Shown here piece after piece: positions 1 through 64,000 of a stretch of DNA of 64,000 nucleotides. Within the stretch, counting starts at the first letter, position 1. Every line of letters starts with the position of its first letter. The stretch covers positions 1 to 64,000 of the forward strand of contig JAAWDM010000013.1 in assembly GCA_022793795.1 (NCBI GenBank). The letters run 5' to 3'. Below the pieces are notes generated by a model. It worked only from the letters and a program-made list of their open reading frames with translations. It did no database searches and had not been told where the DNA came from. A program made the translations under genes and the position numbers. Source of the DNA: Bacillota bacterium. Lineage in GTDB: Bacteria > Bacillota > Clostridia > Peptostreptococcales > Anaerovoracaceae.

Positions 1-1
1 C

Positions 2-466
2 GGCCTGGTGATTCTGCTGGCAGTATCCCTAATAAGGTTGCTGTTGAATATTACGGTGGGAGCCTATCAGTCGGCGGGCAACAAAAGAAAACGTCGATTG
101 GAGCAGGACGGAAATCTGTGGGAGAGGTTGGCTGCCGCCTTTGGCCGTATGCAGCAGCGGGTTCGCAGCTGGTGGATTCTGCGCCGCCATCCAGACAGCA
201 TAGCGGCGCTTCTGGTTTGGCTTGAGGATTGCTGCCGCCGCAGCATGGACTTACGGCGGCGGCCTGGCGAAACGGTGCGTTCCTTCCTGATGCGGCTTGC
301 GGAACATGCCGCGCAGCAACCAGAAGCCGCTGAACCTGTAGGCGCGGCCCTTGTTCACCTGGCCGATGCGGCAGACCATGCATTTTACAGCTGTGACGGT
401 CAATGGCTGAAAACCTTTGACGAGAGTACCGTCATTCGGAAGTTTTTTAGGGCTAATTGCGATTGA
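2..466 (+). CDS. C-terminal part of a membrane protein, DUF4129-like tail (partial)
   Basis: The reading frame is open from the window edge, so the gene begins upstream. The visible part starts with a hydrophobic stretch (about GLVILLAVSLIRLLL), which looks like the last membrane helix. A basic linker follows (NKRKRR), then a helical domain of about 110 residues. That domain has PGETVRSFLMRLAEH and a late HAFYS motif, the pattern of the C-terminal DUF4129 domain found after transglutaminase-like membrane proteins. The family assignment is from remembered motif pattern only. The segment is visibly richer in GC than most later genes. Function cannot be stated from this fragment. Confidence 0.55.
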   Translation, partial: GLVILLAVSLIRLLLNITVGAYQSAGNKRKRRLEQDGNLWERLAAAFGRMQQRVRSWWILRRHPDSIAALLVWLEDCCRRSMDLRRRPGETVRSFLMRLAEHAAQQPEAAEPVGAALVHLADAADHAFYSCDGQWLKTFDESTVIRKFFRANCD

Positions 467-512
467 CTTGGTATTTAATGAACATGTTGTAGAGAATTAC
501 ATTTTAACTTAT

Positions 513-578
513 AAAATACACGTTCACGGTGAAAAACAGTCCAGTTTGTATGGACTGAAAGCGTGAAACGTGTATTTT
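513..578. repeat. nested inverted repeat (cruciform-like)
   Basis: The outer arms are AAAATACACGTTCACG at 513-528 and CGTGAAACGTGTATTTT at 562-578, complementary apart from one extra base. Inside them is a second perfect pair, CAGTCCA at 537-543 and TGGACTG at 551-557. The structure follows the truncated membrane protein but lacks a T-run, so it is not a standard terminator. Confidence 0.7.
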
Positions 579-650
579 AAGTGCGGTTTGCGGATATTAC
601 ACACAGACGCCTTCCAAATACCGTGTATAGATGACCTGGAATAGATTGAT

Positions 651-711
651 AATACACGATTGAGTATATAAAAGGCATCTTGTCCTCACTTAAAAAGGAA
701 AATCGTGTATT
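651..711. repeat. 11-bp inverted repeat, AATACACG type
   Basis: AATACACGATT at 651-661 and AATCGTGTATT at 701-711 are perfect reverse complements 39 bp apart. The AATACACG core is shared with the outer arms of the inverted repeat at 513-578, so the two structures look related. No reading frame is supported here. Confidence 0.6.
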
Positions 712-771
712 CTGTTGGAGGTTTTACGAAATTTTACACAGGCGGGAAGAGGAATGGTAGCCCTTCTTCGT

Positions 772-1026
772 AGAGGTGCGCGCCGACATTGCCGCAAGGA
801 AGCGTTCGCTGAATCATGACCTTGAAAGGCCTGGGGCGTCATGGTATAATGAACCCAAAGTGATGCGCTCCTTTGGTACAGTAAATATGAGCGTCGGCGT
901 TGCCGCAGAGTAGGGTTCATTGAATCATGACCTGTGATGGTATGATTTGTCATGGTATAATGAACCCAAAGTGATGCGCTCCTTTGGTACGGCGAATATG
1001 AGCGCCGGCGTTGCCGAAAGGTAGCA
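772..1026. repeat. tandem copies of a 111-bp dispersed repeat (family R1)
   Basis: GTCATGGTATAAT occurs at 838-850 and again at 949-961, exactly 111 bp apart. The bases after each copy (GAACCCAAAGTGATGCGCTC, then a GCGTTGCCG block) are nearly identical. The upstream block GAATCATGACC also recurs. The same unit with the same spacing is found inverted at 31228-31358. Short reading frames across this stretch are explained by the repeat and are not called as genes. Confidence 0.85.
822..850 (+). promoter_or_regulatory. promoter-like sequence inside repeat R1
   Basis: TTGAAA (822-827) and TATAAT (845-850) are separated by exactly 17 bp, which is a good vegetative promoter match. It lies inside the repeat and points rightwards, towards coaBC about 500 bp away. 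The second tandem copy keeps TATAAT (956-961) but has lost the -35 hexamer. Activity is not shown. Confidence 0.4.
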
Positions 1027-1303
1027 GTTGTACATTCTTTGAATTATTTGGAAGATAGCCAACATTTTGATGAGACTCCCTTTGCAAAATCGGTGTTTCT
1101 GAGGTGACTTTGAGGCGAACGTTGGTTTTTTGCCTGAAGTTTAAAAAAATAGCCAACGTTTTGAGCGGGTTTTGTTGGCTTTTTGCAGACAGAATCGGGA
1201 ATTGTACAACAAGTTGCCAAAAACACTCGGCGATGAAGCAGAAATATGTAAATATATCCCAATTTTGTTGGCTGTTTAGGCCCGAAATCCTAAAATGTAC
1301 AAC
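1027..1303. repeat. GTTGTACATT / TGTACAAC repeats (family R2)
   Basis: The block runs from GTTGTACATT at 1027-1036 to TGTACAAC at 1203-1210 and again at 1296-1303. Inside are several copies of a TAGCCAAC(A/G)TTTT motif and its complement. The reverse complement of 1264-1303 matches 21628-21667 closely, sharing GTTGTACATTTTAGGATTT and then ACAGCCA. This marks a dispersed palindromic repeat. Small reading frames here are not supported. The whole 467-1378 interval holds only repeats and the coaBC leader. Confidence 0.75.
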
Positions 1304-1378
1304 GTTTGCCGATTCACTGAAGCCGAACAGCAGAAATTGCAGATAGATTGCAGATATTATAGAAAGGAATCAACCAAA

Positions 1379-2581
1379 ATGAAACACATCGTGGTGGGGG
1401 TCAGCGGAGGAATTGCTGCTTTTAAGGCATGTCAGTTGGTCAGCGATTTGACAAAGAAATATGAGGTACAGGTCATCATGACGGAGAACGCGACCAATTT
1501 TGTTCATCCCCTGACCTTCGAGACTTTGACTGGGCGCAAATGCCTGATAGATACCTTTGATCGGAATTTCACCTATGAGGTGGAGCATATCAGCACGGCC
1601 AAATGGGCAGACCTGTTTGTGGTAGCGCCAGCTACAGCCAATGTAATCGCCAAGTTTGCGTCAGGTATCTGTGACGATATGCTGACTACCACTTTCCTAG
1701 CTTGCAAAGCGCCAAAGGTCATCGTTCCTGCCATGAATACCAACATGTACGACAATCCCATTACCCAGCAAAACATCCAGCGCTTGGCGGAGTTTGGGAT
1801 GCATATGGTGGAGCCGGTCAGCGGGCTTCTCGCATGCGGAGATACGGGGAGAGGCAAGATGGCAGAGCCGGCGGTTATAGAGGAAGCCATTGAGATGCTG
1901 CTGCCTGTGGACAAGCCGCTGGCAGGACGAAGGGCGCTAGTAACGGCAGGGCCTACCATGGAGGCCATGGATCCGGTACGATATATCACCAACCATTCCT
2001 CCGGCAAGATGGGATATGCGGTGGCACGAGTAGCTCGCAACTTGGGAGCAGAAGTGACCTTAATCAGTGGTCAGTGCGGTCTGGCGGAACCATATGGCAT
2101 GAAAACTATCCAGGTAAAAAGCGCCCAGGATATGTATGAGGCGGTAACGGTCAGGGCGGAGGATAGCGACTATATCGTTATGGCAGCGGCAGTGGCTGAC
2201 TACACGCCGGCAGATGTCAGCGACGAAAAGATGAAGAAAAAAGACGACGACCTGAGTATACAGCTGAAACGGACAAAGGATATTTTGAAAAGCCTGGGAG
2301 AGAGAAAACATGGAGGACAAGTGCTTTGTGGGTTCGCCATGGAGACCCAGAACTTGCTGGAAAACGCCAGAAAAAAACTGGAAGCCAAAAATGCGGACAT
2401 GATTGTAGCCAACAACCTAAAGGTGGAGGGAGCAGGTTTTGCCCATGATACCAACGTGGCTACACTGATTTTGCAGGAAGAACTTGTGGAACTGCCCCTT
2501 CAATCCAAGGAGGAGTTAGCCGGTGAAATCTGGAAAAAACTGGTGGAAATCGCAGCAAAGAAGGAAGGTACGAACAGATGA
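1379..2581 (+). CDS. coaBC: bifunctional phosphopantothenoylcysteine decarboxylase / phosphopantothenate-cysteine ligase
   Basis: CoaBC carries out two steps of coenzyme A synthesis in the cytoplasm. The CoaB part joins cysteine to 4'-phosphopantothenate, and the flavin-dependent CoaC part decarboxylates the product to 4'-phosphopantetheine. The N-terminal flavoprotein domain starts MKHIVVGVSGGIAAFKA. It has His70 in EHIST, PAMN at residues 117-120 and the LACGDTGRGKMAEP loop with Cys153. The CoaB domain begins near residue 184 with VTAGPTMEAMDPVR and NHSSGKMG, and later has AAAVADYTP. The start at 1379 is chosen over an upstream in-frame ATG at 1295 because AGAAAGGA sits 10 bp before it and the family begins here. 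The 400-residue length is normal. The stop overlaps coaX by 4 bp (ATGA). Confidence 0.97.
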   Translation: MKHIVVGVSGGIAAFKACQLVSDLTKKYEVQVIMTENATNFVHPLTFETLTGRKCLIDTFDRNFTYEVEHISTAKWADLFVVAPATANVIAKFASGICDDMLTTTFLACKAPKVIVPAMNTNMYDNPITQQNIQRLAEFGMHMVEPVSGLLACGDTGRGKMAEPAVIEEAIEMLLPVDKPLAGRRALVTAGPTMEAMDPVRYITNHSSGKMGYAVARVARNLGAEVTLISGQCGLAEPYGMKTIQVKSAQDMYEAVTVRAEDSDYIVMAAAVADYTPADVSDEKMKKKDDDLSIQLKRTKDILKSLGERKHGGQVLCGFAMETQNLLENARKKLEAKNADMIVANNLKVEGAGFAHDTNVATLILQEELVELPLQSKEELAGEIWKKLVEIAAKKEGTNR

Positions 2582-3354
2582 TTTTGACAGTAGATATAGG
2601 TAACACCAACATCACCATGGCCCTCATTGACCAGAGAAGCCAGGTGGTGGGAAATTTTAGGGTCACCACCAAGGTGCAGAGAACCAGCGATGAATACGGC
2701 ATGTACATCATTGATTTTTGTAGGGCCAACGGCTATGGGGCCGAAGACGTGCAGGACGTGATTATTTCCAGCGTGGTGCCTAAGGTGATGCATGCCTTTA
2801 CCAATTCCATCCGAAAATACATCCACAAGGAACCAATGATTGTGGGGCCTGGCATTAAGACCGGTATCAGTGTCAAGTCAGATTTTCCGAGGGAGGTAGG
2901 AGCTGATAAAATCGTGGATGCAGCGGCAGTCTACCATCTTCATGGAGGCAACGCCATCATTTTGGATTTTGGCACGGCTACTTCCATTGATTATATGAAT
3001 GAAAAGGGAGAGTTCCTTTACAGCGTCATTATGCCAGGAGTGGAAATCTGCGCCCAGGCTTTGTGGCAGTCTGCGGCCAAGTTGCCGGAAATTGAAATTA
3101 TTAAGCCTAAGAGCATTTTGGGAACCAACACCGATTCCAGCATGCGGGCTGGCGTGGTTTATGGATATATCGGCGGCGTGGAGTACATCATTAAAAAGAT
3201 GAAACAGGAAATCGGCCGGGATGACATCAAGGTCTATGCCACCGGCGGACTGGGCAGGCTCATCTATAATGAGACCGACGTCATCGATGAGTACGATCCG
3301 GATTTGGCTTTTAAGGGTATGAAGATTATCTATGACAAAAATAAAGGGCGGTAA
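2578..3354 (+). CDS. coaX: type III pantothenate kinase
   Basis: The enzyme phosphorylates pantothenate with ATP, the first step of coenzyme A synthesis. It belongs to the CoaX (type III) branch, which typically needs a monovalent cation and is not strongly feedback-inhibited. The N-terminus MILTVDIGNTNITMAL holds the DxGNT phosphate loop. DFGTATSID near residue 125 and VVYGYIGGVEYII near residue 200 are family landmarks. The length (258 residues) is typical. Its ATG overlaps the coaBC stop, so the two are translationally coupled and put two pathway steps in one operon. Confidence 0.97.
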   Translation: MILTVDIGNTNITMALIDQRSQVVGNFRVTTKVQRTSDEYGMYIIDFCRANGYGAEDVQDVIISSVVPKVMHAFTNSIRKYIHKEPMIVGPGIKTGISVKSDFPREVGADKIVDAAAVYHLHGGNAIILDFGTATSIDYMNEKGEFLYSVIMPGVEICAQALWQSAAKLPEIEIIKPKSILGTNTDSSMRAGVVYGYIGGVEYIIKKMKQEIGRDDIKVYATGGLGRLIYNETDVIDEYDPDLAFKGMKIIYDKNKGR

Positions 3355-3355
3355 G

Positions 3356-3775
3356 ATGGATCCGGATATGGCATTAAAAAGATGGAAGTTTTTTAGAGTA
3401 TTTTGGCCCATTTTATGTCTGGGTTTTGCAGGATTCAGCCTGTATCAAGCATTGATAGGTGTGGAGAAACGTTTTGCCAGTGACGCAGGTTTTATCCTGG
3501 TGCCGCTGGTTTTTTTAATCATCGGCATGAATGCACGGGGGAAGATGCTGAAGGAACAAAATGAAGCAGATACGTTAACAATAGCCACAGTGATTTCTGC
3601 GGGCGAGCAGGTAGAGTTGTATTACGCTAGGCAAAATACGTATGTTTTTTATGTTCCGGCGATGCTAAAGCATGACAGACGTGTGTCTGGGCTCCTATGC
3701 GGTATTGGGATTTTATTTCCTTTGATTGGCGTATTTGCGCCGCTGATTCGGCCCCTGTTTTATTTTTTGGGATAG
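3356..3775 (+). CDS. small membrane protein of unknown function
   Basis: This 139-residue protein has three predicted membrane segments. One is near residues 13-35 (FWPILCLGFAGFSLYQAL), one near 45-60 (FILVPLVFLIIGM) and one at the C-terminus (GLLCGIGILFPLIGVFAPLIRPLFYFL). A soluble stretch of about 45 residues lies between the second and third. I chose the ATG at 3356 because GGGCGG lies just upstream; an earlier in-frame ATG at 3332 lies inside coaX. It begins one base after the coaX stop, so it is probably in the same operon. I do not recognise the family. Confidence 0.7.
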   Translation: MDPDMALKRWKFFRVFWPILCLGFAGFSLYQALIGVEKRFASDAGFILVPLVFLIIGMNARGKMLKEQNEADTLTIATVISAGEQVELYYARQNTYVFYVPAMLKHDRRVSGLLCGIGILFPLIGVFAPLIRPLFYFLG

Positions 3776-3824
3776 GGGTTGATGTTCTTTTGCCGCTGCT
3801 GAACAACAGCAAAATCAGCACGAA

Positions 3825-3852
3825 AAAACCGAGATGTAATCATCTCGGTTTT
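3825..3852. terminator. bidirectional rho-independent terminator
   Basis: AAAACCGAGATG (3825-3836) and CATCTCGGTTTT (3841-3852) form a perfect 12-bp stem with a 4-base loop. Six T follow on the minus strand and four on the plus strand. It can end both the coa operon (rightward) and the tRNA-Lys transcript (leftward). Confidence 0.8.
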
Positions 3853-3856
3853 AAAG

Positions 3857-3932
3857 TGGTGCATCTTCAGGGGTTCGAACCCTGGACACCCTGATTAAGA
3901 GTCAGGTGCTCTGCCAGCTGAGCTAAAGATGC
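3857..3932 (-). tRNA. tRNA-Lys (anticodon CTT)
   Basis: Read on the minus strand, the acceptor arms are GCATCTT and AAGATGC. The D arm is GCTC...GAGC, the anticodon stem is CCTGA/TCAGG with loop CTCTTAA, and the T arm is CAGGGTTCGAACCCTG. Loop positions 34-36 are CTT, which reads lysine codon AAG. The CCA end is encoded in the DNA (3857-3859). The gene reads left into the terminator at 3825-3852. Confidence 0.97.
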
Positions 3933-3934
3933 AT

Positions 3935-4338
3935 ATGCATTTGACACCTTTAATACAATAACACTTGCGCCATAGCTTGTCAATACTTTTTTTAATTTTG
4001 TAGGAAAGTTTTTGAAGACGAATTGTAAAAGCAAGTTCATCCGGATTTGTGAAAACGGCTCAAAAATGTATAACGCAGGCCTGTAGGATGGGTGTGGGAA
4101 AGGGTGAATATGAGAATTATTCCTATATTCGCCCTGTATTGACCCCATATTCTTACACATTAGAACAAAAATGTAATAATATAACAGGAAACGGAAGCAA
4201 AAATAGAAATGGTCCTATACATTTTTGGAGGAAAATCGAATTTTCGGATGAATTTTGCTCATGCCCTTCAAAAAACAAATTTTACCTTTCATACTTTTTT
4301 CATTCCTGTACACAATACTTTTTGAGGAGGGATGAATC
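3935..4338. other. non-coding interval with one imperfect palindrome
   Basis: No reading frame with a credible start lies here. A frame at 4049-4342 has no ribosome-binding site and random-looking composition. GGGTGAATAT at 4102-4111 pairs with ATATTCGCCC at 4125-4134 with one mismatch. The right-hand part should carry the promoter and leader of the small gene at 4339, but I see no clean -35/-10 pair. Confidence 0.5.
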
Positions 4339-4512
4339 ATGAAAGAAAACAATCAGAAAAACCAGAACTGCGACCGCAGCGAAAACAAGAATCAGAACCA
4401 GAAGAATTCCAATAAGCAGAATAACCAGAACAAACAGAGCAATCAGAACAAACAGAGCAATCAGAACAATCAGAACAACAAAAATCAGAACAGCAACAAA
4501 TACGAATACTAA
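4339..4512 (+). CDS. 57-residue Asn/Gln/Lys-rich small protein
   Basis: The frame starts at an ATG with a strong GAGGAGGG Shine-Dalgarno sequence 6 bp upstream and ends in TAA just before a strong terminator. Of 57 residues, 22 are Asn, 12 Gln and 9 Lys. There is a single Cys at position 11 and the C-terminus is KYEY. An 18-bp DNA unit (AATCAGAACAAACAGAGC) repeats in tandem. There is no signal peptide or membrane helix, and the protein should be disordered. I do not recognise it. Gamma-type small acid-soluble spore proteins are also Gln/Asn-rich storage proteins, but their Ala/Gly-containing repeat is absent, so that is only an idea. Its isolated, well-formed expression unit argues for a real gene. 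Confidence 0.75.
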   Translation: MKENNQKNQNCDRSENKNQNQKNSNKQNNQNKQSNQNKQSNQNNQNNKNQNSNKYEY

Positions 4513-4527
4513 AAAATATGGTATCCG

Positions 4528-4568
4528 GAGAAAAGAGCAGAAAACCCCTGCTCTTTTCTCATTATGTT
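4528..4568 (+). terminator. rho-independent terminator
   Basis: GAGAAAAGAGCAG (4528-4540) and CTGCTCTTTTCTC (4548-4560) form a perfect 13-bp stem with a 7-base loop, followed by ATTATGTTTT. It ends the transcript of the Asn/Gln-rich protein. Confidence 0.85.
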
Positions 4569-4579
4569 TTTATTTTCTT

Positions 4580-4608
4580 TTGCAATATGTGGGTTTTTGT
4601 TATATAAT
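4580..4608 (+). promoter_or_regulatory. vegetative promoter
   Basis: TTGCAA (4580-4585) and a perfect TATAAT (4603-4608) are 17 bp apart. The promoter lies 46 bp before the gene at 4654 and probably drives that gene and the genes behind it. Confidence 0.7.
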
Positions 4609-4653
4609 GAAATGTAATATACAAATCAGAAGGGGCGAGACGGGAGTACCAAA

Positions 4654-5289
4654 ATGAAAGAATGGTTTGACGGTATATGGGAATTTGGTCAGGATCATCT
4701 TACGGCGCTGATAGTGGCAGCAGTAATTTTGGCGGTTCTGTTGATATCGATGTTATTTGCACGTTCGGCCAGACGCGAGGCCCTGATGGAGTTGGAAGAT
4801 GCAGAAGAAGGTTTTGAAGAGAAGGATTTTGCTGAGGAGGAGGGACAAGCCTCTGGGCAGGACCAGAACTTTGAGAAGGTTGAACCATCTGATAAGACAC
4901 AGATTCCGCTTGTTTCAGAGGAACTACAAAATATGGTTCATACCATGACTAACCTGCCGTTGCAAAATTTGAAATCAGTGGAACTTAAAATTGAAAAAGC
5001 ACAGTTGACCCTTTGCTATGATTTGGCTTCCCAAGAGGGGGATAGCGGATCTTCCAATAGCAAAGAAAGCGCAGACGAGACAACTCAGATGGAAATACTC
5101 TCGGAACCGGTATCAGTCGATTTGACGGTTCCCACAGACTTAAAAGATATGGAAATGGAACGGTTTTCCGACGAAGATTTATCGGACAAGTCTAAACCTG
5201 TGGTGAAGTTTGGCGCAGAGAATTTAAACGTTACCCGTTCAGGACGGGAATTCACCATAGAAGAACTTTATCATCAGATTAAGGACTAA
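4654..5289 (+). CDS. single-pass membrane-anchored protein, unknown function
   Basis: This 211-residue protein has one membrane helix near residues 18-38 (LTALIVAAVILAVLLISMLF). A short basic patch (ARSARR) follows, then a long acidic, Ser-rich region, which suggests the C-terminal part stays in the cytoplasm. A more ordered stretch at about residues 85-130 contains TNLPLQNLKSVELKIEKAQLTLCYD. I do not recognise a family. The stop lies 16 bp before the zinc-ribbon gene at 5306, so the two are probably in one transcript. Confidence 0.75.
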   Translation: MKEWFDGIWEFGQDHLTALIVAAVILAVLLISMLFARSARREALMELEDAEEGFEEKDFAEEEGQASGQDQNFEKVEPSDKTQIPLVSEELQNMVHTMTNLPLQNLKSVELKIEKAQLTLCYDLASQEGDSGSSNSKESADETTQMEILSEPVSVDLTVPTDLKDMEMERFSDEDLSDKSKPVVKFGAENLNVTRSGREFTIEELYHQIKD

Positions 5290-5305
5290 AAAATTGGAGG
5301 CAGAA

Positions 5306-7291
5306 ATGTTTTGTACCAAATGTGGAAATGAATTACATGAAGGCGATCGGTTTTGCAATAAATGTGGTGAAAAAGTCAGAGAAGACATGAACCAAGACGT
5401 AAATGAACAGGCTGGGGAAAATACACAGTCTGAATATCAGGAGGTCGTTTTCAGTCCGCCGTTTAAAATAGAAGCGGAGCGTCGTACTGCTGAAATTTCG
5501 CGGGAATTGGAAGGCGTTACAGAGCAGCCTCAAGTGATAAGGAGACAGACGGCGGCCTTTGAATGGAATCTGGACGGTTTTCCTAAGGCAGAGCCAAGAA
5601 AGACGGAGGATGTGGACTTTCACTGGGAAGCCGTGGTTGAAAAAAGACAACGGGATAGAATGGGAGACAACAATCTATTCGTTCAGAAAGAGGAAGAAGC
5701 GGTACAACCAGAAGAGGACCAGATGACGAAAGCGCCAGAATCATCGGATTTGTCTGACCAGACTGAATATATAGATGAAGGCGTTTCCCATAGCGAGCCT
5801 CCGGTTGTAGATAAAATCCAGATTCGAGATATTGAGACTCAAGCGGAGGCGCCTGTTGCCAAGGAGATTCCAGAGAAACCGGTTGAGACAGCGGAAGACC
5901 TGGAAAGCCAGCTGTTTGGAACTGCATATCGTCCCTTAGAAGAATACAGCGAAGAAGAGAAATCCAAGAATACAGCTAAACTGGAAAAGTTTTATACATA
6001 TAATGAAAAGAAAGAGGCGTTCCAGCAGCTTTTAGATAAAGAATACGAGCGGCTTAAGGTCATGGAAGAGGATCGGAAACCGGACAGCGAATCCTTAAAA
6101 TATACATGGGCAGCCAAGCTATATCCAGAAGAGGAAAAGAAAGAGGCAACCATAGATGTTTCTGCATTGCAAAAGGCAGAGGAGGCGCCTGTTTTGGACA
6201 TGGAGTCCGTAACGACGTCGGAACCAGACCAAGAGCCAGACCCAGCAGACATGGAGGTTGAAACAGAATTAGAAGAGACAAGAGCGCTGAAAGACGATGA
6301 GGAAAGCGGCGATGAATTGCCTGTGGATATGTCTACACCCAGTAGTGGCGAATCAGACGAAATCGGAAGCGAGACAAGGGAGGAAACAGCAGACGATGAA
6401 CTCGGAGCAGACCATGAGTCAGAAAGCCATGAGGAAAAGGCCAGGCTCCGATTCTCCGATGTCTTTCCCAGAGAAGGTATGGATTGCAGCGGCGATGGTG
6501 GCAGTGATGGCGGCGAGACATCTTCTGTCCAGCCAGACGAGCCGCACCAGGAAGAAACATCGGAGGGCGTCAAGGCGTCCCAGACTGTAGAGGAAAATAG
6601 TGACGATGATGATGATGACGAAGAATTAGGTAGAAAGGGCGCCCATATTCTGCTAAAAGTTATTATTGGCATCCTGCTAGTTCTTATCGTCATAGAAGCT
6701 GTGATTATCGGTGTTAAATTTATCGCTCCGGACAGCGCTTTTTCTATTAAAACCAATGAGTTTGTGGAGTCCATTATAGATAAGCTGACTGGCGGAGACG
6801 GAGGTCAGTCAGACGACAACTTGACGGATGATGGGGATGGACTTCCAACGGACAGCACTGGCCTTAGCAGCATTATAGAAGAAAAGAAAGACACTGTGAC
6901 TACCATTGGACAGGTGGTAGAGGCGCCGTCCTTAAAATATGACTTAACCAAGACCTATGCATTTAAGGCTGTATCAAAATCAGCGGACTTTGTGGACAGC
7001 CAGTGGCAGGGAGGCAGCGATGCAGCGCCGGCAACCTATGCGGAAGGAATGGTAGAAGCGCTTTTGGAATATTATGATTGGTGGAAAACCAGAAATGAGG
7101 ACGCCAATCTAATAGGTATCAATAAATTGGAAATCGGTGAAATCAGAACGGGGAAAAAGGGGTACTACATACTCTGCCGCCTGACATATGCAGGGGCAGA
7201 TGGACAGGATGTGGTGAAAACAGAATCCGCTTATGCGAAAATCACCAGTGATTCCATGGTAATTTATGAGACAAGGGAGGAAACAACATAA
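5306..7291 (+). CDS. zinc-ribbon membrane protein with long acidic linker
   Basis: The 661-residue protein starts MFCTKCGNELHEGDRFCNKCGEKV, a zinc ribbon with two CxxC pairs. About 420 residues of acidic, low-complexity sequence follow, including a run of Asp near residue 435. One membrane helix lies near residues 447-470 (ILLKVIIGILLVLIVIEAVIIG), and a C-terminal domain of about 180 residues is probably outside the cell. The ATG at 5306 is preferred over the TTG at 5294 because GGAGG at 5296-5300 is correctly spaced for the ATG and the zinc ribbon then starts at residue 1. Its stop shares one base with the next start. The function is unknown; the layout suggests a membrane sensor or scaffold. 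Confidence 0.8.
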   Translation: MFCTKCGNELHEGDRFCNKCGEKVREDMNQDVNEQAGENTQSEYQEVVFSPPFKIEAERRTAEISRELEGVTEQPQVIRRQTAAFEWNLDGFPKAEPRKTEDVDFHWEAVVEKRQRDRMGDNNLFVQKEEEAVQPEEDQMTKAPESSDLSDQTEYIDEGVSHSEPPVVDKIQIRDIETQAEAPVAKEIPEKPVETAEDLESQLFGTAYRPLEEYSEEEKSKNTAKLEKFYTYNEKKEAFQQLLDKEYERLKVMEEDRKPDSESLKYTWAAKLYPEEEKKEATIDVSALQKAEEAPVLDMESVTTSEPDQEPDPADMEVETELEETRALKDDEESGDELPVDMSTPSSGESDEIGSETREETADDELGADHESESHEEKARLRFSDVFPREGMDCSGDGGSDGGETSSVQPDEPHQEETSEGVKASQTVEENSDDDDDDEELGRKGAHILLKVIIGILLVLIVIEAVIIGVKFIAPDSAFSIKTNEFVESIIDKLTGGDGGQSDDNLTDDGDGLPTDSTGLSSIIEEKKDTVTTIGQVVEAPSLKYDLTKTYAFKAVSKSADFVDSQWQGGSDAAPATYAEGMVEALLEYYDWWKTRNEDANLIGINKLEIGEIRTGKKGYYILCRLTYAGADGQDVVKTESAYAKITSDSMVIYETREETT

Positions 7292-10206
7292 TGGAAAAAG
7301 TACAGCGAAGACTCAGTATGGTTCTGTTGGTGCTTGTGGTAGTGATCGCCATATTTTTTAGCGCCATCACCTTTATTACTGACTTCATGTGGTTTAAAGA
7401 GATGGGATACGTGGACGTATTCTTTAAACAGCTGGTGACTCAGCTTACGGTGGGAATACCTACGTTTATTGTGGTAACCGGATTGGTAGCCATATATCTC
7501 AATCATTTGAAAAAAAGCTATTTTAAAAAGATCGCTTCCAGTGAAGCGACCGATATGAAAAAGCTGAGAAAGACGACCATCATTTTGGCAGCCGTATTTG
7601 GTATCTTCGCCACAGTGACCACGGTAAGTCAGCTTTGGTTTGATATATTAAAGTTTGCCAACAGTACGGATTTCAACATCGCAGACCCACTGTTCCACCT
7701 GGATGTATCTTTTTACATCTTTAAGTTGGAATTTTTGAGCCAGATCAATGAGATTCTCATTGGTATCATCGTCGGCTTTGTGGTTCTTACGGTGATTTAC
7801 TATACCATTTTAATGACTGTGCGGACGCCAGACGTGTTTGAAAAGGCTGAGCCAGAGGTAGAAGAAACCTTTGCCGGACAGGAGAGTGAAGAAAACGATA
7901 ATCCGTTTGCTAGCAGAGGCGGGGCAGGCGGCAGCGAAGATCCTTTTGCAAAGTTTACAGAAGCCTTCTTTGGAAAGCAAGGGGCAGGCCCTCGTCCTGC
8001 AAGAAAACCTAAGAAGCAGTTTAACGACGGCAATTTTAAACAGCTAATGTCCATCGCATCGGGTAAAATTTCTTTGCTGGGCTTTGTATTTTTCATCATG
8101 CTTGCCATCAATTTCTTCCTGCGTCAGTTTGACTTGCTCCATGTCCATACGGGAGCCGTATATGGAGCAGGCTTTACCGATGTTAACGTGACCCTATGGA
8201 TGTACAGGGCTCTTTGCGTTTTAGCGGTGATTTCTGCAATTCTGTTTGTAGTTTTCATGAAGAAGAAGGATTACAAGAAACTGCTGACTGTGCCAGTTAT
8301 TATGATTGTAATTGGTGTAGTGGGCTCCGGCGCAGGATATCTGATTCAGAACTTTGTGGTTTCCCCGTCGGAAATCAGCAAGGAAAGCGAATATCTGGCA
8401 TGGAACATCGAATATACCCAGTATGCTTATCAGTTGGACAATGTAGATACCAAACCTTTTGCTGCAGACGACAGTCTGACCTATACGGATATCAATGAAA
8501 ATACAGACACCATCAACAATATCCGTATCAACGATTTTGATCCGGCAAAACAGTTCTACAATCAGACCCAGAGTATCCGTCAATACTATACCTTCAACGA
8601 TGTGGACGTAGACAGATATATGGTCAATGGGGAATATACCCAAACCTTCCTGACCACCAGAGAAATCGATGAAAGTAAAATCAGCGATACCTGGCTCAAC
8701 AGACATCTAAAGTACACCCATGGCTACGGCGTGGCCATTTCCCGTGTAGACAAGGTAACAGCCAGCGGCCAGCCGGACGTACTCATCGGAAACATTCCGC
8801 CGGAATCCACTGTAGATGAGATTAAAATAGACAGACCGGAGATTTATTTTGGAGAGCTTTCCAATGAATATATCATCGTTGGCACCGATGAGCAAGAATT
8901 TGACTATCCGCAAGGCGAAAGCAATGCTTATACCCAGTATGAAGGTACTGCAGGTATCAAGCTGAATTTCCTCAATAGAATCATGTTCTCCATCAGAGAG
9001 GGCAGTTTAAAGATGCTGGTAGCCTCCAACGTGGACAGCGATTCCAGAATTATCATCAATCGGAATGTGATGGAGAGAGTACAGACCATCATGCCGTATC
9101 TCAGCTATGAAAACGACCCGTATATGGTTGTGGTAGATGGCAAGCTGTACTGGATGATCGATGCTTACACCACCAGCGGTTATTATCCGTATTCAGAGCC
9201 GTTTAACGGAACTACCAACTACATCAGAAACTCCATCAAGGTAGTAGTAGATGCCTACAACGGTAATGTGGACTTTTATGTAGTTGACCCAGAAGACCCA
9301 ATCGCAGCCACCTATGCAAAGATTTATCCGTCTCTGTTTAAGTCCGGAGATCAGATGCCAGAAGGTTTGAAGGCCCATATCCGTTACCCGAATACCCTTC
9401 TTACCATCCAGGCAAGCGTCTATGCAAAATATCACATGGAAGACGTCAACGTATTCTATCAGAACGAGGACTTATGGGACATCGCCTATGAAGTATATGG
9501 AACAGAAAGAGTTCAGATGAAGCCAAGTTACTTCATTGCGAAGCTGCCAGATGGAGATGGAGCAGAGTTCTTTAACTCCATTGCCTTTACGCCGAAGTCC
9601 AAATGGAACATGACGGCGCTGATGGTAGCTAGAAATGATGGCGACCAGTATGGCAATCTGGTGCTTTACCAATTCCCGAAGAGCAAGACCGTCTATGGTC
9701 CAGAGCAAATAGAGGCTCAGATTGACCAAAATACGGAGATTTCTAAGGAATTCTCCCTGTGGAGTTCTTCTGGTACTTCCTATAGAAGAGGAAACATGTT
9801 TGTAATTCCAATCAATACCTCGTTGCTTTATGTGGAGCCGGTATATCTGGAGGCAACCAATTCCAGTATTCCAGAGGTAAAGCGTATCATCATGGCTTAC
9901 GATGATAAGATTGCTTATGAAGAGACCATTGCAGAATGTCTTGTTTCCCTCTTTGGAGACCAGGCTGAGCAGGGCATTAATACGCCGGACGGTCAGCCGA
10001 CCACAGGGAAGCCAGGCGACGGCGATACAGACCAGCCGGGCAGCGATACGCCAGACGAAAACCAAATGTCGCAAACTGAACTGATTCAGAAGGCGGCAGA
10101 GGCTTTGGAAGACGCACAGAACGCACAGAAGAATGGAGACTGGGCAGCGTATGGCGAATATTTAGAACAGCTTGAAAAATATCTCAATAAATTAGCTAGT
10201 GAATAA
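7291..10206 (+). CDS. UPF0182 family membrane protein
   Basis: This 971-residue protein matches the UPF0182 (COG1615) pattern. It has membrane helices at the N-terminus (VLLVLVVVIAIFFSAITFITDFMWFKEMGY, then further pairs to about residue 350) and a large outer domain with VDTKPFAADDSLTY and HGYGVAIS-type motifs. The C-terminus is a Pro/Gly/Asp linker and a helical tail (TELIQKAAEALEDAQNAQKNGDW), as is common in this family. The biochemical role of UPF0182 is not known. Overlap with the zinc-ribbon gene (TAATG) implies coupled translation, so the two membrane proteins may act together. An Asp/Gly-rich insert near residues 205-235 carries PFASRGGAGGSEDPFAKF. Confidence 0.9.
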   Translation: MEKVQRRLSMVLLVLVVVIAIFFSAITFITDFMWFKEMGYVDVFFKQLVTQLTVGIPTFIVVTGLVAIYLNHLKKSYFKKIASSEATDMKKLRKTTIILAAVFGIFATVTTVSQLWFDILKFANSTDFNIADPLFHLDVSFYIFKLEFLSQINEILIGIIVGFVVLTVIYYTILMTVRTPDVFEKAEPEVEETFAGQESEENDNPFASRGGAGGSEDPFAKFTEAFFGKQGAGPRPARKPKKQFNDGNFKQLMSIASGKISLLGFVFFIMLAINFFLRQFDLLHVHTGAVYGAGFTDVNVTLWMYRALCVLAVISAILFVVFMKKKDYKKLLTVPVIMIVIGVVGSGAGYLIQNFVVSPSEISKESEYLAWNIEYTQYAYQLDNVDTKPFAADDSLTYTDINENTDTINNIRINDFDPAKQFYNQTQSIRQYYTFNDVDVDRYMVNGEYTQTFLTTREIDESKISDTWLNRHLKYTHGYGVAISRVDKVTASGQPDVLIGNIPPESTVDEIKIDRPEIYFGELSNEYIIVGTDEQEFDYPQGESNAYTQYEGTAGIKLNFLNRIMFSIREGSLKMLVASNVDSDSRIIINRNVMERVQTIMPYLSYENDPYMVVVDGKLYWMIDAYTTSGYYPYSEPFNGTTNYIRNSIKVVVDAYNGNVDFYVVDPEDPIAATYAKIYPSLFKSGDQMPEGLKAHIRYPNTLLTIQASVYAKYHMEDVNVFYQNEDLWDIAYEVYGTERVQMKPSYFIAKLPDGDGAEFFNSIAFTPKSKWNMTALMVARNDGDQYGNLVLYQFPKSKTVYGPEQIEAQIDQNTEISKEFSLWSSSGTSYRRGNMFVIPINTSLLYVEPVYLEATNSSIPEVKRIIMAYDDKIAYEETIAECLVSLFGDQAEQGINTPDGQPTTGKPGDGDTDQPGSDTPDENQMSQTELIQKAAEALEDAQNAQKNGDWAAYGEYLEQLEKYLNKLASE

Positions 10207-10218
10207 AGGAGGCGAAAG

Positions 10219-12132
10219 ATGCTGGAATTTCCATTGGAAAAAATGCTTTTTAACATCCCGGCAGGGAAACACGAAAAGGAGGATATCATCGGGCTTTTGG
10301 TAAGTCATCCAGAAGTACAGTTTGTATCCTTCGTAGGACTGGATATCACAGGTAATGATACAGATGAAAAAATTCCGCTGAAGCTGTTTTTAGACGACAT
10401 GGAAAATATGCTTACCCATGGCGTACAGACCGACGGCTCCAGCGTAGACTTGCCTAAGATTGCAGATCTGAACAATGCCAAAGTGGATTTGGTGCCTGAC
10501 AGTTCGGTCAACTGGTATGTGGATTACAACTATGATAATATCGATCCAAAGACCGGCCTGCCGGTGGGAACCCTGCGAATTCCGGCATATTTGATTCATA
10601 ACGACAAGGTGGAGGTTGGAGCCCGCTCCATCCTCCGCAATGCGGTGGAGACCTTTAAGACCCAGACCATGGAACTCCTCAGGGCACACCCTTATGTATT
10701 CCAATACATCAATGGGGTCGATAGCGTAGAAGAAATCGATGAAATCTGCATCACCAGCGCCACTGAGCTTGAATTCTGGGTTAAAACGCCAGAGGATAAG
10801 GCAGACCGAGAGGAACTTTCCACCTCCCAGGAACTAAAGGAGCAGTATTGGAAGAGGACCCATGGGCCGGTGCGAACCGCTCTGGAAAAGACCCTGGAAA
10901 TCATTGATTGTTACGGAGTAGGTGTAGAAATGGGTCACAAGGAAGTTGGCGGCGTTAAATCCCATGTGAGCAGCGCAGGTACCCATGATCATATTATGGA
11001 GCAGCTGGAAATCGATTGGAAGTATGCCAGCGCCATGCAGGCTGCTGACAATGAAAAGCAGATTAAATACATTGTTCGCGATGTGTTCAACCAGTTTGGC
11101 CTTCACACCACCTTTTTGGCAAAACCTATCGCCGGTGTGGCTGGAAGCGGCGAGCATACCCACTTAGGCGTAGCTGCCAGATTAAAGAATGGAAAGATGG
11201 TCAACCTGTTTGCAGCCAAGGATATGACCAAGGACTATTTGAGTCCTCTGGGCTTTGGCGGCCTGATGGGTATTTTGAAAAATTATGAAGCTATCAATCC
11301 TTTTGTCAGCTCTACCACCGACTCCCTGAATCGCCTAAAGCCTGGCTATGAGGCGCCGATTTGTATCGTCACCTCCCTCGGCAGAAGTGTTACGGAGCCG
11401 TCAAGAAATAGAACTATCCTGGTGGGTCTCATTAGAGATGCCAAGAATCCTATGGCGACTCGCTTTGAGCTTCGTGCGCCCAATCCGAGAAGCAATACCT
11501 ACCTGATTTTAGCCACCTGTTACATGGCGATGCTAGATGGTATTCGGGCGGCGCTGCAGGAAGGCAAGACGCCGGCCGACCTGGAAAAATCCTTGTCTAA
11601 ATCCCACGGTGAAACCGACTTTTATCTGGAAACCGAGAGAGAATATCGAAGCGAGCATAACGTATTTGAGGATTATACGGAAGAGGAGCGGAACCATCTG
11701 TTTGGCATTGCGCCGGCCACCGTATGGGAGAATTTGCAGGCTATTCGCAAGTATCCGGAAAAGGTTCGTGCAATTCAGGGAGATGTCATCAGCAATTTAA
11801 CCATCGAGTCGTTTTTTACCGCTACTCTGAATCAGTGGAAGATGGAGTTGCACAATCGAATCATTCCAAACTTTATGGATATTGTGCGGGATTGCGTGAA
11901 ACTTCACGGAGAGGATGCCACCGATTATGATTTGGAAAACTGGAATCAGATCAATCTGCTGCGCTTCTATATCGGTAAGGATACGTTGGCCGAAAAATGT
12001 CTGCTGACCAGAGCCAAGGAGGCTTTGGATGACGGCGATTATGATTTGGCTTCCGACCTGCAGGTGGAACTGCAAAAGAAGATCGACCAACTGATTGAAA
12101 CCTACTTACGTTACAAAAAGAACCTGTTTTAA
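10219..12132 (+). CDS. glutamine synthetase family protein, enlarged form
   Basis: Glutamine synthetase joins ammonia to glutamate using ATP. The catalytic core is clear. It has GHKEVGGVKSHV, the KPIAGVAGSGEHTHLGV ATP/ammonia region, SLNRLKPGYEAP, and the C-terminal arginine region TEPSRNRTILVG with RFELRAPNPRSNTYLI. The N-terminal beta-grasp part has GVQTDGSSVDLP. At 637 residues it is much longer than the usual GlnA (about 440) and shorter than classical type III (about 700). The extra length is mainly a C-terminal helical region of about 150 residues. The tyrosine adenylylation motif of type I-beta enzymes is not visible. It starts 12 bp after the UPF0182 gene with GGAGG, so it may be in the same transcript. 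Another gamma-glutamyl ligase activity cannot be excluded. Confidence 0.85.
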   Translation: MLEFPLEKMLFNIPAGKHEKEDIIGLLVSHPEVQFVSFVGLDITGNDTDEKIPLKLFLDDMENMLTHGVQTDGSSVDLPKIADLNNAKVDLVPDSSVNWYVDYNYDNIDPKTGLPVGTLRIPAYLIHNDKVEVGARSILRNAVETFKTQTMELLRAHPYVFQYINGVDSVEEIDEICITSATELEFWVKTPEDKADREELSTSQELKEQYWKRTHGPVRTALEKTLEIIDCYGVGVEMGHKEVGGVKSHVSSAGTHDHIMEQLEIDWKYASAMQAADNEKQIKYIVRDVFNQFGLHTTFLAKPIAGVAGSGEHTHLGVAARLKNGKMVNLFAAKDMTKDYLSPLGFGGLMGILKNYEAINPFVSSTTDSLNRLKPGYEAPICIVTSLGRSVTEPSRNRTILVGLIRDAKNPMATRFELRAPNPRSNTYLILATCYMAMLDGIRAALQEGKTPADLEKSLSKSHGETDFYLETEREYRSEHNVFEDYTEEERNHLFGIAPATVWENLQAIRKYPEKVRAIQGDVISNLTIESFFTATLNQWKMELHNRIIPNFMDIVRDCVKLHGEDATDYDLENWNQINLLRFYIGKDTLAEKCLLTRAKEALDDGDYDLASDLQVELQKKIDQLIETYLRYKKNLF

Positions 12133-13464
<1,332 letters not shown>

Positions 13465-13479
13465 ATAGGTGGTTTTATG

Positions 13480-13514
13480 CGCTGCCGGCCTTGTGTCGGC
13501 GGCGTTTTTCTTTG
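13480..13514 (+). terminator. rho-independent terminator after serS
   Basis: CGCTGCCGGC (13480-13489) pairs with GTCGGCGGCG (13495-13504), allowing two G-T pairs, and is followed by TTTTTCTTT. It closes the transcript that ends with serS. Confidence 0.8.
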
Positions 13515-13603
13515 GGTAAAGTGAAAAATTTCCAAAGTGTACTGAAAGAAATGCTCTAATTGATTATACTGGAAGAAAAAGGAAAAAGGAAGGGCATACA
13601 CCT

Positions 13604-14452
13604 ATGAGGAATTTCAAAAAACATCTGATTGACGACATGGCGTTAGAGCGAACTTTACTTGCACAGTATGAGCAGGAGTTAAAAAAGATGCCGTCGGGCA
13701 CTTCGACCAGTTATAGGAAGGGGAAGAAAGTTTATTACAAGATATCCTACCAGAAAATCGAGAAACATACCGGCCGGAAAATCACCTTACAGAAACATTT
13801 AAAGGTTACCGACACAGAAATTCTTGTGCTATTCAAGCGAAAGGCATTTGTGAAAAAGTCTATCACTAAAATCCGAAGCAATTTGTCTTTGCAGGAGAAA
13901 CTTGCCGCCCAATATGCACCTTACCATATGGAAGACATTTTGCAATCCTTAGGGCGTGCTTACAAAAATATTGGGCTACCTGTACAGGCCGATACCCACT
14001 TAAATGAATTACAAACCGTTGCTTCCCGCAATGCGTCTCATCCAGAGAACTTGACGCAGCCAACGCTAGCCGGTTTTTATGTGCGGAGTAAATCAGAAGC
14101 ATTGATCGTAAATGCCATGTTTGCACGAGGGATTCGTTTTGTTTATGAGGAACCTATAACGCTGAAAGCGGAAGGTGGTGGAATCATAACTTTTACTCCT
14201 GACTTTGTTATCCATTTACCGGATGGACGGATTTTAATCTGGGAACATTTCGGTATGCTGGGAAATGAAACATATTTGCAAAGACAGATGAGGAAGATTC
14301 AAATCTATCATTTGAACGACTTTGTTCTGGGGAAAAATCTTTTTCTGACTGCTGATGATGCCAACGGCAGACTGGATATGGATGCAGTCATTCAGACCTT
14401 GGATATTATCTGTGGTTTGGGAGGAAACGTTGGGAGCACAGTGTGTTTTTGA
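13604..14452 (+). CDS. PD-(D/E)XK nuclease-like protein, unknown role
   Basis: The 282-residue protein has a basic N-terminal half (YRKGKKVYYKISYQKIEKHTGRKITLQKH). The C-terminal domain has YVRSKSEALIVNAMFARGIRFVYEEP, then FTPDFVIHLPDGRILIWEHFGM. The order E, PDF, then I-W-E-H fits the alpha-beta core of PD-(D/E)XK nucleases, although the final Lys is replaced by His. The assignment rests on motif pattern only. It stands alone between the serS terminator and an AT-rich repeat block, with no partner methylase, helicase or integrase beside it. An uncharacterised Clostridial nuclease-fold family is the likeliest reading. Confidence 0.6.
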   Translation: MRNFKKHLIDDMALERTLLAQYEQELKKMPSGTSTSYRKGKKVYYKISYQKIEKHTGRKITLQKHLKVTDTEILVLFKRKAFVKKSITKIRSNLSLQEKLAAQYAPYHMEDILQSLGRAYKNIGLPVQADTHLNELQTVASRNASHPENLTQPTLAGFYVRSKSEALIVNAMFARGIRFVYEEPITLKAEGGGIITFTPDFVIHLPDGRILIWEHFGMLGNETYLQRQMRKIQIYHLNDFVLGKNLFLTADDANGRLDMDAVIQTLDIICGLGGNVGSTVCF

Positions 14453-14484
14453 GGGTTGGGAACATAGAATTGTGATAATTGCGT

Positions 14485-14785
14485 GAAGGTTTTCGATATT
14501 TCTTTATATATAAACAAACTATCGAGTTTATAAAAATTTTTTCGATACAGTGAAAAATTATAGAAAAAATATCGAAGAATGGAAGGAGAAAGTTATCCTA
14601 TATAATAAAAAAATAGATAAAATAGATATTTTTTATAGGGTTATAATATAAAATGATTTTGGAGAAATGAAATTCCATATAAAGGAGGCAAAATCTTCGA
14701 TGTTTTTGGGATGATATGAAAAAATATCGAAATTGGCGAAGGATGTTCGATATTTTCCTCCGATATATCAAAAATATCGAAATTC
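14485..14785. repeat. array of TATCGA motifs in AT-rich DNA (family R3)
   Basis: The interval 14453-14935 has no gene. Within 300 bp it holds TTCGATATT (14492), ATCGAG (14521), TTCGATA (14541), AAATATCGAA (14567), TTCGATGTTTT (14696), AAAATATCGAA (14721), TTCGATATTTT (14746) and AAAATATCGAA (14771), in both orientations. The same motif, with matching TCGAAGAAT neighbours, recurs at 53934-54157. After the array, 14866-14902 is a GC-rich, hairpin-prone stretch just before the LemA gene. Confidence 0.65.
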
Positions 14786-14935
14786 AGGCAGCATCCATTA
14801 GCATACAAATTTTTTTAGCAGATGGGTAGAATTCCCACCATAAAATGTGGTAGAATCTATCTTGGATGCGGCCCGCCCTGGGACTGGCCCGGGCAGCCCA
14901 CCGCATAAATTGAGAAATTCCGAGGAGGTAGAAGG

Positions 14936-15709
14936 ATGGAGACTATTCTAATCGTTGGCGGTGTGATAATCCTGTTACTCGCCTTGTATATTATCATGTA
15001 TAATCGGCTGAAAAAGCTATATGTGAAGGTAGAAGAGGGAAGTTCTGGCATCGATGTGGCCCTGGAGAAGCGGTATGACCTGCTTTCAGAGGAAATCGAG
15101 GCTGTAAAAAAGTATTTGGCTCATGAATATGAGACTTTTGTCAAGGTCAGCCAGATTCGTAGCAATACCGAGGAGCAGAAGCGGAATTTTGACCAGCAGA
15201 AGGAATTGACCGAGGATGCCATGAAGTCCATCGACGCAAGATTAAATGAACAGACCAAGCAGATGGAACAGATTAAGCGGAACATGGAAACCAGCCGCAG
15301 AGGCTTTACCAGAAGCAGCAACGAGCGGTACGAAGCACAGCAGGCTGCCAACCAGCAAGCCATGGAAGCTGGCCTTGAACAGAACGAGATGACTTTCAAC
15401 CACAAACTGGGTATGATGAGCAATATCCATCGGGACTTAAGCGGCGTGGGCGCCAGTGTCAATGCACTGATGGAACAGTATCCGACCTTGTATTCGTGGA
15501 TTTCCATGGAGCATTTCCAGAAGTCCATCTTCGATGCAGAGGAACACTTACAGGCGGCAAGGCGGCTATACAATGCCAACGCCTCCTTATATAATCAGGC
15601 GATTGCAACCTTCCCACAGCTGATTGTAGCAGCGATTCACCGCATGAAGAAGGTGGATTTCTACCAAGTGGAAGAACAGAAAAAATCCTTTGCAGTGAAG
15701 TTTGACTAG
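14936..15709 (+). CDS. LemA family protein
   Basis: The 257-residue protein has an N-terminal membrane helix (ILIVGGVIILLLALYIIMYNRL). The LemA signature follows: VEEGSSGIDVALEKRYDLLSEEIEAVKKYLAHEYETF. The rest is long helical coiled coil, with a Gln/Asn-rich section near residues 115-150. LemA proteins are membrane-anchored helical bundles of unclear function. The gene has a good GGAGGTAG site and is followed after 14 bp by a DUF3137-type gene, a pairing often seen with LemA, so both probably act at the membrane together. Confidence 0.85.
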   Translation: METILIVGGVIILLLALYIIMYNRLKKLYVKVEEGSSGIDVALEKRYDLLSEEIEAVKKYLAHEYETFVKVSQIRSNTEEQKRNFDQQKELTEDAMKSIDARLNEQTKQMEQIKRNMETSRRGFTRSSNERYEAQQAANQQAMEAGLEQNEMTFNHKLGMMSNIHRDLSGVGASVNALMEQYPTLYSWISMEHFQKSIFDAEEHLQAARRLYNANASLYNQAIATFPQLIVAAIHRMKKVDFYQVEEQKKSFAVKFD

Positions 15710-15723
15710 AGGAGGAAGGATAG

Positions 15724-16692
15724 ATGCGCACCATTGAACTAGGAAAAAATCAGGGGAACACTGGAGACTTTCTCAGCGATGAAGAACTGGAAAAGCTGAG
15801 GAAAAAGGCTCGTACTCGCTATATAATTGCAGTCATATTGGCAGTCGCCGCGCTCATCGGTTCGATTCCAATTATTTGGAGTTGCAAACCTGAAGAATAC
15901 GGTATGATAATTGATATTATCATTACCATCATTGCAGCGGGGACCATTGGTCTGGGCGCTTTAGGGCTGTTTTATTGGATGATCGTACAGAGGGCATATA
16001 ATAAGTTCAATCAGGCATTTAAGAGTAAGTATGTGCTGTCGGTGGTCAGCGCCAATCCGGACTTGAAGGACCTGGCCTATTCCCAGAAGAGAGGGTTTAC
16101 CTACGACGAGATTCGCAATGCGGCGGTGGTGGCTTGCGGCCAGCAGCAGTATTTTCTCAGTGAGGACCTTTTGACCGGTACATATAAGGATATCGAATTT
16201 CGATTTAGCGACGTGACCAGCAGACGAATGGTTCGTAGAGGCAAGAAAAATGTAATTGAAGAAATTTTTGAAGGGCAGGTCATGTCCTTCAGTGAGTTTG
16301 ACGAGCGGAAGATTAGCGATGGGCATCTGCAAATTTTTCAGAAGGAGTTCCTTTCCAATATTAAAGGGTGGACGGCAGACCATAAGATTGAAACGGATAA
16401 CGCTCTGTTCAATAAGAAGTTTCAGGTCTATGCTGCCGACGAGCATAACGCATATTATGTGTTGACGCCCCAGGTGATAGAGAAGATTATGGAGTTTTCT
16501 GAGGCGGTGGGAGAGCAGATTGCAGTCACTTTTCGAGGAAAATATATGTTTGTAGCCATCGCGCGGATTGAGAGTCTGTTTGATGGCAAAGTGGATGTGC
16601 CGGTGCCAGAGCAAAAAGCACATATCCTGCAGGATATCAGTATGCTGGAGAAGGCTGGGGATATTTTGATTACTAGCAGAAAACGGGAATAG
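15724..16692 (+). CDS. DUF3137-like membrane protein
   Basis: The 322-residue protein has two membrane helices near residues 36-56 and 64-90 (YIIAVILAVAALIGSIPIIW and MIIDIIITIIAAGTIGLGALGLFYW). A cytoplasmic domain follows with FEGQVMSFSEF, a middle FSDVTSRR segment, and a C-terminal VTFRGKYMFVAIARIESLFDGKVD. This order is the pattern of DUF3137 proteins that follow lemA. The function is unknown. AGGAGGAAGG lies just before the ATG, and the spacing to the LemA gene makes an operon likely. Confidence 0.75.
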   Translation: MRTIELGKNQGNTGDFLSDEELEKLRKKARTRYIIAVILAVAALIGSIPIIWSCKPEEYGMIIDIIITIIAAGTIGLGALGLFYWMIVQRAYNKFNQAFKSKYVLSVVSANPDLKDLAYSQKRGFTYDEIRNAAVVACGQQQYFLSEDLLTGTYKDIEFRFSDVTSRRMVRRGKKNVIEEIFEGQVMSFSEFDERKISDGHLQIFQKEFLSNIKGWTADHKIETDNALFNKKFQVYAADEHNAYYVLTPQVIEKIMEFSEAVGEQIAVTFRGKYMFVAIARIESLFDGKVDVPVPEQKAHILQDISMLEKAGDILITSRKRE

Positions 16693-16730
16693 AATCCTAT
16701 CAATTTGTATAGAAGATAAGGAGAAAAGAA

Positions 16731-18158
16731 TTGGGCGAAATAAATAGGTCAGGCGGCCAGGAAAGAAGACCGCGGCTCATTGGTGATAAGCAGTTTTATA
16801 AAAAGGTAGTTATGATTACGCTGCCCATTATGATTCAGAACGGTATCACCAATTTTGTAGGGCTTTTGGATAACATTATGGTTGGACAGGTGGGAACAGA
16901 ACCTATGTCGGGAGTTGCCATCGTCAATCAGTTGATGTTGGTATTTAACATCTGCATCTTTGGCGCAGTGGCTGGCGCAGGTATTTTAGGCGCCCAATTT
17001 TTTGGCAGTCAAAACTACGAGGGTCTTCGGTATGCCTTCCGATTCAAGCTGGTTTGCAGCGTGGTGTTGAGCGGCGTATTTATGGTGGTTTTTCTGGGCG
17101 GTGGAGAAATGTTAGTAGGCGCTTTTCTCCATGAAGGGGAAGGAGATGGCGACCTTGTGGCAACCTTGGGATATGGTCTTGATTACCTAAAGGTGATGCT
17201 TGTAGGTCTATTGCCTTTTGCACTTACCCAGGCTTATTCCAGCACTTTAAGAGAGACAGGTCAGACTGTGGTGCCGATGATAAGTGGTATTGCCGCGGTA
17301 CTGATTAACCTGCTGTTCAACTATATTTTAATCTTTGGAAAATTCGGCGCGCCGACTTTGGGCGTGGTGGGCGCGGCTATCGCCACTGTGCTGTCCCGTT
17401 TTGTGGAGCTGGCCATTATCATGGTTTGGAGCCATAAGCATACAAAGGAAAATCCATTTATCGAAGGTCTTTACCGGAATTTCACTATACCATCCTGGCT
17501 GGTTGCAAAGATTTTTCGGGTGGGTACGCCTCTGTTTATCAATGAATTGCTTTGGTCGGTGGGTATGGCCCTGTTGACTCAGTGCTATTCCCTAAGAGGA
17601 TTGGAAGTGGTAGCAGCCATTAACATTGCCAACACCATCGGCAATCTGTTTAATGTAGTGTTCATTTCCCTGGGAAATGCGGTAGGCATCATCATTGGAC
17701 AGCTATTGGGCGCCGGCAAACTGGAAAGAGCCAGAGAAGAGGACAATCAGCTTATCGCCTTTGCGGTATTTTGTTGTACCATCAGCGGCATCGTCATGTT
17801 TCTCATCGCACCCCTGTTTCCACATTTATATAACACGGATGCAGCAATCCAGCTGCTGGCTACCAGATTTATTCAAATCTGCGGGCTCTGTATGCCGATT
17901 TTTGCCTTTGTCAATACCACCTATTTTACCCTCCGTGCCGGTGGAAAGACCATCGTCACTTTCTTGTTCGACAGCGCTTTCATGTGGGTATTGACCATTC
18001 CGGTGGTATTCATCTTAAGTCGGTTTACCGCCATGTATATTGTGGCTATCTATTTGATTTGTCAGTTGCTGGACTTAATCAAGTGCGCCATCGGTTTTGC
18101 TCTGGTGAAGCGGGGCGTGTGGCTGCAAAACATGGTGGCAGAAGGAGGACAGGAATAG
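16731..18158 (+). CDS. MATE family efflux transporter
   Basis: This 475-residue inner-membrane protein exports cationic drugs or metabolites, usually driven by Na+ or H+. Twelve hydrophobic segments are spread over the length. The first repeat has ITLPIMIQNGITNFVGLLDNIMVGQVGTEPMSGVA, the normal MATE start. The start codon is TTG at 16731, with AAGGAG 7 bp upstream; the next ATG lies within the first helix. The gene converges with a TetR-type gene, and the two coding regions overlap by 84 bp at their 3' ends, which is unusual. The substrate cannot be told from sequence. Confidence 0.92.
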   Translation: MGEINRSGGQERRPRLIGDKQFYKKVVMITLPIMIQNGITNFVGLLDNIMVGQVGTEPMSGVAIVNQLMLVFNICIFGAVAGAGILGAQFFGSQNYEGLRYAFRFKLVCSVVLSGVFMVVFLGGGEMLVGAFLHEGEGDGDLVATLGYGLDYLKVMLVGLLPFALTQAYSSTLRETGQTVVPMISGIAAVLINLLFNYILIFGKFGAPTLGVVGAAIATVLSRFVELAIIMVWSHKHTKENPFIEGLYRNFTIPSWLVAKIFRVGTPLFINELLWSVGMALLTQCYSLRGLEVVAAINIANTIGNLFNVVFISLGNAVGIIIGQLLGAGKLERAREEDNQLIAFAVFCCTISGIVMFLIAPLFPHLYNTDAAIQLLATRFIQICGLCMPIFAFVNTTYFTLRAGGKTIVTFLFDSAFMWVLTIPVVFILSRFTAMYIVAIYLICQLLDLIKCAIGFALVKRGVWLQNMVAEGGQE

Positions 18159-18716
18159 AGGCAACATGGTTTGACCATATTGACAGAGGGAGTAACTGCC
18201 GCTGGAAAGGCACCAGTCGTACATGAGACCTCGTTCAAACATGGCATAGGCCCGAGTGATGTCGCCTACAGATAAAGTATTGCGGAAGGTGCCGTCGGCA
18301 AGACCTTCGGCAGCGATTTGGCGGACAAGTTTGTAGTAGGTTCTCCCGGGATTCATCAGGTGCTTTTCTCCCTTAGTGGTCAGTTGGGTGGCAAATAATT
18401 GGCTCAAAAGCTCCACAGAGACCGTGTTATCGATCATAAGAAAGAGTTCGTGATTGATATAGATGAGCTTATCCACTGGAGAAAGGTTTTCATCCATAGT
18501 TTCAATCAACTCCTGGTATTTTTCATCGAAGAGATAGGAAAGGGAGCTTAAGAGTGCATCTTTCCCTTCAAAGTAATGGTAAAAGGAGCCCCGAGAGGTG
18601 CCGGAGAGTTCTATAATTTCATCGATGGTGGTATCGTTATACCCTTGATCGTAAAACAATTTCCAGGCAGCGGAGACGATTTTTCCCTTCGTATTTCTGG
18701 AATTTTTCTTTTTCAT
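18075..18716 (-). CDS. TetR/AcrR family transcriptional regulator
   Basis: The 213-residue protein has an N-terminal helix-turn-helix of TetR type: GKIVSAAWKLFYDQGYNDTTIDEIIELSGTSRGSFYHYFEGKDALL. The remainder is a helical ligand domain with no clear family. The start has AGGAGAAAG 7 bp upstream. Its last 84 bp overlap the end of the MATE gene on the other strand, and its upstream region is shared with the gene at 18925. It may control itself, the gene at 18925 or the MATE pump. The late residues, beyond about 185, coincide with the overlap and may be a recent extension. Confidence 0.88.
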   Translation of the reverse strand: MKKKNSRNTKGKIVSAAWKLFYDQGYNDTTIDEIIELSGTSRGSFYHYFEGKDALLSSLSYLFDEKYQELIETMDENLSPVDKLIYINHELFLMIDNTVSVELLSQLFATQLTTKGEKHLMNPGRTYYKLVRQIAAEGLADGTFRNTLSVGDITRAYAMFERGLMYDWCLSSGSYSLCQYGQTMLPLFLSSFCHHVLQPHAPLHQSKTDGALD

Positions 18717-18788
18717 GGCGTCTTTCTCCTAAAATATTTATGTTTATTTTTTAGTACAGATTTTAGTATAGAATATAGTATAATATAA

Positions 18789-18810
18789 AAATATTGAAAT
18801 TTCAATATTT
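18789..18810. promoter_or_regulatory. 22-bp perfect palindrome, candidate TetR operator
   Basis: AAATATTGAAA at 18789-18799 is followed at once by its exact complement at 18800-18810. It lies in the 208-bp interval between the divergent TetR gene and the gene at 18925. Just to the left, TTTAGTA-like elements repeat with a period of about 12 bp (18750-18780). TetR proteins commonly bind such palindromes, so autoregulation is likely but unproven. Confidence 0.5.
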
Positions 18811-18924
18811 ATAATGAAATATAGGAAGGTATATACTTAAATATATATAGAACTTATTCTGTATTTTGTTCTAGTTTAGAATGTGGTATGATAATAAAAA
18901 ATTACAAGAGAGGAATGAAATCAT

Positions 18925-20022
18925 ATGAGTTTTCAACTAGCAAATTTTATTGCGCCGAATTTTAATGAAGCGCGTTTCATAGATGCACCCAATGCGAAAC
19001 TGGTGGTAGCGCCCCATGCTAAGGCAGCGCCTAAGGGCTTTCATGCAACATCCATTTATCCCGAGTATTTTAAAATCGACGGCAAGTGGTATTTGGCTGA
19101 AGATAGCCGTATGGATGCCGTACCGGTATGGGACGGAGAAAAGATTCGAGTGGTAGAATTCAGAAACATCAAAGAAGGGGACCTGGTGGTAGTAGGCAGA
19201 AGTGAGGATGCCAGCGAAGGCATCTATGTTCATGACGACTGCTGGACGAAAGGGGAGGAGGATGGCGCTAAGAATACCTTTGCCTTTCGCCAGAGCCGGA
19301 GTAGGGAGACTTCCTTTACCTATGATTATGAAAATCTCATCGAGCTTTTGAAATATGAAAAGGCTCATGGCGGTTATGTGGTCTGGGTGCTGGGCCCTGC
19401 TTGCAGCTTCGATGTGGAGGCGCGTCGGGTTATGGCAGCCCTGATTAAAGAAGGTTACTGTCAAGCTCTCCTGGCTGGAAACGCTTTGGCTACCCATGAT
19501 TTGGAAGGCGCTTACCTGGGTACGGCCCTGGGCTGCGATATTAAAAATCAGAAACTTCACGAGATGGGCCATTACAATCATCTGGACACCATCAACGCTA
19601 TCAATACCTATGGTTCCATTCCGGAATTCATTGAAAAGGAAGGAATCAATAATGGCATTATCTGTAGCTGTGTGAAGAATAACGTGCCTTTTGTACTCAA
19701 TGGTTCTATCCGCGACGACGGTCCGCTGCCAGAGGTTTACGAACATACCTATGAGGGGCAGGATACCATTCGCTCCCATGTACGTAAGGCCACCACGGTC
19801 ATCGGCATGGCTACGGTGCTTCATACCATCGCCACCGGCAATATGACCCCGACTTATCGGGTTCTTGCAGATGGAACCATCAGACCGGTATATTTCTACA
19901 TGGTGGACACCTCTGAATTCGCGGCCAACAAGCTGGGAGACAGAGGCAGCCTGTCTGCAAAGGGTATTGTTACCAATGTGCAGGATTTTATGCGGAACCT
20001 GGCAAACGGGCTGGAACTATAG
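18925..20022 (+). CDS. ornithine-cyclodeaminase-like LOR/SDH-domain protein (TIGR00300 type)
   Basis: The 365-residue protein resembles the NAD-dependent LOR/SDH bifunctional conserved region seen in archaeal ornithine cyclodeaminases and in the C-terminal part of cyanobacterial AgrE. Landmarks are LGPACSFDVEARRVMAALI, LLAGNALATHDLEGAYLGTALG, VLHTIATGNMTPTYRV and EFAANKLGDRGSLSAKGIVTNVQDF. Known members turn ornithine into proline and ammonia. The assignment is from remembered motifs; the reaction is inferred. The next gene, 33 bp on, is a PutP-type symporter, which supports a proline/ornithine role. In a Stickland fermenter, proline would serve as an electron acceptor. Confidence 0.75.
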   Translation: MSFQLANFIAPNFNEARFIDAPNAKLVVAPHAKAAPKGFHATSIYPEYFKIDGKWYLAEDSRMDAVPVWDGEKIRVVEFRNIKEGDLVVVGRSEDASEGIYVHDDCWTKGEEDGAKNTFAFRQSRSRETSFTYDYENLIELLKYEKAHGGYVVWVLGPACSFDVEARRVMAALIKEGYCQALLAGNALATHDLEGAYLGTALGCDIKNQKLHEMGHYNHLDTINAINTYGSIPEFIEKEGINNGIICSCVKNNVPFVLNGSIRDDGPLPEVYEHTYEGQDTIRSHVRKATTVIGMATVLHTIATGNMTPTYRVLADGTIRPVYFYMVDTSEFAANKLGDRGSLSAKGIVTNVQDFMRNLANGLEL

Positions 20023-20055
20023 AAGGTGTTTCCGAGAAAAGGAAAGTGAGCATTT

Positions 20056-21573
20056 ATGAACGGAGAAGTAATTGCATTCGGATTATATTTTGTTTTTATT
20101 GTGGGAATCGGCCTATTCTTCTTTTTGAGGGATAAGGCCACCAATGGGGAAAAGGAATTCTTTTTGGGAGGCAGATCCATGGGACCGTGGGTTGCAGCCA
20201 TGTCTGCACAGGCCTCTGATATGTCGGCGTGGCTTTTGATGGGACTTCCGGGGAGCATCTTGGCATTCGGTTTTGGCCAAATGTGGATTGGCATTGGCTT
20301 GGCCCTGGGAACTGCAGCCAACTGGATATTTGTGGCCAAACGGCTGAGAAGATTTTCCAAAGAAGCGGGAGACGCCATTACGCTGCCCCAATATCTGAGA
20401 AATCGTTTCCTGGCCCAGAGTCATACGTTGCAAATCATATGCGCCGTCATCTTTTTTATCTTTTTTACCGTTTACGTGGCGTCTGGATTTGTGGCGGGAA
20501 CGTCGGTGTTTGTAACCGTATTTCCTAAGCTGGACACTCAGACTGCAATGATTGTCTTTGTCCTTGCCATGCTGGCCTGTACCTTTTTAGGTGGATTTAA
20601 AGCAGTTTGCTGGACGGACTTTTTCCAGGGAATTCTCATGCTGGCTGCACTTCTTGCGGTGCCGATTGTGGTAATGGCCACTCAGGAAATGGATACGTCG
20701 CTGATTTCCAACGTATATAGCTATATAGACGGCGTTTCAGGCCAGGAAGTTATATGCGACTTTGGTGGAGGCTTGTTTGACGCAAGCTGGCAGGAGATTG
20801 TCAGCGGTCTTGCCTGGGGTCTGGGCTACTTCGGTATGCCTCACATCTTGGTACGTTTCATGTCCATTGAAAAACCGTCCATGGTAAAGAAGAGCGCCAC
20901 TGTGGCCATCGTGTGGGTCGTTCTGGCCTTAGGCGCTACCTGTTTGATTGCTTATCTGGGAAGAATGTTTCTGGCAGAAAAGCTACTGATCACAGGTGAT
21001 CAGAAGATGATTTTTATTTTCTTTGCCAGATGGCTGTTCCCGCCGTTTCTGGCAGGCATTTTGATGGCGGCTATTATAGCGGCCTCCATGTCTACGGCTG
21101 ATTCCCAACTCCTTGTGGCATCCAGTTCCTTTACCTCGGATATCTATAAACCGATTTTTCGTCCGAAGGCCAATGACAAGGAGATTCTCTGGGTAGGACG
21201 CTTGGTTGTCGTTGCTGTGTCTGTTATCGCATATTTGATTGCATCCAGCAAGGGAGAAGGGGCGCAGACTATCATGAATCTGGTGGAAAATGCATGGGCT
21301 GGCTTTGGTTCTTCCTTTGGTCCGGTGATTCTGCTGTCTCTGTTCTGGAAGAGACTCACCTATAAGGGAGCTGTCGCAGGCGTTACCCTTGGAGCTATGA
21401 CCGATATTCTGTGGCTCAGTTTTCTATCCGGCTCCACCGGAATTTATGAGTTGATACCAGGATTTATGGTTGGATTTTTGGCTGCGGTGGTTATGAGTTT
21501 GGTTGACCGGAAGCCATCTGAAGAAGTCAAAGCACTCTTTGAACGTGCTACTGCACAAGGCGTAGACGAATAG
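20056..21573 (+). CDS. putP: sodium/proline symporter (SSS family)
   Basis: The 505-residue membrane protein takes up proline with Na+. It has 12-13 hydrophobic segments and the PutP pattern near the N-terminus: FFLGGRSMGPWVAAMSAQASDMSAWLLMGLPG. Later come GYFGMPHILVRFMSI and IIAASMSTADSQLLVASSSF, which hold Na+-binding Ser/Thr residues in the family. The start is an ATG with AAGGAAAG upstream, 33 bp after the LOR/SDH gene. A strong terminator follows at 21582. A related solute such as pantothenate is possible, but the motif order fits proline best. Confidence 0.92.
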   Translation: MNGEVIAFGLYFVFIVGIGLFFFLRDKATNGEKEFFLGGRSMGPWVAAMSAQASDMSAWLLMGLPGSILAFGFGQMWIGIGLALGTAANWIFVAKRLRRFSKEAGDAITLPQYLRNRFLAQSHTLQIICAVIFFIFFTVYVASGFVAGTSVFVTVFPKLDTQTAMIVFVLAMLACTFLGGFKAVCWTDFFQGILMLAALLAVPIVVMATQEMDTSLISNVYSYIDGVSGQEVICDFGGGLFDASWQEIVSGLAWGLGYFGMPHILVRFMSIEKPSMVKKSATVAIVWVVLALGATCLIAYLGRMFLAEKLLITGDQKMIFIFFARWLFPPFLAGILMAAIIAASMSTADSQLLVASSSFTSDIYKPIFRPKANDKEILWVGRLVVVAVSVIAYLIASSKGEGAQTIMNLVENAWAGFGSSFGPVILLSLFWKRLTYKGAVAGVTLGAMTDILWLSFLSGSTGIYELIPGFMVGFLAAVVMSLVDRKPSEEVKALFERATAQGVDE

Positions 21574-21581
21574 ACGAAAGA

Positions 21582-21616
21582 ACGGAGTTGTCGCATGGCG
21601 CGACAACTCCGTTTTA
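21582..21616 (+). terminator. rho-independent terminator after putP
   Basis: ACGGAGTTGTCGC (21582-21594) and GCGACAACTCCGT (21600-21612) form a perfect 13-bp stem with a 5-base loop, followed by TTT. It ends the LOR/SDH-putP transcript. Confidence 0.88.
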
Positions 21617-21627
21617 CTTTCTTGGAT

Positions 21628-21697
21628 GTTGTACATTTTAGGATTTTTCCTGAAAACAGCCAGCAAGATTAGCGCAAAACGTTGGCTGTTTTTAAAC
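21628..21697. repeat. dispersed repeat R2, distant copy
   Basis: GTTGTACATTTTAGGATTT begins at 21628 and is followed by ACAGCCAGCAAGATT and then AAAACGTTGGCTGTTTTT. It matches the reverse complement of 1264-1303 and the AACGTTGGCT/AGCCAACGTT elements within 1050-1200. It overlaps the end of the MATE remnant, so the repeat may have entered or shaped that gene end. Confidence 0.75.
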
Positions 21698-21873
21698 CTC
21701 TAAAGAAATAGTGATAACGATGCCTATATTTTGCAAAGAAGAAGGCGGAAAGCAGTATGACCATCAGTTCGGCTACAGGCGAACATGAGTACATATATAA
21801 CGATGGTGGAGACGGCAAATTTTAAAATATTCTTTAATGCAACCGGTCTATTGTAACTGGTTTGTTCATTCAT
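21669..21873 (-). pseudogene. remnant of a MATE transporter gene (N- and C-terminal ends only)
   Basis: From the ATG at 21873, with GAGGAGAACC upstream, the frame reads a MATE-like N-terminus (NRPVALKNILKFAVSTIVIYV) and stops at 21724 after 49 residues. In another frame the same strand continues with SPVAELMVILLSAFFFAKY and a Tyr/His-rich end, stopping at 21669, which looks like the last helix and tail of a MATE protein. The simplest reading is a large internal deletion, with a frame change, that removed about 400 codons. The gene is divergent from a MerR regulator and keeps a MerR-type promoter. It cannot make a working transporter. Confidence 0.7.
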
Positions 21874-21924
21874 GATGGTTCTCCTCTTTCTCTGTTTTTC
21901 TTGCATATCATTGCTCTGTAGTAT

Positions 21925-21955
21925 ACAATAGACCGTACAGTAACTGTACGGTCAA
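21925..21955 (-). promoter_or_regulatory. MerR-type promoter with operator dyad
   Basis: On the minus strand TTGACC (21950-21955) and TATTGT (21925-21930) are 19 bp apart, the overlong spacing typical of MerR-activated promoters. The spacer carries a dyad with arms GACCGTACAG (21931-21940) and CTGTACGGTC (21944-21953) and a TAA centre. It drives the MATE remnant and is the expected target of the divergent MerR protein. Confidence 0.75.
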
Positions 21956-21972
21956 GAGGTATTTTATTAAAA

Positions 21973-22797
21973 ATGAAAAGAAAAGATAAATTATTGACCA
22001 TCGGCCAATTTGCAGCCCTCCGTGGAATCAATAAAAAGACCTTGATGTGGTACGATGAAATCGGCCTCTTTCATCCAGTGTATATTCATCCGGAAACAGG
22101 ATATCGTTATTACGATTACCATCAAAGTTCAGCCTTAGAGACGATTTTGCTATTAAGAGAACTGGATGTGTCCCTAAAAGAAATACAGGATTTTATGGAG
22201 AATCGTTCTGCTACTGGCATGAAACGGATGCTGGAGGAAAAGATTCATGAAGTGGTAGATAGGATTGACCATCTAAGGGGAATTCAAAGAACCTTAGAGA
22301 ATTATCGGGACAATATGGAAACCCTGTTGACCATGGATTTGTCAGAAATCCTTGTTGTGGAAAAAGAGGAGCGGGCCTTGGTCACAGTAGAAATCCAAAA
22401 TGAAATCTCCTTTGACAAACAGGTGGAGATGATTACGGAAAAGACCAAACAGTATCAGCCGCATCGTTTGCATGATGCTTCTTATGGCGCCATGATTTCT
22501 GTGGAAAGTTTGCTTGCCGAAGACTTTGACAATTATTCCAGGCTATTTATTGAGATTCCTTTTCCAGTGAAGCGGGAAGGATTGCATATACAGCCCGGCG
22601 GCTCTTATCTTAGAGCATTTTATAAAGGGCGGTGGGACGACCTGCCCCACCGTTATGAGGAAATATTTCAGTATGCCGAAGCACATGGTTTGAAGCTGAC
22701 CGGCTATTCCTACGAAATGGGAATCAACGAAAACGTCATCGAAAGGGTTGAGGAATATATCGTGCAGATTGAGATACCAATTTGTAAAGGCCTTTAG
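21973..22797 (+). CDS. MerR family transcriptional regulator with effector-binding domain
   Basis: The 274-residue protein has the MerR winged helix at residues 6-75 (LLTIGQFAALRGINKKTLMWYDEIGLFHPV, then GYRYYDYHQ). A coiled-coil dimer helix spans about 80-115. A C-terminal GyrI-like effector domain has YGAMISVESLL, GGSYLRAFYKGRWDDLP and GYSYEMGIN. Such proteins activate drug-efflux genes when a cationic ligand binds. Its likely target, the divergent MATE gene, is now a remnant, although the operator dyad is intact. The regulator shows no sign of decay. It might also control the gene 25 bp downstream or a distant pump. Confidence 0.9.
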   Translation: MKRKDKLLTIGQFAALRGINKKTLMWYDEIGLFHPVYIHPETGYRYYDYHQSSALETILLLRELDVSLKEIQDFMENRSATGMKRMLEEKIHEVVDRIDHLRGIQRTLENYRDNMETLLTMDLSEILVVEKEERALVTVEIQNEISFDKQVEMITEKTKQYQPHRLHDASYGAMISVESLLAEDFDNYSRLFIEIPFPVKREGLHIQPGGSYLRAFYKGRWDDLPHRYEEIFQYAEAHGLKLTGYSYEMGINENVIERVEEYIVQIEIPICKGL

Positions 22798-22822
22798 GGT
22801 GAATGAGAGAAAGGAGGAATTG

Positions 22823-24244
22823 ATGAAACTGACGGAATTTTTATTAGATCATGGAAGGGAACATCCAGTGTCCTTTCATATGCCAGGACACAAGGGGGCG
22901 GACATTTACCGCCGATACGGGTACGGAGATTTTTTAGACCGAATCATGGACTGCGATATCACAGAGATTCCAGGGGCTGACAACTTGTTTCAGGCAGAGA
23001 CTGTGATTGCTGATGTGATGAACCGCTATGAGAGGCTCTATGGAGTGGAAGATTCCTATCTCTTAGTCAATGGCAGTTCAGGCGGCCTTATTGCGTCGAT
23101 TCTGGCGGCTGTACCACGGGGTGGGAAGATTGTGATGGCACGGAATTGCCATAAATCGGTTTTTAACGCTTTGACACTTGGCGACATCAGTCCCGTATAT
23201 GCATACCCCGATAAACTCCATGAATTCGGTATTTCTGGCCAGGTGACAGCTGCGGAGATAAAGAGGTGTCTGGATGAGCACCCTGATGCGGCAGCAGTAA
23301 TTCTTCCATCGCCTAATTACTATGGTATATGCAGTCACATTAAAGCCATTGCAGAAGTCGCCCATGAGCGGGAAAAGGTTCTCATCGTTGACCAGGCCCA
23401 TGGGGCGCACCTTGCCTGCTTTGCAAAATATTTGCCTGCAGGGAGCGGCTTGGAGTTTCCTGAGCCTGCTGAGATGCAGGGGGCCGATGTGGTCATAAAC
23501 AGCGCACATAAGACCTTGGCCTCCTTTACCCAGTCGGCCATTCTCAATGTCTGCACCCAGCGAGTAGACCGTTACGCTCTAACTGACCGGCTTCAGGCTG
23601 TGGAAAGTTCCAGCCCTTCCTATCTACTTATGGCCTCCCTGGATATTAATGCGGACCTGCTAGAAAACCACGGGGCAGAACTGATGGAAAGCTGGGCTGA
23701 CGATTTGCAGTGGTTCTATGATACAGCTGTCAAAGAGGTTCCAGAGCTCAGGCTGATGGTTCATCCTGGTTTGGACCCCACAAAGCTGAACCTGGATATG
23801 TCAGCTTATGGCATAGATGGCAACAGGTTGGAAAGGCTGCTCATGGAGCAGAATATCTTCGTGGAGCTTACCACAGGGAATTTGGCCATGGCCATGAGCG
23901 GAATCGGCAATAGGCGATGGGACTATGAAAGGCTGGTAGAGGCATTAAGGGATATTAGCGACCAGGAGAGGAAGTCTGTGACAGAGCATCCGTGCATCCC
24001 GCCGCCAAAAGAAAAATTAAAAATGGACAGAGTCCCGGTTTGGAAAGAACGGATTCCGCTGGCAGAAGCGGAGGGAAGGGTTTGCGCCCAAGCAGTGATT
24101 CCCTATCCGCCGGGAATTCCAGCAGTATGCCCAGGAGAGGTGTTTAACCGAGATGTAGTCCAATATGTGGTCGGTCTGCGGCAGGCAGGACAGAAGGTTA
24201 TCGGTCTGGATGAAAAGGGATGGGTCACAGTGGGCCGTCTTTAA
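22823..24244 (+). CDS. Orn/Lys/Arg decarboxylase family PLP enzyme
   Basis: The 473-residue protein belongs to the short form of the fold-type I Orn/Lys/Arg decarboxylases. Landmarks are SFHMPGHKGADIYRRYG, DITEIPGADNLF, LVNGSSGGLIASILA, the cofactor Asp in IVDQAHGAHL and the PLP lysine in NSAHKTLASFTQ. The C-terminal part has EGRVCAQAVIPYPPGIPAVCPGE, typical of the family. A basic amino acid is the likely substrate; which one cannot be told. The ATG at 22823 follows AAAGGAGGAA and is preferred over an in-frame start at 22748 inside the MerR gene. An amidohydrolase starts 31 bp later, so the pair is probably co-transcribed. Confidence 0.88.
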   Translation: MKLTEFLLDHGREHPVSFHMPGHKGADIYRRYGYGDFLDRIMDCDITEIPGADNLFQAETVIADVMNRYERLYGVEDSYLLVNGSSGGLIASILAAVPRGGKIVMARNCHKSVFNALTLGDISPVYAYPDKLHEFGISGQVTAAEIKRCLDEHPDAAAVILPSPNYYGICSHIKAIAEVAHEREKVLIVDQAHGAHLACFAKYLPAGSGLEFPEPAEMQGADVVINSAHKTLASFTQSAILNVCTQRVDRYALTDRLQAVESSSPSYLLMASLDINADLLENHGAELMESWADDLQWFYDTAVKEVPELRLMVHPGLDPTKLNLDMSAYGIDGNRLERLLMEQNIFVELTTGNLAMAMSGIGNRRWDYERLVEALRDISDQERKSVTEHPCIPPPKEKLKMDRVPVWKERIPLAEAEGRVCAQAVIPYPPGIPAVCPGEVFNRDVVQYVVGLRQAGQKVIGLDEKGWVTVGRL

Positions 24245-24275
24245 GTGGGTAATAAGTCAGTAAAAGGAGAAGAAA

Positions 24276-25901
24276 ATGAAAACAGTTGTATATAATGGAA
24301 AGATTTATGTGGAGCGAGGACAGTTTGTCCAGGCAGTATTGATAGAGGACGGCATGGTCCTTCGGGTGGGAACCAATGAAGAGATATTTGATGCTGCCGA
24401 GGATGCCGCGGTAAGCTATGATTGTGACGGTAAAACGGTCATACCGGGACTCAATGATTCTCACCTTCATTTCATGCAGTTTGGTGAAAAACTTTACCAG
24501 GCACAGATTGAGGGCAGTCTTTCCATCGATGATTTGGTGAAACGCTGTCAAACCTTTATAACAGACCATCCGGAGCGCGTAACCCGCGGCCTTCACGCAT
24601 TGGGATGGAACCAGGACTTGTTCATAGACGAAAAGCGGATGCCCAACCGCCACGACCTGGATCGAATCAGCAGAGAAATACCGGTAGTTTTGGAGAGAAT
24701 CTGTGGTCACGCTCTTGTGACCAACACCAAGGCCCTTGAGATGATGGGACTTTCCATAGGTTCACCTCAGATACCTGGAGGCGCTTTTTACTTGGAGGAG
24801 GATGGCTATCCAAACGGTATTTTTACTGAAAATGCCTGTGCCATGGCCAAGGCTCTGATACCACCTTTTACATTAGAGGAGCAGGAGGAACTGTTGGCAG
24901 CTGCCATGGAATATGGGGTTTCTCATGGACTGACCAGCGTGCAGAGCAACGACGTGGGTATTTCCTTTGAAACAGGGGAGCAAGCCATCAAGGTATATCA
25001 AAATGTCTATGACGCAGGCAAGGGCAAACTGCGAGTTCACCACCAGGTATGCTTCAATGATGAAGAGGGTTTTAGGAACTTTTTAGAGGATGAACGTTGT
25101 AAAGCATTGCGATGCGGTGAGGGCCATGGGTGGCTGACCATCGGACCGCTGAAGCTCTTTAAGGATGGCAGCCTGGGGGCACGAACGGCTCTTATGAAAA
25201 ACGGCTATGTGGGCGACAGAGATAATCATGGCATTGACTGTATGAGTAAAGATACTATGGAGAGCCTTTGCCGCTTAGCAGCGGATAATCATATGCAGGT
25301 GGTGACCCATGCCATTGGAGATGAAGCTATTTCCCAGGTAATGGACTGCTATGAAAAGACTTTTCAAGATGGAAAGAACCCGTTGCGCCACGGATTGGTG
25401 CATTGCCAGATTACCGACCGGTCGCTTCTCAAGAGAATTGTAGAAAATCATATACCTGTACTGGCCCAGCCGATTTTTTTGGACTACGATATGACCATTG
25501 TAGAGCAGCTATGCGGTAAGGAGTTAACCGCCACTTCTTACGCTTTCGGAACTCTGCTGGAAATGGGCGCGAATTTGTCCTATGGCACCGATTGTCCAGT
25601 GGAGGACTGCAATCCCTTCCCTAATATCTATATGGCAGTTACCAGAAAAAATAGAGCAGGTAAACCAATAGAGGGATTTTATCCTAAGGAGCGTGTAGAC
25701 GTAGAGACAGCCATCGATGCATATACTTTGCAGAGCGCTTATGTACAGTTTATGGAGGAACGAAAGGGACGGCTAAAGCCAGGATACTATGGGGACCTAG
25801 TAGTGCTGGATAGGGATATTTTTACTGTAGATTCCATGGAAATTAAGGATATTTTGCCAATAATGACCATGGTGGATGGTAAAATTGTGTACCAGAAGTA
25901 A
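24276..25901 (+). CDS. amidohydrolase (YtcJ-like, amidohydrolase 3 family)
   Basis: The 541-residue metal-dependent hydrolase has the HxH metal site in IPGLNDSHLHFMQFG. It also has GPLKLFKDGSLGARTALM, VTHAIGDEAI and the late Asp in LSYGTDCPVEDCNPFPNIYMAVTRK. The order matches the YtcJ/LAF3 branch of amidohydrolases, whose substrates are mostly unknown. There is no signal peptide, so it acts in the cytoplasm. AAGGAGAAG precedes the ATG. Its place behind a decarboxylase-family gene hints at breakdown of an amino-acid derivative, but that is only inferred. Confidence 0.88.
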   Translation: MKTVVYNGKIYVERGQFVQAVLIEDGMVLRVGTNEEIFDAAEDAAVSYDCDGKTVIPGLNDSHLHFMQFGEKLYQAQIEGSLSIDDLVKRCQTFITDHPERVTRGLHALGWNQDLFIDEKRMPNRHDLDRISREIPVVLERICGHALVTNTKALEMMGLSIGSPQIPGGAFYLEEDGYPNGIFTENACAMAKALIPPFTLEEQEELLAAAMEYGVSHGLTSVQSNDVGISFETGEQAIKVYQNVYDAGKGKLRVHHQVCFNDEEGFRNFLEDERCKALRCGEGHGWLTIGPLKLFKDGSLGARTALMKNGYVGDRDNHGIDCMSKDTMESLCRLAADNHMQVVTHAIGDEAISQVMDCYEKTFQDGKNPLRHGLVHCQITDRSLLKRIVENHIPVLAQPIFLDYDMTIVEQLCGKELTATSYAFGTLLEMGANLSYGTDCPVEDCNPFPNIYMAVTRKNRAGKPIEGFYPKERVDVETAIDAYTLQSAYVQFMEERKGRLKPGYYGDLVVLDRDIFTVDSMEIKDILPIMTMVDGKIVYQK

Positions 25902-26060
25902 TTTTGGACGGCAAAGGCTCTTGCAATTTTGCATTATTATGTCGATTTTGTGTGAAATTGCTGTTTTTTGAAAAAGTTTCTAATGATTTTTGTTTTTACC
26001 TGATGTATAATAAACACTGTATGATTATATCGATTTTTAAGAAAGGAAGGTCTCAACGAA

Positions 26061-27371
26061 ATGGGTCAAAAACATTTACAGAGCATTCACGTGAGTCATT
26101 ATAAACACACCGCAGGGTGTGCGACTGAAGTGATGCCGATACCTGATGTTGTGAAAATTTCCATGTCTCAGCATATAGGAGCGCCTTGTAAGCCTTTAGT
26201 AAAAAAGGGAGACTATGTGAAAGTAGGTCAGCTCCTGGGTGATACGGATGCATTTGTCAGCGCGCCGATTCACTCCAGCGTTTCCGGAACCGTAACCGGT
26301 ATTGAGGAACAGCGTTCAGCTGCCGGCGGCGCAGACACTTTAGTGGTGATCGAGACGGATAAGAAACAGGAGATTTACGAAGGAATTCAGGCGCCGACAG
26401 CAAATGATCTGCCGGAATTTGTAAAGGCAATCAGAGAAAGCGGGCTGGTAGGTTTGGGCGGAGCATCGTTCCCTACCCACATTAAGTTCAATCCAAAGAA
26501 CATCAATGATGTGCATACGCTGATTGTAAACGCAGCGGAGTGCGAGCCGTTTATCACTTCTGACCACAGACTGATGCTGGAGGATGCAGAGGATTTAATC
26601 GCAGGCTGTCAGCTGGTTATGAAATATATCGGTTTAGACGAGGGCTATATCGGTATCGAAGAGAACAAGATGGATGCCATCGAACATCTGGATAAGGTTT
26701 TGGCAGAAAAAGGAATCACCAATATCAAGACATTCAAGCTGCAAGCCAGATATCCAAAGGGAGCAGAGCGTGTGCTGGTATATGAGATTACCGGTAAAAC
26801 CATGAATGCAGGCGTACTTCCTGCTGATTTAGGTATCATTTTGTCCAATGTAACTACTATCGCATTTGTAGGCCAGTATTTTAGAACTGGTATGCCGCTG
26901 ATTCAGAAGAGAATGACGGTAGACGGCGACGCAGTAGCTACTCCTAAGAATGTCATAGCGCCGATTGGAACCATGATTAACGATGTTATCGCATTTTGCG
27001 GCGGTTATAAAGAAGAACCGAGAAAGATTCTCATGGGTGGTCCGATGATGGGAAGAGCCATTTTCTCCGACGAGATGCCAATCGTGAAAAATAACAACGC
27101 AATTCTGGCGTTTTCTAAAAAGCAGGCCATGGTTAAGGAAGAAACAGCATGTATCAACTGCGGCAGATGTCACCAGGCATGTCCGTTTAAGCTGATTCCG
27201 ACTGCACTGGCTAAGGCTTATGAAAGCAGAGACGCTCAGGCCCTGTCCGACCTGAAGGTAATGCAGTGTATGGAATGTGGAAGCTGTTCCTATATCTGTC
27301 CGGCCAGACGTCCTCTGAGCTTTATGAATAAGCTGGGAAAAGCTGTAGTAAAGGAGGCTGGGATTAAATAA
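26061..27371 (+). CDS. rnfC: Rnf electron transport complex subunit C
   Basis: RnfC is the peripheral NADH-binding subunit of the Rnf complex, which passes electrons between ferredoxin and NAD+ while pumping Na+ or H+. The 436-residue protein has the N-terminal RnfC domain (HIGAPCKPLVKKGDYVKVGQ, a lipoyl-like barrel) and the Rossmann-type GGASFPTHIKF region. Two [4Fe-4S] motifs follow, CINCGRCHQACP near residue 365 and CMECGSCSYICPARRP near 405. It is the first gene of a tight rnfCDGEAB operon in the usual Clostridial order. TATAAT at 26006-26011 may be the -10 element, but I see no good -35 hexamer. Confidence 0.97.
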   Translation: MGQKHLQSIHVSHYKHTAGCATEVMPIPDVVKISMSQHIGAPCKPLVKKGDYVKVGQLLGDTDAFVSAPIHSSVSGTVTGIEEQRSAAGGADTLVVIETDKKQEIYEGIQAPTANDLPEFVKAIRESGLVGLGGASFPTHIKFNPKNINDVHTLIVNAAECEPFITSDHRLMLEDAEDLIAGCQLVMKYIGLDEGYIGIEENKMDAIEHLDKVLAEKGITNIKTFKLQARYPKGAERVLVYEITGKTMNAGVLPADLGIILSNVTTIAFVGQYFRTGMPLIQKRMTVDGDAVATPKNVIAPIGTMINDVIAFCGGYKEEPRKILMGGPMMGRAIFSDEMPIVKNNNAILAFSKKQAMVKEETACINCGRCHQACPFKLIPTALAKAYESRDAQALSDLKVMQCMECGSCSYICPARRPLSFMNKLGKAVVKEAGIK

Positions 27372-28351
27372 TGGATAAGAAGACATATAATAATTTAGTC
27401 GTATCATCATCTCCGCATATCGTCAGCAACACGGATACCACAGCCATCATGAAATGGGTGCTGATTGCACTGTGTCCGTCTCTGGCGGTCAGTACATATG
27501 TGTTCGGTGTAAGAGTTATCATTTTAACCGTTGTATGTATTGCGGCTAGTATGTTCTTTGAATGGGCATACAACATGCTGATGAAAAAACCGCAGACTGT
27601 GGGAGATCTTTCTGCGGCAGTTACCGGTATGCTGATTGCATTCAACGTACCTTCCAATCTTCCGTACTGGATTGCCATCTTAGGCTGCTTTATCGGTATC
27701 ATCATCGTAAAACAGCTCTATGGCGGCATTGGTAAAAACCTGGTTAACCCTGCCATCACTGCTAGAATCGTTCTGTTCATCTCCTTTGCAACTGAGATGA
27801 CTACTTGGCCGGTTCCAAGAATGGCGGCAACCGATGCAGTAACCGGCGCAACTCCGCTGGGCATCCTGGCAGAACCAGGCTCTGGCGAGCTGCCTGACAA
27901 CATGCTGATGTTTATCGGTAATATCGGTGGTTCCATGGGTGAAGTCAGCGCTGTAGCTCTGATTATCGGCGGTCTGATTCTGATTTGGAAGAAGATTATC
28001 AGCCCGATCATTCCGGCTTGCTTCATCGGTACTGTATTTGTATTCGCATTGGCATATTATGGAATCACCGGTGAAGGCGATGCACTGCAGATGGCTATTT
28101 TTCATATTTTGGCCGGTGGCGTTATGCTGGGCGCTTTCTTCATGGCTACCGACTATGTGACCACGCCGCTGCTGCCGATGGGTAAGGTGATCTTCGGTAT
28201 TGGCTGCGGTTTGATTACTATGATTATCAGACTGTTCGGTTCCTATCCGGAAGGCGTTTCCTTCTCCATCCTGTTGATGAACGTACTGACGCCGCTCATT
28301 GACAATATGTGTCAGAAAAAGATGTATGGAGGTGCAAAAAATGAAAAGTAA
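27371..28351 (+). CDS. rnfD: Rnf electron transport complex subunit D
   Basis: RnfD is an integral membrane subunit carrying covalent FMN. The 326-residue protein has about nine to ten hydrophobic segments. TDAVTGATPLG near residue 160 is the ApbE target motif, where the Thr after GA receives FMN. Later landmarks are FFMATDYVTTPL and GVSFSILLMNVLTPLID. It overlaps the rnfC stop by one base (TAATG) and overlaps the start of rnfG, so translation is coupled. Confidence 0.97.
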   Translation: MDKKTYNNLVVSSSPHIVSNTDTTAIMKWVLIALCPSLAVSTYVFGVRVIILTVVCIAASMFFEWAYNMLMKKPQTVGDLSAAVTGMLIAFNVPSNLPYWIAILGCFIGIIIVKQLYGGIGKNLVNPAITARIVLFISFATEMTTWPVPRMAATDAVTGATPLGILAEPGSGELPDNMLMFIGNIGGSMGEVSAVALIIGGLILIWKKIISPIIPACFIGTVFVFALAYYGITGEGDALQMAIFHILAGGVMLGAFFMATDYVTTPLLPMGKVIFGIGCGLITMIIRLFGSYPEGVSFSILLMNVLTPLIDNMCQKKMYGGAKNEK

Positions 28352-28910
28352 TACATACAAAGAATATATTGCACCGGTCGTAGTGCTTGTGGCCATCTGT
28401 CTGGTTGTAACCGGAATTCTGGCTGGCGTAAACTCCATTACGGCTCCTATCATTGAAGAAAACAGCATCCGGACTGCCAACGAGGCCAGAATTGAACTGC
28501 TGCCGGAAGCTGACGATTTTACACCGTATGACGGTGAGCTGGTAGAGTTGGAAAAGGATAAGGTATTTGTTGTGGATTGCTATACTGCCAATAACGGCGC
28601 AGGTATGGTTGTCACCGTAAAGACCAAATCCTTCGGCGGACTCCTCACTGAGATGATCGGTCTGGACGCAAACGGCGCCATTACCGGCGTTAAGGTAACT
28701 GCCCACGGCGATACGCCGGGTCTGGGAACTAAAGCTCACGATCCAGCTTATCTGGAACAGTACAAGGGACTGACAGAGTATACGGATGTTACGGCAAAGA
28801 AGGACGCTAACGTTACTCACGTAACCGGCGCTTCCGTTTCCTCCAATGCGGTTCACTATGGCGTGGCTGCTGCTCTGGAACAATATAAAGCAATGGGAGG
28901 TGCTAACTAA
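28341..28910 (+). CDS. rnfG: Rnf electron transport complex subunit G
   Basis: RnfG is a single-pass subunit whose soluble FMN domain faces outward. The 189-residue protein has one N-terminal helix (YIAPVVVLVAICLVVTGILAGV). The FMN-binding region has GAGMVVTVKTKSFGG, HGDTPGLGTKA and the flavinylation motif VTGASVSSNAV. That motif ends in Ser where the consensus (S/T)GAT has Thr, so the flavin would sit on Ser. I chose the ATG at 28341 because GGAGG lies 9 bp upstream and the helix follows at once; an earlier frame start at 28299 lies in rnfD. The stop overlaps rnfE by one base. Confidence 0.95.
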   Translation: MKSNTYKEYIAPVVVLVAICLVVTGILAGVNSITAPIIEENSIRTANEARIELLPEADDFTPYDGELVELEKDKVFVVDCYTANNGAGMVVTVKTKSFGGLLTEMIGLDANGAITGVKVTAHGDTPGLGTKAHDPAYLEQYKGLTEYTDVTAKKDANVTHVTGASVSSNAVHYGVAAALEQYKAMGGAN

Positions 28911-29614
28911 TGGAAAGCAAAGTAAGTAAATTAAGCATCTTGACCAAAGGTATTATCAAAGAAAATCCGGTATTGGTTCTCTTGCTCGGTACCTGTCCGA
29001 CTCTGGCAACCAGTACCTCCACATTAAACGGTCTGGGCATGGGCGTTTCCGCCATGGCCGTACTGATTTGCTCCAACATCGTAATTTCTCTGCTTGCCAA
29101 GATTATTCCTGACAAAGTAAGAATCCCGTGCTACATCGTAGTAATCGCTGGATTCGTAACCGTGGTACAGTTCGTATTGCAGGCATTCGTACCAGCTCTT
29201 TACTCCTCACTGGGATTATTCATTCCTCTGATCGTAGTAAACTGTATCATCCTGGGAAGAGCAGAAATGTTCGCTTCCAAGAATGGTATCGTGGATTCCG
29301 CATTAGACGGTATCGGTATGGGTCTTGGATTTACCTTGGCTCTGGGCTGCATGGGCGCTGTTAGAGAAATTCTGGGTGCCGGAACCATCTTCGGCGTGGC
29401 TCTGCCTTGGCTGAGCGCTCATCCGATGATGATCGTTGCATTGGCTCCAGGCGGATTCTTCATCTATGCTTGCGCTATCGCTGTGATTAACTTTGCAACC
29501 AACGGCAAGGGTGTAAGGAAGAAGGAGTTCGGCTGTGCAGGCTGTGCTATGGCCTCCATCTGTAGTCAGGAAAAATGCCTGGAAGAATTAGAGAAGAAAG
29601 GAGCTGAAGCATAA
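28910..29614 (+). CDS. rnfE: Rnf electron transport complex subunit E
   Basis: RnfE is an integral subunit homologous to NqrD. The 234-residue protein has six hydrophobic segments. NPVLVLLLGTCPTLATSTSTLNGLGMG near the N-terminus holds the conserved Cys that helps bind the intramembrane iron-sulfur cluster. Later landmarks are VVNCIILGRAEMFASKNG and a Cys-rich C-terminus (CAGCAMASICSQEKC). That tail is longer than in many homologues and might bind metal. It shares one base with rnfG and one with rnfA. Confidence 0.95.
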   Translation: MESKVSKLSILTKGIIKENPVLVLLLGTCPTLATSTSTLNGLGMGVSAMAVLICSNIVISLLAKIIPDKVRIPCYIVVIAGFVTVVQFVLQAFVPALYSSLGLFIPLIVVNCIILGRAEMFASKNGIVDSALDGIGMGLGFTLALGCMGAVREILGAGTIFGVALPWLSAHPMMIVALAPGGFFIYACAIAVINFATNGKGVRKKEFGCAGCAMASICSQEKCLEELEKKGAEA

Positions 29615-30189
29615 TGGGTTTAGGAACAATTTTGTTAGGCGTTATTTTAGTAAATAACTACGTATTGGCCCAGTTCCTTGGTATCTGTCCGTTCTTGGGC
29701 GTATCGAAAAAACTGGATTCTGCTGTGGGCATGGGCGTGGCCGTTATCTTTGTAATGGTTCTGGCTACTGCAGCTACATGGCCGATTATGCAGGTTCTGA
29801 ATCAGTTTAAGATTGCATATTTACAGACCATCGTTTTCATCTTGGTTATCGCTGCTCTGGTACAGTTTGTAGAGATGGCGCTGAAAAAGTTCATCCCGTC
29901 CCTGCACAAGGCGCTGGGTGTTTACCTGCCGCTGATTACCACCAACTGTGCCGTACTGGGTGTCTGCATTTCCAATATCGATGAAGGCTATGGCTATATT
30001 CAGGCACTGGTGAACTCCGCTGGCGCAGGAATCGGCTTCCTGCTGGCCATGGTGCTGTTCTCAGGTATGAGAAGCAAGCTGGAAGGCAATGAAGCTATTC
30101 CAAAGTGCTTCCAGGGTGTGCCTATCACTTTGGTTACCGCTGCATTCCTGTCCCTGGGATTCATGGGATTCAGCGGCTTAGTAGGATAA
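29614..30189 (+). CDS. rnfA: Rnf electron transport complex subunit A
   Basis: RnfA is an integral subunit homologous to NqrE, and pairs with RnfE around the intramembrane [2Fe-2S] site. The 191-residue protein has six hydrophobic segments. VNNYVLAQFLGICPFLGVSKKLDSAVGMG and the second half-repeat TTNCAVLGVC carry the conserved Cys residues. The length is normal. The start overlaps the rnfE stop (TAATG). Confidence 0.96.
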   Translation: MGLGTILLGVILVNNYVLAQFLGICPFLGVSKKLDSAVGMGVAVIFVMVLATAATWPIMQVLNQFKIAYLQTIVFILVIAALVQFVEMALKKFIPSLHKALGVYLPLITTNCAVLGVCISNIDEGYGYIQALVNSAGAGIGFLLAMVLFSGMRSKLEGNEAIPKCFQGVPITLVTAAFLSLGFMGFSGLVG

Positions 30190-30203
30190 GGAGGGAATGA
30201 GAA

Positions 30204-31094
30204 ATGGATATTTTAATACCTGTATTACTGGTAGTAGCAATCGGTTTCGTTCTGGCTGTTATCCTGACCATCGCTTCGAAGATTTTCTTCGTTCCTGTTG
30301 ATGAAACAGTGGCGAATTTACGTGCAGAGCTGCCTGGCGCCAACTGCGGCGCTTGCGGATTTGCAGGTTGTGACGATTATGCCAATGCATTGGCTGAAAA
30401 TCCTGACCTGGGTACAGGTCTGTGTCCTGTAGGCGGCGCTGGTGTGGCTGGCAAGCTGGCTGAAATCTTAGGTGTAGAGGCCGGTAATCTGGAGCCACAG
30501 GTTGCTGTGGTTATGTGTAACGGTAATGCGGATGCAGCTAAGACCATCATGGAATATCAGGGTCTATCCACCTGTGCAGCAGCCAAGCAGCTCTTTGGCG
30601 GTTTGTCTGCCTGCCCATATGGATGTATGGGACTGGGAGACTGTGCAGCAGCATGTCCATACGATGCGATTCAGGTTTGTAACGGCGTAGCTGTTGTTAA
30701 CAGAGAGCAGTGCGTAGGCTGTGGTATCTGTGCAAAACAGTGTCCAAACCATGTCATCAGAATTGCACCAGCCAAGAATAAGGTTATCGTACAGTGTAAC
30801 TCCAAGGACAAGGGCGCTGTTACCAGAAAGGCTTGCAGCAACGGTTGTATTGGATGTAAGAAGTGCGAAAAGGCTTGTAAGTTTGAAGCGGTTACTGTGG
30901 AGAACAATCTGGCTATGATCGATCCAGAAAAGTGCAAGAATTGCGGACTTTGCGCTAAGGAATGTCCGACTGGCGCTATCATCAATATGAGAGCTAAGAG
31001 AAAGCCGGCGGCTGCACCTGTAGCGCCGAAGGCCGAAGCGGCGCCAAAGGCTGAAGAACCAAAGGTTGAGGTTCCGGCTGCTGAAGAGAAATAG
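30204..31094 (+). CDS. rnfB: Rnf electron transport complex subunit B (multi-cluster ferredoxin)
   Basis: RnfB takes electrons from ferredoxin. The 296-residue protein has an N-terminal membrane helix (VLLVVAIGFVLAVILTIASKIFF). A C-CGACGFAGC site comes next. Then come ferredoxin-type Cys motifs in CPYGCMGLGDCAAACP, CVGCGICAKQCP, CSNGCIGCKKCEKACK and CKNCGLCAKECP, so about five [4Fe-4S] clusters are possible. It is longer than proteobacterial RnfB and resembles Clostridial and acetogen forms. The last 30 residues are an Ala/Pro/Lys/Glu tail. It lies 14 bp after rnfA and a terminator follows. Confidence 0.95.
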   Translation: MDILIPVLLVVAIGFVLAVILTIASKIFFVPVDETVANLRAELPGANCGACGFAGCDDYANALAENPDLGTGLCPVGGAGVAGKLAEILGVEAGNLEPQVAVVMCNGNADAAKTIMEYQGLSTCAAAKQLFGGLSACPYGCMGLGDCAAACPYDAIQVCNGVAVVNREQCVGCGICAKQCPNHVIRIAPAKNKVIVQCNSKDKGAVTRKACSNGCIGCKKCEKACKFEAVTVENNLAMIDPEKCKNCGLCAKECPTGAIINMRAKRKPAAAPVAPKAEAAPKAEEPKVEVPAAEEK

Positions 31095-31118
31095 AGACTG
31101 AATTTTTTAATAACATAA

Positions 31119-31172
31119 AGAGGGGCTCACAGTGGACTGATTTTATATCAGCTTGCTGTGAGTCCCTCTTTT
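31119..31172 (+). terminator. terminator after the rnf operon
   Basis: AGAGGGGCTCACAG (31119-31132) pairs with CTGTGAGTCCCTCT (31156-31169) with one mismatch and is followed by TTTT. It marks the end of the rnfCDGEAB transcript. Confidence 0.8.
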
Positions 31173-31227
31173 GGTGAGATGTTTTTATCAAGCTACGCAT
31201 TTGCTTTGCGCGCTGAAGGAGTTGGCG

Positions 31228-31358
31228 ATTGTTATACCATGACGCCCTGGACTTTCCAAGGTCATGATTTAATGAACGCTACCTTGCGGCAACGCCGGCG
31301 CACGCTTCGATGCTAACAGGGTGTGCATTACTTTTGCGTTCATTATACCATGACGCAC
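31228..31358. repeat. dispersed repeat R1, distant inverted copy
   Basis: TTATACCATGAC at 31232-31243 and ATTATACCATGAC at 31342-31354 stand about 111 bp apart, the same period as the copies at 838-961 but in opposite orientation. Between them CCAAGGTCATGATTTAATGA and CTACCTTGCGGCAACGCCGG match the other locus. It fills the gap between the rnf terminator and the stop codon of the ABC gene at 31365. A promoter-like TTGGAA-17 bp-TATAAC is visible on the minus strand. Confidence 0.85.
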
Positions 31359-31364
31359 GAAATA

Positions 31365-32342
31365 CTATACCAGGTGGCAGGCTACATATCTATGGGGTGC
31401 AGCTTCCTTTAACTCTGGCGCCTCTGCAGCGCATCGCTCGGTAGCGAATGGACATCTGGTTCTAAAGTGGCAGCCGCTCGGAGGATTGACTGGACTTGGA
31501 ATCTCACCGGTTAACATGTCCTTGGCCTCTTTTTTCTTTTCTGGGTCAGGTAGTGGAACTGCTTCCAGAAGAAATTTTGTGTATGGATGAATCGGATCTG
31601 CATAAATCTCACGGGTAATACCCAATTCACAGATTTTCCCCAAGAACATGACGCACACTCGGTCGGACAGGTATCTGACTACGGATAGATCATGAGAGAT
31701 GAAGATATAGGTTAAATTTCTCTCTGCCTGTAAATCGCCGAGCAAATTGAGGATTTGGGACTGAATGGATACATCCAGCGCAGATACCGGTTCATCGCAG
31801 ACAATGAGCCGAGGGTTCAGAGCCAAGGCTCTAGCAATGCTGACGCGCTGCCGCTGGCCGCCGGAGAACTGATGGGGATATCTGTACATAAATTCTGGAC
31901 GAATACCACATTTTCGCAAGAGATCTTCTACAAGAGCGGTTTCCTCTTCCTTGCTCTTGGTTATATTGTGAGTAGTCAGGGGTTCTGCTACAATGTCCCG
32001 AATTTTTAGGCGAGGATTTAAGGATGCATATGGATCCTGAAATACCATCTGCATCTGCTTGCGCATATTGCGCATTTCCGCTTCCTTTAGCTCGCCCAGG
32101 TTCTGTCCATCAAAGATGACGTCGCCTCTGGTAGGCTGCAAAAGGTGGAGAAGAAGGCGGCCCAGTGTAGACTTACCACATCCTGATTCACCTACCACAC
32201 CAAGAGTTTCGCCTTCATAGACCTGTAGGTTCACGTCGGTAACTGCATGAACGATGCCCTTACTCTTTCCCCAGGAGCTGGAAACGGTTGTAAATTCCTT
32301 TGTCAGGTTTTTTGCTTCAACCAAAATCTTTTTATTTTCCAC
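31365..32342 (-). CDS. oligopeptide/dipeptide ABC transporter ATP-binding protein (OppF/DppF type)
   Basis: This is one of two ATPases driving peptide import through the OppB/OppC-type permease. The 325-residue protein has Walker A GESGCGKST near residue 55, signature SGGQRQRVSIARAL and Walker B LIVCDEPVSALD. The C-terminal oligopeptide-transporter tail has CHFRTRCPFATERC. Translation starts at GTG (32342), with GAGGTG 7 bp upstream, and overlaps the previous ATPase gene by 11 bp. It is the last gene of the leftward operon. Its stop lies beside repeat R1, and I see no terminator hairpin apart from that repeat. Confidence 0.93.
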   Translation of the reverse strand: MENKKILVEAKNLTKEFTTVSSSWGKSKGIVHAVTDVNLQVYEGETLGVVGESGCGKSTLGRLLLHLLQPTRGDVIFDGQNLGELKEAEMRNMRKQMQMVFQDPYASLNPRLKIRDIVAEPLTTHNITKSKEEETALVEDLLRKCGIRPEFMYRYPHQFSGGQRQRVSIARALALNPRLIVCDEPVSALDVSIQSQILNLLGDLQAERNLTYIFISHDLSVVRYLSDRVCVMFLGKICELGITREIYADPIHPYTKFLLEAVPLPDPEKKKEAKDMLTGEIPSPVNPPSGCHFRTRCPFATERCAAEAPELKEAAPHRYVACHLV

Positions 32343-33330
32343 TGTTCATCACCTCTTCGTTGTACAAGAAGCATCTTACCTTGTGGCCGTCCTCCGTTTC
32401 ATAAAGGTCAGGCTGATACATGGTGCAGATCTTCATTGCTTTATCGCATCTTGGACAGAAACGGCAGCCTTGCGGCAGATGGAGCAGGTTGGGAACCAGT
32501 CCTTTGATGGTATAAAGATGCTCCTTGGTTTCTGTCATTTTTGGAATAGAGTTCATGAGACCATAGGTATAAGGGTGCATCGGGTTTTTGAATAGTTCGC
32601 GGACAGGCGCTTCCTCCATAATCTTACCAGCATACATGACATAAACATAGTCACAGGATTCTGCTACAACGCCCAGGTTATGGGTAATCATGACGATGGC
32701 GGTGCCTTGTTCTTTTTGAAGCTGATTCATTAGATAGAGAATTTGTGCTTCGATGGTTACGTCTAGGGCGGTTGTCGGTTCGTCTGCAATCATCAGCTGT
32801 GGGTTGCAGACCATGGCCATACCGATCATAACACGCTGACGAAGGCCGCCGGACAACTGGTGTGGATAGACCGAATATCTTTTTTCTGGTTCGGGAATAC
32901 CCACCTTGCGGAATATTTCGATAGTTCTCTGCTTAGCTTCTTCTTTAGATACGTTTGTTTCATGGGTCAGGATAGCTTCTGAAACCTGTTTCCCGATGGT
33001 ATAGACGGGATTCAGAGAGGTCATCGGCTCCTGGAAGATCATGGATACCTTGCTACCTCTAATGTCATCCATTTCCCGTTTGGTTTTCTTGAGCAAATCC
33101 TCTCCGTCCAGAAGGATTTCCCCATCTACTACACGGCCGGGATATTTGAGCAGTTGCATGACAGACATGGCCGTCATACTTTTGCCGCATCCAGATTCTC
33201 CAACCAGACCGACCGCTTCTCCCTTTTTTACGGTAATATCCACGCCGTCTACCGCAGGAACGATACCCTTGGAAGTGAAGAATTGGGTTTTTAAGCCTCT
33301 GATTTGGAATATTGTATCGTTATTACTCAT
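32332..33330 (-). CDS. oligopeptide/dipeptide ABC transporter ATP-binding protein (OppD/DppD type)
   Basis: This is the second ATPase of the leftward peptide importer. The 332-residue protein has Walker A GESGCGKSM near residue 41, signature LSGGLRQRVMIGMAM and Walker B LMIADEPTTALD. The C-terminal Cys motif is CRFCPRCDKAMKIC, as in peptide and nickel importers. The start has GGCGG shortly upstream, 17 bp after the permease gene. Tight packing with the other genes shows one operon. Confidence 0.93.
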   Translation of the reverse strand: MSNNDTIFQIRGLKTQFFTSKGIVPAVDGVDITVKKGEAVGLVGESGCGKSMTAMSVMQLLKYPGRVVDGEILLDGEDLLKKTKREMDDIRGSKVSMIFQEPMTSLNPVYTIGKQVSEAILTHETNVSKEEAKQRTIEIFRKVGIPEPEKRYSVYPHQLSGGLRQRVMIGMAMVCNPQLMIADEPTTALDVTIEAQILYLMNQLQKEQGTAIVMITHNLGVVAESCDYVYVMYAGKIMEEAPVRELFKNPMHPYTYGLMNSIPKMTETKEHLYTIKGLVPNLLHLPQGCRFCPRCDKAMKICTMYQPDLYETEDGHKVRCFLYNEEVMNSGK

Positions 33331-33347
33331 AAATTCACCGCCTTATC

Positions 33348-34337
33348 TTAATCCTTGAGAGATGGATCCAGCTGATCGCGCAGAGCATCGCCTAGGAAGT
33401 TGAACGCAACTACCAGAATCAGAATTGCGATACCAGGCGCCAGGGTTGGAACCGGTGCTTGCGTAAGGTATTTCTTCATTTCAAATACCAGAAGACCCCA
33501 GCTGGTTGAAGGCGGCTGTGCACCGATACCCAGGAAGGATAAACTGGATTCTGTCAAAATGTTAGCTGGCACGTTCATAGTGAACAGAACCACCAGAGTA
33601 GACAGACAGTTAGGCAAAATGTGGCGGAACATGATGGTGGAACGCTTTACACCGATGGAGGTAGCTGCTTCCACATATTCCTTTTCCCGGAGAGAAAGAA
33701 CCTCGGAGCGAACCATACGTGCGGTGCTGGCCCAGCCTACGAAGCTGAGCGCAATAAAGATGGTCAGCATACCTTTGCCTAGGGTATAAGATACTAACAT
33801 GGCTAAAAGCAGCGAAGGGAAGGCCATCAATACGTCAGCGATACGCATGATGATGTTATCGGTTTTGCCGCCGACGAAGCCTGCAATCAATCCCAGAATG
33901 GTGCCTAGCACCATAGAGATTAGTGTAGGAAGAAGTCCTACCATGAGGGAGACGCGGCCGCCATATAACATTCTAGTAAACACATCACGGCCTAGGCTAT
34001 CGGTTCCCAAAATATGTCCCTCGCATGGGTTAGAGGCTCTGTTATACATATCCTGTGCATTTGGATCGCAAGGTGAAATCAAAGGTGCGAAAATGGTTAA
34101 CAGTATAAACAAGAGAATGATAATTGCGGAAACAAGCGCCAGTTTATTATGGCGAAACATACTGAAAATCTGTTCTTTGAGAGTTTCGTCAGGGGCTAAT
34201 TCAGCTTCGGCTTCCTCCTCTATGGATACAGGCTCAGTGGCGCCCTCTGGTATCCAGTCGGAACCCTCCATAGCGAAGCCTGATACAATTTTATCTGCTA
34301 AAACGTCAGCAGCCTGGTCTATTTTTCTTAATCCCAT
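33348..34337 (-). CDS. oligopeptide/dipeptide ABC transporter permease (OppC/DppC type)
   Basis: This is a membrane permease of the leftward peptide importer. The 329-residue protein has six hydrophobic segments. The typical pair of motifs is present: GTDSLGRDVFTRMLYGGRVSL and the EAATSIGVKRSTIMFRHILPN loop that contacts the ATPases. The N-terminal 75 residues before the first helix are longer and more acidic than usual (SIEEEAEAELAPDETLKEQ). It lies 11 bp after the partner permease gene. Confidence 0.93.
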   Translation of the reverse strand: MGLRKIDQAADVLADKIVSGFAMEGSDWIPEGATEPVSIEEEAEAELAPDETLKEQIFSMFRHNKLALVSAIIILLFILLTIFAPLISPCDPNAQDMYNRASNPCEGHILGTDSLGRDVFTRMLYGGRVSLMVGLLPTLISMVLGTILGLIAGFVGGKTDNIIMRIADVLMAFPSLLLAMLVSYTLGKGMLTIFIALSFVGWASTARMVRSEVLSLREKEYVEAATSIGVKRSTIMFRHILPNCLSTLVVLFTMNVPANILTESSLSFLGIGAQPPSTSWGLLVFEMKKYLTQAPVPTLAPGIAILILVVAFNFLGDALRDQLDPSLKD

Positions 34338-34348
34338 AATGCGCCCTC

Positions 34349-35269
34349 CTATTGTTCACGAATTTTAGGGTCTAGGAAGGAATATAGAATATCCGCTACC
34401 AGATTACCTAAAATGATGATCATCGTTGAGAAAATGACGGAGCCCTGGAGCAGCGGCATGTCCCTTGTATTAACTGCGGAAACCATGAGTACGCCGATAC
34501 CACCAATGCCGAATACGGTTTCCGTCAGTACGGCGCCGGAAAGCAGGCTGGCAAATTGCATAGCCATCATGGTAACAACCGGAATCATAGCATTTTTTAG
34601 TCCATGACGAATGACGACCAGAGATTCCTTGATACCTTTTGCACGCGCAGTACGGATATAGTCGTTCTTCATGATGCCCAGCAGACTGGAACGAGTCAGC
34701 CTGGCGATAGTACCAGAGGAAGCCCAGCCTAACACAAAGGCAGGCATGATCATATGCTTCCATGTGGAATAGCCAGAAATGGGCAGAATGCCTAAGGTAG
34801 ATGCGAAGATAAACTGCATCAGCATAGCCGCCCAGAATACTGGAAGGGAGATACCTACTAGAGAGAAGCCCATGAGGGAACGATCAAGCAGAGTATCTTT
34901 CTTGATGGCAGAAACGATGCCAGCAGGAATACCGATGATCCATGCGACCAGAGCGGCTGTGATAGCCAGCTTGACTGTATTAGGAAAAGCTTCTCCGATG
35001 AGTGTTGCGATTGGCCTGTTTAATTTATATGAAATACCTAGATCTCCTTGGAGCGCATCTACAAGATACCGACCGAATCGAACCAGAACAGGATCGTTTA
35101 GGCCCATCTGCTCGGTTACTCGTTCAATGACTGCAGGATTGGCCTTTTCTCCCATCATAACGGTGATCGGATTACCAGGAAGCACCTGCAACATCAGAAA
35201 CACGACCAGAACCACTGCAATCATCAGCGGAATGGAGATAAGAATACGCTTGGTTATATATTTTCCCAT
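34349..35269 (-). CDS. oligopeptide/dipeptide ABC transporter permease (OppB/DppB type)
   Basis: This is the partner permease of the leftward peptide importer. The 306-residue protein has six hydrophobic segments, starting MGKYITKRILISIPLMIAVVLVVF. The family loop is RTARAKGIKESLVVIRHGLKNAMIPV. I chose the ATG at 35269 because GAAAGGA lies about 10 bp upstream and the family starts with this pattern; an ATG 18 bp earlier is less likely. A stable hairpin separates it from the binding-protein gene. Confidence 0.92.
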   Translation of the reverse strand: MGKYITKRILISIPLMIAVVLVVFLMLQVLPGNPITVMMGEKANPAVIERVTEQMGLNDPVLVRFGRYLVDALQGDLGISYKLNRPIATLIGEAFPNTVKLAITAALVAWIIGIPAGIVSAIKKDTLLDRSLMGFSLVGISLPVFWAAMLMQFIFASTLGILPISGYSTWKHMIMPAFVLGWASSGTIARLTRSSLLGIMKNDYIRTARAKGIKESLVVIRHGLKNAMIPVVTMMAMQFASLLSGAVLTETVFGIGGIGVLMVSAVNTRDMPLLQGSVIFSTMIIILGNLVADILYSFLDPKIREQ

Positions 35270-35304
35270 GTGTTTCCATCCTTTCAAAATTTAGGCTTTG
35301 AAGG

Positions 35305-35346
35305 AAGAAAGGGATTACCCTCATACCTGAGAAGAATCCCTTTCTT
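35305..35346 (-). terminator. intercistronic hairpin between oppA-type and oppB-type genes
   Basis: AAGAAAGGGATT (35305-35316) and AATCCCTTTCTT (35335-35346) form a perfect 12-bp stem. On the minus strand it is followed only by a mixed T/C stretch, so it is a weak terminator or an RNA-stability element. Such hairpins commonly let the binding protein be made in excess over the permease. Confidence 0.6.
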
Positions 35347-35423
35347 GCGATTATAAACAGTTAAGGTTAGTAATTGGACACATACGACCTTCAGCGAGAA
35401 GGCCATATGCAAAATTTACTTTA

Positions 35424-37109
35424 TTATGCGGCAGGGGTCAGCTCTACAGAATAGTAGCTGCAATCGCCCCAGCCAGCCCAGTGCGGTACGAAACCTTTTA
35501 CTCTAGGCTGTACGACTCTGATTTTCTGTAAGTGGAACAGTGGGATCCATGCTGCATCCTCTTGAATTACCAGCTGCTCCAGCTCTCTATATTCTTCCAT
35601 ACGCACATCTTCATCGATAATGTGTCTTGCTGCTTCGATTCTAGCAATCGCATCCTTGTTGTAATAGTTGAAGGAACGAGTCTTAGTAGAAGCAGAGGAG
35701 AAGAAGGTGTAGATAAAGTTATCTGGGTCATTGAAATCTCCCCACCAAGTTGCAGTGTACATCGGCAGTTCGCCTGTAGCACGGACGTCGTACCAGGATG
35801 CTTCATCCATCTGGTCGATATTGACGGTTACATTGATCGCTTTCCACTGTTCCTGAATGATCTGGAGCAGTTCCAGCGTGGAATTGCCGTCAGAAGAGGA
35901 CATCGCGATAGTCATTTCAAAGCCATCTGCGTAGCCAGCTTCATCCATAAGTTTCTTAGCGGCTTCTACGTCATAAGGGATTTCAGGTAGGTTTTCATTG
36001 TAGCCAACCATGCTCTCTGGGAAGATTCCGTGGGCAATAACGCCAGTACCTTCATACAGAGTATCGAGAATGATCTGTTTGTCCAGAGACATCTGTAATG
36101 CCTTACGAACTCTTACATCCTCGAATGGTTCGATGTTTTCATTGATGGCCAGGTATGTAGTACCGAAGGTTACCTTTGGTACGATGCAGTCCTTCCACTG
36201 GTCGGAAGCGGTGTATTCACTGATCAGATGCCTTGCATTGTCTAAGTCAAAGATATCAGTCTGACCTTGGTCGAACATCATTTTTTCAGTATCGGAATCG
36301 CTGACAACCTTGATCAGAACACCGTCGATCTTAGGAGCGCCCTGCCAGTAGTCAGGATTTGCTTCTAGGTAAATATGGTCGTTAAGAACCCATTCTTTTA
36401 GGATGAATGGACCAGAACCGATGGTGTACTCCGGCTCAGAACCAAAGAAGGAACCCGTCTTGCCGCCGCCAGCTTCATCGGCTGCGTCGCAGGCCTCTCT
36501 GTTTAAGATAGACCAACCTGGAACGCTTAGGGTAGCCAGGAATGGTGCATAGGATTCATTGAGCACTAAGTCAAAGTTGTAATCGTCATGGATGATTACG
36601 CCCTTACCCTCTACAGTAGTAGCTTTGCCGTCCAGCACATCCTGTGCGCCAACCAGCATATCCATCCATGGGGAGTTGAGCGTGCTTCTTTCAGGGTCCA
36701 ACATACTGTCAACGGTGTAAAGGACATCGTCGGCAGTCAGTTCTTCGCCGTTAGTGAATTTGATACCTTGTCTCAGGTGCATGCTGTAGGTTTTACCGTC
36801 CTCGGAAATTTCCCATGTTTCAGCGGCGCCTGGCTGTAATTCGGAACCGCCGTCCTCAGTGGAAACTGTCATGACCAGGGTATCGAATATATTCATCGGA
36901 ATGATATAGTCTGCTGTGGTCTGACGAGGATCGCCGGTTTCACATTCATGGTCATAGGTGATACGAAGTACGTTTTCACCAAAGCCATCATCGTAATTAA
37001 CGGCGCTACCGCCGCCTGGATTGTTGTCGTTGCCGTTGCTGCTGCATCCGGCGAAGCATGTCAAGATCATCACGAAAATCAATATTGTCGCGAATAACTT
37101 CTTTTTCAT
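35424..37109 (-). CDS. peptide ABC transporter substrate-binding lipoprotein (OppA/DppA family)
   Basis: This surface lipoprotein captures peptides for the leftward importer. The 561-residue protein has a lipoprotein signal MKKKLFATILIFVMILTCFAGC, with the lipobox Cys near residue 22. The SBP family 5 fold follows, with TYSMHLRQGIKFTNGEELTADDVLYTVDSM and VRKALQMSLDKQIIL. GGAGGAGAAAGG precedes the ATG. About 105 bp upstream of the start of translation, on the same strand, is a close match to a sigma-54 promoter. Expression is therefore likely controlled by the adjacent sigma-54 activator. Substrate preference cannot be read from sequence. Confidence 0.93.
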   Translation of the reverse strand: MKKKLFATILIFVMILTCFAGCSSNGNDNNPGGGSAVNYDDGFGENVLRITYDHECETGDPRQTTADYIIPMNIFDTLVMTVSTEDGGSELQPGAAETWEISEDGKTYSMHLRQGIKFTNGEELTADDVLYTVDSMLDPERSTLNSPWMDMLVGAQDVLDGKATTVEGKGVIIHDDYNFDLVLNESYAPFLATLSVPGWSILNREACDAADEAGGGKTGSFFGSEPEYTIGSGPFILKEWVLNDHIYLEANPDYWQGAPKIDGVLIKVVSDSDTEKMMFDQGQTDIFDLDNARHLISEYTASDQWKDCIVPKVTFGTTYLAINENIEPFEDVRVRKALQMSLDKQIILDTLYEGTGVIAHGIFPESMVGYNENLPEIPYDVEAAKKLMDEAGYADGFEMTIAMSSSDGNSTLELLQIIQEQWKAINVTVNIDQMDEASWYDVRATGELPMYTATWWGDFNDPDNFIYTFFSSASTKTRSFNYYNKDAIARIEAARHIIDEDVRMEEYRELEQLVIQEDAAWIPLFHLQKIRVVQPRVKGFVPHWAGWGDCSYYSVELTPAA

Positions 37110-37226
37110 CCTTTCTCCTCCTCTGTCATAAGTCTTTCATGAATTTTTGCGAGCCTTACATGAAAGCGTCGAATTATACAGGCTATTTCATTTTATGCGG
37201 ACGCTTAAATGTGTACCACTAAAAAA

Positions 37227-37243
37227 AGCAAAGATTGTGCCAA
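37227..37243 (-). promoter_or_regulatory. sigma-54 (-24/-12) promoter of the leftward opp operon
   Basis: On the minus strand TTGGCACAATCTTTGCT has GG and GC dinucleotides exactly 10 bp apart and matches the TTGGCAC-N5-TTGC(A/T) consensus at nearly every fixed base. It lies about 120 bp before the lipoprotein gene. A run of nine C is found 9 bp upstream of the -24 box. The rest of 37110-37410 holds the leader and the site at 37338, with no gene. Confidence 0.8.
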
Positions 37244-37251
37244 GACCCCAC

Positions 37252-37260
37252 GGGGGGGGG
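37252..37260. repeat. homopolymer run of nine G (nine C on minus strand) beside the -24 box
   Basis: Nine G in a row occupy 37252-37260. On the transcribed orientation of the leftward operon they form a C9 run just upstream of the sigma-54 promoter. Another run of the same length is in the regulator gene at 38913-38921. Runs of this length slip readily during replication and are also common sites of assembly error. Confidence 0.9.
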
Positions 37261-37337
37261 TATCGTATAAGGGATTGCAATGGTTTTGGATAAGATTGGA
37301 TAAAAAAGAGGAAGATACTCAATAAGTTAAAACGAGA

Positions 37338-37352
37338 TTAAATAAGATTTAT
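37338..37352. promoter_or_regulatory. candidate activator-binding site, copy 1
   Basis: TTAAATAAGATTTAT occurs here and again, identical, at 39450-39464. The core TAAAT-AAG-ATTTA is an inverted repeat. This copy lies about 95 bp upstream of the leftward -24 box, within the range for enhancer sites of sigma-54 activators. The AT-rich composition lowers its weight. Confidence 0.5.
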
Positions 37353-37410
37353 GAACGATTGATGAATGAAAGATGAAAGCACAGTGATAGATGGGTCTGG
37401 GACACAGAAA

Positions 37411-38862
37411 TCAATGTCCCAGATAGGATTTTCCAATGGTGGTGATACGAGTTCCCCCGCGGCCTTTCCCAATTTCTACGAGATTGCGGTTCTCCAGAGA
37501 AGCAAGCATATCGCGCAGTTTTCCGTCGCTGACATCGATGCCGCGTCCTTTTAGCGTATGCAAAATAGAAGAGCGTCCTACGCCGTGGGAGACAGAAGTT
37601 CCGGCAGCGATAACCTCTAAAAGATTGCGGTCTAAATCTTCTGCGGAAGTTACCGCAGAGGACTGAAATGACGAAGATTGATCATAGAGATAATCAGGTA
37701 ACGAGGATAGGGCGTTGTAGTAGGTCGCTATATTTTCTAACTCGCGAATATTGCCCGGCCAACTGTAGTTTGTCAGGATTTCACTCTCTTCTCTGGTAAT
37801 ATTTCGATAAACGCTCCCTAGAAAATGTTCCATCAGGCCAGGGATGTCCTCTTTGCGATTACGCAGAGGCGGCAGAGTAAGCGGCAGTACATTCAGTCTA
37901 AAAAACAGATCGGCACGAAAGGCGCCTGCGCTGACGGCAGTCTCTAAATCTTTATTGGTAGCTGTGATGATACGGATGTCCACGTCGATCAGGTGATCGC
38001 TGCCTAGCCGAAGAACCTGCCTTTCCTGTAGCGCGCGGAGGAGACGGGCTTGGAGACTCAGAGGCAGGTCGCCGATCTCATCTAAAAATATAGTACCGTG
38101 ATTGGCTTGCTCAAATAGACCAGTTTTTCCCTTTCCTTTGGCGCCAGTGAAGGCTCCTGCGTCATAACCGAACAATTCGCTCTCCAGCAAATTTTCTGGA
38201 AGAGAAGCACAGTTGATAGCTACAAAAGGCCCGCTACTGCGAAAAGAAGCGTTGTGAATGGATTGGGCGATAAGTTCTTTACCAGTACCGCTTTCCCCAC
38301 GGATTAAAATCGTATAATCGGTAGGCGCTATCTGGCGAGCTTTATCGATGATGGTTTTCATGGCAGGAGATTGATGGACGATATCCTTGAACTGATATTT
38401 TGCCACATATCCTTTTTGGATGTTTTGACGATTGGCATCTGCAATGTCCGCCTCGTCCTGCAAGGTAATATAGTAACCTACCGTTTCATCCATCAGCATA
38501 AACGAATACTTATTATAATAGTAACGTTGTCCTGAAATTTCCAAGGTCTCTGAAGGTGTTTCGGATTCGGTTAAAATGGATAAACCAATATAATCCTCTA
38601 TGTGAATTTTAGATACATCGCTGACCTGAAACACGGACGCCACCTTGGGATTAGCATAGACAACGCGGTATTGATTATCTACTAAAACCATGGCGATTTT
38701 TGCCTTTTTTGCAATGTGACCTAACATTTCGGTTTTTAGGTAGCTGTTGATATAGTTATCATGAAACGCTGTATTAGATTCTAGCACTGACTGAATATGG
38801 CGAAACAGATTCCGGTTGACGATATCGATATCTAAATCCAGCATCATCATAAGGGTGTACAT
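37411..38862 (-). CDS. sigma-54-dependent activator, PAS-AAA+-DNA-binding part (C-terminal fragment of a split gene)
   Basis: The 483 residues counted from the ATG at 38862 contain a PAS-like sensor (KIAMVLVDNQYRVVYANPKV, residues about 55-130). The AAA+ domain has Walker A GESGTGKE at 189-196, the sigma-54 contact loop GAFTGA at 236-241 and Walker B GTIFLDEIGD near 256. The C-terminal domain looks like a winged helix rather than the usual Fis-type helix-turn-helix (GRSSILHTLKGRGIDVSDGKLRDML). The ATG at 38862 has only a poor ribosome-binding site. The same frame stays open upstream through INSIIDIGYRKVSFDT to the C9 run, so this is the back half of one gene begun at 39380. It probably activates the two flanking peptide-transport operons. 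Confidence 0.85.
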   Translation of the reverse strand: MYTLMMMLDLDIDIVNRNLFRHIQSVLESNTAFHDNYINSYLKTEMLGHIAKKAKIAMVLVDNQYRVVYANPKVASVFQVSDVSKIHIEDYIGLSILTESETPSETLEISGQRYYYNKYSFMLMDETVGYYITLQDEADIADANRQNIQKGYVAKYQFKDIVHQSPAMKTIIDKARQIAPTDYTILIRGESGTGKELIAQSIHNASFRSSGPFVAINCASLPENLLESELFGYDAGAFTGAKGKGKTGLFEQANHGTIFLDEIGDLPLSLQARLLRALQERQVLRLGSDHLIDVDIRIITATNKDLETAVSAGAFRADLFFRLNVLPLTLPPLRNRKEDIPGLMEHFLGSVYRNITREESEILTNYSWPGNIRELENIATYYNALSSLPDYLYDQSSSFQSSAVTSAEDLDRNLLEVIAAGTSVSHGVGRSSILHTLKGRGIDVSDGKLRDMLASLENRNLVEIGKGRGGTRITTIGKSYLGH

Positions 38863-39380
38863 GGTATCAAAACTGACCTTACGATACCCAATATCAATAA
38901 TAGAGTTGATGTGGGGGGGGGTACTAGGGAAGTTTCATTTGGAGTGATAGCAACGGTTAGGTTATCGTAAATGCCAGTATGTGTTAAATTGGCGTCATAA
39001 GGAATTAGGGTGATATGGCCGATGCCCACATCATTGAAAGAGGCCACCGTTTCCATCGCGTTCTCATAGCTATCGTTGACTACTAACACATTACTGCCAG
39101 ATGGAATTGCAGAGATTTTTTCTAGTGCGTCCCGCCGTGGACTCCGATTGACCTTGATGATAGTAGTGTAATCGCTGACATAATTCTTTAAAATCTGGAA
39201 GGGAACTTCATTAGCAGCTAGATAAGCGTCATCGTGTAAAAGGGTGGTTTCATCAAAAGCGTCAAGATAGTAATTGGTGAAGGTAGCATGTCCTCCAAAT
39301 ACCGCCTCTAAGCTTTGCAAAATATAATCCATGGCTTCTGCATTATAGGAATTAGCGTAGATGATGCCTACTCGTTTCAT
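38847..39380 (-). CDS. N-terminal sensor part of the split sigma-54 activator
   Basis: The frame starts MKRVGIIYANSYNAEAMDYIL with a good GGAGAAT site and encodes 177 residues. Residues 1-155 look like the N-terminal signal domain found in some Clostridial sigma-54 activators, ending with DNLTVAITPNETSLVP. After a C9 run the frame changes to unrelated sequence and stops at 38847. The other frame continues with the expected INSIIDIGYRKVSF. With ten or seven C the two parts would form one protein of about 660 residues. The gene is either frame-shifted, phase-variable or miscalled at the run. Confidence 0.75.
   Translation of the reverse strand: MKRVGIIYANSYNAEAMDYILQSLEAVFGGHATFTNYYLDAFDETTLLHDDAYLAANEVPFQILKNYVSDYTTIIKVNRSPRRDALEKISAIPSGSNVLVVNDSYENAMETVASFNDVGIGHITLIPYDANLTHTGIYDNLTVAITPNETSLVPPPTSTLLLILGIVRSVLIPCTPL
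38913..38921. repeat. homopolymer run of nine G (C9 in the regulator coding strand)
   Basis: Nine G occupy 38913-38921. On the coding strand the sequence reads GTA, nine C, then ACATCAAC. The current length puts the N-terminal and AAA+ parts in different frames. A change to ten or seven joins them without any other edit. Confidence 0.9.
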
Positions 39381-39449
39381 GTTGATTCTCCTTCGTTATG
39401 TATTATAGATAAGTATAGCACATTTTTATAAAAAGACAAGATAATAGGG

Positions 39450-39464
39450 TTAAATAAGATTTAT
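39450..39464. promoter_or_regulatory. candidate activator-binding site, copy 2
   Basis: TTAAATAAGATTTAT is identical to the site at 37338-37352. It lies about 160 bp upstream of the rightward -24 box and 70 bp upstream of the regulator start, so it could serve activation of the rightward operon and control of the regulator itself. The interval 39381-39735 has no gene. Confidence 0.5.
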
Positions 39465-39625
39465 AAAAAGTAGAAGAGAAATAAGAAGAGAAAAAGTCGG
39501 AGCATATCGAGATAGGAGGAAGAAAAAATGAGATGAAACGGGATTGTTTGTTAATAAATATGAAAAAATGGAACATTTAGTTCATATAAAGGAAGGAGTT
39601 TCGTTGAAATTCTAAGACTTTCATT

Positions 39626-39642
39626 TTGGCATGATTGTTGCG
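39626..39642 (+). promoter_or_regulatory. sigma-54 (-24/-12) promoter of the rightward operon
   Basis: TTGGCATGATTGTTGCG has GG and GC exactly 10 bp apart and differs from the sigma-54 consensus at the last base of TTGGCAC and the last base of TTGCW. It lies about 95 bp before the serine hydrolase gene at 39736. Confidence 0.72.
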
Positions 39643-39735
39643 CGAAGATTATGCAAAGGTTGAAAATGCCTGATGGGAACAAGCACATAATGTAAATAAA
39701 AAAGAAGGAAATTTGGACTGGAAAGAAGATTGCGT

Positions 39736-41145
39736 ATGAAAAAAAACACAGAGGCGCTGAACGCCTATCTTACACGTCTTTTCGAAGAAAAGGGATATCC
39801 GGGTATGTCGGTATGTGTCCGTGGACCGGAGGGAATTATCTTCGAAAAGAGTTTCGGGTATCGAAACATTGAAAAAAAACAGCCTGTGGATGGAGATACA
39901 ATATTTGGTATCGCTTCTATGAGCAAGTCGCTTACAGCACTGGCCTGTTGTATACTTCAGGTGGAGGGAAAAATGTCCCTTGATGATCCAGTAGTAAAAT
40001 ATTTCCCCGATTTTCATATCCCGGGAGCAGCAGATGAGTGCGTGACAGTAAAAAGTCTGGCGCTGCACCGCGCAGGAATCCCTCCTATGGAACCGCTTGA
40101 ATGGTCTATCGCCATGAATAGTATTGAACGGGATACAAAATGGTATCGTACCATGTGCGAGACGTCTCCGAATAAGATGGATCGAATTGAACAGATTGTA
40201 GATTACATAACAGCGGGGAATTATGAACCGCTGGGGGCGCCAGGTGAATACATGAGCTATTCCAATGAAGGCTATGCATTATTGTCCTACATTGTAGACC
40301 AAGCGGCAGGAATTTCCCTGGAAGAGTTTTTAATGGAGCGGTTGTTTAAGCCATTGGGAATGAGCCGGACTATTTTGGATTTGGATTGTAGCCAGGCCAA
40401 GGAATTAGCAGAAGGTAATATCACTAGTCTGTTTGAACGGGATGATGATGGAAATTTAATTTGGGATGATAATTGGTCGGTGCTTCCTCCGTTTCGAGGC
40501 TGTGCCTGTGTTAAGTCAACGTCCCGAGATATCACCAAATATTATCAGATGTTAAGTAACGGCGGCGTTTATGAAGGTAAGCGAGTGATTCCAGCCGAAG
40601 CTGTAGAATTGATGATTGGGGCAGAATTTCCACTCAGAGAGAAACCGTATTATTGTATGGGACTTTGGAAAAGCCGCATGGATGGAAAGATGATTGCGGA
40701 ACATTCCGGCGGCCTTCATGGGGTGTCTACCCAAGGAGGTATGGTGGAAGGCGGTTATGGCGTTGCAGTGCTGTGCAACGAAGGCGATTTAGGTATGGAT
40801 GCCTTCATGTGGCCATGCTATAACTTTATTTTAGGATTGCCTTTAGAGACGAAACATTACTGGGCATATCCATCAGGAAAAGATTTCAGTATGCCAGAAG
40901 CTATATGTGGAGATTTTCTCTGTAAGGAAGGTATGCCGGCTCATACTATCGTGACTGTGGAGAATGGCAAACTAATAGCAGATTATGCCGGAATGAAAGT
41001 GGATTTGCTCCACTGCAAGGAAAATGTGTTTGCAGTGACGCTTCCTGGTAAGCCGGAGAGCAGAGTCAATACATTCCGTTTCTATATCAGGAATGGAAAG
41101 GCATGGGCCGTGAAATGCGGCAGTAGGATTTATCAAAGGGTTTGA
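39736..41145 (+). CDS. serine hydrolase of the beta-lactamase / D-aminopeptidase superfamily
   Basis: The 469-residue protein has the penicillin-recognising fold motifs in order. These are SMSK (SxxK, near residue 70), YSNEGY (YxN, near residue 175) and HSGGLHG (near residue 315). A smaller C-terminal domain of about 100 residues follows. There is no signal peptide, so it probably acts in the cytoplasm on imported compounds, for example as a D-amino peptidase or esterase. The ATG at 39736 is preferred to a TTG at 39730 because GGAAAGAAG is better spaced. It opens the rightward peptide-transport operon and has a sigma-54 promoter. True beta-lactamase activity is unlikely. Confidence 0.85.
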   Translation: MKKNTEALNAYLTRLFEEKGYPGMSVCVRGPEGIIFEKSFGYRNIEKKQPVDGDTIFGIASMSKSLTALACCILQVEGKMSLDDPVVKYFPDFHIPGAADECVTVKSLALHRAGIPPMEPLEWSIAMNSIERDTKWYRTMCETSPNKMDRIEQIVDYITAGNYEPLGAPGEYMSYSNEGYALLSYIVDQAAGISLEEFLMERLFKPLGMSRTILDLDCSQAKELAEGNITSLFERDDDGNLIWDDNWSVLPPFRGCACVKSTSRDITKYYQMLSNGGVYEGKRVIPAEAVELMIGAEFPLREKPYYCMGLWKSRMDGKMIAEHSGGLHGVSTQGGMVEGGYGVAVLCNEGDLGMDAFMWPCYNFILGLPLETKHYWAYPSGKDFSMPEAICGDFLCKEGMPAHTIVTVENGKLIADYAGMKVDLLHCKENVFAVTLPGKPESRVNTFRFYIRNGKAWAVKCGSRIYQRV

Positions 41146-41203
41146 TGGATTTGGAACTCTGAAAGATCTAAAGACACAGCCATAGTTAAAGAAGGGAGAT
41201 GTA

Positions 41204-42145
41204 ATTATCAGAGATTATGTAATCAAGCGAATCCTTCTGGGGATGCTTCTCGTCATCTGTGTATCTTTCCTGGTGTTCTGTCTCATGTACATGATGCCGG
41301 GCGATCCTGTTGACATGATAGTAGACCGTAAGGTTTCAGCAGAAAAGAAAGCGGAAATAGCCCATGAGCTTGGGTATGATTTACCGTTCTTTACCCAGTA
41401 CAAGAACTGGGTAGTCGATATACTTCACGGAGATTTCGGCACGTCAGTCAGATATAAGAGTCCGGTATCGGAACTGATGTCTGCAAGAATTCCATATAGC
41501 CTTAAGCTGTGCGGATGGTCGCTAATCTTTGAATTGGTTTTGGCGTTGCCGCTGGGTCTTCTGTGCGCCATGAAAAAGGATGGGTTCTTTGACCGATTTA
41601 CAGTCAATTTTTCCCTCTTCCTGACAGCGGTACCGGCTTTCTGGCTAGGCGCATTGTTCATACTGCTCTTTGCAGTAAAGCTGAATTGGCTGCCGATCAG
41701 CGGATATCAGAATTTGGAGAACTATATCATGCCGATTGCGGTAACGGTGCTTTCCGGCATGGGAGGTACCCTGCGTATTACCAAGACGGAAGTTTTGGAA
41801 GTATTTAATGAAAAATATGTGACTACAGCTTATGCCAAAGGTCTTCCTAAAAGAACCGTCATGATTAAGCATGTACTTAGAAATGCGCTGATTCTGGTTA
41901 CAACCCTGGTATTCATGTCTATTCCTTGGCTGATCTCCGGTGCGGTTGTCATCGAAAAGATTTTTGGTCTGCCGGGCATGGGCAATCTGTTGCTCAATTC
42001 CATTATCGTGCAGGATATGCCGGTAGTACAGGCGGTATTGCTGCTGATTGCGATTCTGACCGTAATCTGTAATCTGCTCAGCGATGTCATCATGGGAATT
42101 CTGGATCCTAGAATTAGATTATCCCTGACCGGAGGTGACAATTAA
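41204..42145 (+). CDS. oligopeptide/dipeptide ABC transporter permease (DppB/OppB type), probable non-AUG start
   Basis: This is a permease of the rightward peptide importer, with six hydrophobic segments and the loop TTAYAKGLPKRTVMIKHVLRNALILV. The normal N-terminus would be RDYVIKRILLGMLLVICVSFL, which lies upstream of the first ATG (41243). In that upstream frame, which opens after a TAG at 41183, there is no ATG, GTG or TTG. GGGAG at 41194-41198 is well placed for ATT at 41204 or ATC at 41207, so I place the start at 41204 (313 residues). If 41243 is used instead, the first helix is shortened and has no ribosome-binding site. An error in the sequence is another possibility. Confidence 0.8.
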   Translation: MIRDYVIKRILLGMLLVICVSFLVFCLMYMMPGDPVDMIVDRKVSAEKKAEIAHELGYDLPFFTQYKNWVVDILHGDFGTSVRYKSPVSELMSARIPYSLKLCGWSLIFELVLALPLGLLCAMKKDGFFDRFTVNFSLFLTAVPAFWLGALFILLFAVKLNWLPISGYQNLENYIMPIAVTVLSGMGGTLRITKTEVLEVFNEKYVTTAYAKGLPKRTVMIKHVLRNALILVTTLVFMSIPWLISGAVVIEKIFGLPGMGNLLLNSIIVQDMPVVQAVLLLIAILTVICNLLSDVIMGILDPRIRLSLTGGDN

Positions 42146-42994
42146 GTGAATAAGAACAAAGTAAAAGAAACGCTTAACGAGTGTAGAAAAAATGCAAATT
42201 TTATGGTCGGTTTTGTCATCCTGCTCAGCGTTGTTCTAGTAGCAGTCTTTGCCGATGTCATAGCGCCGTATGGCGTCAATGAGATGCATGTAGGAGGTAA
42301 ATATGATCCGCCTAGTGCAAATTGCTGGTTTGGTACTGACGAACTGGGAAGAGATTTGTTTTCCAGAGTGGTATATGGCTCTCGCTTGGCTCTTTGGGTA
42401 GCCTTTTTGGGCGGCAGTATTCAACTGGTTATCGGTGTGGTTGTAGGCCTTGCCTGTGGTTTCTTTGGAAAATGGGTAGACAGGGTCTTATCCTTTATGA
42501 CAGACTTGACCTGGTGTATCCCAGGAACCATTTTGGCTTTAGCAGTAGTAACTTTGATTGGTAAAGGACTTACCAATACCATTATCGCCATTTCCCTGGT
42601 GGCCTGGGCCAGCTATGCCCGTACAGTAAGAGCTAAGACCTTGTCGCTGAAGAGCATGGCATTCGTGGAAACGGGAAAGGCTTTTGGTGAATCCAATGCA
42701 TCGCTGATGTTCCGATATATTTTACCAAACGTTGTTCCATCCCTGATTGTACTGGTATCCCTCAATCTGCCGGGAACCATTCTGTCGACCACCACCCTGT
42801 CCTTCTTGGGTTTGGGTTCGCAGCCGCCGTCGCCAGACTGGGGACTTGCCATCTCTAATGGTATTGATTCCATTAACAGAGCGCCATGGATGAGTATTTT
42901 CCCGGGCCTTGCTCTTGTATATACCACCTTTGGTTTCAACCTGCTGGGCGAAGGTCTTCGTGACCTGTTAGATCCGCACATGAAGTCGCAGTAG
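42146..42994 (+). CDS. oligopeptide/dipeptide ABC transporter permease (DppC/OppC type)
   Basis: This is the second permease of the rightward peptide importer. The 282-residue protein starts with GTG, one base after the previous stop, with GGAGGTG upstream. It has GTDELGRDLFSRVVYGSRLAL, the ATPase-contact loop VETGKAFGESNASLMFRYILPN, and FLGLGSQPPSPDWGLAIS, all characteristic of the family. Confidence 0.93.
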   Translation: MNKNKVKETLNECRKNANFMVGFVILLSVVLVAVFADVIAPYGVNEMHVGGKYDPPSANCWFGTDELGRDLFSRVVYGSRLALWVAFLGGSIQLVIGVVVGLACGFFGKWVDRVLSFMTDLTWCIPGTILALAVVTLIGKGLTNTIIAISLVAWASYARTVRAKTLSLKSMAFVETGKAFGESNASLMFRYILPNVVPSLIVLVSLNLPGTILSTTTLSFLGLGSQPPSPDWGLAISNGIDSINRAPWMSIFPGLALVYTTFGFNLLGEGLRDLLDPHMKSQ

Positions 42995-43007
42995 AAAGGA
43001 GCATATC

Positions 43008-43982
43008 ATGAGTGAAGAATTATTGAGATTAAATCACCTGTCCATAGATTATAAGGTCAAGGACGGCTACCTTTCTGCAGTAAACGATGTAAACTGTGTC
43101 ATCAATAAAGGCGAAGTGTTTGCCATTGTCGGCGAATCCGGCTGTGGTAAATCCACTGTAGCTCACAGCATCATGAATCTATTGCCAGGCGGAAATGAGG
43201 AGATGCATGGGGAGATTTTGTTTAAGGGCAAAGATCTTAGAACATGCAGCCAGAAGGAGATGGAGGCAATCAGAGGTAAGGAAATCGGTATGATTTTCCA
43301 GAACCCTTTGGACTCCCTTAATCCTGTATACACCGTAGGCGATCAGATGGCTGAAGCCATTCTGCTGGATAAGGTAGATAAGACAGAAGCTTGGAACAGA
43401 GTATTGAAGTTGTTTAAGGATGTAAAGATGCCGGATGCAGAGGAAAGAATAAAGAGTTTTCCTCATGAACTGTCTGGTGGTATGCGTCAGCGTGTCATGA
43501 TTGCCATGATGCTTTCCCGGAATCCAGAGCTTCTGATTGCAGACGAGCCGACTACGGCGCTGGATGTAACCATAGAGGCGCAGATTTTGGAAATCATGAA
43601 GGAATTGAAAAAAACCTTCAATACAGCCATCATGCTGATTACTCATAACTTTGGGTTGGTAGCTGAAATTGCAGACCGTATCGGTATCATGTACGCCGGT
43701 GAAATGATTGAAAGCGCCAGCGTTTATGAAATCTTTGAAAATCCAAAGCATCCATATACAAAACTGTTGATGGCGGCCTTGCCGAGAAATACCAAGGCAG
43801 AGGGCAGACTTCAGACCATTGATGGTTCCGTTCCTCGAATTACAGAGAAGAAACCAGAGTGCCGATTCGCCAACCGTTGTCCATATGCAATGGAAAAATG
43901 CTTTAATGAAGACCCTGAAACGGTATATGTATCAGAAGATCACTTTTGCCGCTGTCATCTGATCGGAAAGGAAGAAAAGTAA
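43008..43982 (+). CDS. oligopeptide/dipeptide ABC transporter ATP-binding protein (DppD/OppD type)
   Basis: This is an ATPase of the rightward peptide importer. The 324-residue protein has Walker A GESGCGKST, signature LSGGMRQRVMIAMML, Walker B LLIADEPTTALD and the C-terminal Cys motif CRFANRCPYAMEKC. AAAGGAG precedes the ATG, which is 13 bp after the permease gene. The tail and signature are those of peptide rather than sugar importers. Confidence 0.93.
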   Translation: MSEELLRLNHLSIDYKVKDGYLSAVNDVNCVINKGEVFAIVGESGCGKSTVAHSIMNLLPGGNEEMHGEILFKGKDLRTCSQKEMEAIRGKEIGMIFQNPLDSLNPVYTVGDQMAEAILLDKVDKTEAWNRVLKLFKDVKMPDAEERIKSFPHELSGGMRQRVMIAMMLSRNPELLIADEPTTALDVTIEAQILEIMKELKKTFNTAIMLITHNFGLVAEIADRIGIMYAGEMIESASVYEIFENPKHPYTKLLMAALPRNTKAEGRLQTIDGSVPRITEKKPECRFANRCPYAMEKCFNEDPETVYVSEDHFCRCHLIGKEEK

Positions 43983-43983
43983 C

Positions 43984-44961
43984 ATGGAACAAAAAGTGAT
44001 GATAAAGCTGGATGGCCTGAAAAAATACTTTTCGATCGAAAAGGGCCTGATAAAAAAGACAACCACTTACGTAAAAGCGGTAGATGATATTAGCCTGACC
44101 ATCAATCAGGGTGAAATTGTCGGCCTGGTAGGTGAGTCGGGAAGCGGAAAGACGACTTTGGCCAGAGTCATTCTCAATTTGACGAAAAAGACAGACGGTC
44201 AGATTGTAATTGATGATATGGATTTAGCCGACATTTCCAGCGCTGAAATGAAGAAGCTCCGTAGCGAGGTGGCAGTAGTATTCCAGGATCCGGCTTCTAA
44301 TTTGAATCCGAGACAGACAGTGGAAAGTTCCATCATGCGCCCGATGATTATTCACGGTGTTCCTAAAGCAGAGGCTAAAAAGAAGGCCAAAGAGGTGTTG
44401 GATATGGTTAAGATGGACCAACGCTATCTGGACAGCTATCCTCACCAGCTTTCCGGAGGTCAACTGCAGAGAATTGCTATTGCAAGAGCTCTGGCATTGA
44501 ATCCTAAGATTATGGTTTTAGATGAGCCTACCAGCGCCCTAGACGTATCCGTACAGGCACAGATTTTAAATTTGCTTTTAGACCTGCAGGAAGAGTTGGG
44601 ATTGACTTACCTGGTCATCACCCATGATCTGAATGTTATCAAATATATCAGCGATAAGATCGCTGTCATGTACCTGGGCCGGCTTGTGGAGTTTGGACCG
44701 ACAAAGGAGATTGCAGAACACGCTAAACATCCATATACCAGAGGTCTTTTGGACGCTGCGCCGATTCTGGACCCGCATCTTCGGGATAGAGAGAAGCAGA
44801 TTATGAAGGGCGATCCAGGCAGTTTAATCAATGTAGGTGCAGGCTGCAGATTTGCAGATAGATGTCCATATGCCGACGAGCAGTGCAAAAACCAGATGCC
44901 TGACGACGTTATGGTAGCGCCTGGTCATCAGGTTTCCTGCTTCCATCCAATGGAGGATTAG
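43984..44961 (+). CDS. oligopeptide/dipeptide ABC transporter ATP-binding protein (DppF/OppF type)
   Basis: This is the second ATPase of the rightward importer. The 325-residue protein has Walker A GESGSGKTT, signature LSGGQLQRIAIARAL, Walker B IMVLDEPTSALD and the tail CRFADRCPYADEQC. It starts one base after the stop of its partner ATPase. It differs clearly from the leftward copy at 31365, so the two operons are not a recent duplication. Confidence 0.93.
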   Translation: MEQKVMIKLDGLKKYFSIEKGLIKKTTTYVKAVDDISLTINQGEIVGLVGESGSGKTTLARVILNLTKKTDGQIVIDDMDLADISSAEMKKLRSEVAVVFQDPASNLNPRQTVESSIMRPMIIHGVPKAEAKKKAKEVLDMVKMDQRYLDSYPHQLSGGQLQRIAIARALALNPKIMVLDEPTSALDVSVQAQILNLLLDLQEELGLTYLVITHDLNVIKYISDKIAVMYLGRLVEFGPTKEIAEHAKHPYTRGLLDAAPILDPHLRDREKQIMKGDPGSLINVGAGCRFADRCPYADEQCKNQMPDDVMVAPGHQVSCFHPMED

Positions 44962-45052
44962 GAATACCGGCCTACGGGTTATAAAATATGATTGTAACGC
45001 ATGTTTACAATAGATGTTTATTTTTCGGCTTTAAAGTTGAAGGAGGAAGAAA

Positions 45053-46633
45053 ATGAAAAAGAAATTATTAGCAGTATGTCTGATCTTTGCTATGATCTTC
45101 ACCATGGCTGCTTGCGGCAGCAATGATGATGGAGATAAGCCAACTGGCGATGATCAGACTGCAAAGACTAATCTAACCATCATCGATGGAGAGTGGTATG
45201 GATTGGATGCATTCCAGCTTGATGAGACTGCTGGTGCAGGCGGGCTGGTTGCCAGCGCTCCATTCCAGTGGAATCCAGAGACCAACGAACTGGAAGACAA
45301 CGTTTGTACCGATTGGGCTGTCAGCGAAGACGGTAAGACTGCAACCTTTAATGTACCAGAGGGTATGAAATACTCCACTGGCGAACAGGTTGAACCTGAG
45401 GACGTAGTTGCTTCCATCCAGCATGGTCTGGAAGTAAGCCCTTATGCTGATGGTTATTCCAACATTGAGTCCATGGATATTGATGGTAGACAGGTAACTC
45501 TGCATCTGTCCCAGTACAGATCTGACATGAACTACTACCTATGTGCAGGATTCGTAATCATCATCGATAAGGATGAACTGGACAACATGAGCAACGATGA
45601 GTTGATGTGGGGATGCCATCCATACGGAATGTATGCATTGGCTGAAGAAAACGGCTATGTATCCGGTTCTGAAGTAAACCTGGTAAGAAACGATGGCTTT
45701 GTTTGTGCAAATCCACTGGTAGAAAACAAGGGACCTGGACATTTCGAGACTGTAAAGGTTCGTTTCAATGTGGAAGAATTCACACAGACTGAGGAATTGA
45801 AGAACGGCGATGTAGATCTGATCATGAGTCTGGAAAGCGACCAGTATCTGGAACTGCAGGACGACGTTAGCATCTCCTTGCTGAACACTACTTATCCAAA
45901 CATCACTTATTTTGAAATGAACACGGATTCCCCTGTATTCTCCGATATCAATGTTCGTAAAGCTCTGGCTATGTCCATCGATAGAGACAGTCTGACAGAG
46001 ATTGCAGAAGGTCTGGTTGCACCAGCTTACTCCATGATTTACGATTCCGTACAGAACTTCTCACAGGAAGCAAAGGATTATTTTGAAAAGAACCTGTCCA
46101 ACAATAAGGAAGAGGCTATGAAGCTTCTGGACGAAGCAGGTTGGAAAGACAGCGACGGCGACGGTATCCGTGAAAAAGACGGCGAAAAGTTATCCTTCAC
46201 ATGGTATGCTTGGACTGACGATACAACTTTGGCACAGGCTATGGCTACACAGTTGTTAGAGGTTGGTTTCGAGATGAATATTGAAGCCATCGACTGGAAC
46301 TATGTATATGAAAATATTAACAGCGACGACTATGACGCAGGTATCGAGTGGCTGTCCTGGGCAGAACCTATTCTGGTATTCCAGTGCTGCTACTATGACC
46401 AGAATGCACCTGGAAATACTGACGAATATAATGCTCTGGTAGAAAAGGCTGCAACCACGGTTGATCCTGACGAAAGAACGGAATTAGTTGAAGAATTGCA
46501 GATGCATCTATTTGAAAACGTGAACATGATTCCTATGTATGCCCAGTTAAGCTTCACCGCCTCCAAGGCTGGTTTGAAGGGTTGTAACGTATTGGGAGAC
46601 GGTACTATGCCGCTGAACGACCTGGCATACTAA
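45053..46633 (+). CDS. peptide ABC transporter substrate-binding lipoprotein (family 5)
   Basis: This lipoprotein supplies substrate to the rightward importer. The 526-residue protein has a signal MKKKLLAVCLIFAMIFTMAAC, with the lipobox Cys at residue 21. The family 5 fold has FNVPEGMKYSTGEQVEPEDVVASIQHG and VRKALAMSIDRDSLTEIAEGL. The site AAGGAGGAAG is strong. In the 91-bp gap before it, ATTGTAA and TTACAAT (44991-45011) form a small dyad. It is last in its operon here, whereas in the leftward operon the binding protein is first. Confidence 0.92.
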   Translation: MKKKLLAVCLIFAMIFTMAACGSNDDGDKPTGDDQTAKTNLTIIDGEWYGLDAFQLDETAGAGGLVASAPFQWNPETNELEDNVCTDWAVSEDGKTATFNVPEGMKYSTGEQVEPEDVVASIQHGLEVSPYADGYSNIESMDIDGRQVTLHLSQYRSDMNYYLCAGFVIIIDKDELDNMSNDELMWGCHPYGMYALAEENGYVSGSEVNLVRNDGFVCANPLVENKGPGHFETVKVRFNVEEFTQTEELKNGDVDLIMSLESDQYLELQDDVSISLLNTTYPNITYFEMNTDSPVFSDINVRKALAMSIDRDSLTEIAEGLVAPAYSMIYDSVQNFSQEAKDYFEKNLSNNKEEAMKLLDEAGWKDSDGDGIREKDGEKLSFTWYAWTDDTTLAQAMATQLLEVGFEMNIEAIDWNYVYENINSDDYDAGIEWLSWAEPILVFQCCYYDQNAPGNTDEYNALVEKAATTVDPDERTELVEELQMHLFENVNMIPMYAQLSFTASKAGLKGCNVLGDGTMPLNDLAY

Positions 46634-46717
46634 TCTGCTTAGAATTTCTTTCATCAAGAAGAGTTTGGGCGAAGTTTTCTTCGAAAGAGCTTTTAAGTAA
46701 GATCGAAACATGAAGAT

Positions 46718-46749
46718 TTACCCCTGCCTCATCTTTAGGCGGGGGTAAT
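46718..46749 (+). terminator. hairpin after the second binding-protein gene
   Basis: TTACCCCTGCC (46718-46728) pairs with GGCGGGGGTAA (46738-46748), with one G-T pair and a 9-base loop. Only a short T-rich tract follows, so termination may be partial and allow reading into the carboxypeptidase gene at 46777. Confidence 0.6.
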
Positions 46750-46776
46750 TTATGAAAGCAGAAAAGGACAGAGAGG

Positions 46777-47727
46777 GTGGGAAGGATTTATACGAATAAG
46801 TTAAAGGCAGGCAGTTGTGTCGGCCTGATTGCACCAAGTTCTCCAGTTTCCGAGGCGCGAGTGCAGCAGTGTATTACCACCATGAGAAACATGGGCTTCC
46901 GTCTCAAATGTGCTGACAATCTGTCTGCTTCTAAAGGCGGCTATATGGCAGGCGATGAAAAACGCCGCGCTGAATGGATTCATCGGATGTTTGAGGACCC
47001 AGAGGTGGATGCCATCTTTTGTATTCGCGGCGGCGGCGGCGCTAGTCGAATTATGGAATATATCGATGTGGATGTTATCAAAAAGAATAAGAAGATATTT
47101 GTTGGATATAGTGATATTACCAACCTCCATTTATTGTTTAACCAGAAATGCGACTTAGTGACTTTCCACGGGCCAATGGTCTCGCCTAATATTGTAGACC
47201 ACTTTGATAAAGACAGTAGGGTCATGATGTATGAGGCCCTAGTCACAGATAATGAATACATCTATAAGGCGCCGAAAGGGATGCCGTTGATGGTTGGACG
47301 AAGAGGACAAGGAAAAGGAAACCTAGTAGGTGGAAATCTGGAGGTGCTATGTGCATCGCTAGGAACCCCTTATGAGGTGGAGACTGACGGCAAGATTCTG
47401 TTTTTGGAAGAGGATGCTGAATTCCTAGGAAAAGTGGATCGCCATATATTTCAGCTACGAAATGCAGGGAAGCTGGACCACGTGGTAGGCATTATGCTAG
47501 GACAATTTGAGGGCTGCAAACAGATCGACGAAAGTTACGGGATTTTGGAAATTGTGCTGGATGCAGTCAAAAATCCGTCGGTACCGATTTTGTATAACAT
47601 TCAGTCAGGCCATCGCTTTCCTATGATTACGCTTCCCATGGGTGCAAGCTGTGAGATGGATACCGATGTGCCGATGATTCGATTTCATATAGAAGAAGCG
47701 GAAGCAGCAGTTTCCGTGACCAAATAA
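46777..47727 (+). CDS. LD-carboxypeptidase family protein (S66, LdcA/MccF type)
   Basis: S66 peptidases remove the terminal D-Ala from muropeptide tetrapeptides, or inactivate microcin-like nucleotide peptides. The 316-residue protein has KLKAGSCVGLIAPSSPVSEAR at the N-terminus. The nucleophile elbow region is FCIRGGGGASRIMEYIDVD, followed by VGYSDITNLHLLFN. The C-terminal part has GGNLEVLCASLGTPYE, LFLEEDAE and SGHRFPMITLPMG, which carries the late His of the triad. There is no signal peptide, so it acts in the cytoplasm. The start is probably GTG at 46777 with AAAAGGA 9 bp upstream. Position behind the peptide operon suggests it processes imported wall peptides. Confidence 0.88.
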   Translation: MGRIYTNKLKAGSCVGLIAPSSPVSEARVQQCITTMRNMGFRLKCADNLSASKGGYMAGDEKRRAEWIHRMFEDPEVDAIFCIRGGGGASRIMEYIDVDVIKKNKKIFVGYSDITNLHLLFNQKCDLVTFHGPMVSPNIVDHFDKDSRVMMYEALVTDNEYIYKAPKGMPLMVGRRGQGKGNLVGGNLEVLCASLGTPYEVETDGKILFLEEDAEFLGKVDRHIFQLRNAGKLDHVVGIMLGQFEGCKQIDESYGILEIVLDAVKNPSVPILYNIQSGHRFPMITLPMGASCEMDTDVPMIRFHIEEAEAAVSVTK

Positions 47728-47799
47728 GACAGTCCGAAGGGAGGGCTGTTTTATTTTGGAAAGAACGTCCTAAGGACCTGACCGTGTATGGGTCAAATA

Positions 47800-47828
47800 T
47801 TGACGGAATGAAGGATACTGGATATAAT
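47800..47828 (+). promoter_or_regulatory. vegetative promoter of the DtxR-type gene
   Basis: TTGACG (47800-47805) and TATAAT (47823-47828) are 17 bp apart, close to consensus. The start of translation at 47868 follows 40 bp later. Confidence 0.78.
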
Positions 47829-47867
47829 GGAAGACAAGAAGAGATACAAGGGACAGGAGGCAGTAAA

Positions 47868-48242
47868 ATGTTTCACAAGGGTGAATCAGTGGAGGACTAT
47901 TTAGAGACGATTTTAATTTTAAGCAAAACTATACCAGTCGTCCGCTCCATCGATATTGTGCGGGAGTCAGGCTATACGAAACCCAGCGTCAGTATTGCCA
48001 TGAAGAACCTTCGGCAGAAGGAATACATCACCATGGATGAGGATGGCTATATTAAATTGACTGCCATGGGAAAGACGTTGGCAGAGAAAGTGTACGAGCG
48101 ACATACAGTGTTGACGGCTCTTTTAACTGCACTGGGGGTGGATGAAAAGGTGGCGGGAGAGGATGCATGTAAAATAGAGCATGTTATCAGTCAGGAAACC
48201 TTTGAGGCGCTGAAAAAACATATGGAAACCTATGGAAAATAA
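47868..48242 (+). CDS. DtxR/MntR-type metal-dependent transcriptional regulator
   Basis: The 124-residue protein has the DtxR winged helix: MFHKGESVEDYLETILILSK, then VRSIDIVRESGYTKPSVSIAMKNLRQKEYITMDEDGYIKLT. The metal and dimer domain has ERHTVLTALLTALGVDEKVAGEDACKIEHVIS, with the His, Cys and Glu positions that bind metal in this family. It lacks the C-terminal SH3-like domain, as MntR does. The ATG at 47868 follows ACAGGAGG and comes after the promoter's -10 box, so an in-frame start at 47784 is excluded. The feo genes directly downstream carry two DtxR-type boxes, which makes Fe(II)-dependent repression of feo the likely role. Confidence 0.9.
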   Translation: MFHKGESVEDYLETILILSKTIPVVRSIDIVRESGYTKPSVSIAMKNLRQKEYITMDEDGYIKLTAMGKTLAEKVYERHTVLTALLTALGVDEKVAGEDACKIEHVISQETFEALKKHMETYGK

Positions 48243-48282
48243 GAGATGAGACATAAATCTGTAAAAAATTTTCCAAAATTGC

Positions 48283-48340
48283 TTGACAAATGGGTTATAG
48301 TATACTAACATATATCAAGAGGTTAGTTAAATATAACTAA
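48283..48340 (+). promoter_or_regulatory. feo promoter with DtxR-type operator
   Basis: TTGACA (48283-48288) and TAACAT (48306-48311) are 17 bp apart. Just downstream, TTAGTTAAATATAACTAA (48323-48340) is an inverted repeat of TTAGTTA and resembles the TTAGGTTAG-type DtxR/IdeR box. A bound regulator would cover the transcription start. Confidence 0.68.
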
Positions 48341-48377
48341 AGTTTAAACTGACTAACACCGAAAGGAGGGGAATGTG

Positions 48378-48587
48378 ATGCCCTTAACGATGGCGCCGGC
48401 AGGTGAAACACGGCGGATTATACGCGTAGGCGGGAATCAGGATGTGAGACGGCATTTGGAAAACCTGGGCTTTGTGGCAGGGAGTAATATTACATTGATT
48501 TCCCAGATAAGCGGTAATGTGATTGTAAATGTAAAGGAGTCAAGAGTTGCTATCAGTAAAGAGATGGCAAATAAAATAGTAGTTTAG
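48378..48587 (+). CDS. feoA: ferrous iron transport protein A, first copy
   Basis: FeoA is a small cytoplasmic SH3-like protein needed for Fe(II) uptake through FeoB. The 69-residue protein has ETRRIIRVGGNQDVRRHLENLGFVAGSNITLISQISGNVIVNVKESRVAISKEMANKIVV cut into the usual five strands, of which LENLGFVAGSNI is the clearest landmark. The ATG at 48378 is 6 bp after GGAGGGG; a GTG one codon earlier is possible. Ten base pairs separate it from the second feoA. Confidence 0.9.
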   Translation: MPLTMAPAGETRRIIRVGGNQDVRRHLENLGFVAGSNITLISQISGNVIVNVKESRVAISKEMANKIVV

Positions 48588-48596
48588 GAGGTAGAG

Positions 48597-48821
48597 ATGA
48601 TGAGAACCTTAAAGGAGGTCAAAATCGGCGATACAGCAGTGGTGTCAAAAATTCATGGCGATGGACCGGTGAAACGTCGGATTATGGATATGGGTATTAC
48701 CAAAGGGACATCAATCATGGTCAGAAAAGTAGCGCCCCTGGGCGACCCTATGGAGTTGTCGGTAAGAGGTTATGAACTATCTATCAGAAAAGCGGACGCC
48801 GAAATGATTGAAGTGGTATAG
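48597..48821 (+). CDS. feoA: ferrous iron transport protein A, second copy
   Basis: The 74-residue protein is a second FeoA domain. It has TLKEVKIGDTAVVSKIHG, VKRRIMDMGITKGTSIMV and PLGDPMELSVRGYELSIRK, the fuller FeoA signature. Two consecutive feoA genes before feoB are common in Clostridia. The start is ATGATG with GGAGGTAGAG upstream. An extra operator and 107 bp separate it from feoB. Confidence 0.94.
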   Translation: MMRTLKEVKIGDTAVVSKIHGDGPVKRRIMDMGITKGTSIMVRKVAPLGDPMELSVRGYELSIRKADAEMIEVV

Positions 48822-48865
48822 AAGTCAATAGATTGCAGAGGGAGTGTATTTTTTTTACAGAATGG

Positions 48866-48883
48866 TTAGTTGATGCTAACTAG
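48866..48883 (+). promoter_or_regulatory. second DtxR-type operator, before feoB
   Basis: TTAGTTGATGCTAACTAG has arms TTAGTT and (T)AACTA(G), close to the box at 48323-48340. It lies between the second feoA and feoB, so feoB may have its own metal-controlled start. I do not see a clear promoter next to it. Confidence 0.6.
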
Positions 48884-48928
48884 AAAAGGATGAAAAAGAA
48901 TAAGAAGTAGAAGAGGAGGAACTATACA

Positions 48929-51076
48929 ATGTCAATCAAGATTGCTTTAGCGGGAAACCCCAATAGCGGCAAGACAACGTTGTTTAACGGATTAACAGGC
49001 TCCAATCAGTATGTGGGCAACTGGCCGGGCGTTACGGTGGAAAAGAAGGAAGGCAGGATGAAATGGGATAAAGAGGCAACTCTGGTGGATTTGCCAGGAA
49101 TTTACTCCCTATCTCCTTATACGCTGGAGGAAGTGGTGGCAAGAAACGTGCTGCTTGGCGAAAGACCTGATGCTATCATCAATATTGTGGATGGAACCAA
49201 TCTGGAAAGAAACCTGTATTTAACCACACAGATTTTAGAACTGGGGATTCCTGTGGTTATGGCTATCAATATGATGGATTTAGTCGAAAAGGAAGGAGAC
49301 AAAATCAATACGGAGCGGTTGGGAAAAGCGTTGGGCTGCAAGGTTGTGGAGATATCTGCACTGAAAGGAACCGGCGTGCAGGAGGCAGCCCAGGCAGCCA
49401 TCGCAGCAGCTAAAGAAAAGGGCGGACAACGGCCGATACACAAGTATGAAGATAAGATAGAGACAGCGCTGAATCAGATAGAAGCGCGAATCGGACGCAG
49501 CGTATCAGAGACAGAAAAACGGTTCTATGCGGTGAAGCTCTTTGAAAGGGACAGTAAAATCGCAGATTCCATGACTCAGATTCCCAATGTGGAGGACATT
49601 GTGTCCGCAGTGGAGGCCGCCATGGACGATGATGCAGAAAGTATCATCACAGGTCAGCGATATGCATATATTGAAAAGGTTATAAAGGATAGTTACACGA
49701 AAAAGAGGAAGACCGCCATGTCGACTTCGGATAAAATCGACCGGATCGTCACCAACAGGATTCTAGGGCTTCCTATCTTTGCAGCAGTCATGTTTCTGGT
49801 GTACTATATTTCCATGGTTACGGTGGGAGCAGCCTTGACCGATTGGGTCAACGGGCCCCTGTTTGAGGAGACGATTTTGCCTGGGCTGGCAGACTTCTTT
49901 AAAACCGCCGGCGTGGCAGGATGGCTGTCCGGCTTGGTGATAGACGGCATTGTGGCAGGCGTAGGCGCAGTGCTGGGATTTGTGCCGCAGATGCTGGTGC
50001 TGTTCATCTGTCTAGCGATTTTGGAAGGCTGCGGTTATATGGCCAGAGTGGCCTTTGTCATGGATAGAGTCTTTCGCAAGTTCGGTCTTTCTGGAAAATC
50101 TTTTATTCCGATGTTGGTGGGTGTGGGCTGTGGTGTTCCGGCAGTCATGGCATCCAGAACCATTGAGGCTGACCGAGACAGAAAGATGACCATTATGACC
50201 ACAACCTTTATACCCTGTGGCGCGAAAATGCCCATTGTAGCCCTGATTGCAGGAGCCATATTCGACGGCAATCCATGGGTGACTACCAGCGTGTATTTTG
50301 TAGGTGTGGCAGCCATCGTGGTCAGCGGTATTATTTTAAAGAAAACCAAAATGTTTGCAGGAGACCCAGCTCCTTTCGTTATGGAGCTGCCTGCTTATCA
50401 TATTCCTACCTTTGGATTTGTCATGAGAAGTATGTGGGAGAGAGGCTGGTCCTTTATTAAAAAGGCTGGTACCATCATTCTCCTGTCCACCATCGTGGTA
50501 TGGTTTTTATCCAGCTTCAGTTTTCAGGGAGGGCTTCACATGCTTGACGATGTATTGGAACAGAATACCTCTATTCTGGCGTCCCTTGGAAATCTGCTGG
50601 CCTGGATTTTCATCCCCTTGGGATTCGGAACCTGGCAGGCTACGGTTGCAGCGCTTACTGGTCTTGTGGCTAAGGAAAACGTGGTGGGCGCCTTCGGCAT
50701 CCTGTATGGATTTGCAGAGGTTGCTGAGGACGGAGCTGAATACTGGGGTCAGTTGGCAGCAGCCTTTACACCGGCAGCCGGATATGCCTTCCTAGTGTTC
50801 AACCTTCTGTGCGCGCCTTGTTTTGCAGCCATGGGCGCTATCAAGCGTGAGATGAATAATACCAGATGGTTCTGGTTTGCCATCGGGTATCAGTGCGTTT
50901 TCGCCTATTTGGTGGCTCTCTGTGTCAACCAGTTTTGGATCTTCTTTGCCGGCGGCGGCTTTGGTATCGGTACAGCAGCAGCTATGGTGATTTTTGTTGG
51001 TTTCCTGTATCTGTTGTTCAGACCGGCTAAGGAGGAAAAGCTGCCGGTGCATAGCAGAATCGGAGGAGCAGCTTAG
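48929..51076 (+). CDS. feoB: ferrous iron transport protein B
   Basis: FeoB imports Fe(II) across the membrane and has a cytoplasmic GTPase domain. The 715-residue protein shows G1 GNPNSGKTT, then GNWPGVTVEKKEG, G3 DLPG, G4 NMMD and G5 SALKG within residues 1-160. The membrane part has the two Gate motifs, with GCGVPAVMASRTIEADRDRKMTI and CGAKMPIVALI. The end (PAKEEKLPVHSRIGGAA) is short. GAGGAGGAAC precedes the ATG. It sits in a feoA-feoA-feoB-Cys-rich protein unit with DtxR-type boxes. Confidence 0.97.
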   Translation: MSIKIALAGNPNSGKTTLFNGLTGSNQYVGNWPGVTVEKKEGRMKWDKEATLVDLPGIYSLSPYTLEEVVARNVLLGERPDAIINIVDGTNLERNLYLTTQILELGIPVVMAINMMDLVEKEGDKINTERLGKALGCKVVEISALKGTGVQEAAQAAIAAAKEKGGQRPIHKYEDKIETALNQIEARIGRSVSETEKRFYAVKLFERDSKIADSMTQIPNVEDIVSAVEAAMDDDAESIITGQRYAYIEKVIKDSYTKKRKTAMSTSDKIDRIVTNRILGLPIFAAVMFLVYYISMVTVGAALTDWVNGPLFEETILPGLADFFKTAGVAGWLSGLVIDGIVAGVGAVLGFVPQMLVLFICLAILEGCGYMARVAFVMDRVFRKFGLSGKSFIPMLVGVGCGVPAVMASRTIEADRDRKMTIMTTTFIPCGAKMPIVALIAGAIFDGNPWVTTSVYFVGVAAIVVSGIILKKTKMFAGDPAPFVMELPAYHIPTFGFVMRSMWERGWSFIKKAGTIILLSTIVVWFLSSFSFQGGLHMLDDVLEQNTSILASLGNLLAWIFIPLGFGTWQATVAALTGLVAKENVVGAFGILYGFAEVAEDGAEYWGQLAAAFTPAAGYAFLVFNLLCAPCFAAMGAIKREMNNTRWFWFAIGYQCVFAYLVALCVNQFWIFFAGGGFGIGTAAAMVIFVGFLYLLFRPAKEEKLPVHSRIGGAA

Positions 51077-51111
51077 GAGGATATGACTGAAAGAATTGTG
51101 AGGTGATGGGC

Positions 51112-51342
51112 GTGTTTGAAATGAATTTTGCGACAGCTGTAGTGTTGTTCTTGGTGATAGCAGCGGCAGGGCTTGCTTTGCGAAGCGTGATTGGCAGAGT
51201 CAAACGAGGGGACCTATGCGGAACTTGTGGAAATTCTTGCGGCGGAAGTTGCGGTCATTGTCAAAATAGCACAAAACAAAGCGTCATCAGCGAGACAGAA
51301 ATAGAGACGGTTATTGCAAATATCAAGTGCAATAAAATATAA
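51112..51342 (+). CDS. FeoB-associated Cys-rich membrane protein
   Basis: The small protein has one membrane helix (AVVLFLVIAAAGLALRSVI), a basic turn, and a Cys-rich tail CGTCGNSCGGSCGHC that can bind metal. This pattern is that of small proteins found behind feoB in Firmicutes, thought to assist Fe(II) uptake. The start is uncertain. GTG at 51112 is best spaced from GTGAGG, while ATG at 51106 and ATG at 51121 (MNFATAVV, which resembles relatives) are alternatives. It lies about 35 bp after feoB and before a strong terminator. Confidence 0.85.
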   Translation: MFEMNFATAVVLFLVIAAAGLALRSVIGRVKRGDLCGTCGNSCGGSCGHCQNSTKQSVISETEIETVIANIKCNKI

Positions 51343-51374
51343 ATAAGTCATAAAATGCTTTTGGATACAATCAA

Positions 51375-51413
51375 AAAAACGCCGACATAAAGTAAGCCAT
51401 GTCGGCGTTTTTT
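51375..51413 (+). terminator. terminator of the feo operon
   Basis: AAAAACGCCGACAT (51375-51388) and ATGTCGGCGTTTTT (51399-51412) form a perfect 14-bp stem with a 10-base loop and a T-run. It closes the feo transcript. Confidence 0.9.
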
Positions 51414-51486
51414 CCTCTTTTACACATAGAATGACCCACAGGAGAGAAAATAAGAAAAAATCAAAATTTATGAAAAAGGAGTATAG

Positions 51487-52857
51487 ATGGAAACGAAAAC
51501 AGTATGGGAGACCTATTCCTATGAAACAAAGAGAGAGTGCGAAGGGTTTTGCAAAGAATATATGGATTTTTTGAGCAGGGCAAAGACGGAACGAGAGTGT
51601 ATCGCGGCCTTTCGTCAGCAGTTGGAAGCGGATGGATATCGACCCCTAGGCTTTTACCAGAAGGAAAGGAAGGGATTGGGGCCAGGAGATAAGGTATATG
51701 AGGTGCATATGGACAAGACTTTGGTTGCATTTCATATAGGCAGTCAGCCCATGGAGGATGGGATGAACATTTTAGCGGCCCATCTGGATTCGCCGCGGCT
51801 GGATTTGAAGCAAGCGCCCCTTTATGAAAAGGAGGGACTAGTTTATCTGGATACCCACTATTATGGCGGGATTAAGAAGTACCAATGGGTGAGTATGCCG
51901 CTGGCCCTCCATGGGGTGGTTATAAAAGAGGATGGCCAGAGAGTGGAACTAACCATGGGCGAGGAGCCGAGGGAGCCGGTATTTTTCATATCCGACCTAT
52001 TGATTCATTTGGCCCAGGAGCAGATGAAGAAAAAGGCAGAGAAGGTTATTGAGGGGGAACAGCTAGATGTTATCATAGGTAGCCGAGAATTGGAACCGAT
52101 TTTAAGGTTGCTGGAAGAAAAGTATGGGATAACAGAGGAGGATTTTTTTTCAGCAGAGATTGAGGTGGTACCTGCCGGACAGGCTAGAGAGGCAGGACTG
52201 GATCGGAGCATGGTGCTGGCTTATGGGCAGGATGACAAGGTTTGCGCTTATGGAGCGTGCCGCGCATTTATAGAAGATGAAACGCCCCAAAGAACCGATT
52301 GCCTTTTGTTGGTGGATAAAGAGGAAATCGGCAGTGTAGGGGCCACAGGCATGGAGTCAGGATTCTTCGAAAATATGGTGGCTGAAGTTTTATCATTGAT
52401 GGAAAAGGGAAAGGAAGCGGTATGGCTTTCTACACGTAGATGCCTTTCAAAAAGCAGGATGCTTTCGGCTGATGTGAACAGTGGTTTTGACCCTACCTTT
52501 GGGGATTGTTTTGAGGGTAAGAATTCCTCCTATCTAGGACGGGGCATGGTATTGAGCAAGTTTTCTGGCAGCAGTGGAAAGAGTGGAGGAAACGATGCCA
52601 ATCCGGAGTTTATCGCCTATCTTAGACGGATATTTGGAGAAAAGCGGATTATGTTCCAGATGGCAGAACTGGGTAAAGTGGATTTGGGAGGCGGTGGAAC
52701 CATCGCCTATATTCCGGCCCGCTATGGAATGGAGGTCGTTGACTGCGGTATTGCGGTGCTGAATATGCATGCTCCATGGGAGGCAGCGGATAAGGGAGAT
52801 ATCTATGAGATGAAACGGGGGATGAGCGCCTTTTTGACAGCCAAAAACAATCATTGA
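51487..52857 (+). CDS. M18 family metallo-aminopeptidase
   Basis: M18 enzymes remove N-terminal residues from peptides using two zinc or cobalt ions, in the cytoplasm. The 456-residue protein has the first metal His in ILAAHLDSPRLDLK. It also has THYYGGIKKYQW, LVDKEEIGSVGATGMESGF with the catalytic Glu and a metal Glu, LSADVNSGFDP with the metal Asp, and the last His in VLNMHAPWE. The length is typical. AAAAAGGAG precedes the ATG. Together with the peptide importers and carboxypeptidase it forms a peptide-degrading set. Confidence 0.92.
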   Translation: METKTVWETYSYETKRECEGFCKEYMDFLSRAKTERECIAAFRQQLEADGYRPLGFYQKERKGLGPGDKVYEVHMDKTLVAFHIGSQPMEDGMNILAAHLDSPRLDLKQAPLYEKEGLVYLDTHYYGGIKKYQWVSMPLALHGVVIKEDGQRVELTMGEEPREPVFFISDLLIHLAQEQMKKKAEKVIEGEQLDVIIGSRELEPILRLLEEKYGITEEDFFSAEIEVVPAGQAREAGLDRSMVLAYGQDDKVCAYGACRAFIEDETPQRTDCLLLVDKEEIGSVGATGMESGFFENMVAEVLSLMEKGKEAVWLSTRRCLSKSRMLSADVNSGFDPTFGDCFEGKNSSYLGRGMVLSKFSGSSGKSGGNDANPEFIAYLRRIFGEKRIMFQMAELGKVDLGGGGTIAYIPARYGMEVVDCGIAVLNMHAPWEAADKGDIYEMKRGMSAFLTAKNNH

Positions 52858-52940
52858 ACAAAATATATTTTGACCCCATGACTTTCCTAAGATAGAATGA
52901 GAGTAACGAAGAAAATCAAAAGAAACAGGAGGTGTCCCCA

Positions 52941-53855
52941 TTGCAGCAACTCATCGATGAAATTTTAAAGGATTGCCGAAGGTTTACAGAGGATGGAAAG
53001 GTAGCTGACTATATTCCGGAACTGGCAAAGGCCAATAAGTCGGAAATCGGTATCTGCGTGACCACAGGGGAGAAAAGGTATTTTGCAGGGGATTGGAATA
53101 AGCCTTTTACCATTCAAAGTATTGCTAAGACCATTTTTTTAATGCTGGCGGTAGAGGACAATGGCATCGATTTCATTAAGGCCCATGTAGGCGTAGAGGC
53201 CACGGGAAAACCTTTTAATGCCATCGATTATGCGGAGCCGCTGCTCCTTCGAGAAAACATCAATCCCATGGTTAATATTGGCGCTATTGCAGTTTGCAGT
53301 CTGGTGAAGGCAGAGAATTATCAGCAACGTTTTTTGCGGCTTCTTGATTTTACAAAGAGGATTACTGGAAACCCTGATTTAAAGGTGGATGAAAACGTGT
53401 ATTATTCGGAGAAAAAGACAGGAGATAAAAACAGAGCCTTGGCGTATCTGTTGAAAAATTCCGGCATGATTGAAGGCAGGGTAGAAGATTTGCTAGATGT
53501 GTATTTCGCCATGTGTTCGGTTCAGGCCACTTGTGCAGATTTGGCTAATATGGCGCTGCTTCTGGCCAATCACGGTATGGATATTGCCACTGGTCAGCAA
53601 ATTATTTCAGAGAAAAACGCTACCTTTATGAATGCGGTGCTGATTACCAGCGGTATGTATGATGGAAGCGGCGAGTTTGCCACCACGGTGGGGCTACCGG
53701 CTAAAAGCGGCGTGGGCGGCGGTATCATGGCCAATCGGCCGGGCCATATGGGCATCGGCATCTATTCGCCGGGCTTGGATAAAAAGGGAAACAGCGTGGC
53801 TGGCATTAAAATGCTGGAAATGTTGAGCCAGAAACTCCGTTTGAGTATTTTTTAG
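52941..53855 (+). CDS. glsA: glutaminase A
   Basis: The enzyme hydrolyses glutamine to glutamate and ammonia; its fold is related to serine beta-lactamases. The 304-residue protein has QSIAKTIFL (the SxxK catalytic pair), NPMVNIGAIAVCSL, NRALAYLLKNSGMI, YFAMCSVQATCADLANMALLLANHG and GLPAKSGVGGGIM. The start is TTG at 52941, 8 bp after AGGAGG, and gives the usual MQQLIDEIL start; a GTG three codons earlier overlaps the ribosome-binding site. It would undo the work of glutamine synthetase and so needs control, but no regulatory site is visible. Confidence 0.95.
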   Translation: MQQLIDEILKDCRRFTEDGKVADYIPELAKANKSEIGICVTTGEKRYFAGDWNKPFTIQSIAKTIFLMLAVEDNGIDFIKAHVGVEATGKPFNAIDYAEPLLLRENINPMVNIGAIAVCSLVKAENYQQRFLRLLDFTKRITGNPDLKVDENVYYSEKKTGDKNRALAYLLKNSGMIEGRVEDLLDVYFAMCSVQATCADLANMALLLANHGMDIATGQQIISEKNATFMNAVLITSGMYDGSGEFATTVGLPAKSGVGGGIMANRPGHMGIGIYSPGLDKKGNSVAGIKMLEMLSQKLRLSIF

Positions 53856-53933
53856 GTGGAAGCAGGTGGGCTCTGAATAAATATGCGTGGGCTTAAATAT
53901 ATTATCGCGATATCATAGAACAGGCATGCTGAC

Positions 53934-54157
53934 TTCGATATTTTTTAAAATAAAGGATAAAACATCGAAGAATTTATCTCGAGGAGGAGGTATTTTCCTA
54001 ATTCATATAAAAAATACGGCCCATTGACTGAGGAATTCTCGCCAATGGGCTCTATACAAGGTGTTTTACCCCGGAATAGGGTTTAAATCCTTATACATTC
54101 TATCCATTTCCAGCTTAAATTCGATATTTCTTAGAATATATAGAAAATATCGAATTT
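53934..54157. repeat. TATCGA-type repeats, distant locus (family R3), with a palindrome
   Basis: The interval 53856-54191 has no gene. It holds TTCGATATTTT at 53934, ACATCGAAGAAT at 53963, and a perfect palindrome with arms AAATTCGATATTT (54117-54129) and AAATATCGAATTT (54145-54157). TCGAAGAAT followed by a GGAGG(A)-rich stretch also occurs at 14569, so the two loci share more than the six-base core. The palindrome lies just beyond the end of the leftward MFS gene and could act as its terminator. Confidence 0.65.
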
Positions 54158-54191
54158 CTTCACAAAATCATCATATTTAACTTTTCTGATA

Positions 54192-55463
54192 CTACAAATC
54201 GGTATATTTTCGGTAGGTTCTCTGAACAATCCACATGATGAGGAGCAGGACGATGGTGCAGCTGCCGTAATACAGCCTGTAGCTTCCGGTAATATCGGCC
54301 ACCAGCCCGGGCATTGTGGTAAAGGATAGGGAACCAATGAGGGAGGCAATCCAGTAGTAGCGAACCATGTTTGTGGCCTGCTCTCCCGTATGGAAGCGGA
54401 TGGCCCAGATGGAAAGCCCCAAGGTGGTCATGGAATAGCCTGCACCCAGCCCAGCCACTGTCAGGAAGGTAAATATCAGGTGGTCGCTGTCCACGAAAAA
54501 GGCAGAAACGAAACCGATTACTAAAAAGCAGGTAAAGAGACGGTTTGCCTTATAGCTGCCAATCACGTCTACCAGCGCGCCGTAGACGAATTTGCCGCCA
54601 GTCATGAAGAGGCCGTAGACGGAAATGGCTAGGGCAACCGTATCAGAGGAAACGCCGGCATTGGACATGTGAACAGCCAGGCTTTCGGAAGGCGGGGCTG
54701 TAATAAGGCCCACCAGAAACATGGCTATAATCAGCAGTAAGTCGGCTCGGTGGCTGAGAGGCGTTTTCAGGGCGCCATCATCGGCCTTTTTCTTGTCCTT
54801 GTTTCCTTTGTTCGCCGTGGTGGCCTCTAACGTGGATACAGTGTTTGCCCCGTAAGGGAGCAGATCTTTTTCTTTAGGGTCGTTTCTAAGAAGTAGGAAC
54901 ATCAGAAGGGCATAGCCTAAAATCACCAAACCTTCCACAGAAGCGGCCAGGGCAACGCCGCCTGCTTCAAGGCCAGCAGTCATCAGCGGCGGAGCAACGA
55001 TGGTTGCCATGCCAGAACCTGCGCTGGCAAAGCCTAAGACAAAGCCCTGCTTATCTGCAAACCAGCGATTTAAAAGCATAGTGATAGGTACCATGGTTCC
55101 CAAGCCATATCCCAAGCCGCAGATGAGAGCCCCGATATAGAATACAATCAGAGTATGGGCCTGGGAGTAAATCAAAAATGACAAAGCAATCATGGAAATA
55201 GCCAGGGACAAACCTTTACGCATGTTGAGTTTCTCATAATATTTGCCGCAGATAATGGTACCGATGAGAGAGGAAACACATCGCAGGGTGGAGAGACTGG
55301 CTCCCTGGGCTTTGGTGAAACCGTTTTCCTCGATAAAGGCATTGATATAGATGGAAAAGGTGTTGGATGTGAGCCCCATGGAGATAAACATGGTAAACAC
55401 CGCTAGTATACATATAATATAGCCATAGTGGAATTTGTGCTGAGTCTGCTTCAATGCTGTCAT
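54192..55463 (-). CDS. major facilitator superfamily transporter (OFA-like)
   Basis: The 423-residue membrane protein has 12 hydrophobic segments in two halves, with a charged central loop (KGNKDKKKADDGALKT). The N-terminus HYGYIICILAVFTMFISMGLTSNTFSIYINAF and the later GLGYGLGTMVPITMLLNRWFADKQGFVLGFASAGSG fit the oxalate/formate antiporter-like family, which exchanges small organic acids. The substrate is unknown. It is the last gene of the leftward cluster with the EFR1, Gx and NusG-II genes, 38 bp after the EFR1 gene. Confidence 0.88.
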   Translation of the reverse strand: MTALKQTQHKFHYGYIICILAVFTMFISMGLTSNTFSIYINAFIEENGFTKAQGASLSTLRCVSSLIGTIICGKYYEKLNMRKGLSLAISMIALSFLIYSQAHTLIVFYIGALICGLGYGLGTMVPITMLLNRWFADKQGFVLGFASAGSGMATIVAPPLMTAGLEAGGVALAASVEGLVILGYALLMFLLLRNDPKEKDLLPYGANTVSTLEATTANKGNKDKKKADDGALKTPLSHRADLLLIIAMFLVGLITAPPSESLAVHMSNAGVSSDTVALAISVYGLFMTGGKFVYGALVDVIGSYKANRLFTCFLVIGFVSAFFVDSDHLIFTFLTVAGLGAGYSMTTLGLSIWAIRFHTGEQATNMVRYYWIASLIGSLSFTTMPGLVADITGSYRLYYGSCTIVLLLIMWIVQRTYRKYTDL

Positions 55464-55501
55464 TGTTTTCTATAGAACCTCCTGTGTCCTTGTCAATCGG
55501 G

Positions 55502-56350
55502 TTATAAAAATATATGGTTTTTGCCGCGACGCTGGTACATCTCTTCCAGTTCTGTTTTGTGGTAGAGATAACCTGGGTCGTCGTAGTATTTGGCGTGGGT
55601 AGGACATTTTTTGATACATGCGCCGCATTTGATACAGATACCGGGAACCTGGGTGATGTCACGGCCATCGATGGCTCCCATAGGGCAGACGGCAGCGCAG
55701 ATGCCACAGGCTGATTCTAATGACCCCAGGCACAGTTCAGTATGGGTCTTGGGCTTCACCTTACGAATGTCGATGAATACACCGTGACGGTCCCGAGGCT
55801 GATAATAACCTCCATAACTTTGCTCCATAGGCACACCGGGAACCTGAATCGGCGGTGGGGTGGCTGTCTGTTGTGTCAGTTTTGCTCCTATCTGCCGGGC
55901 AAAATCATCAAGCGCCTTGGTATCCTCTTGGTCAGGGCGTCCGGCTCCCAAAACTTGTGAAAAGCTGTGCTCGCAGGAAGCGGCCACCGCTGCAACCGTG
56001 TGAAAATCGTGGGTCTCTAGGATGTCTCGAAGTTCCATTAAGGAATTATCGAAGCAGCGATTTCCGTAAGTGACTACGGGAATCGCTAGACTACCACCGC
56101 CGCCGATAGTATCCAAATATTTTAAAAGAAGGTTTGGCAGCCTGCCGGCATAGGTGGGGCAGCCGAATATGACCACATCTTCCGGCGTCAAAACAGGAAA
56201 TCTACTATCACGAGCCTGGGGCAAGGTGAAATCAAATTCCGAAACAGACAGTTTTAGGATTTGGGCCAGGGTATGACCCAGCTGAGATACCACCTTCTTT
56301 GTGGTACCGGTAGGGCTGAAATATATGGTGTAAATACGTTGGATGTTCAT
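55502..56350 (-). CDS. EFR1-type flavodoxin-ferredoxin fusion protein
   Basis: The 282-residue protein fuses a flavodoxin-like domain to a ferredoxin domain. The first part has IYFSPTGTTKKVV (FMN phosphate loop), FGCPTYAGRLPNLLLKYLD and VTYGNRCFDNSLMELRDIL. The ferredoxin part has SACGICAAVCPMGAI and CIKCGACIKKCPTHAKYY, so two [4Fe-4S] clusters. It is a cytoplasmic electron carrier of unknown partner. GGAGGAAAAT precedes the start. Its place between a membrane Gx protein and an MFS transporter, and close to apbE, suggests redox work linked to the membrane. Confidence 0.9.
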   Translation of the reverse strand: MNIQRIYTIYFSPTGTTKKVVSQLGHTLAQILKLSVSEFDFTLPQARDSRFPVLTPEDVVIFGCPTYAGRLPNLLLKYLDTIGGGGSLAIPVVTYGNRCFDNSLMELRDILETHDFHTVAAVAASCEHSFSQVLGAGRPDQEDTKALDDFARQIGAKLTQQTATPPPIQVPGVPMEQSYGGYYQPRDRHGVFIDIRKVKPKTHTELCLGSLESACGICAAVCPMGAIDGRDITQVPGICIKCGACIKKCPTHAKYYDDPGYLYHKTELEEMYQRRGKNHIFL

Positions 56351-56377
56351 GAGATTTTCCTCCTTAGTATTGGGCCG

Positions 56378-56902
56378 TCATATTGAAATTTCCGGCAGCC
56401 GTTTGTAAATGAGGGTAGCCAAAAAACCGATGGCAATACCGCTGAATAAACCGGAAAACAGTAAAATGCTGAAATAGCTCATCATGGCCACATTTTCCAC
56501 AATGAGGGAAGCCGCAACAAGTTGCCCTAGGTTATGGGCCACACCCCCGGCCATGCTAACGCCTACCATGCTGAACCAACCGGTTTTGTAAAGCAAATAC
56601 ATGACTAGGATGCTGAAAACGCCGCCGGCAAAGGAATAGAGTATCCCAAAGACCCCGCTGAATAGCAGACCAGAAACGACCATGCGGACGCAGTTGATGG
56701 TAAAAGCATAGGAAAATCCCAGCTTATAGATGGCCATAACGATGACCAGGTTGGCCACGCCCAGCTTGATACCTGGCGCTGGAACCGGCAGAGGAAACAG
56801 CGATTCCACATAGGAAAATATCAATGCCAAAGCAGCCAGCATAGCGGCAAGGGCTAGCCGGCGGGTGGTAAGTCCCCGCGGAGTGTTATCCCGTGATGAC
56901 AT
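56378..56902 (-). CDS. Gx transporter family / heptaprenyl diphosphate synthase component I-like membrane protein
   Basis: The 174-residue protein has about five hydrophobic segments and the pattern RRLALAAMLAALALIFSYVESLFPLPVPAPGIKLGVANLVIV. Later come GILYSFAGGVFSILVMY and SMAGGVAHNLGQLVAA. This is the family annotated as heptaprenyl diphosphate synthase component I or Gx transporter. The ATG at 56902, with GGAGGTG upstream, is chosen over a start 60 bp earlier. The start lies 17 bp inside the NusG-II gene. As I recall, such a pair (NusG-II plus Gx) resembles EetA/EetB of Gram-positive flavin-based electron export. Confidence 0.85.
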   Translation of the reverse strand: MSSRDNTPRGLTTRRLALAAMLAALALIFSYVESLFPLPVPAPGIKLGVANLVIVMAIYKLGFSYAFTINCVRMVVSGLLFSGVFGILYSFAGGVFSILVMYLLYKTGWFSMVGVSMAGGVAHNLGQLVAASLIVENVAMMSYFSILLFSGLFSGIAIGFLATLIYKRLPEISI

Positions 56903-57251
56903 CCGGTTCACCTCCCTGTTTAGACTGAATCTCAATGAGGACTTTGTTTGGTAGACAGACAATGGTGTCCTTGGTCTCTGATATGGCGCCGCTGTTGACG
57001 CAGACTTGGTTTTTACAATCGGAAAAGGACATTGAAACTTGACCGTCTTTTATGGTAATATGATTCTGATGACCATGTTTTTCTATGACAATTTGCTGAT
57101 CTTGGTTCAAGCTGTATGTGCCGTAAGTTTCACCTTCTACAGTGATTACCACTCGTTGGCCCGGCTGGTTTTCGGAAAGAGACCACCAGGAAATACAGGC
57201 GCCGAAGATCAGTATGATGAAAAACAATAGAACGTCTGCTTTTTTTATCAT
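56886..57251 (-). CDS. NusG domain II-containing membrane-anchored protein
   Basis: The 121-residue protein has an N-terminal membrane helix (ADVLLFFIILIFGACISWW) and an outer NusG-II-type beta domain (VVITVEGETYGTYSLNQDQQIVIE, then MSFSDCKNQVCVNSGAIS and IVCLPNKVLIEI). Three Cys residues are arranged as DCKNQVC and IVC. The ATG at 57251 follows AAAGGAGAT and fits the family length; the frame extends further upstream but overlaps the divergent apbE. It is the first gene of the leftward cluster, only 49 bp from the apbE start. Confidence 0.88.
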   Translation of the reverse strand: MIKKADVLLFFIILIFGACISWWSLSENQPGQRVVITVEGETYGTYSLNQDQQIVIEKHGHQNHITIKDGQVSMSFSDCKNQVCVNSGAISETKDTIVCLPNKVLIEIQSKQGGEPDVITG

Positions 57252-57300
57252 AAAATCTCCTTTAACTTTCAATCGGCCGGCAGGCCGGAAAGGATGTAAT

Positions 57301-58464
57301 ATGTTTGAATTCAAAAAAGAATTGGGCAGCAGTGCGATCAAATGGATGGTGACAGGGCTGCTCATGCTAAGTCTCATTATACCACAACTGGGATGCATGT
57401 CCAGTGATGAAATTTGGGAAGAGGATGGGAACCTGGGCATTGAAAAGACTGGATTTTATCTGGATACAGTCTGCAAAATTACCATCTATGGGGTGAACCC
57501 CAAGTCTGATTTGGGAGAGGAGCTTGCAAAGCTTGATGATTCTGACCGGAAGCAAAGGGTGCAGCAGGTGATTACTGATGCTTTTTTGGAGTGTGACCGG
57601 TACGAAAAGATGTTGAGCAAAACCATTTCTTCCAGTGAAATTTCGAAGATTAACAATGGGGCAGGTCAGCCGGTGGCTGTCAGCGACGTGAGCAGGCAGG
57701 TGATTAAAAAAGGTATCGAGTATGGAGAGCTTTCTCAAGGCGTTTTCGATATTACCATCGGAAAGGCCTCGTCCATGTGGGATTTTCACGATATCGACGA
57801 GAATCATGAGGCGGAAGGGGAGATTCCCGATGAAGAGGCTCTGGCAGAGGCAATCCGCCATGTGGATTATAAAAAGGTAAAGATCAGCGGGGAGCAGGTG
57901 GAGCTCACAGACCCAGAGATGGAAATGGATTTAGGCGGTATTGCAAAAGGGTACATCGCCGATAGGCTTACTGAGTATCTGGAAGAGCAAGGGGTTATCA
58001 GCGCAGTTATCAGCCTGGGCGGCAACATCGTGGTTCTTGGCAGCAGGACCGAAAGCCTTCTCTACGACCCACCGGAAGGCTCTGGCGGAGATGGAGATTT
58101 CCGAATTGGGATAGCTGACCCTCATTCGGAGACAGGAGGCCTTTTGGGGACTTTCTCATGCACCGATAAAGCCATCGTTACATCGGGGACCTATGAGCGG
58201 TATGTGATGAAGGATGGAGTGAAATATCATCATATTCTGGATGTTGAGACCGGCTATCCGGTGGAGACGGATGTGGACAGCGTGACCATTATTGCGGAAA
58301 AGGGAAGTAGCTGCGACGCCGACGGCCTTAGTACCATCTGTCTAACCTTGGGCATGGAAAAAGGTCTGGATTTGATTCGTTCCATGGATGGTGTGGAGGC
58401 CGTTTTTGTGGACAAGGAGGGAAATATAGAGATTTCCAGCCATAAATTAGAGCTTGAATTGTAA
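57301..58464 (+). CDS. apbE: FAD:protein FMN transferase lipoprotein
   Basis: ApbE cuts FAD and attaches FMN to Thr or Ser of target proteins outside the membrane. The 387-residue protein has a lipoprotein signal ending PQLGC (Cys near residue 36). The catalytic domain has YLDTVCKITIYG, DLGGIAKGYIADRLTEYL, ISLGGNIVVLGSR, VTSGTYERYVMKDGVKYHHILDVETG and SSCDADGLSTICLTLG. Clear targets in the window are RnfD (VTGATPLG) and RnfG (VTGASVS). The ATG at 57301 follows GGAAAGGATG. It is divergent from the NusG-II/Gx genes, a neighbourhood linked to flavin-based electron transfer. Confidence 0.94.
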   Translation: MFEFKKELGSSAIKWMVTGLLMLSLIIPQLGCMSSDEIWEEDGNLGIEKTGFYLDTVCKITIYGVNPKSDLGEELAKLDDSDRKQRVQQVITDAFLECDRYEKMLSKTISSSEISKINNGAGQPVAVSDVSRQVIKKGIEYGELSQGVFDITIGKASSMWDFHDIDENHEAEGEIPDEEALAEAIRHVDYKKVKISGEQVELTDPEMEMDLGGIAKGYIADRLTEYLEEQGVISAVISLGGNIVVLGSRTESLLYDPPEGSGGDGDFRIGIADPHSETGGLLGTFSCTDKAIVTSGTYERYVMKDGVKYHHILDVETGYPVETDVDSVTIIAEKGSSCDADGLSTICLTLGMEKGLDLIRSMDGVEAVFVDKEGNIEISSHKLELEL

Positions 58465-58490
58465 TTTTTCACAAAAAAAATGAAAAAGAC

Positions 58491-58519
58491 TTGTGGAATC
58501 GTTGAGGCGGTGGTAAAAT
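58491..58519 (+). promoter_or_regulatory. vegetative promoter of ilvE
   Basis: TTGTGG (58491-58496) and TAAAAT (58514-58519) are 17 bp apart and lie 60 bp before the ilvE start. The -35 hexamer is moderate. Confidence 0.6.
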
Positions 58520-58579
58520 GAAATCATCGTACCCACAGGTTTTGCAGGGAAAAAGTGATTTAGGAAAGAGGGATAGATA

Positions 58580-59605
58580 ATGGAAAAGAAAAATATCGAT
58601 TGGGCGAATCTTGGCTTTAGCTATATGCAAACAGATAAGCGCTATGTGGCAAACTATACCGATGGAAAATGGGATGAAGGCGGCCTAGTGGACGATGGCA
58701 TGATTACCATGAGCGAGTGCGCTTGTGTGCTTCAGTATGCACAGACAGCCTTTGAAGGCTTGAAGGCCTATACTACAGAGGATGGCAGAATCGTTACCTT
58801 CCGTCCAGACATGAATGCGGAGAGAATGCAGGGTTCTTGTAGAGGTTTGTGCATGCCCGAACTGCCAAAGGAACAGTTTTTAGATGCCCTTGACCAGTTG
58901 GTTAGCGCCAATGCGGCTTATGTGCCGCCTTATGGCAGTGGAGCCACGCTGTATGTGAGACCGTTTATGTTTGGTATCAATTCCGTCATTGGCGTAAAGC
59001 CGGCTGATGATTTTCAGTTTAGAATGTTCTGTACTCCAGTAGGACCATATTTTAAAGGAGGCGTTAAGCCTCTGACTATTCGTGTCAGTGATGTGGATAG
59101 GGCGGCGCCTCATGGTACTGGAAATATTAAGGCTGGACTCAACTATGCGATGAGCCTTAAGAATATTACCGATGCTCACCAAAAGGGCTTTGATGAAAAC
59201 ATGTATCTGGACCCACAGACTAGAACCAAGGTGGAGGAGACCGGAGGAGCCAACTTCCTGTTTGTTACCAAGGACGGCAAGGTGGTAACGCCAAAGTCGG
59301 ACAGCATCCTACCTTCCATCACTCGCCGTTCCCTGGTGCATGTGGCTAAGGAATACTTAGGATTGGAAGTAGAAGAGAGAGAAATCTACAAGACGGAACT
59401 GAAAGATATGGCTGAAGCAGGTCTTTGCGGCACAGCTGCCGTTATCTCGCCAGTGGGCAAGATTGTAGATCACGGTGAGGAGATTTTATTGCCGTCAGGC
59501 ATGAACGACATGGGCCCTGTAACCAAGAAGCTGTATGAGACCCTGACTGGCATCCAGCAGGGCAAGATTGAAGCGCCAGAGGGCTGGATTCGGGTGATTG
59601 CATAA
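58580..59605 (+). CDS. ilvE: branched-chain amino acid aminotransferase
   Basis: The enzyme interconverts Val, Leu and Ile with their 2-oxo acids using 2-oxoglutarate/glutamate and PLP. The 341-residue protein is the longer BCAT form. It has VLQYAQTAFEGLKAY, YVRPFMFG, HGTGNIKAGLNYAMSL with the PLP lysine, EETGGANFLFV, SDSILPSITRRSLVHVA and CGTAAVISPVGKI. In an amino-acid fermenter it may act in either direction. The gene has its own promoter and terminator, so it stands alone. Confidence 0.95.
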   Translation: MEKKNIDWANLGFSYMQTDKRYVANYTDGKWDEGGLVDDGMITMSECACVLQYAQTAFEGLKAYTTEDGRIVTFRPDMNAERMQGSCRGLCMPELPKEQFLDALDQLVSANAAYVPPYGSGATLYVRPFMFGINSVIGVKPADDFQFRMFCTPVGPYFKGGVKPLTIRVSDVDRAAPHGTGNIKAGLNYAMSLKNITDAHQKGFDENMYLDPQTRTKVEETGGANFLFVTKDGKVVTPKSDSILPSITRRSLVHVAKEYLGLEVEEREIYKTELKDMAEAGLCGTAAVISPVGKIVDHGEEILLPSGMNDMGPVTKKLYETLTGIQQGKIEAPEGWIRVIA

Positions 59606-59631
59606 GTTTGCGGAAAATATAAAATGATAGG

Positions 59632-59662
59632 AAGAACTGTCGCCCAGGTGGCAGTTCTTTTA
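59632..59662 (+). terminator. rho-independent terminator after ilvE
   Basis: AAGAACTG (59632-59639) and CAGTTCTT (59652-59659) form the stem, extended inwards by CGCC/GGTG, and are followed by TTAAT. Confidence 0.7.
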
Positions 59663-59688
59663 ATAGGGTAACGTTAAGAATGGGAATA

Positions 59689-59717
59689 TTGACAAGTAAA
59701 AGAAAAAGCTGTAAAAT
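59689..59717 (+). promoter_or_regulatory. vegetative promoter of the surface protein gene
   Basis: TTGACA (59689-59694, perfect) and TAAAAT (59712-59717) are 17 bp apart, about 78 bp before the start codon. Confidence 0.78.
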
Positions 59718-59794
59718 TTGAATATTATATAAAATCTAAATTTATATGTTATGTACGAAATTTTATAGGATAAGGAGAAGTGAGGTATTTGCAA

Positions 59795-62700
59795 ATGAAG
59801 AAGCACGTAAAAAAAGGATTGGCAGGATTGCTCTGCTTCCTCTTCATATTTTCTGCACTTGCGGGAGGACTGAGCATTTCTGAGAAATCGCTGGGGGGAG
59901 GTACCGCCTATGCGACAGGCAATAGCGTAAAACAGCGCGAAAAGCCTAAATATGAGGAGGGAAAGATTAACTTAGTCGGTGGTTACACAGTAGGAAGCGA
60001 TGGTAAGTTAACCGAGGAATTAGAGTGGTCCTTTCCATATGTAAACCCTTTGTTGCCAGAGGAAGGCAGACCAGATCCTGCCAGGCCGTACCGTTATAAA
60101 TTATGGCAGGCCAAGAAATCTGCTGGCGGAACCTGGAGTGGATGGGAAACTCGTTCGCCAGTGGATGTGGATAAGAAGGACGGCAGCGTATGGGTTCTCA
60201 ACGTGGCGCCCAACGATGCAAGTAAGGCGTATTTAAAGAGTTGGATGGATAAACCAGTTACTGACTATGATGGTTCGATGACTACGGTGGGCAGAGGTAT
60301 TATCAATGTCCATGCAGTGACCATTGATGAATACAATGCCAATCCGGAGCAGATTCTTAAGACCAATCCTGTGACCGGAACGTTGGAACAGGAATATCAG
60401 TTCAGCGTTATCATGTTCGGTACTTATGATGCCAATGCTTCGAAGGATTTAACTGCAGTTTCTCGCGATGCCACAGAGGCTTTCTCCAAGGCAGGTGGCG
60501 GTCTCATGTTTGGTCACGATACCCTAACAGGCTGGACAGGAGGCGTAGGCGTCAGAACCTATTTTAAACGGTTTGCAGAACCGGATTTTCTAAACATTAC
60601 ATTAGCCGATGAGGCCACGACTTTCTTAAGTACCAATGTCAAAGTAGTCGATGCAGGGTTCTTGACCAGTCGCCCATGGGACTTAGAGGGAAAGACATTA
60701 ACGATTCCACAGACCCATATGTTGGGACAGAAAGCTGGCGGTTACAATGCAGACGGCAGTAGTAAAAACAGAGTCTGGATGAAATTCTCCGATGCCAGCG
60801 GCAATCCAGTAGGAACAGTGGATGAAAATGGCGTGACCAATAACTACTATTTGGTAACCAATGGTTCCAATGCTATGATTCAGACAGGACATACCAGCGG
60901 CGGCGCTACTGAAGATGAAGCTAAAGTATTTGCTAATACTTTGATTTATCTGGCTCAGTCCACAACGACAACCACAGCCAAGGATGCTTCTTTTATCGAT
61001 GAAGCAGTGCCATCATCGCCTCAGGGACGGGTATCATCTATAGAACCGGAAACAGATTTAACCAAATATACAGCCACAATAGAGCTTTCTGGTGCAGTGG
61101 ACTATGGAACTGACTATGCATATCGAATTCAGGCAGTGCCACAGACCACTTTGTCAGATATGACAGACTATCAAGAAATCTGGTCTAGCGAGGCTACAGA
61201 TCCAGAAGATGAAAGCATCTTACATCAGACCGCTTTATCAGGTCTTAGAGGTTACTATATTAAAGGCATCAATAACAATGGAAGTCAGGAGGCAAAGCCT
61301 ACATCCATCACTTCGGCAGATTTGCTTCTTGCTTCTGATGCTGGAGATAAGGTGACCAAGGATTTTGAAAACCTGGCGCCAGGACAGAAATATTATGTTC
61401 ATGCTTATGCTGTAGATTGGGCGGGCAATGTAAGTGAGGATATTGTGTTGCCTATCGAAGTAAGCGGCAGATCCGTTACATTCCACTACAATTATGGTGG
61501 CGATGACGAAGAGACTAGCCAAACCTTGCTGACCTTTGAAAATAAGTTTTCCACCATGCCAGAATCGGTCAGCCGTACAGGGTATGAATTTTTGGGATGG
61601 TACATTGATGAGGAAGGTACAGGCGAAGCCTTTACTGCAGACAGCGTTTTTGACGAGGAAACCTATGGCGATGATATTCATCTCTATGCGAAATGGCAGA
61701 AGGTTTGGAACGTAACAGTGGGTCAAAGAGGTAGCGGTCGTGTCACCGTATCTTCTGGAGAGCAGATTGGAAATCCTTTCTTTGAGGGAAAGGATGTAAC
61801 TGTGACCTGGGAAGCCAGTCCAGGCTATACAGTGAAAGGCGTATGGCTGGATGGAGTACTACAAGAGGCTAGCGCTAATGGTAGCCTGACAATTCCGGCT
61901 ATTGAACGGAGCCACTATGTTATGGTAGAATTTTTAAGGACTGACGGTGTAGACAACACAGGAATCTATAGTGTGGAGACTCAGCTTTCTGGTGGTGGAG
62001 CTGACAGCAAGATTACGCCAAGCGTACAAATTCAGTCCAGTGATCCAAAAGCGAAGAATTATAAAGTAAGCTGGACAGTAGCAGACGGCTATCGAGTACA
62101 GTCAGTAAAAGTAGACGGTGTGAATCGTACTGATTTAATTGATAGAGGAAGCATTACGTTTAGTCGTATTACAGAGGATCACAAGGTAGAAGTAGTTTTA
62201 GTAAAGGCTGATGTTGCGCCGGAAACCTATCGAGTAACCACAGTCCTTACAGGTGGACCTGGCAGTGCGACGCCGTCAAAAGATGTGACTGTTGGGGCCA
62301 ACTATGATTTAGAAGCATCAGTAAGCGACACACAAAATTATACCATTAAGGCGATAACGATTTATGATGCAAGCGGTGCAGTAGTAAGACGTACCAATGT
62401 TGGAGACGTAACGGGAACAGAGCGGCTGGAGAATATTCAACAGAATTATCGAATTGTCATTGAGATAGAACCAAAACAGCAAGCAGGAACCGTGGTGATT
62501 CCTAATGATGAGTTGATGCGGGTAGAAACCAGCGTAACCGGAAGCGGGAGTATTTCGCCATCTGTCATCATACGAAAGGGAGATGATTACGCTATCGACT
62601 GGCAGGCAGAAGAAGGTTGGCGTGTGCAGGATGTTACCATTGATGGTGATAAAATCTATTATACAGAAAAAGAAATGGCCAAACTTCTACGGAATGTAGC

Positions 62701-63703
62701 AGAAGGAGATAGTGGCGATTATGCCTTTGAGGATGTGGCTGAGAACCATACTTTACATGTTACCTTTGTAAAAGAGGGTGGCGAAGAAAAGGCTGGTTTC
62801 TATAAAGTAGTGACCGGAATCCGAGGACAAGCAGAAGCAACCATCACTGCAGGAAACAGCGCCCTGGAAGAAGGCAGCAGTTATACGGTGGAGTGGACCC
62901 TTGGAAACGATACTAAATTGGTAGATGTATTGGTTAATGGTGATTCTAGAAAAGACCTGATGCGTCAGAATAGCTTTACTATCGAAAATCTGGATCAAGA
63001 CTATATGATAGAGATTGTAGTGGAGAAACCATATATTTATTATCCTCCTGTGACACCGCCGAAAGAGGACCCGGACACGAATATTGACACGAATGGAGAC
63101 GGTAAGCCAGATACCAACATTGATACCGATGGAGACGGTAAGCCGGATACCAACATCGATACCAATGGAGATGGCAAGCCAGATACCAATATCGATACGG
63201 ATGGAGATGGCAAGCCGGATACCAATATCGATAGCGATGGAGATGGCAAACCAGATGTCAATATTGATACCAATGGAGATGGCAAGCCGGATACCAACAT
63301 CGACACCGATGGAGATGGCAAACCAGATGTCAATATTGATACCAATGGAAACGGTAAGCCAGATATCAATATCGACACCAATAAAGATGGCAAACCGGAT
63401 CTGAATATTGACACCAACGGAGATGGCAAACCTGACTTAAATATCGATACAGATGGGGATGGCAAACCGGATTTGAACATTGATACCGATGGAGACGGTA
63501 AGCCGGACACCAATTTGGATACTGACAAAGACGGTAAACCGGATATTAACGTGAAAGATAAAGATGAAATTGGCAATATAAATGGAGAAGGGGAAATGCC
63601 GAAGACAGAAGACGCCAGTCAGCTTTCCCTGTGGCTAACCATTTTAGGTATGACAATTTTAATGCTGGCTTTGGCTGCCAGAAAGTTGAAACAGGTAAAA
63701 TAA
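59795..63703 (+). CDS. large wall-anchored surface protein with InlB-type and Asp-rich repeats
   Basis: The 1302-residue protein has a signal peptide (MKKHVKKGLAGLLCFLFIFSALAGGL). Residues to about 400 resemble DUF5057-type surface domains (GGGLMFGHDTLTGW). A bacterial Listeria-Bacteroides (InlB B) repeat near 560-640 has YEFLGWYIDEEGTG and LYAKW. Five divergent beta repeats follow to about 1085, with motifs such as VSWTVADGYRVQSVKVDGV. Thirteen 12-residue Asp-rich units come next, then the sortase-like signal MPKTED at 1268, a hydrophobic helix and KLKQVK. The motif has Glu where LPxTG has Gly. ATG at 59795 is used, with GTGAGG 9 bp upstream; TTG at 59789 is possible. It probably mediates adhesion; no sortase gene is in the window. 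Confidence 0.88.
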   Translation: MKKHVKKGLAGLLCFLFIFSALAGGLSISEKSLGGGTAYATGNSVKQREKPKYEEGKINLVGGYTVGSDGKLTEELEWSFPYVNPLLPEEGRPDPARPYRYKLWQAKKSAGGTWSGWETRSPVDVDKKDGSVWVLNVAPNDASKAYLKSWMDKPVTDYDGSMTTVGRGIINVHAVTIDEYNANPEQILKTNPVTGTLEQEYQFSVIMFGTYDANASKDLTAVSRDATEAFSKAGGGLMFGHDTLTGWTGGVGVRTYFKRFAEPDFLNITLADEATTFLSTNVKVVDAGFLTSRPWDLEGKTLTIPQTHMLGQKAGGYNADGSSKNRVWMKFSDASGNPVGTVDENGVTNNYYLVTNGSNAMIQTGHTSGGATEDEAKVFANTLIYLAQSTTTTTAKDASFIDEAVPSSPQGRVSSIEPETDLTKYTATIELSGAVDYGTDYAYRIQAVPQTTLSDMTDYQEIWSSEATDPEDESILHQTALSGLRGYYIKGINNNGSQEAKPTSITSADLLLASDAGDKVTKDFENLAPGQKYYVHAYAVDWAGNVSEDIVLPIEVSGRSVTFHYNYGGDDEETSQTLLTFENKFSTMPESVSRTGYEFLGWYIDEEGTGEAFTADSVFDEETYGDDIHLYAKWQKVWNVTVGQRGSGRVTVSSGEQIGNPFFEGKDVTVTWEASPGYTVKGVWLDGVLQEASANGSLTIPAIERSHYVMVEFLRTDGVDNTGIYSVETQLSGGGADSKITPSVQIQSSDPKAKNYKVSWTVADGYRVQSVKVDGVNRTDLIDRGSITFSRITEDHKVEVVLVKADVAPETYRVTTVLTGGPGSATPSKDVTVGANYDLEASVSDTQNYTIKAITIYDASGAVVRRTNVGDVTGTERLENIQQNYRIVIEIEPKQQAGTVVIPNDELMRVETSVTGSGSISPSVIIRKGDDYAIDWQAEEGWRVQDVTIDGDKIYYTEKEMAKLLRNVAEGDSGDYAFEDVAENHTLHVTFVKEGGEEKAGFYKVVTGIRGQAEATITAGNSALEEGSSYTVEWTLGNDTKLVDVLVNGDSRKDLMRQNSFTIENLDQDYMIEIVVEKPYIYYPPVTPPKEDPDTNIDTNGDGKPDTNIDTDGDGKPDTNIDTNGDGKPDTNIDTDGDGKPDTNIDSDGDGKPDVNIDTNGDGKPDTNIDTDGDGKPDVNIDTNGNGKPDINIDTNKDGKPDLNIDTNGDGKPDLNIDTDGDGKPDLNIDTDGDGKPDTNLDTDKDGKPDINVKDKDEIGNINGEGEMPKTEDASQLSLWLTILGMTILMLALAARKLKQVK
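63071..63538 (+). repeat. thirteen tandem 36-bp units encoding PDTNIDTNGDGK-type repeats
   Basis: The coding sequence holds thirteen 12-codon units, consensus PD(T/V/I/L)NIDT(N/D)GDGK, plus a partial unit. The DxDGDGxxD spacing is like calcium-binding thrombospondin type 3 or dockerin loops. Codons vary between units (for example GGAGACGGT, GGAGATGGC), so the array is not a very recent expansion. An open frame on the opposite strand is a by-product. Confidence 0.92.
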
Positions 63704-63726
63704 GATAAAGAGGAAATAAAAGAGAC

Positions 63727-63766
63727 GCCGCGCCAATGGAAGATAACCATTAGTGCGGCGCTTTTT
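63727..63766 (+). terminator. terminator after the surface protein gene
   Basis: GCCGC then CCAATGG pairs with CCATTAGT then GCGGC (63727-63759) as an interrupted stem and is followed by GCTTTTTC. It closes the surface protein transcript. Confidence 0.75.
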
Positions 63767-63813
63767 CACGCTTATTTAAATTCTTAGATTTAACTTATAT
63801 CATTGATTTTTGT

Positions 63814-63927
63814 AAAATGAGTATAAAAATTTTAGATTTAGTACGGATGTATACCTGAAATTCTCCTTGTATTGGCTATTTTGGCCTCGAATTCCCAACT
63901 CTATCCAATAAATTATACTCATTTTTC
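63814..63927. repeat. 13-bp inverted repeat in the last intergenic region
   Basis: AAAATGAGTATAA (63814-63826) and TTATACTCATTTT (63915-63927) are exact complements 88 bp apart. The remaining DNA from 63767 to 64000 is AT-rich and holds no gene I can support. The pair might border a small element or belong to a gene beyond the window. Confidence 0.45.
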
Positions 63928-64000
63928 TGAAAAGGTGATTTTGGGTTAACAATTATCATTTCCATTGTACTCAAAAGACAAAAAAGTTTCATATAAGTTA

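Follow-up and report, generated by a model that had tools for sequence, protein, structure and literature searches.

Nine-base G/C tracts at an opp operon and in sigma-54 activator genes suggest random switching of nutrient uptake in an uncultured gut relative of Emergencia

Can a run of nine identical bases beside a sigma-54 promoter act as a slippage site that tunes the operon behind it? The question is raised by the window (the whole stretch of 64,000 nucleotides that we analyzed), in which reading of the sequence and a run-length scan place a homopolymer, G9 on the plus strand and C9 on the minus strand, at 37252-37260, with CCCCAC before it and TATC after it on the plus strand. On the minus strand the run spans about -44 to -36 and ends 9 bp upstream of TGGCAC, so that the preliminary description of a C9 run at this distance from the oppA promoter is borne out by the sequence. 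The interval given there, 37243-37260, is wider than the run, for it extends across the gap of 8 bp as far as the promoter's first T. An equal run, G9 at 38913-38921, lies within the regulator gene at a separation of 1.66 kb. No further run of at least nine bases is found in the 64-kb window, as had been claimed, the next longest being A8/T8, and besides the two nine-base runs the scan detected no G or C run of at least seven bases there. An order-2 Markov model predicts 0.014 G9 positions in the window.

The sigma-54 promoter is real. It is a perfect match on the minus strand (TTGGCAC-N5-TTGCT, 37243-37227; TTGGCACAATCTTTGCT), with correctly spaced -24 (TGGCAC) and -12 (TTGC) elements and a start predicted at about 37217, which leaves 108 nt before the oppA ATG. 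A pattern search found ten strict consensus sites in the genome and none for the reversed control pattern. The site is kept as CTGGCACAATCCTTGCT in the closest relative found, the mouse-gut MAG iMGMC-281 (L127; 78% amino-acid identity). Downstream on the minus strand lie the gene of an oppA-like solute-binding protein of 561 aa (35424-37109; SBP_bac_5, PF00496, E 4e-92) and, in the same operon, oppB-, oppC-, oppD- and oppF-like genes (31365-35287; two matches to BPD_transp_1 and two to ABC_tran with oligo_HPY). The gene order from oppA to oppD is identical in L127. The C-run is another matter: it is absent from L127, where AGATTTTTTCTCT stands in its place, and from the genus members examined, and thus is not conserved in orthologues. 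None of the other nine strict sigma-54 sites of the genome adjoins a long homopolymer. The promoter location of the tract is that of transcriptional phase variation by a simple sequence repeat.

The neighboring regulator is a sigma-54 activator (bEBP) whose frame is broken at a run of the same length. The gene occupies 37411-39380 on the minus strand (Sigma54_activat, PF00158, E 6e-70), its translation contains GESGTGKE and GAFTGA, and in the assembly it is split at the C9 run (38913-38921, minus strand) into frames of 177 and 483 aa. The frame is open when the number of C residues is 3n+1. The L127 orthologue is a single ORF of 666 aa that reads GTG CCG CCG CAT where the window has GTA-C9-ACAT. 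Both halves of the regulator are under purifying selection, with pN about 0.13 and pS about 0.80; synonymous sites are near saturation, and only the contrast between pN and pS is used here. Since both halves are constrained, the gene is maintained and its broken state is recent or reversible, and constraint on either side of the frameshift rules out a pseudogene. A repeat in the coding frame that breaks the frame of a gene still under selection is the configuration of translational contingency. For the stretch of about 150 residues at the N-terminus of the regulator, ahead of the run (39380-38922 on the minus strand, in the 177-aa frame), there was no Pfam match, and the N-terminal region of the L127 orthologue showed no sequence match to a solved structure; this region may be a ligand-sensing domain of bEBPs that has not been described before.

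Across the genome (2.48 Mb in 58 contigs) there are eight G9/C9 runs, all of exactly nine bases and none longer. The counts are 23 for G7, 4 for G8, 8 for G9 and 0 for G10 or longer, a bump at nine where a geometric fall would be expected (P about 7e-7, by extrapolation from G7 and G8). The order-2 Markov model expects about 0.55 G9 genome-wide. We rejected a first-order model, under which about 20 G9 would be expected, as a misfit because the roughly 315 G7 positions that it predicts are far above the 55 observed. The nine-base runs are rare, yet too common and too uniform for background; the promoter C9 is thus both a homopolymer long enough to slip and one of a kind over-represented in this genome.

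Four of the eight runs sit inside sigma-54 activator genes, two of them in frame and two out of frame. Activator genes number about 31 (30 strong Sigma54_activat matches and one degenerate) and make up only about 2.1% of the genome, so that such a share is very unlikely by chance; in tests formed post hoc, after the data had been seen, P was 1.3e-5 for the four of eight and 3e-4 for the three of seven left when the window's own gene was set aside. Apart from that gene, the activators concerned carry their runs shortly downstream of a plausible ATG, where nine bases put the gene out of frame (C9, C8:1489-1497, L319), at the N-terminus MDLNFAGGGTV, in frame (C10:3068), and in the linker before the helix-turn-helix, in frame (C44:29583). 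The N-terminal run of the second of these is absent from the homologues examined. The remaining four comprise the run at the opp promoter, one within a gene for a VanY-like carboxypeptidase and two between genes. The preliminary description would have counted as a refutation a large number of equal runs unconnected with regulation; with only eight in the genome, half of them in sigma-54 activators, the runs are rare and concentrated on such regulators, and this objection therefore falls away. A gene for a peptide-type solute-binding protein (SBP_bac_5) stands beside three of the four run-bearing activators, two of which are also next to an arginine-deiminase-like gene, and the fourth activator adjoins a mandelate-racemase-like enzyme and a dihydroxy-acid dehydratase. 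The bEBP at L319 has a degenerate sigma-54 domain and is divergent from mandelate-racemase-like and dihydroxy-acid dehydratase genes, with a sigma-54-like site between them.

Runs of G9 to G13 occur in classic contingency positions in related genomes, those of Emergencia timonensis and Emergencia sp. 1XD21-10 among them, and slippage at G-tracts is therefore to be expected in the lineage. G9-10 occupies the spacer of sigma-70 promoters (TTGACA...G9-10-TATAAT) at L286, L291, L296, L297 and L301, and similar promoters occur at L287, L290, L314 and L315; the TTGACAAAAATGTAT-G9-TATAAT spacers of Emergencia and its relatives are apparently classic phase-variable promoters. Promoter-located G-tracts are thus used in this lineage, though in sigma-70 spacers. 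Other G-runs lie in glycosyltransferase and polysaccharide genes (L279, L280 and, in genome G105, L088-L093), and a homologous tract in the signal-peptide region of a surface protein differs in length between two species, G9 (L294) against G10 (L305). The genome of L127 itself has one G-run at the 3' end of an activator gene (L278). Together, the genome-wide excess, the concentration in activator genes, the constraint on the regulator and the contingency tracts of relatives indicate that this class of tract is very probably slip-prone and regulatory.

The flanks of the clade's G-runs were counted from the two runs of the window (37252-37260 and 38913-38921), L001-L008 and L277-L315. Among runs of at least nine, T comes next in 30 of 34 (TA in 19) and C or T stands before in 32 of 34; among G7-G8 runs the corresponding figures are 15 of 41 and 23 of 41, and the contrast in the following T gives P about 5e-6. 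The -10 TATAAT accounts for this T only in the promoter-spacer class, and coding runs show it too. In G105, which belongs to another genus of the family, seven G8-G10-TAC runs occur, mostly in glycosyltransferase or other polysaccharide genes and near the start or end of the frame. As a family-wide signature, however, G8-TAC fails: it is enriched only in the present genome (5 against 0 reversed) and in G105 (7 against 0), with no enrichment across the other 97 genomes searched. A run of G22 followed by TAAAAAAAAAAA, near a contig end of Emergencia sp. 1XD21-10 (L298 2003, G113:C11:90142-90163), may be an assembly artefact.

Upstream of the C9 tract lies a candidate activator site, TAAATCTTATTTAA, at 37338-37351 on the minus strand. 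It has only two exact copies in the whole genome, the second of which (39450-39463, minus strand) is upstream of the regulator's sigma-70-like promoter (TTGTCT...TATACT), and both copies are conserved in L127. We regard it as a strong candidate for the binding site of the regulator bEBP. At oppA the distance from TAAATCTTATTTAA to TGGCAC, start to start, is 109 bp, compared with 116 bp in L127, a difference of 7 bp or 0.67 of a helical turn. In more distant orthologues the motif or the promoter is not recognizable. A hairpin, CTGGGACATTGATTTCTGTGTCCCAG, at about 37396-37421 was also considered as an activator site; L127 has a terminator-like hairpin at the corresponding place, and CTGGGACATTGATTTCTGTGTCCCAG is therefore more likely to be the regulator's 3' end.

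The explanation that we favor, tentatively and as one that falls just short of probable, is that the promoter C9 is a slip-prone contingency tract of the type seen in the clade, with the regulator's frame switch dominant and the promoter run a modest tuner. The promoter run would belong to a small set of slippage-prone G/C tracts centered on sigma-54 activators and one sigma-54 promoter. The bEBP encoded just upstream would bind TAAATCTTATTTAA, about 110 bp from the promoter, and drive oppABCDF. The C9 within its gene would work as a translational frame switch that leaves the activator randomly full-length or truncated, and so would provide the dominant on/off control. The run at -36 to -44 would probably be a second slippage site, whose changes in length would alter expression modestly, through local DNA beside the -24 box and not through precise helical phasing. 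We infer slippage in this strain, binding by the bEBP and an effect of the promoter run on expression. Of the two runs, the one that switches the regulator's frame is probably the main switch, and the one at the promoter may be either a passenger or a modest tuner. Independent tuning by the promoter run, as first proposed, is questionable as long as the regulator stays out of frame, since a promoter of the sigma-54 type normally needs an activator. Against the favored explanation stand the absence of the run from the closest relative, the post hoc nature of the enrichment statistics and the fact that small changes in spacing are often tolerated where the activator site of a sigma-54 promoter is remote.

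If the promoter C9 is a passenger, it slips but has no regulatory effect and only the frame switch of the regulator matters, a reading that we consider a serious possibility though a somewhat improbable one. The run and its flanks are not conserved in L127, whereas the -24/-12 elements and the candidate activator site are; the spacing differs by 7 bp between the two species; and two other G9 runs are intergenic and have no recognized promoter role. Against this, the chance of a run falling directly at a sigma-54 promoter is small (P about 1e-3 for ten promoters, 5e-3 for fifty), and the activator of the same operon bears another tract.

The mechanism originally suggested for the promoter run was a change in distance and face: each C gained or lost would rotate the activator site by about 34 degrees relative to the -24 box and would in this way tune activation. 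The C9 does fall between the candidate site and the -24 box, and there is a precedent in nadA of Neisseria meningitidis, a looping promoter in which repeat number changes the spacing of regulator sites and expression levels can be set by how far apart the distal sites lie (PMC2791445). In nadA, however, the repeats are tetranucleotides and the regulator is a repressor, whereas here the unit is one base, the regulator a putative activator and the spacing not conserved. Close relatives that differ by two-thirds of a turn, with no C-run in L127, are unlikely to require tight phasing between site and promoter, and one-base steps would turn a loop of about 100 bp only slightly. We therefore discount the distance-and-face mechanism, which we judge unlikely, and keep a local effect at the promoter as possible.

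Errors of assembly or sequencing could in principle have misread the run lengths, so that the regulator is intact in most cells. The genome is in 58 contigs, all eight runs read exactly nine, and a consensus hides mixtures in the population. Misread lengths, however, cannot explain why the runs exist, why they are rare or why they cluster in bEBP genes; two of the four run-bearing bEBPs are in frame, independently assembled relatives show G8 to G13, and a mixed population would itself be phase variation. Such an artefact is very unlikely. That the G-run is a sigma-70 promoter spacer, as are many G-runs of relatives with TTGACA...G9/10-TATAAT, is hardly credible despite the TATC next to it on the plus strand, for no sigma-70-type site is found on either strand in 37100-37460.

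The favored explanation, a contingency tract beside the promoter subordinate to a frame switch in its activator, is made up of parts of known kinds. It has been proposed that homopolymeric tracts in general serve prokaryotes as a regulatory device (PMC2831843). In Campylobacter jejuni, homopolymeric tracts that gain or lose a base switch FlgR, a sigma-54 response regulator (PMC3930126; PMC8355987). FlgR/FlgS thus resembles the present case in homopolymer switching of a sigma-54 activator, but its tracts are A/T tracts of fewer than 7 bases, are described as not truly reversible (PMC8355987) and control flagella, whereas here C9/G9 tracts occur in several bEBPs beside nutrient operons. For the promoter run, a parallel is Bordetella fim2/fim3/fimX, where a C-run lies between the activator site and the core promoter and its length changes transcription; one extra base in the short tract of fimX lowers the transcript 3.8-fold (PMC1891110). 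There the C-stretch is flanked by the -10 box and the activator region, while here the promoter is of the sigma-54 type and the candidate site is remote. The sigma-70 promoters of Emergencia relatives share the clade, the G9-G10 length and the promoter location, but their runs lie between -35 and -10 and not upstream of a -24 box. What is unusual is the concentration of tracts on sigma-54 activators of nutrient operons, and the presence of one tract by the -24 box together with another in the matching activator. The open-access literature searched yielded neither a description of phase-variable bEBPs from this lineage nor a case of a homopolymer adjoining a sigma-54 -24 box.

Homopolymer phase variation is known mainly from the surface structures of mucosal pathogens. 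Here, in an uncultured gut bacterium placed near Emergencia by its nearest named relatives, the targets are activators that adjoin genes for peptide-type transporters and for sugar-acid enzymes, and the two tracts in one operon make a clean, testable case. Eight rare runs, half of them in activator genes, suggest random on/off switching of nutrient uptake. A wider scheme, in which contingency is distributed over nutrient regulation, several sigma-54 activators being switched by G/C9 runs and opp held under two locks (on/off times level), is a serious possibility though a somewhat improbable one. If true, it would mean a contingency system aimed at the activators of peptide-type and sugar-acid operons instead of surface antigens. 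With nutrient-operon activators as the targets, clonal cells may hedge their bets on which nutrients to take up.
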